IMG/VR virus record: IMGVR_UViG_3300031578_000155
Span: 1 to 37,877 of that record
Direction: 5' to 3' (one strand)
Source: a virus
Length of the DNA: 37,877 nucleotides
Positions 1-37,877 of this stretch are shown here, piece after piece. A model generated the notes under the pieces. The model saw nothing but the letters and a program-made list of their open reading frames with translations, did no database searches and was not told the DNA's origin. Position 1 is the stretch's first letter. Each line of letters opens with the position of its first letter. Position numbers and translations under genes: made by a program.

Positions 1-407
1 CAAGCAACGGCATCATCCCGTACACCTTCACCGACGCGCAAAAGGTCGATATTCGGCGCTTTTGCGGCTTTGAGAGTTACGGGACGGGCACCGTTGTCTT
101 TCCGTTCCCGTGGATCGAGCGGCGCTATCTGGCCCTTGAGTACCGGATGAACAGCACCACCCCGGATGAGGCGACTGTTCTGACGAACATCATCTTGCCC
201 AACTTGTACACGCTAGAACTTGCCATTCCTGCGGCCGGCGCGAACCTCGATACGGACGCCGCCGGCCCTTGGATCCACAACAAACGAGAGGTCCGTGATC
301 GGGTCTCTTTGTTCAACTATTGGCGCCGCTACCTGTGCAGCTTCCTGGGCATCCCGCCTGGGCCCGGCTTGCAGGGTAGCGGCTCTAATCGCTCCATCAC
401 TGTCTAG
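1..407 (+). CDS. Phage neck/head-completion region protein, 5' partial
   Basis: The gene is open from the left edge; the first complete codon starts at 3 and the stop is at 405-407. The visible 134 residues begin with SNGIIPYTFTDAQKVDIRRF, which looks close to a natural N-terminus, so only a few residues are probably missing. I recognise the type as a conserved but uncharacterised phage protein found between capsid and tail-completion genes (PYTFTDAQ near the start, W-RR-LC-FLGIPPGP near the end). Its position just before tail-completion genes suggests a role in the neck or connector. That role is inferred from context only. Confidence 0.7.
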   Translation, partial: SNGIIPYTFTDAQKVDIRRFCGFESYGTGTVVFPFPWIERRYLALEYRMNSTTPDEATVLTNIILPNLYTLELAIPAAGANLDTDAAGPWIHNKREVRDRVSLFNYWRRYLCSFLGIPPGPGLQGSGSNRSITV

Positions 408-418
408 AGGGTATGACC

Positions 419-490
419 ATGGCTAAAGAAAAGAAGGAAGACATGAAAGAAAAGATGGCGAAGCTCCGGGCCAAGCGTAAAAAGAAGTAA
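419..490 (+). CDS. Tiny lysine-rich protein (23 aa)
   Basis: ATG at 419 gives a 23-residue peptide (MAKEKKEDMKEKMAKLRAKR, then KKK), nearly half lysine or arginine. AGAGG at 406-410, overlapping the previous stop, lies at a good distance for this start; an ATG six bases upstream is too close. The peptide sits in a 4-base gap on each side, between two structural genes and in the same direction. It could be a small DNA-binding or scaffold-like peptide, but nothing in it shows a function. Confidence 0.45.
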   Translation: MAKEKKEDMKEKMAKLRAKRKKK

Positions 491-493
491 AGC

Positions 494-1159
494 ATGACCA
501 CCGGCGCTAGCGTTCAGGCTCAATATTATAAGGGCCTGGCGCGCGCCGCTGCCCGCATGGGCACACCGCACACGCAGTACCGGCCCGCAGGGGCCACGAT
601 CAACGATCCGCTCAACGCCGCAAACAACATCGCGACGCTGGACGCAAACTTCAACATTGGCGGCCAGTACCCGGGGCAGACCAAGATCAATCAAAACTAC
701 TGGCAGGCGATCCTCGACGGGACAGCCGTCGAGGCAGGGGACTACCTCGTAGGCGCGCAGACCTGGTGCATCGTCGCTCTAGACCAGCTCATGCCGCCTA
801 TCGCGCTGCAATGCGACAACGCGATTACGGTCAAGCGCGCCAGCTACGGATTCACCGCCGGCGAAGGCGCAGCATCGAGCGAGACGCTTATCCTGACGGG
901 CTGCCCGTGCTCGATCGTCCTGAAGCGCGATAAGGGCTTCTCGATCCCGGTCGGATTCCCGACGAAATCCAACACCGACGCGCCCATGCCGATGTACACG
1001 ATTATGGTCTACACGGGCGCTTCGCCCACTGAAGGCGTGCCGATACTGTCCGGCGATCTTGTAACCGATCTTGCGGGCAAGACGTACAAGGTCGAGTCCG
1101 AGCAATGGTCGCCTTTAGGCACCATGCTCTCGGCCACCCATTACCGGCCACAAGCATGA
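494..1159 (+). CDS. Conserved phage structural protein, neck region
   Basis: 221 residues with no signal peptide or membrane segment. It begins MTTGASVQAQYYKGLARAAA and contains conserved-looking blocks (THTQYRPAG-like near residue 30, GDYLVGAQTWCIVALDQLMP near 83-102, TYKVESEQWSPLGT near the end). Proteins of this type occur in the head-tail joining region of proteobacterial siphophages and prophages, usually unnamed. The stop overlaps the next start (ATGA at 1156-1159). A role in head-tail joining is inferred from position; the exact function is unknown. Confidence 0.7.
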   Translation: MTTGASVQAQYYKGLARAAARMGTPHTQYRPAGATINDPLNAANNIATLDANFNIGGQYPGQTKINQNYWQAILDGTAVEAGDYLVGAQTWCIVALDQLMPPIALQCDNAITVKRASYGFTAGEGAASSETLILTGCPCSIVLKRDKGFSIPVGFPTKSNTDAPMPMYTIMVYTGASPTEGVPILSGDLVTDLAGKTYKVESEQWSPLGTMLSATHYRPQA

Positions 1160-1644
1160 TCACCGTCGACGCCGAGCAAGCCCTGGATGAACTCAACGGG
1201 ATTCTGCTCCGCCTTATGGGTAAGCAGGATCTTCTCGACGAGATTGGCGCGCGCGAGGCCGAGAAGGCCCGGCAACGCATCATGTCCACCAAGACATCGC
1301 CTGCCGGCGACCGCTGGGTGCCCTGGCGTCCCGCTACCGCGCGCTCGCGTCTCCGCAAAGGGAATTCGGGCCGCGGCATCTTGTGGGACGAGGGCGACCT
1401 GCTCGCCAGCATCTACGCGGTGTCGCACGCCGACGGCCTCAGCACCGGCGAAATGTCCGTCTCGGAGGTCGCTATCGGCACCGACGACATTATCGGCGCC
1501 TACCAGCAATTCGGCACCTATGGCCCCGGCGTTGGCCCGAGCGGTTACCACGTCCCACCTCGTGAGTTCCTGGGGTGGGAGCCCGACGCGCTAGGCGTCT
1601 ATGAAGCGATGGCGGCCCGTTGGCTCGCCGGGGAGGCACTATGA
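1156..1644 (+). CDS. Phage virion morphogenesis / tail completion protein (Mu gpG-like)
   Basis: 162 residues from the ATG at 1156, which overlaps the previous stop; a longer reading from 1105 would begin inside the upstream gene. The N-terminus is a long charged helix (MITVDAEQALDELNGILLRL), the middle has WVPWRPAT and ILWDEGDLLASI, and the C-terminus carries the VPPREFLGW block. These match the phage_tail_S/virion morphogenesis family, whose members help complete or join head and tail. Length and position between neck and tail-terminator genes fit. The function is by family resemblance. Confidence 0.8.
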   Translation: MITVDAEQALDELNGILLRLMGKQDLLDEIGAREAEKARQRIMSTKTSPAGDRWVPWRPATARSRLRKGNSGRGILWDEGDLLASIYAVSHADGLSTGEMSVSEVAIGTDDIIGAYQQFGTYGPGVGPSGYHVPPREFLGWEPDALGVYEAMAARWLAGEAL

Positions 1645-1871
1645 TGGTTGCGGTCCCGAAGCAACACACGCACGCCGGCGTCACCTATCCGGCCGGCACC
1701 TTGGTCGATCTGCCGGAGGCGGATGTCCGATGGCTGGTCGGGGCGCACAAAACGTCGCTGGAAGCCTTGGTCGCAAAGCTGGAGCCCACGATTCCCGAGG
1801 CGGCGGAGATCGACGTGGCCGAGCCAGCGTCGGTGAAGCGCCACCGCTTCTTTGGTGATGATGGCGAATGA
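1641..1871 (+). CDS. Small phage protein, DUF7210-like
   Basis: 76 residues from the ATG at 1641, preceded by a strong GGGGAGG at 1630-1636 and overlapping the previous stop. The N-terminal half reads PKQHTHAGVTYPAGTLVDLP followed by EADVRWLV. This is the K-x-H-T-H-A-G-x-x-Y-x-x-G-x-x-x-x-L-x-E-A pattern of a small phage family found next to tail-completion genes. The C-terminal part is acidic and low in complexity. The molecular role is unknown; it is translationally coupled to both neighbours. Confidence 0.65.
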   Translation: MMVAVPKQHTHAGVTYPAGTLVDLPEADVRWLVGAHKTSLEALVAKLEPTIPEAAEIDVAEPASVKRHRFFGDDGE

Positions 1872-2305
1872 GCCGTCTAGGCGACTGCGTCAACGACATC
1901 TACACGAAGATCCAGGCCATACCCGCGCTGGCGGCTACCACCGGCTTAACGCTGGGCGGCAAAGAGCCCGACCCGGGCATGACCAAGATACCGCTCCCGG
2001 CCGCCTGGGTCCTGATCCCGGCGGCCGAGAACATGAACACCGGCGACCTTGAGAACAGGCCGCCAACCCTGGCGAATGTGCGGCTTATGCAAGATGTTTT
2101 CTTGCATGTGCCCTACCTCAGCCAAAGCGATCTCCTGACGAATCAGGTGCCGCTCATCGAGGCCGTTGTGGCCGCGATCCAAGGAACGTCCGTCGCGATC
2201 GGCGGAGGCCCGCGTTGGAACTTGCATAGCTTCAAGATGGCCGGTCTCAACACCGACCGCGTTATCGTCCACCTGATTTTCCAACTCTACACTCCACTCT
2301 TTTAA
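1868..2305 (+). CDS. Probable tail terminator protein
   Basis: 145 residues, starting on an ATG that overlaps the previous stop. The size, the N-terminal helix (MSRLGDCVNDIYTKIQAIPA), a mixed alpha/beta middle and the place directly before the tail-tube gene fit phage tail terminator proteins of the gp37 or lambda gpU type. Those cap the finished tail tube and dock it to the head. I see no diagnostic active-site motif, since the family has none, so the call rests on order and size. Confidence 0.6.
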   Translation: MSRLGDCVNDIYTKIQAIPALAATTGLTLGGKEPDPGMTKIPLPAAWVLIPAAENMNTGDLENRPPTLANVRLMQDVFLHVPYLSQSDLLTNQVPLIEAVVAAIQGTSVAIGGGPRWNLHSFKMAGLNTDRVIVHLIFQLYTPLF

Positions 2306-2329
2306 CCGCGCGCGCGGTGAGGTGATTTT

Positions 2330-3373
2330 ATGCAGAGCCCGTATGCAGATTTGGCCTATTTCGTGGGCCAGGGGAAACTCCGTTGGGCTGGTCGCCAGCC
2401 TGGCGGCCCGATCAATAGCGGCTTTCAGTTCATGGGCGATGTCTCCAACTTCGCCTTCGACTTCTCGAAGCAGAAGATGGTCGAGATCGAGGAAAACACG
2501 ACCGGCTACGGCGGCACGGCCGCATTCGGGTCGGTGGCGATCCCGCTCGCTTTTAGCTGCACGCTGCTCCAGTGGTCGGCCTCGAACTTGGCGCTGGCGT
2601 TGTACGGCACGGCCTCTGGCGCCAACCCGGGCGGCAATGTCACCGGCGAGGCCTTGACGCTGTTCGCGGGCGCCACCAACTACCTGCAACAGATTCAGCC
2701 CTCGGCCGTCGCGTTGACCCCGGTCGCGGGCCAGGTGCAGTCGATCGCCGTGACGCAAGGCAGCGGGTACACCACCGCGCCCTCGGTTGCGATCGGGCCG
2801 CCTCCGGCCGCCGGTGTCCAGGCGACAGCCGTTGCCAAGTTTGTCAGCGCCACCGACATCACCATCCAGATCACCAACCCGGGGCAGGGATACACCGCCG
2901 CGCCGACGGTAACCTTAACGGGCGGCGGCTTTACCACGGCCGCGACCGCGACGGCGACCTTGTCGACCTCCACCGCGTTGGTGGAAGGGACGGACTACTC
3001 GCTGTCCAGCGAAGGCCAGTTCGGGGATGTGACCGCGCTCCAGGGCGCCGGCTCCGCGTTCGCGCAGATGGCGCTTAATGCGCCGTTCCAGGTCACGGCC
3101 GCCTACACCTACGCCGCCAACAACGGCACGATCCAGATGTTGACGGCCGCGCAGCCCGAGATCGCCTTACGGTTCGACGGCAAAAACGTCCTCAACACCA
3201 ACGCGGGCAAGTTCCAGCCGTGGTCGATCTACGCCAAGCGCGTCAGCCTAAAGCTCACCAAGGGCTTTGACCTGATCGGCAAGAAGGAAGCGCCGTTGGA
3301 CCTGGAAGGGATGCTGCTATTCGACGCCACCGCTACGTCGGGCAGCAACTACCTCGACATCATCAAGGGCTAA
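2330..3373 (+). CDS. Major tail tube protein with inserted GxGYxxAP repeats
   Basis: 347 residues. The N-terminal part (residues 1-120, with QFMGDVSNFAFDFSKQKMVE) and the C-terminal part (about 215-347, with FQPWSIYAKRVSLKLTKGFD) look like a siphophage tail-tube protomer, which stacks in rings to form the tail shaft. Between them (about 125-215) is an insert with two similar units centred on GSGYTTAPSVAIG and GQGYTAAPTVTLTGGG. Typical tube proteins of this type are shorter, so the insert probably projects from the tail surface. The gene is followed by the tail-chaperone pair and tape measure, the standard order. Confidence 0.8.
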   Translation: MQSPYADLAYFVGQGKLRWAGRQPGGPINSGFQFMGDVSNFAFDFSKQKMVEIEENTTGYGGTAAFGSVAIPLAFSCTLLQWSASNLALALYGTASGANPGGNVTGEALTLFAGATNYLQQIQPSAVALTPVAGQVQSIAVTQGSGYTTAPSVAIGPPPAAGVQATAVAKFVSATDITIQITNPGQGYTAAPTVTLTGGGFTTAATATATLSTSTALVEGTDYSLSSEGQFGDVTALQGAGSAFAQMALNAPFQVTAAYTYAANNGTIQMLTAAQPEIALRFDGKNVLNTNAGKFQPWSIYAKRVSLKLTKGFDLIGKKEAPLDLEGMLLFDATATSGSNYLDIIKG

Positions 3374-3375
3374 AC

Positions 3376-3816
3376 ATGACCGACGATCTGAAAACGCTGT
3401 TCCCGGGGGTCGAGATCTCCGTGGGCGGCGAGGCTTTAATGGTAAAGCCGTTCCCCTTCGAGATGCTGCCGAAGGTGGTCGCGTTCGTCCGCAAGTTCGC
3501 CGGGGGCCTAGAGGGCGACCCGGAGACGAAGAAGGTGGACGTCATGCGGCTGCTCGAAGAAGCGTCTGGCGACCTGCTCCCGCTGGTGGCGCAGGCCGTC
3601 GGGAAGCCGCTGGCCTTTGTGGCGGCGCTGCCCTTCGATGAGGGCGTGCGGCTTACCGAGGCGGTGCTGACGGTGAATCAGGATGTTTTTACGAAGGCGG
3701 TCCTCCCCAAGCTCCTGCGCCTGCTCGGCGGGGTCGGCCTATCGACTGGGGAGACATCGTCGGCGCCCTCATCGCCGCTGGACACCGCTGGCCTGACATC
3801 CAGCAGTACACCCTAG
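3376..3816 (+). CDS. Tail assembly chaperone (gpG-like), short product
   Basis: 146 residues in the zero frame. The first ~120 residues (EISVGGEALMVKPFPFEMLP, then helical segments through LLRLLGGVGL) form a compact helical domain like phage tail assembly chaperones, which coat the tape measure during tail assembly. The last ~28 residues in this frame (STGETSSAPSSPLD onward) are low-complexity and look like frameshift by-product. The -1 frame carries a conserved-looking domain instead (see the next entry). It lies directly between the tail tube and tape-measure genes, as in lambda G/T. Confidence 0.75.
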   Translation: MTDDLKTLFPGVEISVGGEALMVKPFPFEMLPKVVAFVRKFAGGLEGDPETKKVDVMRLLEEASGDLLPLVAQAVGKPLAFVAALPFDEGVRLTEAVLTVNQDVFTKAVLPKLLRLLGGVGLSTGETSSAPSSPLDTAGLTSSSTP

Positions 3817-3953
3817 CGCAGATCCGGCTATTCCAAGAGGCGGCCCTGCGGCAAGGACGGCGCGGGGCGGCTGACCGGGTGAAGTTTACGCGCCTCGCGG
3901 TGTGGGGCGAAAAAAACGACGTGAAGAAGGCGCTGGACGACCTAGGAGACTGA
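3744..3953 (+). CDS. Frameshift-encoded extension of tail assembly chaperone (gpT-like)
   Basis: In the -1 frame relative to the gene starting at 3376, positions 3744-3953 read DWGDIVGALIAAGHRWPDIQ, then a helical QYTLAQIRLFQEAAL segment, ending just before the tape measure start. The frame has no ATG start of its own, so expression by programmed -1 frameshifting, giving a G-T type fusion, is the simplest reading. I cannot fix the slip site: no perfect X-XXY-YYZ heptamer is present. CCCCAAG at 3705-3711 (frame CCC AAG) is the nearest candidate, and the GGCGGGGTC stretch at 3727-3735 is another. Confidence 0.7.
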   Translation, partial: DWGDIVGALIAAGHRWPDIQQYTLAQIRLFQEAALRQGRRGAADRVKFTRLAVWGEKNDVKKALDDLGD

Positions 3954-3954
3954 A

Positions 3955-6900
3955 ATGGCTGACATGAAGGTCTCTATGGTTTTGAGCCTCTTGGACGAGG
4001 CCAGCCCAAAACTTCGCCAATTTGTCGCGGCCCTGGAAGGGCTGCAAAGTCTGTCCAAGACCACCAGCGATTCGCTCACGGTGCTGGACGAGAGCCTGGG
4101 CGGCTTGGGTGCCACGACGCTCGACGCCACCGACGGACTGCGGGCGCTGTCGCGCGTCTTCGGCGGCATGAACCGCTCGACGGCGGCGCTCGGGGATAAG
4201 CTCGGCGCACTGACCGATACCCTGTCGGCGGCGGTCGAGAAGTTCGGCACCCTGGCCGATTCCATCAGCGCGTCGGCCGCCAACATGGCGGATCTCGCGA
4301 CGGCGACGCTGGCGGTCAATACCGGGCTCGCCGGCATGGGCGACGCGGCCGAAGGCGCGACCGCTAAGATGGGTGGCCTGCACGGCACCATGAAGGGCCT
4401 GATCGAGCTGTGGGGCGCCTGGAAGATGGGCGAAGGCCTGCACAAGTCCGTCGACATCGCCTCGGAATATCAGCAGCGCCTGGTTGAAATGAAAAACATG
4501 GGCACGCCGAAGTCCGAGCAGCGGACGATGATCGGGAACGCGCGCAAGTGGTCCGCGATCCCGGGCGTGTCTAAGCTGGACGCGCTGGAGGCCGCTAACG
4601 CCGCGATGGCCGGCGCGCCAGGCGCGGCGCCTTATCAGCAGATGATCCGGCAACAGATGATGCCGACCATCCTGCGTGGCGCGGTCGCGCTCAAAACGAC
4701 CTACGGCGACCCGTCTTCTGTCCACGATCTCGTGCGGAACCTGCTAGGCGTCGTCGAGACGCGGGGCAAGATCCAGAACCTCGCGCAAGGCCTAAAAGAC
4801 GTCCAGCAGGCCTTTCGGGTCGTCGCTGGTACCGAAGGCAAAATTACCGTCGGCAGCATGGAAACCGGGCTACGCAATACCGGCTACGGCGAGGCGCTGC
4901 GCTACAACAAAATGGGCTTCTACCACGTCGAGGCGCTGCACGAGCAGTTTAAGGCCTCCGGCAAAGCCGGCGGCGCGGGCGGCAATACGAAGGCCTCGAC
5001 CATCTCAACGATGGTCGCCAGCATGTTACTCGGCGGCAAGATGAACAAGGCCGAGGCGATGATGCTTGAGCAGCTCGGCCTGCTCACACCGCAAGATCTC
5101 CGCAAGATCCCGGGCAGCAGCATGGTGAAGGTCAAGGCCGGCGCGATGCCCGGTTCGGCCGCGGGCCTCAAAGATCCGATCGAGTGGTTGCGCCATATTT
5201 TCGATCCGCATGTGGTCGCCCTGATGCACAAGGAGCACGGCGGCTTACAAGGCGCCCAACTCCGCAACCTCATCATGGAGTGGGCGGCCGCGTTCTCGAA
5301 GACCGCCGGCGGCGTCAACGTCGGCACCGGCGTCATTACCACGATGGACAATAATCAGTGGACGGCCGTCCAGCAGCGCGCGCACATGATGGCGCACGCC
5401 GCCTCGATTATGCAGGCGACCGCGAACGTCTCCGGCACCCTGGCCATGCAGATGCGGCAGCTGCACGCCGCGATGGTGACGATCGGCGAACAGATCGGGT
5501 CCGTCCTGTTGCCCGCGCTGACCTCGATCGCCCACCTCGCTACGGCGGCCGCGCAAGCTGTGGCCGCCCTTAATGCCCAATTCCCGATTTTCAAGAAGCT
5601 CGAAGCCTGGGGCGGCGCGTTCGCCGCGCTCCTGCTCGGCATCCGCGGCGTCGAATGGCTCCTGGGGCTCCAGCATGGATTCTTATCGCTCAAGATCGCG
5701 ATGAGCGGGGTCACGGGCGCGGCCTCCGGGATGCTGCCGGTCCTCGCGGCGCAGATTGCCGAGTTCGGGAAGTGGAAGACGCTGGGCGCGGGTATGGCGT
5801 CGCTCGGGATCGGCTACCTGTTCGGGAAGTACGTCCTCAACCCGATCATTCACGAGATCGCCAACTTCTTCCATCTGCCCAGCCTGGGCGGCGCGTTGGC
5901 GCGCTATTTCCACCCCATTACCACGCCGATCAACCATGTGGCGAGCCTGGGCGCGGTCGTCGGCCAGTTCAACAACCAGCACCCGGCCGCGGGCCCGGTC
6001 AACACCGCCCTGGCGCTCCATCGCGCGAATTTGCAGCGGCGCGCATCCGCTATCAACCCCGCGTCCCTGGGCTACGAAGGGCCTGTTACGGCACAAGGCG
6101 TAGCGAAAGCCGCGCATATCGCGAAACTTACCCACGCCAAGGCTGCCCACAATAGCGCGAGCACCCACCTCCAAGCCCTCGCCCAACTGATTTACAACCA
6201 GTCGCTCGCCATTACCTCGCCGCTGGGCGCCAAGATCGCGGCCGTCCACCAGAAATACTCCGGCTATGCCCACCAGTTCCTCGCGGCGGGCATGATGGGG
6301 CCCTACTTGCAGGCGCGCGCGGTTGGTCATCACCTAGTCACCGGCCTCCAATACAAGCAAGCGATGGGGCACCTCGGCGCGCTCCACGCCAATCTGCACG
6401 ACCAGCTGACCGGGAACGCGGCCTTAGTGACGGCCGGCGCCATCACCAAGCAGCAGGGTGCGGAGCGGGCGATTGCGCTCCAGAAGGGCATCGCGCCGGC
6501 GATGATTAAGGCGGCCGACGCGGCGAAGAAGTACGCGCAGGCCTTGGGCGATCCGAAGCTCGTTGGCGCCCTGGACGCGCAGATCGCCAAGCTGCACGCG
6601 ATGGGCAACCAGCTCTCGTACTATCAGGCGCGGGTCAAGCAGGTCACCCAGGGCGCGTTCTCGGGCCTGATCAATCAGATGATGCACGGCCAAAAGACGT
6701 GGGGGCAGATGATCGTCAGCTTCTTCCAGTCGATCATGAACGGCATAGATCACACGGTCGCGCAGGGGGTCTCGCAGATGATCTCCAAGGCCTTGTTCCC
6801 CAGCAACAAACACGGCCATAGCGGCGGCGGCCTAAGCGGCATCATGTCGGCCCTGACGTCGCTCTTTTCGTCGTCGTCCAGCAGCGCGTCCGGCAGTCAC

Positions 6901-7227
6901 GCCTCCGCGCACTCGCATAAGGCGGCGAGCAGCGGGATATGGGGGAGCATCGTCGAGTTCGTGGCCACGCATCTCAGCTCTTTCGCGGTCGGTACCTCGA
7001 ACGTCCCGCACGACATGGTCGCGAATATCCATAAGGGGGAAATGATTATCCCGGCGACGCAAGCGGCTGCAATCCGCTCGGGCGGCACCGGGGGTGCGCC
7101 GGCGGTCAACGTGCATATCAACACGATCGATTCGCAGTCGTTCCTAGGCCACATGAGCACCGTCAAGCGCGAAGTGGCGACGATGGTCAATTCGACGAAC
7201 CAGCAGTACAACTTGGGGCACGCCTAA
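3955..7227 (+). CDS. Tail tape measure protein
   Basis: 1090 residues, by far the longest helical protein in the tail module, with AGGAG at 3943-3947. The N-terminal ~150 residues are coiled-coil-like with heptad leucines (LSLLDEASPKLRQFVAALEG). Hydrophobic stretches near residues 550-570 and 605-625 may be the membrane-active parts. A long Ala/His-rich helical region follows, then a Ser/Gly stretch near 960-985. The C-terminal NIHKGEMIIPATQAA block (about 1023-1037) is typical of tape measures. The protein sets tail length and is ejected on infection. Its size suggests a tail longer than lambda's, whose gpH is 853 aa. Confidence 0.9.
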   Translation: MADMKVSMVLSLLDEASPKLRQFVAALEGLQSLSKTTSDSLTVLDESLGGLGATTLDATDGLRALSRVFGGMNRSTAALGDKLGALTDTLSAAVEKFGTLADSISASAANMADLATATLAVNTGLAGMGDAAEGATAKMGGLHGTMKGLIELWGAWKMGEGLHKSVDIASEYQQRLVEMKNMGTPKSEQRTMIGNARKWSAIPGVSKLDALEAANAAMAGAPGAAPYQQMIRQQMMPTILRGAVALKTTYGDPSSVHDLVRNLLGVVETRGKIQNLAQGLKDVQQAFRVVAGTEGKITVGSMETGLRNTGYGEALRYNKMGFYHVEALHEQFKASGKAGGAGGNTKASTISTMVASMLLGGKMNKAEAMMLEQLGLLTPQDLRKIPGSSMVKVKAGAMPGSAAGLKDPIEWLRHIFDPHVVALMHKEHGGLQGAQLRNLIMEWAAAFSKTAGGVNVGTGVITTMDNNQWTAVQQRAHMMAHAASIMQATANVSGTLAMQMRQLHAAMVTIGEQIGSVLLPALTSIAHLATAAAQAVAALNAQFPIFKKLEAWGGAFAALLLGIRGVEWLLGLQHGFLSLKIAMSGVTGAASGMLPVLAAQIAEFGKWKTLGAGMASLGIGYLFGKYVLNPIIHEIANFFHLPSLGGALARYFHPITTPINHVASLGAVVGQFNNQHPAAGPVNTALALHRANLQRRASAINPASLGYEGPVTAQGVAKAAHIAKLTHAKAAHNSASTHLQALAQLIYNQSLAITSPLGAKIAAVHQKYSGYAHQFLAAGMMGPYLQARAVGHHLVTGLQYKQAMGHLGALHANLHDQLTGNAALVTAGAITKQQGAERAIALQKGIAPAMIKAADAAKKYAQALGDPKLVGALDAQIAKLHAMGNQLSYYQARVKQVTQGAFSGLINQMMHGQKTWGQMIVSFFQSIMNGIDHTVAQGVSQMISKALFPSNKHGHSGGGLSGIMSALTSLFSSSSSSASGSHASAHSHKAASSGIWGSIVEFVATHLSSFAVGTSNVPHDMVANIHKGEMIIPATQAAAIRSGGTGGAPAVNVHINTIDSQSFLGHMSTVKREVATMVNSTNQQYNLGHA

Positions 7228-8760
7228 ATGTTCTCGGGCCAATCCTTCCCGGCGCTGGAATACGGCAACAAGATCCGCAACACGAAGATCACCGCTCATC
7301 TTCCCGGCATCGTGGCGAGCAATGGCGCCTTTGAGTACCGGGTCATGCGTTCCGCCTATGTTCGCTATCAGTGGGCGACGCCGGCGTGGAACTTTAGCTG
7401 GGCGGATCGCGAGGCGCTGTTGGCGTTTTGGAATCAGGTCGGCGGCAAGCTTCTCTCGTTCCTCTGGACCGATCCCGACCATAACAACTTCACGGCTGCC
7501 GCGCTGGGGACGGGCACGCAGATCGCGGTCCCTGCGGCTCCGTCTGTCACGGCCGATCTCAAGGCGGGCGTGATCCCGCTCGGGACTCACGAGGTGACGG
7601 TGACGGCGCTCAACGCCGAAGGCGAGACGACACCAAGCGCCTGGACCTCGGTGGCGCTGGCGCTCGATCCGCCGGCGCCGACCTTGGCCGCCTCCACATC
7701 GGCCGGGACGTTGGCGGCCGGCACCTACACCTACGGCCTGGTGTTCCACACCGCGACCGGCTACTCGCTGCTCGGGACCACGGCGGCCATTACCACCACC
7801 GCCACGGGCGAAGTGGATCTTTCCTGGACGCTCCCGCCTGACGTGACCTCGGTCGATGTCTACGGCCGGGTATCGGGCGGTCTCGCTTTGCTGGCGTCCG
7901 GTCTGTCCGGCACCACATGGACCGATACGGGCGCCGTCGGCATAGGGCCTGCCGCGCCCACCCTGGCCGCTTCGACCGCGGCCGGCACCCTGGCCGCAGG
8001 AACCTATACTTACGCGCTGGTGGCGCATACGGCGGCGGGTCATTCGCTCTTGGGCACGACCGCGGCGCTTACCACCACCGCCACGGGCCAGGTCATAATC
8101 GACTGGTCGCTTCCCTCGTATGTGACCTCCGTCGATGTGTACGGCCGCGTGGGGGGAAGCCTGGGCCTTTTGGCGAGCGGCATCACGGCCGGAACCTGGA
8201 CCGATGACGGCTCGGTGGCCGTTGGCGCGGCAGCGCCTACCGTGGCGACCGCGACCCTGGGGACCACGGCACCGACGACGGCGACCGCCACCGGCGAGAT
8301 TACGTCCACCTGGGCCGCTGTCACCGGGGCCTTGTCGTACAACGTTTATCTCGACAAGGCGCTCGCCGGGAATACCACCGCGCTGACCTTTACCGACCAA
8401 GGGGGCGCCACGGGCGGCGCGGCGCCTACTGTCAACGGTACGGGCATAACCACCTTCCCTTTGGTCGTGCCGGTCGCCGGCGCGTTGCACCCGATCTGGC
8501 ACCCGAACGCGGATCTCACGATCGATGCCGCGGGCGCTCCGATCGGTGGCTGGAATGTCGTCATCATCAACCAACAGCCGACAGTCGTGTTTCCTGCCGG
8601 CGCCTGTCCTCTGTTGGGCCAGGCGGTAACCGCCACCGGGACATTTGCCTTCGCCGTCCGGTTCAACAATGACTTCGCTTATGTGCTGCTCAACGCCGTG
8701 CACCCCACCTGGGCACCTTCGTCTGTCGATGCTATGGAAATGATAGAGGTCTTCGAGTGA
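7228..8760 (+). CDS. Distal tail / DUF2460-like minor tail protein with tandem Fn3-like modules
   Basis: 510 residues starting one base after the tape measure stop. The N-terminal ~95 residues (FPALEYGNKIRNTKIT, then FWNQVGGKLLSFLWTDPDH) and the C-terminal ~100 residues look like the two halves of a DUF2460-type distal tail protein, the first tip component after the tape measure in gene-transfer-agent-like tails. Between them are two 93-residue units, each beginning APTLAAST.AGTLA and including VDVYGR and a TWTD turn near the end, plus a third shorter relative. These resemble Fn3 or Ig-like beta-sandwiches and are probably surface-exposed adhesion modules. Confidence 0.75.
   Translation: MFSGQSFPALEYGNKIRNTKITAHLPGIVASNGAFEYRVMRSAYVRYQWATPAWNFSWADREALLAFWNQVGGKLLSFLWTDPDHNNFTAAALGTGTQIAVPAAPSVTADLKAGVIPLGTHEVTVTALNAEGETTPSAWTSVALALDPPAPTLAASTSAGTLAAGTYTYGLVFHTATGYSLLGTTAAITTTATGEVDLSWTLPPDVTSVDVYGRVSGGLALLASGLSGTTWTDTGAVGIGPAAPTLAASTAAGTLAAGTYTYALVAHTAAGHSLLGTTAALTTTATGQVIIDWSLPSYVTSVDVYGRVGGSLGLLASGITAGTWTDDGSVAVGAAAPTVATATLGTTAPTTATATGEITSTWAAVTGALSYNVYLDKALAGNTTALTFTDQGGATGGAAPTVNGTGITTFPLVVPVAGALHPIWHPNADLTIDAAGAPIGGWNVVIINQQPTVVFPAGACPLLGQAVTATGTFAFAVRFNNDFAYVLLNAVHPTWAPSSVDAMEMIEVFE
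7675..8445 (+). repeat. Tandem 279-bp coding repeats (Fn3-like modules)
   Basis: Units start at 7675, 7954 and 8233, exactly 279 bp (93 codons) apart. The first two are full-length and similar at DNA and protein level; the third is shorter and more diverged, ending with APTV near 8445. A related unit lies in the tail-fibre gene from 15717. The constant period in codons shows that whole domains were duplicated. Confidence 0.85.
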
Positions 8761-10373
8761 GGACGATCTCGGCGGATCTCCTGGCGGCCCTATCAGAAGG
8801 CAAAGTAGCGACCTTGTGCCTAGTGACGCTCAAGAACAGCAAGGTTTACGGTTACACCGACCACGATGTGCCGGTGACGATCGATGGACAGGTCTACGCG
8901 CCCGCAGCCGGCATGACGGCAATCCAGATGCACATCACCAACAACGCCTCGGTGAGTACGCAGAACCTCCAGGCGGGGTGGACGCCGATCATCTCCGAGC
9001 AAGCGGTACTGCAAGGCGTTTATGACTACGCGCAAGTCTCGTTTGCGCTGTACTCTTGGGACAACCCGGCGCTCGGGAGTGTTCCGATCTTCGCCGGTCG
9101 TTTAGGCCTCGTGAAATATACGGACCAAGGGTTCCAAGCCGATATTTTCAGCAATATGTGGTCTTTGAGCCAGTTCATCGGCATCGAGTTCACGGCCAAC
9201 TGCCGGCACCGTTTCGGCGGCGGATCGGGCGGGATCGCGAGCGTCAACATTCTCGCGATCCCGGGAGGCGGAATCCCGTATAACAGCCCACCGGGACAAT
9301 CCAACCCCAACGCCGGCGGACTTTATATCGCCGGCACCACCATCCCGCTGACGTTTACCTCGGCCGATGGATCTACGCCGACCACGCCGGCGACCGCTGT
9401 CCTCACGTCTCAGGTCGAATACCTTGGGGATGTGGGCGGTCTCAATATGTGGGAGATAGGCCTTATTCAAGTCGTGGTGACCAACCCGGGCGCCGGGTAT
9501 GTCTTCCCTGTCACGGCAACCGCCGAACAAACGGGATGCACCTTCCAGGTCAACCCGCTGGGGTCGGCAGATCCAAACGGGGTCGGATTCTGCGGCGTCA
9601 ATACGGGCGCTCTAACGTTCAAAGGCACGATTGTTGGGGAGATTATCAACGAGGTCGCCTTTTACGCGACGATCGATGCCAGCGTCCCGGCTACGCCAAA
9701 CAGCCCCAACGCTCCTAGTCTCACGGTCAACCCGGTGTACGCGCAGCAAGGCGGATCGGCTTACCTGGACCCGACGATGGGAGCGCCTTACACCTACTCG
9801 GTCTCCGCGATCGTAGACGGGGTGGAAAGCGCACCCAGCCCGACCTCGAGCGCGTATATTTTGCAGGCGCTCAATCTGCAAACGAACTGGAAGGACGTTT
9901 ATATCTTCCTGCTTAGCGGTAACCAGATCGGCAGCACGATCACCGTGGGCTGGGATGCCGTACCGAACGCGACAGCCTATAACGTCTACGGGCGGGGATC
10001 GCAGACCGTCCTTGCGACGGTTACGGGAACTTCGTGGACAGACGATGGCAGCTCTGCGGGCGGCACCGTAGCGCCGCCCTATGGCGACTATTTTGCCCAA
10101 GGCTTCCTCACGATGACCTCCGGGCAAGCAATAGGCCTGTCGCGCGAAGTGAAGTATGCGCACTCTGGCCAGATCGCCTTGTGGCTTCCTTTGGAGCGCC
10201 CGGTCGCGGTGGGCGATACGTTCACCATCACGGCCGGCTGCGTCAAGACGACATCCGCGTGCCAGTACAAGTTCAACAATCTTTCCAGCTTCGGCGGCTT
10301 CCCCGGCATCCAGCCGGAAATCATGTATCGACAACCACGAGTCCAGACAGGCGGCGGAGGCAAGAAGGGATGA
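8757..10373 (+). CDS. Baseplate hub protein, DUF2163 / phage_BR0599 type, with inserts
   Basis: 538 residues from a GTG overlapping the previous stop (GTGA). Residues 1-150 fit DUF2163 (MRTISADLLAALSEGKVATL, then YTDHDVPVTIDGQVY). The C-terminus (about 480-525: TITAGCVKTTSACQYKFNNL, then FGGFPG) fits the phage_BR0599 domain, whose cysteines may form a structural site. These two halves are normally close together; here about 300 residues are inserted, including a GAGYVFPVTA motif near 240 and an Fn3-like module near 330-440 with YNVYGRGSQTVLATVTGTSW. It forms part of the tail-tip hub in GTA-like tails. Confidence 0.8.
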   Translation: MRTISADLLAALSEGKVATLCLVTLKNSKVYGYTDHDVPVTIDGQVYAPAAGMTAIQMHITNNASVSTQNLQAGWTPIISEQAVLQGVYDYAQVSFALYSWDNPALGSVPIFAGRLGLVKYTDQGFQADIFSNMWSLSQFIGIEFTANCRHRFGGGSGGIASVNILAIPGGGIPYNSPPGQSNPNAGGLYIAGTTIPLTFTSADGSTPTTPATAVLTSQVEYLGDVGGLNMWEIGLIQVVVTNPGAGYVFPVTATAEQTGCTFQVNPLGSADPNGVGFCGVNTGALTFKGTIVGEIINEVAFYATIDASVPATPNSPNAPSLTVNPVYAQQGGSAYLDPTMGAPYTYSVSAIVDGVESAPSPTSSAYILQALNLQTNWKDVYIFLLSGNQIGSTITVGWDAVPNATAYNVYGRGSQTVLATVTGTSWTDDGSSAGGTVAPPYGDYFAQGFLTMTSGQAIGLSREVKYAHSGQIALWLPLERPVAVGDTFTITAGCVKTTSACQYKFNNLSSFGGFPGIQPEIMYRQPRVQTGGGGKKG

Positions 10374-10804
10374 TTACGCGCGATCAGCTCATCACCGAGG
10401 CTCTTACCTGGAAGGACACTCCTTACCATCACCACCAGTCTTGCAAAGGCGCCGGCTGCGATTGCGTGGGGTTAGTTTATGGGGTCTGTTTGGTGTTAGG
10501 GATTTTGCCTCCTACCTGGAAACCAGATGCGTACACACATCAATGGCACCTGCACAAGAACGAAGAAGTGCTGTTGAAGCTGCTGCATAGAGAAGGGGCG
10601 CGCCTCATTCCTTTATCTTCCGCGCAGCCGGGCGACATCGTGACCTTTCAGTATGGCCGCGTGAGTTCGCATCTCGGAATTCTTTTGCCCGGCGACCGGA
10701 TTATCCACGCGCATATGGATGTGGGGCATGTGGACATTACGCTGTTCACCGGACCCTTTAAGGCACGTGCGCGTCAGGCATTTGTGATTCCGGGGGTTGT
10801 CTAG
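10370..10804 (+). CDS. Tail-associated NlpC/P60 cell-wall peptidase
   Basis: 144 residues from the ATG at 10370 (ATGA overlap). The sequence shows a cysteine peptidase core: catalytic Cys32 in GCDCVGLV, His101 in VSSHLGIL and a further His at 113 or 115. The PGDIVTF motif precedes the His strand, as in NlpC/P60 enzymes. These cleave peptidoglycan stem peptides; in this tail position, between the DUF2163 protein and the central hub, the enzyme opens the cell wall during DNA entry. An extra His-rich run (residues 20-22) and Cys25/30 lie near the catalytic Cys. Confidence 0.88.
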   Translation: MITRDQLITEALTWKDTPYHHHQSCKGAGCDCVGLVYGVCLVLGILPPTWKPDAYTHQWHLHKNEEVLLKLLHREGARLIPLSSAQPGDIVTFQYGRVSSHLGILLPGDRIIHAHMDVGHVDITLFTGPFKARARQAFVIPGVV

Positions 10805-13800
10805 TGGCGCAAGAAGCTCCCCTCATTGGCGGTGTTGTTGGCGCCATTATCGGCACCTACTTCGGCGAGCCGGCTCTCGGTTGGATGATCGGCTCCGCGA
10901 TCGGCGGCCTGTTTGTCCCGAAGCCGATCACGCACTCCCTCACCGACCTTAATGTTCAAACATCGAGCTACGGGGTCGGTGTTCCACAAATCTTTGGCAC
11001 GCAGCGCGTCTCCGGCAACATCATCTGGGCCAGCGAGCGGGTATGGGTCAGCACCAGCGGCGGCGGCAAAGGCGGAAAAGGCGGCGGCGGTGGTGGCAAG
11101 GGTGGTGGTGGGCAAGGCTCGGGTTACTACACCGTCAATCTAGCGATTGCCATCTGCGAAGGCCCGATCATGGGCCTCAAGTCGATTTGGGCCGGCGGCA
11201 CTTTGATCTACGCCGACAGTCAATCCGTCATTGTGCCGAGCCGGGCAACGGGCGGAAAGAAAGGCGGCCAAACAGGACCCAGCTATCAGACATACACGCA
11301 GAGCGGGAACCCGATTACATCCTCTGGTGGATCCTCGGTGGGCTCTTGGACGCTTTACCACGGCACTCCTGAGCAGGGCGCCGATCCTACCGTCAACCAA
11401 GGGATCGACTACAATGGGATCGCGTACATCGTGTTCAATACGATGTACCTGGGACCATCCGGTCAGATTCCCCCGCTAACTTTCGAAATCGTGGAGCCGG
11501 TTGACGCGGGGAATATCAGCAAGCCCGCCATCGTCAACTCATTTCCAGATACCGTGGTAGTGAATGGCCGCACGCAAGCCTTAGCGCAGTATATGATCGT
11601 GGATTCCTCGGGCAACCCGATCTTCCCTACCGAGGGAAATCAAGGCGATAACCAGTGGATCAAAACGAATCCATCGGGTACGCCAATCCAAGTCGGGCCG
11701 GTACTCGAAGGATACTGGGGCCAAGGTTATGGCAACTGGGGTTTCGCACAAGGCTTTGGTTACAGTTTTGCTGTGCTTCCCGGCGCGCCTACCCCAAGCA
11801 ATCCTTACGGGAAATGGTTTGAATGGATCGATCCCGACACCGGCAGGCCTTCGTCAGAGGGGTTTATTGGCGCCGGTGATGGCCGTGGTCTGTTCGTCGA
11901 CTCGACGTATGTCTATGTGTGGCAAGGCGGCGATAATTACAACGCTACCACCGGAAACTGGAATAGCTATGGTGTTCTCGCGATCAGCTATACGAGTATG
12001 GCAATCGAGACCAAAGGGCTAAAAGACGTTCCTGGCGGTGCAGCTATCGGCATCAGAGACAATGGCTTCTTAGGCTGCAATGGCATCTTTTTCAGTAGTT
12101 CCAATGCTCTGGTATGGAACGTGGCGACCGGAAATCAGCAGCTTATCGACATCACGGCGGCTCCGTTTAATCAGCCCTCTGGTTCATCATTTCTCGGGGC
12201 CGCTACGGATGGCGCGACGCAGATTTGGACAGCGTATTCCGTGCAAGGCGGGAGCGTGTTGGTTCCTCTGGAAATCATCGTACAGCAGGATGCGACTGGC
12301 CCGATCGCGGATGTAGGAACACCGATTCCGCTGTCCGTGTCCATTGGGTATATGACCTATGCCCAAGGCAATATATGGGCCTCCGACAAGACAAACCTGT
12401 ACCAGATCGATCCTTCTACGGGCGAGATTTTGTGCACGATTGCGGGCGTTGACGCGGACTACCTTTCCTTCGACGGCACTTACCTGTGGGCACATGCTGG
12501 TTCAACGTGGTATCGCATCGCGATGGGCGGTGTATTAGCGCCGGCCGCGATCACGCTTCCCGAAGTCTGTACGATTCTGTGTGAACGGGCCGGGGTCTTG
12601 AATTATGACGTGTCCCGGCTTCCGCCCACGGCGGTCAACTTCACCCGCGCCGACACCACGGATGCGCGAAGTGTCTTAAAGGCGCTGTCCACGGCTTATA
12701 TCTTCGACATGGTGGACTCGGCTGGGACTTTGGTCTTCGTGCCGCACGGTACGGCTTCTGTCGCTATCATCCCGTTGTCCGATCTCGGCTACGGACCCGA
12801 CACACCCACGGCGCAACCGCCTTATGCCGCTACCCGGCAACAGGGCATCGACCTTCCGCGTTCGGTGCGGATTCGTTATCGCAGTGCCGCGCTGAACTGG
12901 AACAAGTACGAGCAGATATTCGCGCTGGAGTCGTATCACGAAGGGCGTGAGGTCGTGCTGGACCTGCCGCTTACTTTGGACGATCAGACGGCCTACAACA
13001 TCGCGTCGCTCGCGTGCACGATCCCGCACGCCGAACGGATGCAATATGCTTTTACCACTCCGCTCAAGTGGCTGGCGCTGGAACCTGGGGATGTGGTCAC
13101 CCTTCCCTTCGGCGTCTGCCGGATCTTGACCGTGCGTATGAAGCGCAGCTCCAACGCTTACTTGGAATTCACGGCGTGTATTGACGGGTTGAATGCCCTG
13201 GCCGGGGCCGGGTATGCCGTCCCGGCTTTGCCCAACTATCAGCCGAACGGAGCGGTGAGCTATGCCCCGGTTGTGCCGGACGGCTCCTTGCTCACGGTCC
13301 CGGTCGTCGGCGGTGCTGGACCGCATCCGGTCCAGACTGCGCCGCAGATTACGCAGGCGGTCTCGGCTCCGGGAACGGCCAAACTCGTGTTTGTGGAACC
13401 ACCGCCAGTGGACAGTCTCGATACGGCAAAGCGCTTCTATGTCGGGGCCTATACCACGGGCAACAGTTTTCCTGGCGTCGGGATCTATGTCAGCACCGAT
13501 GGCGGATCATCTTACAGCCTGCTTAGTACGGAACCCGCAGCGTCCGTGGTGGGCTATGCCTCAACTGTCCTGGGACTGCCGACGCCAACCGATGCTTTCT
13601 ACACCTGGGATCAAATCAATAGCCTAAACGTGTACGTGCAACCCGCTGGCGCGCAGCTTTCCAGCTTGCCGGACATAAACGTCTTGGCGGGCGGCAATAT
13701 GGCGATGGTCGGGGATGAACTGATCCAGTTCGCCTCGGCCGTGCTAAAAACGGACTCCCTAGGCAATTCGTACTATGCGCTGTCTCGCCTCTTGCGCGGA

Positions 13801-14340
13801 CGGCGCGGGACCGAGTGGGCAATGGGAAACCATGCCGTCAATGATTCGGTAGTATTCTTTCCGTCAAATCTGACCGAAGAACCCTACACGAATGCGATGC
13901 TCAATGTTCCGCGGCTCTATAAGGTCGTGTTTATGGGCCAGAGCTACGCCAGCGTGCCCTCGCAGTCCTACGAGCCGTCTGGAGCATCCTTGGAACCGTG
14001 GGCCGTGTGCCACGCCAAGGCGGTGCTCGATAACGCCAATCAAAAGGATTGGGTCATCAGTTGGACGCCGCGCTCGCGCACGAATGGCGATTGGGCCAGT
14101 GGTTACATCCCGACTTTGGACAGTGATGCCGCAGGCTGGAGCATTGACGTTATGAGCGGAACGACGGTGGTGCGTACCGTGAATCTGCCTGTAGGCTCCA
14201 CGCCGGCCTATTGGACCTGGACCTATACCGGCGCCATGCAAAACGCAGACGGGTTCGCAGCGGGCGGCCCGATTTCCCTGAACCTTTACCCGTTAAGCAC
14301 CGCCATTGGGCGCGGACTCGTTAGGAGCCTCACGACATGA
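10804..14340 (+). CDS. Central tail hub / host-specificity protein (GTA gp15 / lambda J-like)
   Basis: 1178 residues from a GTG whose first base is the last base of the preceding TAG. The N-terminus is hydrophobic and glycine-rich (LIGGVVGAIIGTYFGEPALG), as in many tail-tip J-type proteins. A Gly/Lys-rich loop lies near residues 85-106. The C-terminal half has the phage-tail_3-like region, including LLRGRRGTEWAMGNHA near residue 995. An insert of about 270 residues (about 300-575) has repeated Trp/Gly strands like a beta-propeller. The protein should sit at the tip, receive the tape measure end and carry receptor-facing domains. Confidence 0.85.
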   Translation: MAQEAPLIGGVVGAIIGTYFGEPALGWMIGSAIGGLFVPKPITHSLTDLNVQTSSYGVGVPQIFGTQRVSGNIIWASERVWVSTSGGGKGGKGGGGGGKGGGGQGSGYYTVNLAIAICEGPIMGLKSIWAGGTLIYADSQSVIVPSRATGGKKGGQTGPSYQTYTQSGNPITSSGGSSVGSWTLYHGTPEQGADPTVNQGIDYNGIAYIVFNTMYLGPSGQIPPLTFEIVEPVDAGNISKPAIVNSFPDTVVVNGRTQALAQYMIVDSSGNPIFPTEGNQGDNQWIKTNPSGTPIQVGPVLEGYWGQGYGNWGFAQGFGYSFAVLPGAPTPSNPYGKWFEWIDPDTGRPSSEGFIGAGDGRGLFVDSTYVYVWQGGDNYNATTGNWNSYGVLAISYTSMAIETKGLKDVPGGAAIGIRDNGFLGCNGIFFSSSNALVWNVATGNQQLIDITAAPFNQPSGSSFLGAATDGATQIWTAYSVQGGSVLVPLEIIVQQDATGPIADVGTPIPLSVSIGYMTYAQGNIWASDKTNLYQIDPSTGEILCTIAGVDADYLSFDGTYLWAHAGSTWYRIAMGGVLAPAAITLPEVCTILCERAGVLNYDVSRLPPTAVNFTRADTTDARSVLKALSTAYIFDMVDSAGTLVFVPHGTASVAIIPLSDLGYGPDTPTAQPPYAATRQQGIDLPRSVRIRYRSAALNWNKYEQIFALESYHEGREVVLDLPLTLDDQTAYNIASLACTIPHAERMQYAFTTPLKWLALEPGDVVTLPFGVCRILTVRMKRSSNAYLEFTACIDGLNALAGAGYAVPALPNYQPNGAVSYAPVVPDGSLLTVPVVGGAGPHPVQTAPQITQAVSAPGTAKLVFVEPPPVDSLDTAKRFYVGAYTTGNSFPGVGIYVSTDGGSSYSLLSTEPAASVVGYASTVLGLPTPTDAFYTWDQINSLNVYVQPAGAQLSSLPDINVLAGGNMAMVGDELIQFASAVLKTDSLGNSYYALSRLLRGRRGTEWAMGNHAVNDSVVFFPSNLTEEPYTNAMLNVPRLYKVVFMGQSYASVPSQSYEPSGASLEPWAVCHAKAVLDNANQKDWVISWTPRSRTNGDWASGYIPTLDSDAAGWSIDVMSGTTVVRTVNLPVGSTPAYWTWTYTGAMQNADGFAAGGPISLNLYPLSTAIGRGLVRSLTT

Positions 14341-17228
14341 CCGATACGCAGAATCTAGGCCTCGTTCCGATCATAAGCGGCCAGCTCCAGCCCGAGGTGC
14401 CGTTTAACGAAGACATGGACATCATCGATGCCGTTCTGTCTTCGCCGGCCGGGTTTGCGTGGAATCCGTCGACGACGACGGGGCTCACCTTTGGCTACTT
14501 TGGGGCCACCGTCTACGAGGATGGCTTGCCGACCTCTGTGGCAGGGGGGACGATCGCCACCGTAGCGAATGCCACCAACTACATCATGCGCACCAACCAA
14601 GGGGTCGTTAGCGTAAACCAGACGGGCTTCTTGGCCGGGTATGTGCCGATGGCGAAGGTAATCACCAATTCGGGCGCGATCATTCAAGTGCTGGATATGC
14701 GCCCGACTGATCGCGTGCCCGGGGGACGTTTGGTCATGAATGTGGGTGCCCCCACCGGCTTGTCGATTGCCACGGCGACCACCGGCGGCACCCTGGCGGC
14801 GAGCACCGACTTTACCTATCAGGTCTCAGCCCTCTACCCGTGGGGAGAATCGGCGGCGTCTGCGCCCATCTCGATCACGACCGGATCGAGCACGGCGACC
14901 AATGAAAACACGATCTCGTGGACGCTGCCCGCGCAGGCCACAGCCGCGAAGGTCTACGGGCGAACCGCCGGCGGTGAACTTTTCATCGCGCAAGTGGCGG
15001 CCGGCACCAATAGCTACACCGACACCGGCTCCGTGACGCCCGCTGGCGCGTTGCCGACTGGCACCCTTGATCTTAGCCCCGCACAAAACAATGTCGCATC
15101 CCTCGGCATCCAGGGGACATTGACGGGGAACACGCTTATTATCTGGCCGACCAACCCGCCCGATCCGCGCGCCGTCATCCTGGCGAACGAGACGACCGGG
15201 GCCTTTACCTTGACCGCCAAGACGGCGACCGGGAACGGGGTGACGATCGCGCAGGGCAACGGCGCCTATTGCTACACCGACGGCACCAACGTCTATTCGA
15301 CCGGCAACGGTACAGGCGCGGGGCTGGCGGGAAATAATACCTGGTCGGGCGTCCAGACCTTCGGCACGACGATCGCGCAGACACCCGGGCAAGGTGCAGG
15401 GAATCAGACACCGCTCTTTCAGACGGCGGACGGCATCGACGACTATGTGGTCAGTGGGCTTACGATTCCGGTCCCGTCGCCCATAAGCCCGACCGGCGAT
15501 CTTCAACCGGGCACGGCTTATATCATCGGCCAGCGCAACGTGCTCTCGGCCGCCGTGGCGAACACCTACCCGCAGGCCAGCGACACTTACGTGGACATGA
15601 GCGATGCCGGCGCCTTGACCTACGTCTCGGTCGCCAACGGCGCCGCCGCGCCCGCGGTGACCGCCAACAGTCTCCGGCTGGTGAAGGTGGTCACCTCCAT
15701 CACACCGCCGCCAGGAGTGCCCACGCTTGCCGCCTCGACGGCAGCCGGAACCCTCGTGGCCGCCACCTATGAGTACGAGCTGGTGGGCAACGACGGCACG
15801 GGCAACACGCTCCCTGGGCCGTCTGCCTCGATCACAACCACCGCGACGGGCGAAGTCGTGCTGACCTGGACGGAGCCCACCAACATCGTCAGCATGGACA
15901 TCTATGGGCGAGTGTCAGGAAGCCTTGGGCTTTTGGCCTCGGGCGTGACGGGCACGACCTGGACCGACACTGGGGCCGATGCGGTGGGCGCAATACCGCC
16001 CACGGTTGCAACCAGCAACTATATTGCGAGCACTACGCAACTCGCCACGACGACCCCCACGAGTCGCTTCACACCGCCTGACTTGGTGACCGGCGCCGAG
16101 ATTCAAAGTGGGCAATATATTTACGCAGACGACACCAGCACGGTCGCTAACACGATTACGCTGGCGTACACCCCCGCACTCACGGCCTTTCCCGTCGGTG
16201 TACCCCTTCTCTTTAAGGCGGCGAATACTAATACAGCCGCCGTGACGGTTGATGCCGGACCAGCCGCGACACCTTTGTATAGCCCGGATGGTGCCCTGGT
16301 AGGCGGCGAGATTGTGGCAGGTGCGTATTACGAAATGATCTTCAACGGCACGGTCCTCGTAATTACTGGCCAAACCGCTGGTATTAACACCTTCAAAAAT
16401 CCCATCGCCGTGGGGCACACCACAGAGTCTGTCATAATCGGGAGTGGCACGACACTCAAAATTAACACGATTGCGACCGTGGCTATCGGGAATGCGATTA
16501 CTGCTCAAGGAGATGCTCAAGTCGTTATTGGCGCCAATGCCGTAGGCAATAGCGGTAACCACAACGTAGTAATCGGGAATAATGCCTTTGGGACGAGTGG
16601 GTATGATAGCACTGTGGTTGGATATTACGCTGGCGCTAATGGAGGAAGCGGAGACAGTAATGTTGCCATAGGCAGTTCAGCCGGCGGCGCGATGGGAGCG
16701 GGATCGGATAATACCTGCATAGGAGCTTCAGCTTACTCCGCCGGAACGGCAGGTTACTCCAACATCCTGGCCCTCGGCTATAACGCTCAGCCCACCGCGA
16801 CTTCGCAGATCGTCCTAGGCTCGACCGCCAATACCTCGAACGTCCAGTTCGGCGGCGAGATTATCCGAAAGAACCTGCCGAATGTGTTGACTACCGCCGG
16901 CGCCTTAACGCTGACCGATATGAGCCACGCTCCGACGATCATCGACGGCGCTACGCAAACGGCGGCCTTTACGTTGACCACTGATACCGCCGCGAATCTC
17001 TTTGCCGCAGCCGGTAATCCGCCGGTCGATTTTGGTTACTCATTCCGCGTCATCAACAACGATCAGAGCGCGACCGGGTACGCAGCAACCGTGGCCGCTG
17101 GCACCGGGGTGACGATTGGCAGTACACCAAACAATGCAATCCCGAAGGGTGGCTTTGCCGACTTTGTGCTGACCTTCACGAGCAGCACGGGGGCGACTCT
17201 AACTCGGGTCGGCTCTGGCACACTGTAA
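14337..17228 (+). CDS. Tail fibre protein with Fn3-like and YadA-head-like modules
   Basis: 963 residues (ATGA overlap), the last tail gene. The N-terminus (MTDTQNLGLVPIISGQLQPE) probably attaches to the tip. Fn3-like modules occur near residues 139-243 and 461-555, the second related to the tandem units of the DUF2460-like protein. Residues about 685-845 form short repeats such as NVAIGSSAGG and NVVIGNNAFG, the pattern of YadA-type trimeric adhesin heads. The C-terminal ~120 residues are an all-beta domain. The protein is probably a trimeric receptor-binding fibre. The DNA under the YadA-like part is less GC-rich than its surroundings, suggesting separate acquisition. Confidence 0.8.
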   Translation: MTDTQNLGLVPIISGQLQPEVPFNEDMDIIDAVLSSPAGFAWNPSTTTGLTFGYFGATVYEDGLPTSVAGGTIATVANATNYIMRTNQGVVSVNQTGFLAGYVPMAKVITNSGAIIQVLDMRPTDRVPGGRLVMNVGAPTGLSIATATTGGTLAASTDFTYQVSALYPWGESAASAPISITTGSSTATNENTISWTLPAQATAAKVYGRTAGGELFIAQVAAGTNSYTDTGSVTPAGALPTGTLDLSPAQNNVASLGIQGTLTGNTLIIWPTNPPDPRAVILANETTGAFTLTAKTATGNGVTIAQGNGAYCYTDGTNVYSTGNGTGAGLAGNNTWSGVQTFGTTIAQTPGQGAGNQTPLFQTADGIDDYVVSGLTIPVPSPISPTGDLQPGTAYIIGQRNVLSAAVANTYPQASDTYVDMSDAGALTYVSVANGAAAPAVTANSLRLVKVVTSITPPPGVPTLAASTAAGTLVAATYEYELVGNDGTGNTLPGPSASITTTATGEVVLTWTEPTNIVSMDIYGRVSGSLGLLASGVTGTTWTDTGADAVGAIPPTVATSNYIASTTQLATTTPTSRFTPPDLVTGAEIQSGQYIYADDTSTVANTITLAYTPALTAFPVGVPLLFKAANTNTAAVTVDAGPAATPLYSPDGALVGGEIVAGAYYEMIFNGTVLVITGQTAGINTFKNPIAVGHTTESVIIGSGTTLKINTIATVAIGNAITAQGDAQVVIGANAVGNSGNHNVVIGNNAFGTSGYDSTVVGYYAGANGGSGDSNVAIGSSAGGAMGAGSDNTCIGASAYSAGTAGYSNILALGYNAQPTATSQIVLGSTANTSNVQFGGEIIRKNLPNVLTTAGALTLTDMSHAPTIIDGATQTAAFTLTTDTAANLFAAAGNPPVDFGYSFRVINNDQSATGYAATVAAGTGVTIGSTPNNAIPKGGFADFVLTFTSSTGATLTRVGSGTL

Positions 17229-17247
17229 CCCTTCCCTATTCCCAACC

Positions 17248-17271
17248 AGCCGCCTTCGGGCGGCTTTTTTT
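17248..17271 (+). terminator. Rho-independent terminator after tail operon
   Basis: AGCCGCC (17248-17254), a TTCG tetraloop and GGCGGCT (17259-17265) form a perfect 7-bp stem running into seven T. It lies 20 bases after the tail-fibre stop and 14 bases before the first lysis gene, so it would limit read-through from the tail operon into the lysis genes. Confidence 0.9.
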
Positions 17272-17284
17272 ATAAGGATCGACC

Positions 17285-17614
17285 ATGCCTAGACGTACTT
17301 TAGAGCCCCGCGTGGCCGCACTGGAGGAGCGCGCGGATAACACCGACCGCGTGATAGCCAATATGACCCAAGACATAAGGGAATTGCGAGAGTCCATTGA
17401 GCGGACCGACGGCCATGTGACGGAATCGCGTATGGAGATGCGGGACGGCATAGCCGATGTCAAAAAGACACTCGGGGAAGTGCTGAGCGGGGCTCTCAAT
17501 TCGCTCCCGCAGTGGGCAGCGCAGCAGAATCAGAACATGACGATATGGGTAGGAATTCTAGGTGGAATCGCGGGCGTGCTCGCTGTGTTCCTGGTCTATC
17601 TTCTGGCGCACTGA
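17285..17614 (+). CDS. XhlA-like coiled-coil membrane protein
   Basis: 109 residues. Residues 5-75 are a charged coiled coil (LEPRVAALEERADNTDRVIA onward) and residues about 86-108 are one strong transmembrane helix (WVGILGGIAGVLAVFLVYLL) at the extreme C-terminus. This is the layout of haemolysin XhlA-type proteins, which accompany holins in phage lysis cassettes. The gene starts the lysis region directly after a terminator and overlaps the next gene by one base. A lysis-accessory role is likely, but single-helix coiled-coil proteins are not unique to lysis. Confidence 0.65.
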   Translation: MPRRTLEPRVAALEERADNTDRVIANMTQDIRELRESIERTDGHVTESRMEMRDGIADVKKTLGEVLSGALNSLPQWAAQQNQNMTIWVGILGGIAGVLAVFLVYLLAH

Positions 17615-17955
17615 TGCGTTTGGGAGATCGGCTGGCGTCCACTGTCAGCCATGCCGTCGGTTCGTGGTGGTTTGTTGGGATTCAGACGCTTGGCCTGATT
17701 GCCTGGGTTGTACTGAACACACTGGCGGCAACGAAGGCGATTCGGTGGGACGGTTATCCCTACGTTTTCCTTAACTTGATGCTCTCATTCCAGGCCGCCT
17801 ACACGGGGCCGATCTTACTGATCGCGGCTCGTAGGCAAGAAGCGATCCAAGCGGCGCAGCAGAAATACATGCTTCATCTGATGGAAGCCGTCAAAACTCT
17901 TTTAGAGGAGCACCGAAATGCTGAGCATCGAACCGGAATTGATCGACCAGATTAA
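17614..17955 (+). CDS. DUF1003-like two-helix membrane protein, candidate holin
   Basis: 113 residues from the ATG at 17614, which shares its A with the previous stop. Two hydrophobic helices (about 18-38 and 50-70) flank a loop with WDGYPYVFLNLMLSFQAAYT; a Gln/Lys-rich amphipathic C-terminus follows. The W...N..P..FLNL.LS...A pattern is that of DUF1003 membrane proteins. Lying between a XhlA-like protein and the lysozyme, and overlapping the lysozyme by 38 bases, it is a natural holin candidate. DUF1003 has no proven holin function that I know of, so the role is inferred. Confidence 0.6.
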   Translation: MRLGDRLASTVSHAVGSWWFVGIQTLGLIAWVVLNTLAATKAIRWDGYPYVFLNLMLSFQAAYTGPILLIAARRQEAIQAAQQKYMLHLMEAVKTLLEEHRNAEHRTGIDRPD

Positions 17956-18352
17956 GGCCGATGAGGGCCTGCGGCTAAGCGCCTACCAGGACACCTTGGG
18001 CAACTGGACCATCGGCTATGGGCACACGCCAGCGACCGAGGGCGAAACCTGGACACTCGCGCAAGCCGAAGAAACTTTGGCCCTCGATCTCGACCAAGCG
18101 GCCGATGATCTCGACGAAGCCCTCCCCTGGGCCGAACGCATGGGCGTCGTGCGGTGGAGCGTATTCGTGAATATGACCTTTAACATGGGCATTGAGCACC
18201 TGCTCGGCTTCCCTGAAACACTCGCGGCCGCACAAGCGGGAGACTACGAAAAGACCGCAGCGGGCATGCTGGACAGCTTGTGGGCCAAGCAGGTCGGAGG
18301 TCGGGCTGTGAGACTGGCGCAGCAGATGCGAAGTGGGGTGTGGAATGCCTGA
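17918..18352 (+). CDS. Endolysin, T4-type lysozyme (GH24)
   Basis: 144 residues. The catalytic triad spacing of T4 lysozyme (E11-D20-T26) is exactly kept: Glu16 in KADEGLRLSAY, Asp25 in YQDTLG and Thr31 in WTIGYGH. WSVFVNMTFNMGIEHLLGFP matches the conserved C-lobe. The enzyme hydrolyses the MurNAc-GlcNAc bond of peptidoglycan. I see no N-terminal signal or anchor, so export should depend on a holin. An alternative downstream start is unlikely because residues 1-15 form the normal first helix. The gene overlaps the gene before it by 38 bases and the gene after it by 8. Confidence 0.92.
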   Translation: MLSIEPELIDQIKADEGLRLSAYQDTLGNWTIGYGHTPATEGETWTLAQAEETLALDLDQAADDLDEALPWAERMGVVRWSVFVNMTFNMGIEHLLGFPETLAAAQAGDYEKTAAGMLDSLWAKQVGGRAVRLAQQMRSGVWNA

Positions 18353-18524
18353 TCCCGGCGATCTCGGAAGCGCAGCCGAGGAAGTGGATCGCGCCCGCGC
18401 TTTGGCGTATCGCAAGCCGGTCCTGACGCCCTGTGGATTTTGCTACAACTGCGGCGAGCCGATCCCTGGCGTGTACTGCGACAAGGACTGCGAGTCCGAT
18501 CATTTACGCCGATGCTCGCGCTGA
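18345..18524 (+). CDS. Small Cys-rich protein, DksA/TraR-like zinc finger
   Basis: 59 residues from the ATG at 18345. An acidic helical start (MPDPGDLGSAAEEVDRARAL) is followed by CGFCYNCGEPI....YCDKDC, four to five cysteines in a zinc-ribbon spacing like the C4 finger of short DksA/TraR-type phage proteins. DksA-like proteins act on RNA polymerase, but this one is short and its role cannot be told from the sequence. It overlaps the lysozyme stop by 8 bases and is translated in the lysis operon. Confidence 0.65.
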   Translation: MPDPGDLGSAAEEVDRARALAYRKPVLTPCGFCYNCGEPIPGVYCDKDCESDHLRRCSR

Positions 18525-18676
18525 TCCGCTTCTTTTTGGCCTATCACCTCTATATCGGGCCCACGTTTGGTTTGTCTCATACCCACGCGCTGAGGCCGCA
18601 GGAAGTGGTGAGCGCGGCGCCCTCTTTTACCCGGTCCCCGCATGGGATGGTGATTACCTGGAAGATGCGGTTTTAG
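18512..18676 (+). CDS. Small hypothetical protein with hydrophobic N-terminus
   Basis: 54 residues from the ATG at 18512, overlapping the previous gene by 13 bases. The N-terminus (MLALIRFFLAYHLYIGPTFG) is hydrophobic enough for a weak membrane segment or signal; the rest is unremarkable. Another reading frame is also open here, so coding is only moderately supported. No function recognised. Confidence 0.4.
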   Translation: MLALIRFFLAYHLYIGPTFGLSHTHALRPQEVVSAAPSFTRSPHGMVITWKMRF

Positions 18677-18734
18677 CACTGACTTTCGTTTAACAGCAAA
18701 ACCCCCATAAATCTTTCGTTTTGAGGACCATGAT

Positions 18735-19235
18735 ATGAATATCCTGCCCTTTCAGTCCGGGGACGTACTCCTATACTCCGGAAAAACGCTGGTCGATGAC
18801 GTGATCCGTGAGGTCACCATGTCGGACGTCAACCATGTTGCGATCGTGATGCCCGACTGTCAGTCGATGGTCGAAGCCTTACCCGGTGGCGTCCGCGTCG
18901 CGCCGATCACCGAAATGGGTGAGACGGGCGTCTGGCATGTGCAAACGGGCCTTGAGTGGAGCCCGGGTGCCAGCGCGTTTGTGAAGTCGGTCATAGGCGA
19001 GCCGTACTCGTATCTCAATGATTTGCTCGCGGGTCTCGGTTATGCGCCTGCGACTGAGAAAGAGTGGCAGTGCGCCCAGCTTGCGGCGAAGATCCTCGGC
19101 ATCCTTGGCGTGCCTCTCCCACCTGTTTGCGACACCCCGCAAAAGGTAGGGATGGCCTGCGCTCGTGCCGGCGCTTTGTTTCAGTTTTTACCAACGCAGG
19201 CGTCGATTGCCGACGCTATGCCCAAACTTGGTTAA
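18735..19235 (+). CDS. Permuted NlpC/P60 (YiiX/YaeF-type) amidase
   Basis: 166 residues with GAGGA at 18724-18728. FQSGDVLLYSG opens the fold. His34 in DVNHVAIV precedes Glu47 and Cys113 in EWQCAQLAAKIL. The His-Glu-Cys order is the permuted order of YiiX/YaeF-like papain-fold amidases, the reverse of the tail NlpC/P60 enzyme at 10370. Such enzymes act on cell-wall peptides, lipid-linked or other amide bonds. Being in the lysis region it may be a second lytic enzyme, or modify the host surface. No signal peptide is seen. Confidence 0.75.
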   Translation: MNILPFQSGDVLLYSGKTLVDDVIREVTMSDVNHVAIVMPDCQSMVEALPGGVRVAPITEMGETGVWHVQTGLEWSPGASAFVKSVIGEPYSYLNDLLAGLGYAPATEKEWQCAQLAAKILGILGVPLPPVCDTPQKVGMACARAGALFQFLPTQASIADAMPKLG

Positions 19236-19248
19236 CTTGGAGGTTAAT

Positions 19249-19590
19249 GTGAACACGCTGGTAGGATTGGTCTTATCGTTCCTCTTTGCGCTCGCCGTCC
19301 TGGCGGTCGTCCTCAAGAAAGGCGTCACACTCAGCACGAACGGGCTGCGCTATCTGTCCGCGCTCTTTTTCTACGCCATGCTGGCTCTTGGAGCCTATCT
19401 GCATTGGTGGCCGCCAACGTTTCTAGAGACGGCGCTCGAATCGGGCTTGGTGGCCCTCGGCGTCTTTCATTCGGTGAATTATGGCGCAATGAACCTCACC
19501 GCGTCCTCCCTGCCCGCTCCCCAGGCGCCCACGGAGCCCACTGCAACCACATCAACCCAAGGAGCTACCCATGCTACGCAAACTCTATAA
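19249..19590 (+). CDS. Three-helix membrane protein, candidate holin or spanin partner
   Basis: 113 residues from the GTG at 19249, chosen because GGAGG at 19239-19243 lies correctly before it; a longer frame from 19165 would overlap the previous gene. Three hydrophobic segments lie near residues 3-20, 34-52 and 58-76, then a Pro/Thr/Ala-rich hydrophilic tail. Small size, three helices and lysis-gene context fit a class I holin. The 3' end overlaps the lipoprotein gene by 20 bases in another frame, as Rz/Rz1 pairs can do, although no long periplasmic coiled coil of an inner-membrane spanin is seen. Confidence 0.55.
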   Translation: MNTLVGLVLSFLFALAVLAVVLKKGVTLSTNGLRYLSALFFYAMLALGAYLHWWPPTFLETALESGLVALGVFHSVNYGAMNLTASSLPAPQAPTEPTATTSTQGATHATQTL

Positions 19591-19897
19591 TCGTCTCGCC
19601 CTGTTTCTCTTGCCGCTCATGCTGGCGGCTTGCGCCACGGTGCCCGGTACCGGCCCAAGTCCTCAGTCAGTTTTTGCCGGTACCTGCACGGCTTATACCG
19701 GAGCCCTGACCGCCGTCACGCCGCTGAAGGCCTCCGGCAAACTCTCGCCGGCGCAGATCGCCACCGCCAACACCGTCAACGCGACGGTGACGCCCTTGTG
19801 TGAGGGAGCGTTGCCATCCAACCCCGCGCAGGAAATGACTTCACTTACCAACGCCCTGGCCGCGCTCGCCGCGATCAAGGCTCACCCAGGAGCTTAA
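19571..19897 (+). CDS. Small outer-membrane-type lipoprotein, possible o-spanin
   Basis: 108 residues with a clear lipoprotein signal: basic start (MLRKLYNRL), hydrophobic core (ALFLLPLML) and lipobox L-A-A-C with Cys21 as the lipidation site. The mature part has Cys near positions 39 and 77, which may form a disulfide, and is Ala/Thr-rich. Overlap with a preceding membrane-protein gene in the lysis region suggests an Rz1-like outer-membrane spanin. It is longer and less proline-rich than typical Rz1, so a lysis-unrelated surface lipoprotein is possible. Confidence 0.6.
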   Translation: MLRKLYNRLALFLLPLMLAACATVPGTGPSPQSVFAGTCTAYTGALTAVTPLKASGKLSPAQIATANTVNATVTPLCEGALPSNPAQEMTSLTNALAALAAIKAHPGA

Positions 19898-19900
19898 TGT

Positions 19901-20176
19901 ATGACTACTGAAACAAGCACCACTGCTACATCTGCCGCTGTACCTGCCACGGGCTCCGTAGCCTCCGATATCCAAATGGCGACCGGCGTCGCCTCACTTG
20001 CCGCTGCTGCGTCCGGTAACGCCGCTGTGGTTCCTGGCATCGTCGCTGCCGGGCAACTCGCGCAGATGCTTAACTCGTCGCTGGCCTTGGTGCAGAGCGG
20101 GCACATCACGGCGACCGAGTGGCGCGGCGTCCAGACCGCTTTCGCGGCTGCTGTGGGGCGCTGGAACGCGGCCTGA
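19901..20176 (+). CDS. Small Ala/Thr-rich phage protein of unknown function
   Basis: 91 residues from the ATG at 19901 with AGGAG at 19888-19892. A low-complexity Thr/Ala start is followed by an alanine-rich hydrophobic stretch (about 33-58: TGVASLAAAASGNAAVVPGI) and an amphipathic C-terminus (HITATEWRGVQTAFAAAVGR). It closes the lysis operon 7 bases before a terminator-like hairpin. Function unknown; the middle segment could be membrane-associated. Confidence 0.55.
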   Translation: MTTETSTTATSAAVPATGSVASDIQMATGVASLAAAASGNAAVVPGIVAAGQLAQMLNSSLALVQSGHITATEWRGVQTAFAAAVGRWNAA

Positions 20177-20183
20177 AGAATAG

Positions 20184-20214
20184 GGCGCCTGCGGGTTCGT
20201 GGGCGCCTGTTTTT
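20184..20214 (+). terminator. Probable terminator at end of late operon
   Basis: GGCGCC at 20184-20189 pairs with GGCGCC at 20202-20207 (this hexamer is its own complement), with a 12-base loop and TTTTT at 20210-20214. It follows the last late gene by 7 bases. The stem is short, but position and T-run support it. Confidence 0.6.
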
Positions 20215-20344
20215 CGCTTCTACAATTCGCCCTATCGCTCGCAAAAATCAAGGACTTGGGCGCGGTTTTCGGGCCGCTTTGTAGAAGGGCGTAGCCGGTC
20301 TTTACCGCGATCCGACAAGGACTTGCGCGCGTTGAGGCATCTCT

Positions 20345-20390
<46 letters not shown>

Positions 20391-20413
20391 TATAATCAAT
20401 GGGTTACAACGTT

Positions 20414-20425
20414 TTTGGCGCCAAA
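20414..20425. repeat. 12-bp perfect palindrome TTTGGCGCCAAA next to the att core
   Basis: A perfect palindrome 25 bases right of the tRNA 3' end, enclosed by GGGTT (20401-20405) and AACCC (20424-20428), which can pair outside it. It lies between the core and the right arm repeats. It may be a protein-binding site or a bidirectional hairpin. Confidence 0.5.
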
Positions 20426-20691
20426 CCCTTTTCTACAAATTGCGTTTTCTTCTACAATTCTGCCTTTTTGCGTAGTCCTTTTCTCATTCCTAAGTCTCGG
20501 TGGTGCCTAGAGATTGATACCGCATGAGCACCTGTCATTTTCAGCGATTGGTATCAAGGGCCACCCCTGTCACGACCAAGCCAGCACGACCGAGTGGTCC
20601 CCTTATACCCCTTGCGTTGGGAGCACTGCGTGCGACGATCCCTTTATGAATACGCCCCTCCTTCGCCGCCGCCCTGTGGCCAGACCTTTCC

Positions 20692-20946
20692 TTGCCGGCC
20701 GACCTCCATACCGTGCTCGCCCAGTTCTATGCGGCACGCGTACAGGATGCTAGCGCCCTTTCCCTGACTTGGGAGGCCCTGGCGCTCGCTCTGCGCACCG
20801 TAATCAGTGATTGGACGGCCGCCTACGGCGTCCAGCCCCTCCTGGCCGAGACCCGTGCCGATCCCGCCCGCTTTACTGGACATTGCTACCTGACTGCCAA
20901 CCGGATCGACGTGGGCCTCACCGCCGGATTCGGATTTATGAGATGA
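20692..20946 (+). pseudogene. Remnant of a DUF4338 (DruA-type) transposon-associated protein
   Basis: An open stretch of 84 codons ends VQPLLAETRADPARFTGHCY, then L-T-A-N, and stops shortly after a GFGF. This resembles the L-x-E-T-x-x-x-x-x-R-F-x-G-x-x-Y-x-x-A-N core of DUF4338 proteins, found in insertion-sequence-like elements and in DruA. The family is several times longer, and neither a proper N-terminus nor the C-terminal half is present, so this is a decayed fragment. No inverted terminal repeats were found by eye. Confidence 0.55.
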
Positions 20947-21101
20947 TGCCCCAACATTATTCGTGTGCCTCGAGTTGATCATGCCCAGGCCGGCATTTAT
21001 TACCTTGCAGGCGATTTCCAGAAATAAACTGCAACCGACCTGACTGAAGCGGTTCCAGGCGCTTATTGATTTTTTTGTGAGTACATGGCAATTCATCGAA
21101 C

Positions 21102-22367
21102 TTGCAACTAAAATCTGTGCTTACACGGCTCGAACGCGCGAGAGAACTAATGCAACTGTCTCGAAATTCTAAGACCTCTGACCATTTTGGACGTTACTAC
21201 ACAGAATCCGATATCGCGAGTTTGCTCATTGAGTCCATGGCTGTGCATAGCCCCAAGCTGGCCATCGATCTCGGTGCTGGCAGCGGGGCGCTTGTTGGTG
21301 AGGCAAGTCGATATTGGGAGAACACTGAGTTCATCACAGTTGACATCGACCAGAAGGCTGAAAATTCCGCGCTCCGCGCTATCCGCGGGTCGACGTTCAC
21401 CCATCACACCGCTGACGCACTTGACAGTTCGCTCGCCGAAAAGATTGGGCTGCGTTACGGGGACGCTGATTCGGGGTTGTGTAACCCACCCTACGTGCGT
21501 CCCAAGTGGCGCAAACACTTTGGTGAAATCCTGGAAGACGCAGGCCTGAGCCACGTCATTCCAAAAATTGGCTGCATTCAAGCTGACGTACTATTCGTTG
21601 CACAAAACTTACGCTTCCTGCGCTCTGGCGGCAAACTGGGCCTAATTCTCCCGGACGGCGCGATTGCCGGCGAGAAGTATGCGAAGCTTCGCCACACCTT
21701 GGCGACTACCCATCGGATAGAACGTGTCATTGAACTGCCACGCCGCGTCTTTTGCAAAACGGATGCCAAGGCGCACATTGTCGTGCTCACAAAGCACCAA
21801 ATTGTTGATGACGACATCCAAGTACAACAGCTTAGCAGCAACGGCTTGCTATCGGAGTCAATTCATCTTAGCCCGGACCTTGCGGCTGCGCGACTAGACT
21901 ACTCCTACTTGGCTTCGCAAAGGCAGACAGGTCGTCGGTGTGCCGGCCTTACTCTTCGGAGCATCACACAACTCATCACCCGAGGCTCCTATTCGTCGTC
22001 CCAGCGGAAGGAACTTTCCTTCCCCGTCTTCCACACAACGGACTTTGTCGACGGCAGTGCCGTAGTGCCACGGCAGTTCTGGCTGACCAAGGAAGTGCAG
22101 CGCACCGCCAGTGGAGTCCTTGCACAAGCGGGCGACATTCTTCTTGCGCGGGTAGGTCGCAACCTCGAGCAGAAGGTTAATACCGTGACACAAGGAACCA
22201 TAGCCGTGTCGGACTGCATTCTGATCTTGCGCGTAGAGCCAAAGTATCAGGAAAGGGCCCTTAGCTATCTCACGAGCGCCCAGGGCCGTGTGGCGTTGCT
22301 GGCTGCATCTCACGGCGTCGGTGCGGCCTTCATCACGATGGATGCGTTACAGAGCCTTGAAATCTAG
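21102..22367 (+). CDS. Type I-like N6-adenine methyltransferase fused to a target-recognition domain
   Basis: 421 residues from TTG 21102; an in-frame stop at 21078 excludes a much longer protein, and ATG 21150 is the alternative start. Motif I is AIDLGAGSGALV (residues about 53-64), motif IV is NPPY (about 128-131). The C-terminal ~150 residues resemble one HsdS target-recognition half: GDILLARVGRNLEQKV, ISVSDCIL-like strand and YLTSAQGRVALLAASHGVGA. The protein ends LQSLEI exactly where HsdS halves usually continue with IPLPPL.EQ, so the 3' end may be cut off. It should methylate adenine at a specific site, guarding phage DNA; no restriction subunit is nearby. Its GC content is lower than that of neighbouring genes. 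Confidence 0.85.
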   Translation: MQLKSVLTRLERARELMQLSRNSKTSDHFGRYYTESDIASLLIESMAVHSPKLAIDLGAGSGALVGEASRYWENTEFITVDIDQKAENSALRAIRGSTFTHHTADALDSSLAEKIGLRYGDADSGLCNPPYVRPKWRKHFGEILEDAGLSHVIPKIGCIQADVLFVAQNLRFLRSGGKLGLILPDGAIAGEKYAKLRHTLATTHRIERVIELPRRVFCKTDAKAHIVVLTKHQIVDDDIQVQQLSSNGLLSESIHLSPDLAAARLDYSYLASQRQTGRRCAGLTLRSITQLITRGSYSSSQRKELSFPVFHTTDFVDGSAVVPRQFWLTKEVQRTASGVLAQAGDILLARVGRNLEQKVNTVTQGTIAVSDCILILRVEPKYQERALSYLTSAQGRVALLAASHGVGAAFITMDALQSLEI

Positions 22368-22444
22368 GGTCAACAAGAATATGACCGACGAGCGCCAGCG
22401 CTTGCGGCCGGTCAGGGTCTCGAGGTCCTGAGCGGTCAGGAACA

Positions 22445-23098
22445 CTAAACCTCCCTCCCGGTCAGCTCTTCCTGCGCCCGGGTCCAGGCCTGGTTGATCT
22501 CTGCCATGCGTTCGTGCGAGCCGCCCTTGTCCGGATGGGCAGAGCTGGCCGCGATGCGATACGCTTCCCGAACCTTCCCTATGTCACACGTGTTTGGCGT
22601 TCCCAGGATCTCCCGCCATGTGCGCTTCGTGTCAGGCCCCGGGAGCGCCGTGAATCCGGTAAAGGCGCGATCGAGGATCTGGCCGCCACCCCATCGTTCA
22701 ATGGAGCGCAGCGCCGCCAATGTCCCGGCGACAGCCGCGAGATTGTCCGCCACGCGATCAAAACGATCGACCGCTAAGACCTTCATGACGCCCTTTTTCG
22801 GTTGCCAATACACAGCGACTCCTGGATCTGCGGGAGTCTTTGCATCGGAGCGCGGCAGGCCGTCAAGGCGTGTTTGGAGATTGGTCGAGATCACAATATC
22901 GTCTCTCCCCACATCCAGGCGCGAGAGTTCATCCAGCACGCGTTCCAGGCCATCCGATACGGTCAAGTCCTTTTTACACATCCACGAGCCGGTGCCGGTT
23001 GATGAATACTTTCGCTCTTTATTGTGGAATCGCGCCGCCTCTCGGCTTTTCGCGCGTGGCCACCCTGCGGGCCATTGAAGTGGGAAAGCGGCGATCAT
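22445..23098 (-). CDS. Phage J-domain protein
   Basis: 217 residues from the ATG at 23098 (ATGA overlap with the upstream gene); upstream codons in frame lie inside that gene. The start MIAAFPLQWPAGWPRAKS and the middle (STNLQTRLDGLPRSDAKTPA, then DPGVAVYW) are typical of a widespread phage family. The C-terminal 45 residues form a J domain with His188-Pro189-Asp190 in SAHPDKGGSHERM between two helices. J domains stimulate DnaK/Hsp70 ATPase. In this phage the protein could recruit host DnaK, for example to the replication complex; the partner is not shown by the sequence. It is the last gene of the leftward operon. Confidence 0.8.
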   Translation of the reverse strand: MIAAFPLQWPAGWPRAKSREAARFHNKERKYSSTGTGSWMCKKDLTVSDGLERVLDELSRLDVGRDDIVISTNLQTRLDGLPRSDAKTPADPGVAVYWQPKKGVMKVLAVDRFDRVADNLAAVAGTLAALRSIERWGGGQILDRAFTGFTALPGPDTKRTWREILGTPNTCDIGKVREAYRIAASSAHPDKGGSHERMAEINQAWTRAQEELTGREV

Positions 23099-23355
23099 GG
23101 CTTGGCCTCCGGCACGAACTCGGGCACGCCGTCTAGCCATGCGTAGACATGTAGCCATTTCCGGCCGAGCGTGTAATAGATAAAGTCCGTGTACACATCG
23201 CCATCAGATGATTCCTTTGGGACAAGATATTCGCCAGTCCTCTCCGGCATCCTCTCGCTGCACGGCACCCACCGCGTTTGGGTGGACTCAAGTTGGGTTA
23301 TGCGCAGTGTCGATTTAATGGCAATGTCGCGCCACTCTGTTTCTTCGCTGGTCAT
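23095..23355 (-). CDS. DUF551-like small protein
   Basis: 86 residues from ATG 23355 (MTSEETEWRDIAIKSTLRIT), sharing a base with the upstream stop. The block RWVPCSERMPERTGEYLVPK followed by a Tyr/Trp-rich stretch resembles DUF551 (W-x-P-x-S-E-R-x-P), a small family common in phage left operons. The usual C-terminal W-M-P-L-P signature is replaced by DGVPEFVPEAKP. Function unknown. Confidence 0.6.
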   Translation of the reverse strand: MTSEETEWRDIAIKSTLRITQLESTQTRWVPCSERMPERTGEYLVPKESSDGDVYTDFIYYTLGRKWLHVYAWLDGVPEFVPEAKP

Positions 23356-23723
23356 CACTCCCCCTTCGCCTTAGCGATAGCGGCGCGGGCCGCAGTAATG
23401 GCCTCGTCGTACTCATCCTCCGAGGCAAAATGCGTTGTCACAAGAGCCTCCAGAGCCGCCAAAAGCTCCGGCGCGGATGCGATCAGGCGGGCGTTGGCTT
23501 TGTTCCATAAAAGCGCGTATTCACCAAAATCGTCTATAGCGCATGTCTCCGGCGAGTCCGGTTGGAAGTCGTTTTCTTCCAGGCGCTCATTCTCTACCTC
23601 GAATGACTTCAGCCCAATTTTGCGGGCTTGGGCTTCCGTGCACCCATACTTAGAGACGGCAGCGGCAATATAACGCGCCATCCACTTGTCTCGATTGAGA
23701 TTGATAATCTGGCGTTGGCTCAT
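23355..23723 (-). CDS. Hypothetical accessory protein (Ead/Ea22-like C-terminus)
   Basis: 122 residues from ATG 23723, which overlaps the upstream stop (ATGA). The C-terminal half contains NKANARLIASAPELLAALEA followed by an Ala/Glu helix ending AIAKAKGE, the A-R-L-I-A-x-A-P-E-L-L motif recurrent in phage left-operon proteins of the Ea22/Ead type. The N-terminus is basic and helical. No enzyme motif is visible; such proteins are usually dispensable accessories. Confidence 0.6.
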   Translation of the reverse strand: MSQRQIINLNRDKWMARYIAAAVSKYGCTEAQARKIGLKSFEVENERLEENDFQPDSPETCAIDDFGEYALLWNKANARLIASAPELLAALEALVTTHFASEDEYDEAITAARAAIAKAKGE

Positions 23724-24010
23724 TTTGCACACTCCTTATTCAGACGTGCTAGTTCGGACGCCGTAAAATACCCTTCCAGCTTAACGATACGGGCTCGCAG
23801 ACGTTCGGCCTCGGCCAGTGCCGCGTCACGCTGGGCCTCGGCGTCGGAGAGGCGAGTTTTTAGCTCCGCGTTCTCGACTTCGAGTGCGTGGGCTTCGTCG
23901 TAGTGAGTCCATGCGCCTTCTTCATCTTCGGCCATACATGTAAAGGCACCAACATAGTCGCCGATCTGATTATGTTCCAAGATCACAGGCTCAAACCGTT
24001 TCAGGCTCAT
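23720..24010 (-). CDS. Small coiled-coil protein
   Basis: 96 residues from ATG 24010 (ATGA overlap). The centre carries DEAHALEVENAELKTRLSDA, followed by an Ala/Glu/Arg coiled coil to residue ~80 and a short tail (GYFTASELARLNKECAK). The A-L-E-x-E-N-A-E-L block is shared with the adjacent gene at 24007-24222, suggesting a local duplication. Likely an oligomeric accessory protein; function unknown. Confidence 0.6.
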   Translation of the reverse strand: MSLKRFEPVILEHNQIGDYVGAFTCMAEDEEGAWTHYDEAHALEVENAELKTRLSDAEAQRDAALAEAERLRARIVKLEGYFTASELARLNKECAK

Positions 24011-24222
24011 TTGGCCTCCAATAGCTTCTGGCAACAATTAAGTAATTTTTGTTCATCAGGCGTCTTAGTCCATCCACCATCGCTTGCAACACCAACGTAC
24101 TTACTGAAAAGTTCGTTAAGAGCCGCCCTCAGCTCCGCGTTCTCCTGTTCGAGAGCGTGGGCTTCTGACGCAAGCACCACATCCCCATAGACTGTATGCG
24201 CGTATATCTTTAGTGTGCTCAT
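24007..24222 (-). CDS. Small coiled-coil protein, paralogue of neighbour
   Basis: 71 residues from ATG 24222 (ATGA overlap). SEAHALEQENAELRAALNEL in the middle mirrors the neighbouring downstream gene (EAHALEVENAELK), which points to tandem duplication followed by divergence of the tails. The C-terminal part (about 40-71) has two adjacent cysteines. No function recognised. Confidence 0.6.
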   Translation of the reverse strand: MSTLKIYAHTVYGDVVLASEAHALEQENAELRAALNELFSKYVGVASDGGWTKTPDEQKLLNCCQKLLEAK

Positions 24223-24428
24223 TCGTCCGGCCTCCCCGCTAAGCCGCAATATCCGTGGCCGTTGCCGCTCTCATAACTCGGCCGCCACGCCATGCACTGA
24301 GAGCCGATACAAAGGCACTCCTGCGCTAGTCCATACCCTGGTGCGTAGCGGTTAATAGAATCGCCGTTTTCTGTACCAGTGCGTGAAAACGGACACCACT
24401 TCTTTAGAGCTTCGGTTTCTAGCATCAT
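24219..24428 (-). CDS. Small Cys-rich phage protein
   Basis: 69 residues. Two adjacent ATGs (24428 and 24425) follow GGAGG; the second has the better spacing, the first gives the ATGA overlap. The pattern KKWCPFSRTG...CLCIGSQCMAWRP...GYCGLAG, with five cysteines and a conserved-looking CxxxxCMAWR, recurs in small phage left-operon proteins and suggests a zinc or disulfide site. Role unknown. Confidence 0.6.
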   Translation of the reverse strand: MMLETEALKKWCPFSRTGTENGDSINRYAPGYGLAQECLCIGSQCMAWRPSYESGNGHGYCGLAGRPDE

Positions 24429-24607
24429 TCCTCCAGCCGCGCCCGTGGGTCGCGGTATCCATCGAAGCATTGTTGGTCCGGTATCAAGATAGTCGGCTGC
24501 GCCTTGGGCCGCTGCTCCTTACACCGTGGGCATGGGACGCCATGCTCCGCGCGGAGGCGCTTCTTGCGCTCCCGCATGGCCCGGTAATCCTCGCCCGTGT
24601 CGCTCAT
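24425..24607 (-). CDS. Small zinc-ribbon-like protein
   Basis: 60 residues from ATG 24607 (ATGA overlap with SSB). A basic helix ([17 protein letters not shown]) precedes [12 protein letters not shown] and a third cysteine near residue 47. One CxxC pair is clear; a full four-ligand site is not. Possibly a small nucleic-acid-binding protein. It is coupled directly behind SSB. Confidence 0.55.
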
Positions 24608-25047
24608 GGATAAGACCTCACAGCCGCAAACGGAATGTCATCTTCAAAGTCGTTCGTCCCGCGCGCACCACCGGCGGTGCTTTCCGTCGCGGGCTTCTCT
24701 TGTGCGGAGCCCTCAGACTTCCCGCCCAGCAGTTCCATCGTCTCGGCCACGACTTGTGTGGAGTAGTGTTTCTGCCCATCCTTGTCATACGAGGATGTGG
24801 ACAGCTTGCCCTCGATGTAGACCGGGGTGCCTTTCTTGACGTACTGGCCGATAATCTCCGCCAGCTTCCCAAAGGCGACTATGCGATGCCACTCCGTCTT
24901 TTCGACCTTCTCGCCCGTTTGCTTGTCGGTACGCGACTCGCTGGTAGCGACCGATATGTTGGTGATCGCGGTGCCAGATGGCAGGTAGCGTGTCTCAGGG
25001 TCGCGGCCCGTGTTGCCCACGATGATGACCTTATTGATGCCGCGCAT
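24604..25047 (-). CDS. ssb: Single-stranded DNA-binding protein
   Basis: 147 residues. The N-terminal ~108 residues are a bacterial-type SSB OB fold: [20 protein letters not shown], then [14 protein letters not shown] and [16 protein letters not shown] Gly/Ser/Thr linker leads to the acidic tip DDIPF, which in bacterial SSB is the very C-terminus and binds partner proteins. Here six residues (AAVRSYP after the Phe includes the extra stretch) follow it, so the tip is not terminal. It coats ssDNA during phage replication and recombination, and lies in one operon with the nuclease and candidate annealing protein. Confidence 0.93.
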
Positions 25048-25049
25048 AG

Positions 25050-25961
25050 TTAGCTCCGGCTCGCGAGTTGACGTTCGGCATAGACGCGCACGCCCGGGAT
25101 GGAGAGCGCGGACTTAAGGGCCCCGGCCATCTTGTTCAGGGCCGACTCATCGACCTTGAGCAGCCCGAGAAGGTCCGGACGGTCGGCAATGGCTTTCACA
25201 AAGGCCGCCATATCGGTGACCTCGCCCTTGTACTTCTCGCGTCCGGACAGGCCGGCCACCTTCGGCTTTTCGCTCATCGCGATCGGCGCGGGCATCAGCT
25301 CCGCATCCAAAGCCTTCTCGCGGGCGATCTCGGCTTGCTCCTGGGCTTCCGCTTCGCGCCTGGCGTTTTCTGCTTCCCGGGCTGCGGCTTCCTCTGCGGC
25401 TCGGGCTGCGGCCTCTTCTGCGGCTTTCTGTGCGGCTTTCTTAGCCTCAGCACCCTTGGCCTGGGCGATGGCATCCGCTGCGGCCCTGGCTTCGGCTGCG
25501 GCCTTCTCGCGGGCCTCTCGTTCGATGCGCTCGGCTTCCCTGCGGGCCTCTAAAGCGGCGCGTTCAGCGGCTTCCGCTTCGGCGCGGAGCCGGGCTTGTT
25601 CGGCGCGGGCGACGGCCTCCAATCGCTCCTGCTCGGCCTTGCGCTTGCGCTCCTGTTCTTGGTCGTAGCCGATCAGGCGTTGCTTCAGGGTCGTCTCGGC
25701 CTCGGTCAAAAACTCCAGAGGGGCGCGGAAAAAATTGTTGAGCCTTTTCACGGCTTCATTAAGCGGGGCCACAAGTTCCACCCGCTGCGCTTCGATGGTT
25801 TTGTACTTGGCCTTGACCGACTTGAGGTCGTCTGCGGCGGCTTCGTACATTTCGGGGCAGTCGATCACATAAGATTGAGCCGCCCTAAGCATGGCTTGCG
25901 GGCCAGAATCGAGGCCGACCGGAACGGAAACAGAAACGGAAATATCGTTGTTAGCAGCCAT
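25050..25961 (-). CDS. Long coiled-coil protein of the recombination module
   Basis: 303 residues from ATG 25961, chosen for the GGAGAG seven bases before it. The N-terminal ~100 residues form a helical domain; residues about 105-225 are an uninterrupted Ala/Glu/Arg coiled coil (TolA-like in composition). The C-terminal ~65 residues end with [20 protein letters not shown], a conserved block of phage proteins encoded beside recombination genes. TolA annotations of this kind reflect composition only. A role as partner of the neighbouring annealing protein and nuclease is inferred from the operon. Confidence 0.65.
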
Positions 25962-26547
25962 TTTGGGCTCTCCAGTTAAAGACGTTGAGTAGTGACAGGA
26001 AAATGGACGTGTCGGCGCGATCTTTGTGCTCAATCAACTTGTAAAGGCCGGTCGGCAAAAGGTGTAAAGCGGCGCGTTTGGGGCCATGCGGCACCGCTCC
26101 CATTTCGTGGGCAGCATAGGCGTATGCGGCCGTCTGGAGCGCTACGACCGGGCCGACTTGGGCGGAGGTCTTGAAGTCGATTACCCACGTATCGCTATGG
26201 CCGACGCGGCCCGTAATCAGATCCACGGTCCCGGCATAGCTGGCCGTATGGACCCGCACCTCGCTGCCGCCGCCTTGGCTTTCGGGCCTGAACTCGGCTT
26301 TGAAGCGCGTCCAAGCGGCAAAGTACGGCGCGACCTCGGGAGCCAGGCTTGCGGGGTCCAGATCGTCCAGGAGGTCGAGCTCGATGGCCTTATGGACCGC
26401 TGTTCCGATCTGGCGCTTGCGCTCTAAGACTTCAGGCGGAATGCCCGAGAAGTCGTAGAGCGGCTTCAAGACCTGCGTCACTGAGGGAAGGATCTTCCCA
26501 TCCAGCGTGTAGGTGTGAGTCGGCTCGTCGAACTTAAGCGTTGGCAT
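25951..26547 (-). CDS. PD-(D/E)XK exonuclease, Cas4/RecB-like
   Basis: 198 residues. The RecB-nuclease motifs are complete and in order: His52 in GTAVHKAIE, Asp109 in YAGTVDLI, Asp124-x-Lys126 in WVIDFKTS and the Q-x-x-x-Y motif at Gln138-Tyr142. This family resects DNA ends, giving single strands for annealing. The gene overlaps the candidate annealing protein upstream by 14 bases and the coiled-coil protein downstream by 11. This points to a phage exonuclease/annealase pair. No four-Cys iron-sulfur signature of true Cas4 is visible. Confidence 0.85.
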   Translation of the reverse strand: MPTLKFDEPTHTYTLDGKILPSVTQVLKPLYDFSGIPPEVLERKRQIGTAVHKAIELDLLDDLDPASLAPEVAPYFAAWTRFKAEFRPESQGGGSEVRVHTASYAGTVDLITGRVGHSDTWVIDFKTSAQVGPVVALQTAAYAYAAHEMGAVPHGPKRAALHLLPTGLYKLIEHKDRADTSIFLSLLNVFNWRAQNGC

Positions 26548-27571
26548 TCGATTTCAGCCAGGCGAGGACGTCGTTGAATTGCGAGAAGGCGATCTCACCC
26601 AGCGCGACCCCGTACATTTCGGCGAAAAGATCCTCGTCCATGTCTGCGGCCTTGAGGCGTTTCCTCAAAACCGCGACCTGGCCGCCCGTCAGCAGCGGCG
26701 TCTCGGTTTGCGCTGGTGTCTCTGCGGCCTCATTCTCGCGGCCCTTCTGATCGGAGCCGGTATAGGCTACGTCGGGCTCTTGCACTATTTCCTGCGGCGC
26801 GGGTTCGGCCTTGGGGGCGTCCTCTTTGGCTTTGCGCGTCGGCATCGCTACCTCGGACGTCGTGAAGGCCTGCTCCGGCGTCGTGTCGCCTTCCTTGATT
26901 GCCGTAAACAGACCACGCAGCACTACTAGATCGTCGAGGGTAATATCGGCTACCCCGGGCCGCTTGAGCGTCGCGAGGATCTGCGCCTCGTTGACCCCGT
27001 AGACCTGGAAGGCCTTGATCGCCTCGGCGCGCCGGGTGCCTAGCGTGGTCGCGTTGCCGGCGGCCGTCTTGCGCGCCGCGTCGTACATATCGGACCAAAA
27101 AGCCTTCGGGATGCCTTTCAAGATCGCGTTCCGTAGGGCGATCGAGCAAGCCGCGTTCGCGGTCACGCCGATCATGTCGGCCGAGAAGCGCTTGTTGCTT
27201 TTGTTTGTGATGCGGCGCTGGACCTCATACGTGATCGCCACGTTGCGCTCCAAATCGTGGAATACGCCTTGGGCGGTCACAAACTCCGGGCCCTCATTGA
27301 CGACCCGCGCGCCGGCGCGACAGTTACCCCAGGCGCTCGCGATGACCTCCGCGAAGCGCGCGCTGGGGCCCTCGATGACCTTGCCATCCCGTGGCAGCGC
27401 ATAAATGCACCCTGCCGCGACATTCTCGGTCAGCGTCACCATCGCCAGGGTGTCATCCCGAAACCGTTTGACGCTGCGCGGGTACGCGTGCGCCGTGGCG
27501 ATCTGTTGGTCGATCTCGGTCTTGTTTAAGAGCGCGACCGTCGAGCCTTCTGCTACTAATGTTTCAGTCAT
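26534..27571 (-). CDS. Candidate single-strand annealing (recombinase) protein
   Basis: 345 residues. The N-terminal ~190 residues form a compact conserved-looking domain (GCIYALPRDGKVIEGPSARF, then FAEVIASAWGNCRAGARVV and ADMIGVTANAACSIALRNAI). An acidic Pro/Glu-rich linker (about 245-295) leads to a C-terminal helical domain (LLTGGQVAVLRKRLKAADMD). It does not show a RecT/Bet or Erf signature I can name. Its place directly upstream of a RecB-like nuclease, coiled-coil protein and SSB argues for an annealing or nuclease-partner role; the conserved family function is not established here. Confidence 0.55.
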   Translation of the reverse strand: MTETLVAEGSTVALLNKTEIDQQIATAHAYPRSVKRFRDDTLAMVTLTENVAAGCIYALPRDGKVIEGPSARFAEVIASAWGNCRAGARVVNEGPEFVTAQGVFHDLERNVAITYEVQRRITNKSNKRFSADMIGVTANAACSIALRNAILKGIPKAFWSDMYDAARKTAAGNATTLGTRRAEAIKAFQVYGVNEAQILATLKRPGVADITLDDLVVLRGLFTAIKEGDTTPEQAFTTSEVAMPTRKAKEDAPKAEPAPQEIVQEPDVAYTGSDQKGRENEAAETPAQTETPLLTGGQVAVLRKRLKAADMDEDLFAEMYGVALGEIAFSQFNDVLAWLKSNANA

Positions 27572-27749
27572 TATTCCCCCTGATTTTGTCGAGTTTCGCC
27601 CTTATCTCTTTGTCCACTGACTCATCGCCCTTTGGGCTGTATCGTTTGTCCAGTAGCCAGTTAGCTGGGCGCTCGGGCGCCCGCTTCGCCTTCGGAAACG
27701 GTTGGGCTCGTAGCCACGCCAGGCGCTCTACGGTTGCGTGATCGTTCAT
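27564..27749 (-). CDS. Small basic hypothetical protein
   Basis: 61 residues from ATG 27749 (ATGA overlap), ending 8 bases inside the next gene. Arg/Lys-rich with VERLAWLRAQPFPKAKRAPE and an amphipathic C-terminal helix. No recognised domain. Supported by its place in an unbroken chain of coupled genes. Confidence 0.55.
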   Translation of the reverse strand: MNDHATVERLAWLRAQPFPKAKRAPERPANWLLDKRYSPKGDESVDKEIRAKLDKIRGNND

Positions 27750-27958
27750 AGATGCCTCCGGAAAATAAGTAGGTCGTTCAAAAATTGCAGGTTTTCGCGG
27801 TGTTCAGGGTCCAAAACGGCCAGCGCGGCGCCGTGAATGATCGATTGCAGTTCGGCCCAATCCTCGGGGGTCCTGACCGCACGCCAGCGGTTCGCGATCG
27901 CCCACGAGGCCCGGCCCAGGAGGGCGTTAAGCTCGCGCGACTGGTCGAGTGGATTCAC
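27746..27958 (-). CDS. Small helical hypothetical protein
   Basis: 70 residues from ATG 27958 (ATGA overlap). Entirely helical in appearance (LDQSRELNALLGRASWAIAN, then LQSIIHGAALAVLDPEH). No cysteine or enzyme motif. Function unknown; part of the left operon. Confidence 0.55.
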   Translation of the reverse strand: MNPLDQSRELNALLGRASWAIANRWRAVRTPEDWAELQSIIHGAALAVLDPEHRENLQFLNDLLIFRRHL

Positions 27959-28305
27959 AGCGCCGCCTCTGCGTATTCAGTGCGCGCCTGCTCAAATCGG
28001 CTCATGATTTCAAAAGCGGCATCAATCTTATTTTCGCGTACGATCTCGGCGATCAAAGGCAAAAAGCGCTCATATTCCTCGCTTAAAACCTCGTCGATCG
28101 AGACGCCCTTTTTTGCTTCCTTAAGAGCTTCGTCGTAGCGGTCTAGGCTTGGGCAGCGATCGGAGTGACGGTTCCAGTTATCAATCACCTGGCAGCTCGC
28201 GCTCCCGGGACAATCGCGCGTCTCTTTCTCCCGGCGGAGGAACGGGCAGTCTCCACAGTAGCCATGCTCAAAGACCCACAAGGTCTTGTCATAAGCGTCT
28301 TTCAT
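27955..28305 (-). CDS. Cys-rich hypothetical protein
   Basis: 116 residues. The N-terminal third has CGDCPF, two more cysteines seven residues apart (CPGSASC) and another Cys near residue 51, consistent with a metal-binding or disulfide-stabilised module; the C-terminal two thirds are a charged helix bundle (LDRYDEALKEAKKGVSIDEV). The function is not recognised. It overlaps both neighbours by 4 bases. Confidence 0.6.
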   Translation of the reverse strand: MKDAYDKTLWVFEHGYCGDCPFLRREKETRDCPGSASCQVIDNWNRHSDRCPSLDRYDEALKEAKKGVSIDEVLSEEYERFLPLIAEIVRENKIDAAFEIMSRFEQARTEYAEAAL

Positions 28306-28577
28306 GCGCCGTCCTTCTTAGCCAGCGCTACAACCTCAGTGAGCCCTTCCAGGTTCGTCAAAACCTGCGCCATGACTTGCTCGCGCGGCTCGCTGCGCCG
28401 GTCTGAGAGGTGGCCCATGATTGCTTGGTGATCAAGGTCCGCTTGCATATTCGTGACCAGCCCATTGAGCCGGTCGATTTCGTCGAGGAGTTCCAGCACT
28501 TGCGGGGGAGCAAAGAGCGTTCCGGCTTTGGCTTCGGCTCGGAGCGCTTTCAGGTCAGCGCGGGAAAGGTAGGACAT
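28302..28577 (-). CDS. First gene of the leftward operon, hypothetical
   Basis: 91 residues from ATG 28577, chosen for GGAG six bases before it; an earlier in-frame ATG at 28610 would lie right at the predicted transcription start. The protein is helical (MSYLSRADLKALRAEAKAGT, then LELLDEIDRLNGLVTNMQAD). No N-antiterminator-like arginine-rich start is seen. Function unknown. It is the first gene behind PL. Confidence 0.55.
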   Translation of the reverse strand: MSYLSRADLKALRAEAKAGTLFAPPQVLELLDEIDRLNGLVTNMQADLDHQAIMGHLSDRRSEPREQVMAQVLTNLEGLTEVVALAKKDGA

Positions 28578-28617
28578 TTGTGGCTCCAGTCGGTCGATTG
28601 GCGACCTCATGGAGAGA

Positions 28618-28646
28618 ACTATACAACCTCCGTTGTGTGTTGTCAA
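28618..28646 (-). promoter_or_regulatory. PL, leftward early promoter
   Basis: On the minus strand TTGACA (28646-28641), exactly 17 bases, then TATAGT (28623-28618): a near-consensus sigma70 promoter reading into the left operon. The operator ACAACCTCCGTTGT (28623-28636, plus strand) lies within the spacer and touches the -10 box, and a second palindrome (GTTGTCAACAAC, 28639-28650) covers the -35. Repressor bound there would block polymerase. Confidence 0.88.
28623..28636. promoter_or_regulatory. OL operator, ACAAC-N4-GTTGT
   Basis: ACAACCTCCGTTGT, a 5-bp inverted repeat around a 4-bp centre, identical over all 14 bases to the operator at 29070-29083 in PR. It sits inside PL. The repeated appearance at both divergent early promoters marks it as the binding site of the CI-like repressor, Cro, or both. 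Confidence 0.82.
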
Positions 28647-28667
28647 CAACCAAAGTAGTATTTTATG

Positions 28668-28693
28668 CCAAAGAAAAGGCCCCGAAGGGCCTT
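28668..28693 (-). terminator. Terminator behind the repressor gene (possibly carried by the porin-like fragment)
   Basis: On the minus strand AAGGCCC, loop TTCG, GGGCCTT, then TTTTCTTT. It would stop leftward transcription of the repressor before it reaches PL. It lies directly after the porin-like 3' end and may have come with it. Confidence 0.75.
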
Positions 28694-28713
28694 CCTAGTT
28701 CTGCGACGGGAAG

Positions 28714-28812
28714 TTAGTAGTGATACGCTAGGCCGACCATCATGCGAATTTCGTTGATTTTGCCGCTCGCATTGGGCGTTCCCGAAGGGGCGGTATAAGA
28801 GGCTGAGTACCG
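28714..28812 (-). pseudogene. 3' end fragment of an outer-membrane beta-barrel (porin-like) gene
   Basis: In a frame different from the repressor, the minus strand reads RYSASYTAPSGTPNASGKIN, then EIRMMVGLAYHYY and a stop at 28716-28714. This looks like the last two strands of an outer-membrane barrel, with an aromatic C-terminal beta-signal. It begins close to the point (about 28800-28812) where the repressor stops resembling its family, and it is followed by a terminator. This suggests illegitimate joining with a host gene end. Identification is by eye from a short segment. Confidence 0.5.
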
Positions 28813-29009
28813 GTCGCCAACCAGTCTGGCGATACGCCAGTTACGCGGGCCATTTCAACCACAAAACGAGAGGCGCTTTGACCACTTTGTGATCTCTCAG
28901 CTTTTTGGATTGCTTGTTGGCTCGCTCCCACTAATTTTGCGAGCTGCACTTGCGTCAGATTGGCCTTTAATCGCGCCTCTTTTAGTCGCTCCCCAAACGA
29001 TTTTGCCAT
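28740..29009 (-). CDS. CI-like XRE repressor, apparently truncated
   Basis: 89 residues from ATG 29009. Residues about 4-62 are a clear XRE helix-turn-helix domain: FGERLKEARLKANLTQVQLA, LVGASQQAIQKAERSQSG and GVSPDWLATG. Full-length phage repressors continue with a linker and an S24-type self-cleavage/dimerisation domain; here the protein ends 20 residues later in an atypical basic tail (PPLRERPMRAAKSTKFA). That tail is read from DNA that in another frame looks like a porin 3' end. The protein may still bind operators but should lack cooperative binding and RecA-induced cleavage. It is transcribed leftward opposite cro. Confidence 0.8.
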   Translation of the reverse strand: MAKSFGERLKEARLKANLTQVQLAKLVGASQQAIQKAERSQSGQSASRFVVEMARVTGVSPDWLATGTQPLIPPLRERPMRAAKSTKFA

Positions 29010-29021
29010 GTTCAGGACGCT

Positions 29022-29035
29022 ACAACGTTTGTTGT
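29022..29035. promoter_or_regulatory. Operator near the repressor start
   Basis: ACAACGTTTGTTGT keeps both 5-bp half-sites with a different 4-bp centre. It lies 13 bases upstream of the repressor start and probably overlaps the repressor's own promoter, allowing autoregulation. It corresponds in position to lambda OR3. Confidence 0.75.
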
Positions 29036-29046
29036 CTATGAGGCAA

Positions 29047-29060
29047 ACAACCTGGGGTGT
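29047..29060. promoter_or_regulatory. Middle operator, imperfect
   Basis: ACAACCTGGGGTGT: one perfect half-site and one with a single mismatch (GGTGT for GTTGT). It ends at the first base of the PR -35 box. Centre-to-centre distances to its neighbours are 25 and 23 bp, about two helical turns, like the OR sites of lambda. Confidence 0.65.
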
Positions 29061-29088
29061 TGACACAATACAACCTCCGTTGTATCTT
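29060..29088 (+). promoter_or_regulatory. PR, rightward early promoter
   Basis: TTGACA (29060-29065), 17 bases, TATCTT (29083-29088). The operator at 29070-29083 fills the spacer. The cro ATG at 29096 begins 8 bases after the -10 box, so the transcript should start at or within a base or two of the start codon. Confidence 0.85.
29070..29083. promoter_or_regulatory. OR operator inside PR, ACAAC-N4-GTTGT
   Basis: ACAACCTCCGTTGT, identical to the site in PL. Placed between -35 and -10 and touching the -10, it should repress cro-cII-O-P-Q transcription when occupied. Confidence 0.82.
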
Positions 29089-29095
29089 ACAGGGC

Positions 29096-29299
29096 ATGAG
29101 TGCACTGGAAAGAGCAATTGAAATATGCGGCGGCCAGACAGGCCTAGCCCGAGCGTGTGGGGTGAAACAGGCGCATGTATGGAACTGGCTGCGGCGAGAC
29201 AAACTGCTGCCAGCTGAGCGCGCCATACAGATAGAACGCGCGACCCATGGCGCCGTCACGCGGGCCGATCTCAGACCAGACCTGTTTTCCCATGACTAA
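29096..29299 (+). CDS. Cro-like repressor (YdaS type)
   Basis: 67 residues from ATG 29096. One helix-turn-helix domain: MSALERAIEICGGQTGLARA, then CGVKQAHVWNWLRRDKLLPA, matching YdaS/Cro-type proteins encoded opposite phage repressors. It is the first gene from PR and should favour the lytic programme by binding the shared operators. No space remains for a ribosome-binding site in the predicted transcript, so translation may be leaderless. Confidence 0.82.
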   Translation: MSALERAIEICGGQTGLARACGVKQAHVWNWLRRDKLLPAERAIQIERATHGAVTRADLRPDLFSHD

Positions 29300-29322
29300 C
29301 TCCTCCATCCTCCTAGGGTGTT

Positions 29323-29348
29323 CTCCCGTCTTACGGCGGGAGTTTTTT
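29323..29348 (+). terminator. Terminator between cro and cII
   Basis: CTCCCGTC (29323-29330), loop TTAC, GGCGGGAG (29335-29342), then TTTTTT. A strong 8-bp stem with one G-T pair, only 5 bases before the cII start. Like lambda tR1, it would restrict cII-O-P expression unless read through. Confidence 0.85.
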
Positions 29349-29353
29349 ATTCC

Positions 29354-29662
29354 ATGACCATCCCATTATCCGAAACGCCTCAAGAAAGATCACGCAAGGC
29401 GTTTGCGCGGGTCTTGAGCGCGATGGGAGAGCCAGGCAGACAGGTTGCGCTGGCCGCAACGCTCGGCACGTCAGAAAGCACGATTTCTAGGCTTAAAACA
29501 GAGCGAATGGAGGACGTTTTGACGGTTCTCTATGCGTTGGGATTCAAGATTGTAGGAAGCGACAAGGTGTGCATCGAGGCGAGTGCTCTGGAGTTTATGC
29601 GATCGACGACCGCGCGGGCTTTAAACGGAGGCTGCGCCAGCTTATGGGAAGACGACGAGTGA
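29354..29662 (+). CDS. CII-like transcriptional activator
   Basis: 102 residues from ATG 29354. A helix-turn-helix lies at about 28-48 (QVALAATLGTSESTISRLKT), followed by DVLTVLYALGFKIVGSDKVC, the pattern of phage CII proteins, which activate repressor and integrase promoters in the lysogeny decision. It lies after cro and a terminator, exactly as in lambda. Its target promoters cannot be pinpointed: I saw no convincing TTGC-N6-TTGC direct repeats. Confidence 0.8.
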   Translation: MTIPLSETPQERSRKAFARVLSAMGEPGRQVALAATLGTSESTISRLKTERMEDVLTVLYALGFKIVGSDKVCIEASALEFMRSTTARALNGGCASLWEDDE

Positions 29663-29744
29663 CGGGTCTGGGGCACAGAGCCCTCAGCAATAGCAAAAAT
29701 ACACGCGGCCGGCATCAGACGAAATCCGGCGAAGGTCTGATCGC

Positions 29745-30590
29745 ATGAATTACTTTAGGCACCACATCGGCGACTACGACTCCGCAACAGCGCACCTGAG
29801 CTGGCTGGAAGACATGGCCTATACACGGCTCATGCGGCTCTATTACCGCCGTGAGCTGCCGATCCCTGCGGATCTCTCCCAGGCCTGCCGTCTTTTACGG
29901 GCGACCTCGAAACAGGAGCGCGAAGCTGTCACCACCGTTTTATCCGAGTTCTTTATTTTGGCCGATGACGGCTGGCACAACGCCCGATGTGACGAGGAGA
30001 TTGGGCTCGCGCAAGAGAAGGCGCAGACAAACCGAACGGTCGGAAAATTGGGTGGTCGCCCTCGTAAAACAGAAACCCAAACGGTTTCAGAAAATAACCC
30101 AAACGGTTTCCAGGAAGAAACCCAAACGGTTTCAGAAAATAACCCTAGCCATAAGCCATTAGCCATTAGCCAAGAAAGTTCAAAAGAAACTTCAAAAGAA
30201 AAGAGAGGCGCAACCGCTTCGCGTTTGCCCCCCACCTGGAAGGCGACTGACGAGAATTTAGCGTTTTGCCGAACCGAACGCCCAGACCTTGACCCTCTCG
30301 TGGTTGAAGCGAAGTTTCGTGATCACTTTCTTGCTGCGTCAGGAGCGAAAGCCCGCATGGTCGACTGGACCGCCGCGTGGCGCAACTTTGTCCGACGCGA
30401 ATTTCCGCAACGAGGAGCATCCCATGCAGCACATCAGCGAATTGACAACTCTGCCGTCGCCCGCGTCGAGCGCGCCACAGCGCACCTCTACGCCAGCGGA
30501 ACTAAGCGAGCGCACGATGGCGGACCTCTGGCGCCGGATGACGCGGATCTTCGGCCACCGTTGGACGTCGGCGTACGGCGAGATGGATGA
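29745..30590 (+). CDS. Replication initiator, DUF1376/YdaU type (lambda O position)
   Basis: 281 residues. The N-terminus MNYFRHHIGDYDSATAHLSW, then MAYTRLMRLYYRRELPIP, is the DUF1376 signature of phage replication proteins. Residues about 108-134 are a repeated ETQTVSENNP segment encoded by the iterons described separately. The region about 160-225 (PPTWKATDENLAFCRTERPD ... WTAAWRNFVRREF) is the usual second domain. The last 55 residues overlap the P-like gene in another frame and look like read-on beyond the normal end. The protein should bind the origin inside its own gene and recruit the P-like loader. Confidence 0.82.
   Translation: MNYFRHHIGDYDSATAHLSWLEDMAYTRLMRLYYRRELPIPADLSQACRLLRATSKQEREAVTTVLSEFFILADDGWHNARCDEEIGLAQEKAQTNRTVGKLGGRPRKTETQTVSENNPNGFQEETQTVSENNPSHKPLAISQESSKETSKEKRGATASRLPPTWKATDENLAFCRTERPDLDPLVVEAKFRDHFLAASGAKARMVDWTAAWRNFVRREFPQRGASHAAHQRIDNSAVARVERATAHLYASGTKRAHDGGPLAPDDADLRPPLDVGVRRDG
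30071..30145 (+). repeat. Iterons, predicted phage replication origin
   Basis: CCCAAACGGTTTC occurs at 30076-30088, 30098-30110 and 30121-30133, spaced 22 and 23 bp (about two helical turns). A 30-bp perfect direct repeat spans 30071-30100 and 30116-30145. An A-rich stretch (30170-30205) follows and could be the melting region. Iterons inside the initiator gene followed by an AT-rich tract is the plan of lambda ori. Confidence 0.8.
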
Positions 30591-31044
30591 CTCGACCTGG
30601 CAGCGCGGGTTGCGCGGATTGACGCCCTCGCAAATCGGCTACGGGCTCACCGCGTGCATTCGGCGCGCCGAACCTTGGCCCCCAACGCTCCCCGAGTTCC
30701 GGTCGCTCTGCACCCCGAGCGCCGAGGATCTTGGGCTCCCGGGCCTCGATGCCGCGTACCGCGAAGCCGCGAACGCTGATGCGGGCCACGCCTGGTCGCA
30801 TCCGGCGGTCTACGTCGCGGCGCAGGCCGTCGGCATGTTTGAGCTTCGTAACCTCACCCAAGACAAAAGCCGACCGCTGTTCGAGCGGGCCTACGGGATC
30901 GTCTGCAAGCGCGCCTTGGCCGGCGAAGTCTTGACGGCTCCGGTGCCCAAGGGACTCGAAAAGCTCGTGACGCCAGCGAAGCCCGAAACCGTCGCCGGCG
31001 CGCTCGAAAAGATGCGGGAGGCCTTGCATGGTTGCGCCCCATGA
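30424..31044 (+). CDS. Replication protein P-like helicase loader
   Basis: 206 residues from ATG 30424 with GAGGAG just upstream. After a low-complexity start come ADLWRRMTRIFGHRWTSAYG, then STWQRGLRGLTPSQIGYGL and EPWPPTLPEFRSLC: the lambda P-type signature (W-x-R-M, G-x-x-W, W-P-P-S/T-L-x-E-F-R). Such proteins bring host DnaB helicase to the origin. It overlaps the initiator gene by 167 bases in another frame, an unusually long overlap, and the next gene by 17. Confidence 0.82.
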   Translation: MQHISELTTLPSPASSAPQRTSTPAELSERTMADLWRRMTRIFGHRWTSAYGEMDDSTWQRGLRGLTPSQIGYGLTACIRRAEPWPPTLPEFRSLCTPSAEDLGLPGLDAAYREAANADAGHAWSHPAVYVAAQAVGMFELRNLTQDKSRPLFERAYGIVCKRALAGEVLTAPVPKGLEKLVTPAKPETVAGALEKMREALHGCAP

Positions 31045-31324
31045 TCCGGTCGCGAAAGTCACCCAGCTTGCCGCCGACGCGCGCGCGCAATCTGCGGCTC
31101 GCACGGCATCCGCGGCCGCGCGCGAAGCCGAATACCGGGCCCGGTTTCCTACGGCGTATCGGATCAAGGATCTTTTCGCTGTGTTCAGCCCTCGCCTCGT
31201 TTACGCGCGGGAAGGGTCCGACGAGATCGGAACACCTGTGGATATGGCAAACGCCGTTCGTCCCTCATTGCCCTGGAGGCCAGCAGATGACGACGCAGAA
31301 CGTCGCCCTACTCGCCGCTCTTAG
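31028..31324 (+). CDS. Hypothetical protein behind P
   Basis: 98 residues from ATG 31028 with GGGAGG before it. The N-terminal helix is Ala-rich (VTQLAADARAQSAARTASAA), followed by a short conserved-looking FPTAYRIKDLFAVFSPRLVY. It overlaps P by 17 bases and the HTH gene by 38. No function recognised. Confidence 0.5.
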   Translation: MVAPHDPVAKVTQLAADARAQSAARTASAAAREAEYRARFPTAYRIKDLFAVFSPRLVYAREGSDEIGTPVDMANAVRPSLPWRPADDDAERRPTRRS

Positions 31325-31490
31325 ACGCGGCCCCATCACCCCGGGCGACGCCTTGCGCCGCTTCGGCTCGATGCGCCTCGCGGCCCGGGTATGGGAATTG
31401 AAGCAGCTTGGCTACCCGATCGAGCGCCGGATGAGGGAACTGCAAAACGGCAAGAAGGTCGCGGAATATTTTTTGAAGGTGAAGCGATGA
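31287..31490 (+). CDS. Small helix-turn-helix protein
   Basis: 67 residues from ATG 31287 with GGAGG at 31274-31278. The reading ALLAALRRGPITPGDALRRF, then LAARVWELKQLGYPIERRM and a C-terminal wing (GKKVAEYFLK) match a small winged-helix family (HTH_39-like) common in phage nin-type regions. Likely DNA-binding; target unknown. Confidence 0.7.
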   Translation: MTTQNVALLAALRRGPITPGDALRRFGSMRLAARVWELKQLGYPIERRMRELQNGKKVAEYFLKVKR

Positions 31491-31879
31491 GCGCCTCGCA
31501 ACGGACAAAGGGCCAAGTCGGTGAGCGTGAGCTTTTCGCTCTCTTGTCTCACGAGCTCGGGATCGTAGTACGCCGCAATGTCGACCAGGCGCGCAATGGC
31601 GGTGCAGACGGTATCGAGATCCCCGGCTGGGCCGTTGAGGTCAAGCGCCAGGAGACGAACTGGAAATCGGCATGGTGGGAGCAAGCCGACGCCCAGGCCC
31701 AGGCTCTCGGCCGAAAGCCCATCTTGTTCTACCGCGCCTCTCGCAGGCCTTGGTGCGCGACCGTGAGCCTGTATACCTTGGCGCCCGCCATTTTTCCGGT
31801 CCGTCCGCTGGATGGTGATGCTGTCGCCCATCTCAGTTTCCGGGATGCGTGCACCCTGATTCGGGAGAGCCTCAAGTGA
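31487..31879 (+). CDS. PD-(D/E)XK endonuclease, Holliday-junction-resolvase-like
   Basis: 130 residues from ATG 31487 (ATGA overlap). The small archaeal-resolvase-like layout is complete: KGQVGERELFALLSHELG (Glu13), Asp41 in GGADGIEI and Glu51-x-Lys53 in WAVEVKRQ, then a Trp-rich helix (WWEQADAQAQALGRKPILFY). Such phage nucleases process branched recombination or replication DNA, in the role of lambda Rap or RusA. Substrate not shown by sequence. Confidence 0.78.
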   Translation: MSASQRTKGQVGERELFALLSHELGIVVRRNVDQARNGGADGIEIPGWAVEVKRQETNWKSAWWEQADAQAQALGRKPILFYRASRRPWCATVSLYTLAPAIFPVRPLDGDAVAHLSFRDACTLIRESLK

Positions 31880-32139
31880 CGCTGACCAAGAAGATCATCA
31901 AAGCGCTCAAAGCGGCCGACTGCGAATGTTTGCTGATGTCGCCCCTTGGCGAACACGTCCCGCGCTTACTGGTCCGGACACGCGGGCGCCGGATTTTGCT
32001 GATGGAGGTCATGGACGCCGCCGAGCCGGTACCCGCGCGCAAAGTCGAGTTGGCGCAAAGACAGTTCTTCAGCGACTGGCAACCCTGCTGTCGCGTCGTG
32101 GAGTCGGTCGATGATGCACTCAAGGCCGTGACCCTATGA
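31876..32139 (+). CDS. PD-(D/E)XK nuclease-like protein with lost catalytic residues
   Basis: 87 residues from GTG 31876 (GTGA overlap). Overall pattern of a small restriction-fold nuclease: helix, then HVPRLLVRTRGRRILLMEVM, then QRQFFSDW and RVVESVDDALKAV. In active relatives the first strand has P-D and the third has E-V-K; here these are Pro29-Arg30 and Glu44-Val45-Met46. Both metal- or lysine-bearing positions appear substituted, so this may be an inactive partner of the nuclease encoded just upstream. Confidence 0.55.
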   Translation: MTLTKKIIKALKAADCECLLMSPLGEHVPRLLVRTRGRRILLMEVMDAAEPVPARKVELAQRQFFSDWQPCCRVVESVDDALKAVTL

Positions 32140-32465
32140 CTGACGAAATCCAGTTTCAAGAAATCCACGACAAAGCTGCGGCCTACGCCAAGGCCTACGC
32201 GCAGCGCGAATATCTCGACGAGTTCAAGCGGTCGAAGCTCTCGATTCTGATGAAGGAGTTTGAGCCGGAGCACAAAACCAGCGCCGCGCAAGAGCGCGAG
32301 GCACGAGCTCACCCCGACTATCTCGCATTGCTCGATGGCCTCAAAGCCGCAGTCGAGGAATCGGAGCGGCTCCGGTGGGATCTGAAGATTGCCGAGATGC
32401 AGTTCGAAGCGTGGAGAACTCACGCCGCTAATCAACGGGCAGAGCGCCAACGGTACGGCGCATGA
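32136..32465 (+). CDS. Conserved helical phage protein
   Basis: 109 residues (ATGA overlap), nearly all helical and charged. REARAHPDYLALLDGLKAAV followed by ESERLRWDLKIAEMQFEAWR is a pattern I recognise from a small uncharacterised phage family in replication/recombination regions. No catalytic motif. Possibly a dimerising adaptor. Confidence 0.6.
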   Translation: MTDEIQFQEIHDKAAAYAKAYAQREYLDEFKRSKLSILMKEFEPEHKTSAAQEREARAHPDYLALLDGLKAAVEESERLRWDLKIAEMQFEAWRTHAANQRAERQRYGA

Positions 32466-32617
32466 GCGACATCTTCCGCATCCCGGTCATCAAAGATGGC
32501 GAGCTCGTCCAAGTCCTGATCGTAGACAAGTCCCTGTCCGTCGCTGGGCTGATGCGACTGGTAGCGGCGGTAGCGCCTGGCTTCCAGGTCCGGGCCGTGC
32601 CGAAGGAGAGCGCGTGA
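32462..32617 (+). CDS. Small hypothetical protein (51 aa)
   Basis: ATG 32462 overlaps the previous stop and the TGA at 32615 overlaps the next GTG start. Sequence: MSDIFRIPVIKDGELVQVLI, then a helix rich in Ala/Val. Tight coupling on both sides supports coding. No function recognised. Confidence 0.55.
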   Translation: MSDIFRIPVIKDGELVQVLIVDKSLSVAGLMRLVAAVAPGFQVRAVPKESA

Positions 32618-32892
32618 ACATCAAAGCCTACCACGCCAGGGTCCGCGCCCTCGGTTGCATCGTGTGCCGGAATCTTGGGTATGGCGTAACGCCTCCAAGT
32701 CTCCACCATCCCCGGGTCGGCCAAGGCGGTGGACAGAAGGCCTCCGATTGGCTCGTCATTCCGTTATGTCCCCAGCACCACCAAGACGGGGGCCCAGGGG
32801 TCGCCCTGCACGCCGGACAGACCACCTTCGAGCGCATGTACGGAACAGAACTCGACCTTTTAGCCCAAACCATTAGCGAGGTAATGCAATGA
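32614..32892 (+). CDS. Ref-like RecA-dependent / HNH nuclease
   Basis: 92 residues from GTG 32614 (GTGA overlap). Cys15 and Cys18 (GCIVCR), His31-His32 (LHHPRVGQGG), then KASDWLVIPLCPQHHQ with Cys52, His55, His56, and a C-terminal HAGQTTFERMYGTELDLLA. This is the zinc and HNH plan of phage P1 Ref-type recombination-enhancement nucleases. Those cut DNA at RecA filaments. Smaller than P1 Ref, as in many phages of this kind. Confidence 0.78.
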   Translation: MNIKAYHARVRALGCIVCRNLGYGVTPPSLHHPRVGQGGGQKASDWLVIPLCPQHHQDGGPGVALHAGQTTFERMYGTELDLLAQTISEVMQ

Positions 32893-33137
32893 GCCCAAAT
32901 CTAGGTACCCAATCAGCCGAGCAAAAGAAGATCCTTCTTGTCGGCGATAGGCAAAAGCGCAATCTCGCGCCTTGGATGACTCTAGCGGCCCTATTCGGCC
33001 TGGACCCAAAGCAGCCGCGCCGCCTGTATACCTGGCGCAGTCCCGGCTACCACGGAGGCCCGTATATGCCGCACCAAGGCGCCAAGGAATGCGCACGCCG
33101 CCGGAAGCAGATGGGGGCCGCTGATGCAAAAAGGTAG
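32889..33137 (+). CDS. Small basic hypothetical protein
   Basis: 82 residues (ATGA overlap), strongly basic toward the C-terminus (KECARRRKQMGAADAKR). RLYTWRSPGYHGGPYMPHQG in the middle is aromatic and glycine-rich. No recognised domain; nucleic-acid binding is possible from charge alone. Confidence 0.5.
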   Translation: MSPNLGTQSAEQKKILLVGDRQKRNLAPWMTLAALFGLDPKQPRRLYTWRSPGYHGGPYMPHQGAKECARRRKQMGAADAKR

Positions 33138-33291
33138 CTTTTGGGAGGCAGTCATCGTGATCCTAGCGGTGCTGATCCTGATGATCGCTCTCGCCTCGAT
33201 TATTCACCCGCGCCCACCCGTTGTGCGCGCCGTGAGGTCAGGCCTGTTGCACAGCGGGCCTACCTCCCCGCAGTTCGGGAGAGTCCGATGA
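33124..33291 (+). CDS. Small single-helix membrane protein (55 aa)
   Basis: ATG 33124 gives MQKGSFWEAVIVILAVLILM and onward through IALASIIH: one strong transmembrane helix, then a short basic Pro/Arg tail. It overlaps the previous gene by 14 bases and the next start by 4. Small membrane proteins are common in this phage region; function unknown. Confidence 0.5.
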   Translation: MQKGSFWEAVIVILAVLILMIALASIIHPRPPVVRAVRSGLLHSGPTSPQFGRVR

Positions 33292-33581
33292 AACCGAGCA
33301 TATACGATCCCGAAGCGAGTACGCTGATTCTGCTCAAGACCTGTGTTGCTCATCCTGAGCTGGCGACCTTCGCGGGGGTCCATGTCGATTACGCTCGGAA
33401 GTGGCTCGACCAACACGCTAAACGCGGTGCGCCGTCTCTCAAATACGACTCGCAAGAGATCCAGGATAAAGCGCTGGCAATGGCTGGCTCTGGTCTGTCG
33501 GCGGCTCGGGTAGCCAAGTCGCTGGGGATTGCAACGAGCACGGTGGGCTACTGGTGGAGGCGGGCAAATGGTGCTGCCTAA
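33288..33581 (+). CDS. Helix-turn-helix protein
   Basis: 97 residues from ATG 33288 (ATGA overlap). The C-terminal part, GLSAARVAKSLGIATSTVGY followed by WWRRANG, is a resolvase- or transposase-type helix-turn-helix. The N-terminal part (LILLKTCVAHPELATFAGVH) may be a second helix-turn-helix. Likely sequence-specific DNA binding; target unknown. Confidence 0.65.
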   Translation: MKPSIYDPEASTLILLKTCVAHPELATFAGVHVDYARKWLDQHAKRGAPSLKYDSQEIQDKALAMAGSGLSAARVAKSLGIATSTVGYWWRRANGAA

Positions 33582-33789
33582 GCCCGAGTACCGCGACCCT
33601 GCCGACGTCGCGGAACGCCGGGAACGTGCAACTTTGCTTGCAACCGCGAAACTGACTTGCGCCGGCTGCGCGCTCAATCGGCTGCAGGAGGATGAGTACC
33701 ACTGTGAGCTGGCGATGCCAGGATTTCCGCTTTTGGGGAAGGAGACATGCAAATGGTGGGCGCCCAGGAACGGGAGGGGGCGCGGATAA
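33568..33789 (+). CDS. Small Cys-rich protein
   Basis: 73 residues from ATG 33568. CAGCALNRLQEDEYHCELAM and a fourth cysteine in GKETCKWW give a four-cysteine pattern fit for zinc binding. The N-terminal helix is charged. A TAATG junction couples it to the next gene. Function unknown. Confidence 0.6.
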   Translation: MVLPKPEYRDPADVAERRERATLLATAKLTCAGCALNRLQEDEYHCELAMPGFPLLGKETCKWWAPRNGRGRG

Positions 33790-33971
33790 TGGATATTGTG
33801 GACCGGATGATGATGTGGATATTTTTTCCGATCGCGGGCCTCATGAGCCTCTTCCTAATCGTGCTGATAGGGACAGGAATCCGCCTAAGACCATCACTCT
33901 GGATGCCTCTCACTGGGTCTGTACGGCTCACGTTCCCGTACGAAAGATGGTTATGGTCGGGAAGGTCCTGA
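33789..33971 (+). CDS. Small membrane protein, possibly the 5' part of a frameshifted gene
   Basis: 60 residues from ATG 33789. One transmembrane segment (MMMWIFFPIAGLMSLFLIVL), then a tail in this frame (RLRPSLWMPLTGSVRLTFPY). The -1 frame over the same tail reads a more conserved-looking sequence (see 33875-34021), so the natural product may switch frame just after the membrane helix. Confidence 0.45.
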   Translation: MDIVDRMMMWIFFPIAGLMSLFLIVLIGTGIRLRPSLWMPLTGSVRLTFPYERWLWSGRS

Positions 33972-34021
33972 TGCCGGAGTGGGGAACCGAGTGCGCGCAG
34001 TACCAGAGGGGACGTCCGTGA
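33875..34021 (+). CDS. W-C-T / C-x-x-Y domain without its own start (possible frameshift)
   Basis: In the frame ending at the TGA 34019-34021 the DNA reads NPPKTITLDASHWVCTAHVP, then VGKVLMPEWGTECAQYQRG. The W-x-C-T and C-x-x-Y pattern is a small phage protein type. No ATG or GTG start with a ribosome site precedes it; the upstream part of this frame looks non-coding. Either it continues the membrane protein at 33789 by a -1 shift, or it uses an unrecognised start. Its stop overlaps the next start (GTGA). Confidence 0.5.
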   Translation, partial: RNPPKTITLDASHWVCTAHVPVRKMVMVGKVLMPEWGTECAQYQRGRP

Positions 34022-34542
34022 ACGGCCAACAGTTTGCTGAGGCCCTTGCGCTCTGTGCGGGGAAGTGTGGACTCCCAAATCTGCGTCCAGGGGGCGGCGA
34101 CTATAACTGCCAGGATTTGCTGATGGCCCTTGCTAAGGCCGAGGTGCCCGATCTGGCCCGTAGGCTCGTACGCTGGCGCTGTATGGACGATCCCGGCGAA
34201 CAAGGGGCCACAACCGCCGCTCTGCGTGCGTATTTCCCCCTGCCGGACGCGCTGATCGGGTCTGCAATCTGGGAATGGCTCGCCCCGGCGATCTGCCTCA
34301 CCTGCTGCGGGGGGCAGCACCGCTACGCTACCCAAGCCGCGTGTCCGGCCTGCGGCGGCACGGGCATGGCCACGAAACGCCACGCGCCACCTGGTGGCCT
34401 TACGGTCGAGGTCTGGCGCACGTACGAGCGTGACTATCAGCGCATGCTCGATGAGCTGGCTGACCTCACGCGCACGGCTTGTGTACGGGCGGCGGCTCTT
34501 TTGACGGAAAAATCACTTGACGAGGTCGCTGAGTACGACTAA
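34018..34542 (+). CDS. Q-like late antiterminator candidate with zinc finger
   Basis: 174 residues from GTG 34018, overlapping the previous stop. Cys93-x-x-Cys96 and Cys109-x-x-Cys112 (ICLTCCGGQ...CPACGGTG) form a DnaJ-type CxxC...CxxCGG zinc finger; the rest is helical (YNCQDLLMALAKAEVPDLAR, then VEVWRTYERDYQRMLDELAD). Lambda-type Q proteins have such a finger and lie between the replication genes and the late genes. The predicted promoter and terminator directly behind it (34517-34620) strengthen the call. Primary identification as Q is by context. Confidence 0.6.
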   Translation: MNGQQFAEALALCAGKCGLPNLRPGGGDYNCQDLLMALAKAEVPDLARRLVRWRCMDDPGEQGATTAALRAYFPLPDALIGSAIWEWLAPAICLTCCGGQHRYATQAACPACGGTGMATKRHAPPGGLTVEVWRTYERDYQRMLDELADLTRTACVRAAALLTEKSLDEVAEYD

Positions 34543-34545
34543 AGT
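34517..34545 (+). promoter_or_regulatory. Predicted late promoter (PR'-like)
   Basis: TTGACG (34517-34522), exactly 17 bases, TAAAGT (34540-34545). It lies over the end of the Q-like gene, with a transcription start expected near 34552, 40 bases before a terminator. In lambda the Q protein loads on such a promoter and lets polymerase pass the terminator. Confidence 0.6.
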
Positions 34546-34588
34546 CGGATGTGAAAGGGCGTTCTGCGCCCCGCGTTCAAGAATCCCT

Positions 34589-34620
34589 AAGCCTGCTTCG
34601 GAAACGGAGTGGGCTTTTTT
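34589..34620 (+). terminator. Terminator before the late genes (tR'-like)
   Basis: AAGCC (34589-34593) pairs with GGCTT (34612-34616), with an inner CTTCG-GAAA-CGGAG stem, followed by TTTTTT (34615-34620). It stands 16 bases before terS, in front of the late operon, so late transcription must either start after it or be antiterminated through it. Confidence 0.8.
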
Positions 34621-34636
34621 GCGTGAGGAGACCTAT

Positions 34637-35131
34637 ATGCGTAAAGAAGGTCTCAACATCCGCCAAGAACGTTTTGCTATCGCCTACGCCCATACCGGCA
34701 ATGCCACCCAAGCCGCAGTCGAGGCGGGCTACAAACCCTCCCGCGCCCGACAGACCGGGGACGAGCTCGTGTCAAATAGTGACATCGCGGCTCGCGTAGA
34801 GATCGAAAAGGCTCGGATCAACGAACAGCTCGATGCGCGGCTCATAGAGCGTATGGAGATCCAGCGCCGACGCTTCATCGAAGAATCTGATCTGGCACTC
34901 GACGCCTTACACGGCACGATGGCTGAGGCCCAACCCAACTCTCCCGCGCGGGTCATGGCCGCCATTGCCATCCTTGATCGCGCCGGCCATGGCGTAGCGC
35001 AAAAAATCGAGGCTAACGTGACGAATCATGATGCCATCGCAGACATTTCCGACGACAAGCGGCAAGAGGCCCTTCTCGAAGCCGCTATCGCAACCGGGAA
35101 AGTCGCACGACTTAACGGCGCAGGCGGCTAG
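34637..35131 (+). CDS. terS: Terminase small subunit
   Basis: 164 residues from ATG 34637 with GAGGAG at 34625-34630. LNIRQERFAIAYAHTGNATQ followed by AAVEAGYKPSRARQTGDEL is the helix-turn-helix start of terminase_2-type small subunits, which recognise phage DNA and present it to the large subunit. The middle is a coiled oligomerisation region. It overlaps terL by 104 bases in another frame. Confidence 0.9.
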   Translation: MRKEGLNIRQERFAIAYAHTGNATQAAVEAGYKPSRARQTGDELVSNSDIAARVEIEKARINEQLDARLIERMEIQRRRFIEESDLALDALHGTMAEAQPNSPARVMAAIAILDRAGHGVAQKIEANVTNHDAIADISDDKRQEALLEAAIATGKVARLNGAGG

Positions 35132-36461
35132 AAACTCGCTTCTTGCGTTTGCGATCCTGACGCATCCGTCTTATCAGGCGAATTGGCATCATCGGGAACT
35201 GGCGCGCCACTTAGAAGCCATCGAGCGCCACGAGATCACGCGATTAGTCATCTCGGTTCCCCCGCGTCATGGCAAAACTGAACTGGCGAGCATCCGGTTT
35301 GCCCCTTGGTATCTTGGCCGCAATCCGGCGCACAACGTGATCCAGGCGACATACTCGGGCGAGTTTGCTGGCGACAACGGCCGCAAAAGCCGGGCGATCA
35401 TGGATACCCCGGAGTATCGGGCCTTTTTTGGCTTCGGTCTCGATCAGTCCAGCCGAGCCGTGACGCGGTGGCAGACGGAGCATGCGGGTACCTATTTTGC
35501 CGTCGGCGTAGGCGGTCCTCTCACCGGACGCGGCGCGAATGTCTTACTGATCGACGATCCGCACAAAAACCGGCAGGAAGCCGAATCGCAGACCATGCGG
35601 GACCGGGTGTGGGAGTGGTTCACCTCCACAGCGTATACGCGGCTGGAAAAAGGCGGCGTCGCGATCGTGATCATGACGCGCTGGCACGAAGATGATTTGG
35701 TCGGCCGTTTGCTTAAAAGTGGCGAACACTGGGACCAGCTGATCTTGCCGGCCGTGGCGGAAAAAGACGAGCCGTTTCGGTCCGAAGGGGCCGCACTCTG
35801 GCCGCAAAAATACGATTTGGAGGCTTTGGCGCGCATCCGCGAAACCATCGGATCGCGCGAGTGGGCCAGTCTGTACCAACAAAGACCGACTGATGCCGAC
35901 GGCAACGTGTTCCAGCGGTCGTGGTTTCGGTCATACCGCGAGCCGGCGCCGTTTTCGCGCATCGTTCAGAGTTGGGATACCGCTTTTAAGGCCGGGCGTG
36001 ACAATGACCTCTCAGCCTGCACAACGTGGGGCGTGGCAGCCAACAGCTACTACCTCTTGGATTGCTGGGCCGAGCGGGTCGAGTTTCCCGCGCTCAAGCG
36101 CCAAGTCATCGCGCTGGCCGATAAATGGGCGCCCAACGAGATCCTGGTCGAAGACAAGGCGTCCGGACAGAGCCTCTTGCAAGCGTTGAAGGACGAAACA
36201 CGCTTGCCATTGCTCCCGATCAAAGTCGACATCGACAAGATCGCCCGTGCCAACGCGGTGACCGCTCTTTTTGAGGCTGGCCGTGTGTTTGTGCCAGAGC
36301 ACGCAGCGTGGCTGGCTGATTACATCGACGAGCTGGCGAGCTTCCCGGTCGGGTCGCACGACGATCGAGTAGACAGCACGACGCAGGCCTTGCAACGGCT
36401 CGCGCTCTTGCATCGGCCGAAGCCCGCGCGACCGGCCACTATTCCGTATCTGGGGAGGTAA
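35028..36461 (+). CDS. terL: Terminase large subunit
   Basis: 477 residues. ATPase: Walker A in SVPPRHGKTE (about 75-84), Walker B in VLLIDDPH. The RNaseH-like nuclease carries acidic residues in QSWDTAFKAG (about 314-323), LVEDKASGQS (about 373-382) and GSHDDRVDS (about 441-449). It pumps DNA into the prohead through the portal and cuts the concatemer. The first in-frame ATG (35028) lies 104 bases inside terS; no later ATG or GTG precedes the conserved core, so this start or a rare one is used. Confidence 0.93.
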   Translation: MMPSQTFPTTSGKRPFSKPLSQPGKSHDLTAQAARNSLLAFAILTHPSYQANWHHRELARHLEAIERHEITRLVISVPPRHGKTELASIRFAPWYLGRNPAHNVIQATYSGEFAGDNGRKSRAIMDTPEYRAFFGFGLDQSSRAVTRWQTEHAGTYFAVGVGGPLTGRGANVLLIDDPHKNRQEAESQTMRDRVWEWFTSTAYTRLEKGGVAIVIMTRWHEDDLVGRLLKSGEHWDQLILPAVAEKDEPFRSEGAALWPQKYDLEALARIRETIGSREWASLYQQRPTDADGNVFQRSWFRSYREPAPFSRIVQSWDTAFKAGRDNDLSACTTWGVAANSYYLLDCWAERVEFPALKRQVIALADKWAPNEILVEDKASGQSLLQALKDETRLPLLPIKVDIDKIARANAVTALFEAGRVFVPEHAAWLADYIDELASFPVGSHDDRVDSTTQALQRLALLHRPKPARPATIPYLGR

Positions 36462-36463
36462 TC

Positions 36464-36637
36464 ATGAGCATCCACATCAAAGCCTCGCACAAGGGCCGCC
36501 TTCATGCTGCCTTAGGCGTCCCGCAAGGCCAGAAGATCCCGAAGCACAAGATCGAGATCGCCAAGTCTTCGAGCAACCCGAAGATCCGGGCGATGGCCGT
36601 TTTTGCGTCCAATGCGGCGCGCTGGAGCCACAAGTAA
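36464..36637 (+). CDS. Small conserved head-region protein (57 aa)
   Basis: ATG 36464 with GGGGAGG upstream. MSIHIKASHKGRLHAALGVP, then GQKIPKHKIEIAKSSSNPKI and a C-terminal FASNAARWSHK. This short basic Lys/His-rich protein type occurs between terminase and portal in many phages (H-K-G-x-L-H-x-x-L-G-V-P). Function unknown. The stop touches the portal start. Confidence 0.7.
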   Translation: MSIHIKASHKGRLHAALGVPQGQKIPKHKIEIAKSSSNPKIRAMAVFASNAARWSHK

Positions 36638-37877
36638 GTGAGCTTTCGCGCCCTCCAACAGACATTTGGCAAAGACAAGGATTTGCCGCCTCGAGCGCAT
36701 CATGTCGCCTCGATGCGCCGGGTTTTGGATGGTAGCCAGTACGACGAGCTCAAGTCCGAGTTTCACGACGAAAAGAATGGCGCGGGCGAATATGTCCCGC
36801 TCCGCAAGCGCCGTCCCAGCGTGCGCTATCCGCTTTGTCGGCTCTTGGTCGATGATTCGGTCAGCCTGCTCTTTTCGGGCGATCATCTGCCAGAAGTGGC
36901 GTGTGATGATGAGCCGACCCAACAGGCCCTAGCGCAGATTGCCAAGGACTGTGCGCTCAGTCAGACGCTCATCACGGCGGCCACTGTCGGATCGGTAGGC
37001 TCGGTGGTCTTGTTCCTGCGCGTGCTTGAAAACGTGGTCTACGTCGAGTCCTTGGAAACCGAGTACCTGACGCCGACCTGGAACCCGACAAGGCCGGATC
37101 AGCTCGTCAAGGTCACAGAAAAGCGCAAGGTGCGCGGCACCGAACTGGCCGGGATGGGTTACACCATTCCCGACGATGACTTGACCGCGATGCACTGGTT
37201 CCAGCGCGAGTGGGACGACACGTCCGAGAACTGGTTTTTACCGTGGATGGTGGCGCAGCAAAACGCCGACGGGACTCCGCATAAGCCTCAAATCGATATC
37301 GGCCGCTCGGTCGAGCACAACCTCGGGTTTGTGCCGATGGTGTGGATTAAGAATCTCCCGGGCGGGGACAAGATCGACGGCTTGCCGACCTTCACGCCGG
37401 AAACGATCGACGTCCAGATCGAGATTGAATACCTCCTTTCCCAAGGCGGACGCGGCCTCAAGTATTCAGCCGACCCGCTCCTGCTCATCAAAGAGCCCGC
37501 GGGCGATGATGACAGCGAGATTGTCCGCAGCGCCGACAACGCCCTGATTGTCGAGAAAGACGGCGACGCCAAGCTGGTCGAGATCAATGGCACAGCCGCG
37601 AAGACGATCATCGAGTGGGCCCGCTTCCTGCGCGAGCTCGCGCTTGAAGGTGCCCACGGCAATCGCGCGAACCCGGAAAAGCTCTCGGCCGCCCAGTCTG
37701 GAAAGGCGATGGAGCTCATGAATCAGGCCTTGATCTGGCTGGTGGACCGGCTGCGCGTGAGCTACGGCGAGACCGGCCTCCTGAGCCTTTACCGGCTGAT
37801 CGTCCAGGCCTCGAACAAGATCACCTTAGTCAACCGCGACGGCTCCAAGATCGCGCCTCTGAACGCCAAGGCGCCGC
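36638..37877 (+). CDS. Portal protein, 3' partial
   Basis: Open from GTG 36638, directly after the previous TAA, to the window end: 413 complete codons. The N-terminus (VSFRALQQTFGKDKDLPPRA) is followed by LLVDDSVSLLFSGDHLP, a helical region (DCALSQTLITAATVGSVGSV), a beta domain (LENVVYVESLETEYLTPTWN) and the long-stem-like helical part (TIIEWARFLRELALEGAHGN). Order after TerL and overall make-up fit SPP1 gp6-type portals, the dodecameric channel through which DNA is packaged. Confidence 0.85.
   Translation, partial: MSFRALQQTFGKDKDLPPRAHHVASMRRVLDGSQYDELKSEFHDEKNGAGEYVPLRKRRPSVRYPLCRLLVDDSVSLLFSGDHLPEVACDDEPTQQALAQIAKDCALSQTLITAATVGSVGSVVLFLRVLENVVYVESLETEYLTPTWNPTRPDQLVKVTEKRKVRGTELAGMGYTIPDDDLTAMHWFQREWDDTSENWFLPWMVAQQNADGTPHKPQIDIGRSVEHNLGFVPMVWIKNLPGGDKIDGLPTFTPETIDVQIEIEYLLSQGGRGLKYSADPLLLIKEPAGDDDSEIVRSADNALIVEKDGDAKLVEINGTAAKTIIEWARFLRELALEGAHGNRANPEKLSAAQSGKAMELMNQALIWLVDRLRVSYGETGLLSLYRLIVQASNKITLVNRDGSKIAPLNAKAP

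Follow-up and report, generated by a model that had tools for sequence, protein, structure and literature searches.

A truncated CI-like repressor in a lambda-like phage switch, probably the product of an internal deletion

The switch region and its closest relative

The window, by which we mean the whole stretch of DNA that was analyzed, is a 37,877-base IMG/VR virus record in which tail genes are followed by lysis, recombination, switch, replication and terminase genes and by an open reading frame that is cut at the right end. Since no head genes were found among the open reading frames scanned, the window is probably a fragment; it is best explained as part of a lambda-like phage. The switch contains a truncated CI-like repressor of 89 amino acids (29009-28740, minus strand), a Cro-like protein which a family search placed in the YdaS_toxin / P22_Cro family (29096..29299, plus strand), and a CII-like regulator (29354..29662, plus strand). 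The CII-like gene had no match in the one bacterial class searched, and a search for the host with CI against genome contigs gave distant matches only. The left operon (20644-28649), which includes exonuclease-like, SSB and DnaJ-domain genes, is apparently complete within the window, and an N6-methyltransferase-like gene (21102-22367) lies on the strand opposite to it. No match to the tyrosine or serine integrase families (PF00589 and PF00239) was found in the window.

The switch carries two promoters, PR (TTGACA-17-TATCTT; 29060..29088, plus strand) and PL (TTGACA-17-TATAGT; 28618..28646, minus strand), both of which match the sigma-70 consensus. Within the window, the palindrome TACAACNNNNGTTGT is confined to three sites (near the start of CI, at PR and at PL); 0.02 occurrences would be expected by chance. 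We list the corresponding sites as putative operators: OL, TACAACCTCCGTTGT, which overlaps PL (28622..28636), and two OR sites, TACAACGTTTGTTGT near the CI start (29021..29035) and TACAACCTCCGTTGTA overlapping PR (29069..29084). The sequence AAACAACCTGGGGTGTTGAC (29043-29063), which stands between the two OR operators, may represent a third, weaker operator. Upstream of PL, a hairpin with a U-rich tail (28666..28695, minus strand) is the probable terminator of the CI operon. A simple terminator scan of the window did not list this hairpin, which was found where an initial annotation of this DNA had placed a terminator, after the stop codon of the gene fragment described below. A match to the PL pattern in another contig (L010), an unrelated phage, was judged fortuitous and discarded.

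The sole close relative found was IMGVR_UViG_3300033990_000084 (hereafter G001). G001 has this palindrome at the three corresponding sites, the PL region is kept, the possible third operator is largely kept, and in both phages 29 nt separate the hairpin from the -35 box of PL. The G001 repressor is a 241-residue protein with a helix-turn-helix (HTH) domain followed by an S24 peptidase domain. Between the HTH sequence and PL, G001 has the S24 domain, four accessory genes that end just before the hairpin, the terminator hairpin and PL. Of this set, the window retains only the hairpin and PL; it is about 2 kb shorter than G001 in the CI-to-PL stretch, and the DNA similarity between the two picks up again at PL (28599-28660). 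The four small genes of the G001 CI operon (L007:4279-5897) encode proteins of 93, 142, 85 and 242 amino acids, one with weak similarity to DUF4352, and are candidates for lysogenic conversion genes.

The truncated repressor and the adjoining gene end

The HTH domain of the window repressor occupies CI residues 1-67 (29009-28809, minus strand; HTH_3, E value of 8.7e-11). When the 89-residue protein was aligned with the full-length repressor of G001, these residues were 74% identical over 67 residues to the N terminus of the 241-residue protein, and the two sequences then diverged. The window and G001 do not differ at residues 30 to 40 (SQQAIQKAERS), where the recognition helix should lie. At the DNA level, synonymous sites of the HTH sequence are saturated, with third positions accounting for 48/80 of the differences. 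The resemblance to full-length CI stops at about codon 67, after DWLATG, which places the join point at 28806..28812 and bears out the initial annotation, in which family resemblance was lost after GVSPDWLATG. The loss of the C-terminal domain claimed there was likewise confirmed: the S24 domain (PF00717), which is found in the G001 repressor with an E value of 4e-28, is absent from the window when all six frames are searched. In S24-type CI repressors, the S24 peptidase domain serves dimerization and self-cleavage.

The inspected phage proteins that matched the CI HTH domain were all full length (Acidovorax phage Aval, 220 amino acids; phi297, 290; Mcat20, 250). In 398 Pseudomonadota genomes, 106 of the 126 matches to the CI HTH domain lay in open frames of at least 190 amino acids, and 5/126 lay in frames of 105 amino acids or fewer. 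Two of those five stand divergent to a full-length CI and therefore look like proteins with the role of Cro. No close orthologue of 89 amino acids was found for the window CI.

The 22 residues that follow the HTH domain are an out-of-frame reading of the end of another gene. From the join point, the adjoining minus-strand frame reads RYSASYTAPSGTPNASGKINEIRMMVGLAYHY up to its own stop codon at 28716-28714, about 31 to 32 codons in all, as the initial annotation had described. We regard this stretch (28714..28806, minus strand), which ends with SGKINEIRMMVGLAYHY and the stop, as the 3' end of a lost gene. It has a GC3 of 0.64, above that of its other two frames, which weakly favors coding. The distance from the end of the fragment to the hairpin is about 15 to 20 nt, and a similar distance separates the last gene of the slot from the hairpin in G001. 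By its position, the fragment is probably the 3' end of the final accessory gene in the CI operon, fused out of frame to CI.

The initial annotation had read the fragment as the likely last strands of an outer-membrane barrel. The end of the fragment, MMVGLAYHY followed by the stop, has an alternating hydrophobic pattern and a terminal tyrosine, as in an outer-membrane beta-signal; such an end was found in 2 of the 1,017 open reading frame ends of the window and is a weak feature. No homologue of the fragment was found in plasmids, phages, PDB or Pfam, nor in 398 and 369 genomes of the Pseudomonadota and one of its classes (partly overlapping sets, more than 700 in total); weak genome matches were read as unrelated proteins or noncoding DNA, and DNA patterns of the fragment were not found in viral contigs. 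Since the query has only 32 residues and the host is not identified, the absence of a homologue says little. The gene-end character of the adjoining DNA has held up, but its identity as a porin found no match; the last accessory gene was possibly an outer-membrane protein gene.

Origin of the truncation

We consider the truncation real and best explained by an internal deletion in the phage, with a probability of about 0.7. The ancestor would have had a full-length S24-type CI followed by accessory genes, the terminator and PL, and a deletion of about 2 kb would have fused cI, at codon 67, to the interior of the final gene in the CI operon. Such an event would leave the HTH domain, the 22-residue out-of-frame tail, about 31 codons of the lost gene with its stop, the hairpin and PL. 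An internal deletion suffices without any host DNA, because the DNA to either side of the join comes from one phage switch, arranged and oriented as in the relative, and because the fragment occupies the slot position of the final accessory gene. In lambdoid prophages, the interval from the repressor to N is a recognized mosaic region that holds accessory genes (PMC7067206), and we infer that the lost gene was a phage accessory gene. Against this, in the single close relative the gene in the last position of the slot shows no relation to the fragment.

A further proposal, that selection has kept the 89-residue protein as a working short repressor, concerns function only and is compatible with an origin by deletion. 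The intact HTH frame and operators are consistent with it, as are the short CI-like proteins that occur beside related Cro genes. However, the tail is the out-of-frame end of a gene, whereas the short relatives carry longer C-terminal segments of their own; the lack of a close orthologue of this length, the scarcity of short-frame matches in the 398 genomes, and the Cro-like placement of two of them also make the proposal improbable. The short relatives, on the minus strand of L114 (3141-3659) and L121 (3541-3909), are CI-like repressors of about 170 and 120 amino acids, respectively, beside Cro-type genes related to that of the window, and the L114 operators are of the same type as the window's; the absence of S24 from both proteins was judged by length and sequence and not by family search.

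An error of metagenome assembly inside the switch, which would have fused two variants of one phage or of related phages, is unlikely. The IMG/VR contig is known from assembled sequence alone, and no second record with the same join was found. Nevertheless, each side of the join is one half of a single switch; the operator sequence is the same on both, order and orientation are those of the relative, and the spacing between hairpin and PL is unchanged.

The initial annotation had instead proposed illegitimate recombination with the host chromosome, in which the end of a host gene for an outer-membrane protein took the place of the C-terminal domain of CI. The beta-signal-like end with its terminal aromatic residue fits this proposal. 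The searches of plasmids, phages and sampled Pseudomonadota genomes, which were not exhaustive, gave no match, and the hairpin has an identical position relative to PL in a phage without this fragment. With both sides of the join belonging to one phage switch, the claim of capture from the host was not upheld, and we consider it unlikely. Integration-dependent immunity as in mycobacteriophage BPs, in which attP lies inside the repressor gene and the window would show an att junction, also involves a repressor truncated at a join (compare PMC4557955) but was rejected as very improbable, since phage DNA lies on both sides of the join, PL stands no more than about 100 bp from the CI stop, and neither integrase family was matched.

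Consequences of the proposed deletion

By analogy with lambda, the 89-residue CI, having no C-terminal domain, should lack strong dimerization, cooperativity and RecA-stimulated cleavage. It would bind the operators weakly or not at all and would fail to maintain lysogeny, and the likely outcome of the deletion is a weak or dead, noncleavable repressor in a lytic-leaning phage. The initial annotation had expected this protein to lack dimerization and SOS cleavage, which fits the absence of the S24 domain, but the stronger view that the repressor must be dead goes too far, as short CI-like repressors exist. More tentatively, and with little probability, the HTH-only protein might act as a weak, noninducible repressor, in which case the deletion would have made a second Cro-like regulator out of a CI-type repressor. 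A nonlysogenizing phage fits the window, since no tyrosine or serine integrase was found and the left operon is apparently complete; the phage may nevertheless have an integrase of a different type or one encoded beyond the contig.

The window shares with lambda/P22-type switches that use an S24 (LexA-like) repressor the divergent CI and Cro genes, CII, operators at PR and PL, replication genes to the right and recombination genes to the left, and it differs in that its CI has no C-terminal domain. As in lambdoid prophages, in which the repressor-N slot holds genes such as rexAB and bstA (PMC7067206), there is a slot between CI and PL, but only the end of one gene is retained there. The repressor of BPs is also shortened at its C terminus (PMC4557955), but the window shows no att junction and no integrase of the two families searched, and its truncation plays no part in an integration switch. 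Mycobacteriophage D29, a phage of temperate type, is lytic through a deletion that reaches into its repressor gene (PMC6550527); in D29 the 5' end of the gene is missing, whereas the window keeps the HTH sequence and the operators and has lost the 3' part. Deletions that destroy the repressor are thus already known, and the window would be a further instance.

The internal deletion proposed here would illustrate, in nature, how one deletion in the variable slot from CI to PL may make a temperate phage lytic-leaning while its operators are kept. It also indicates that host DNA need not have been captured where a truncated repressor adjoins a gene end of foreign appearance.
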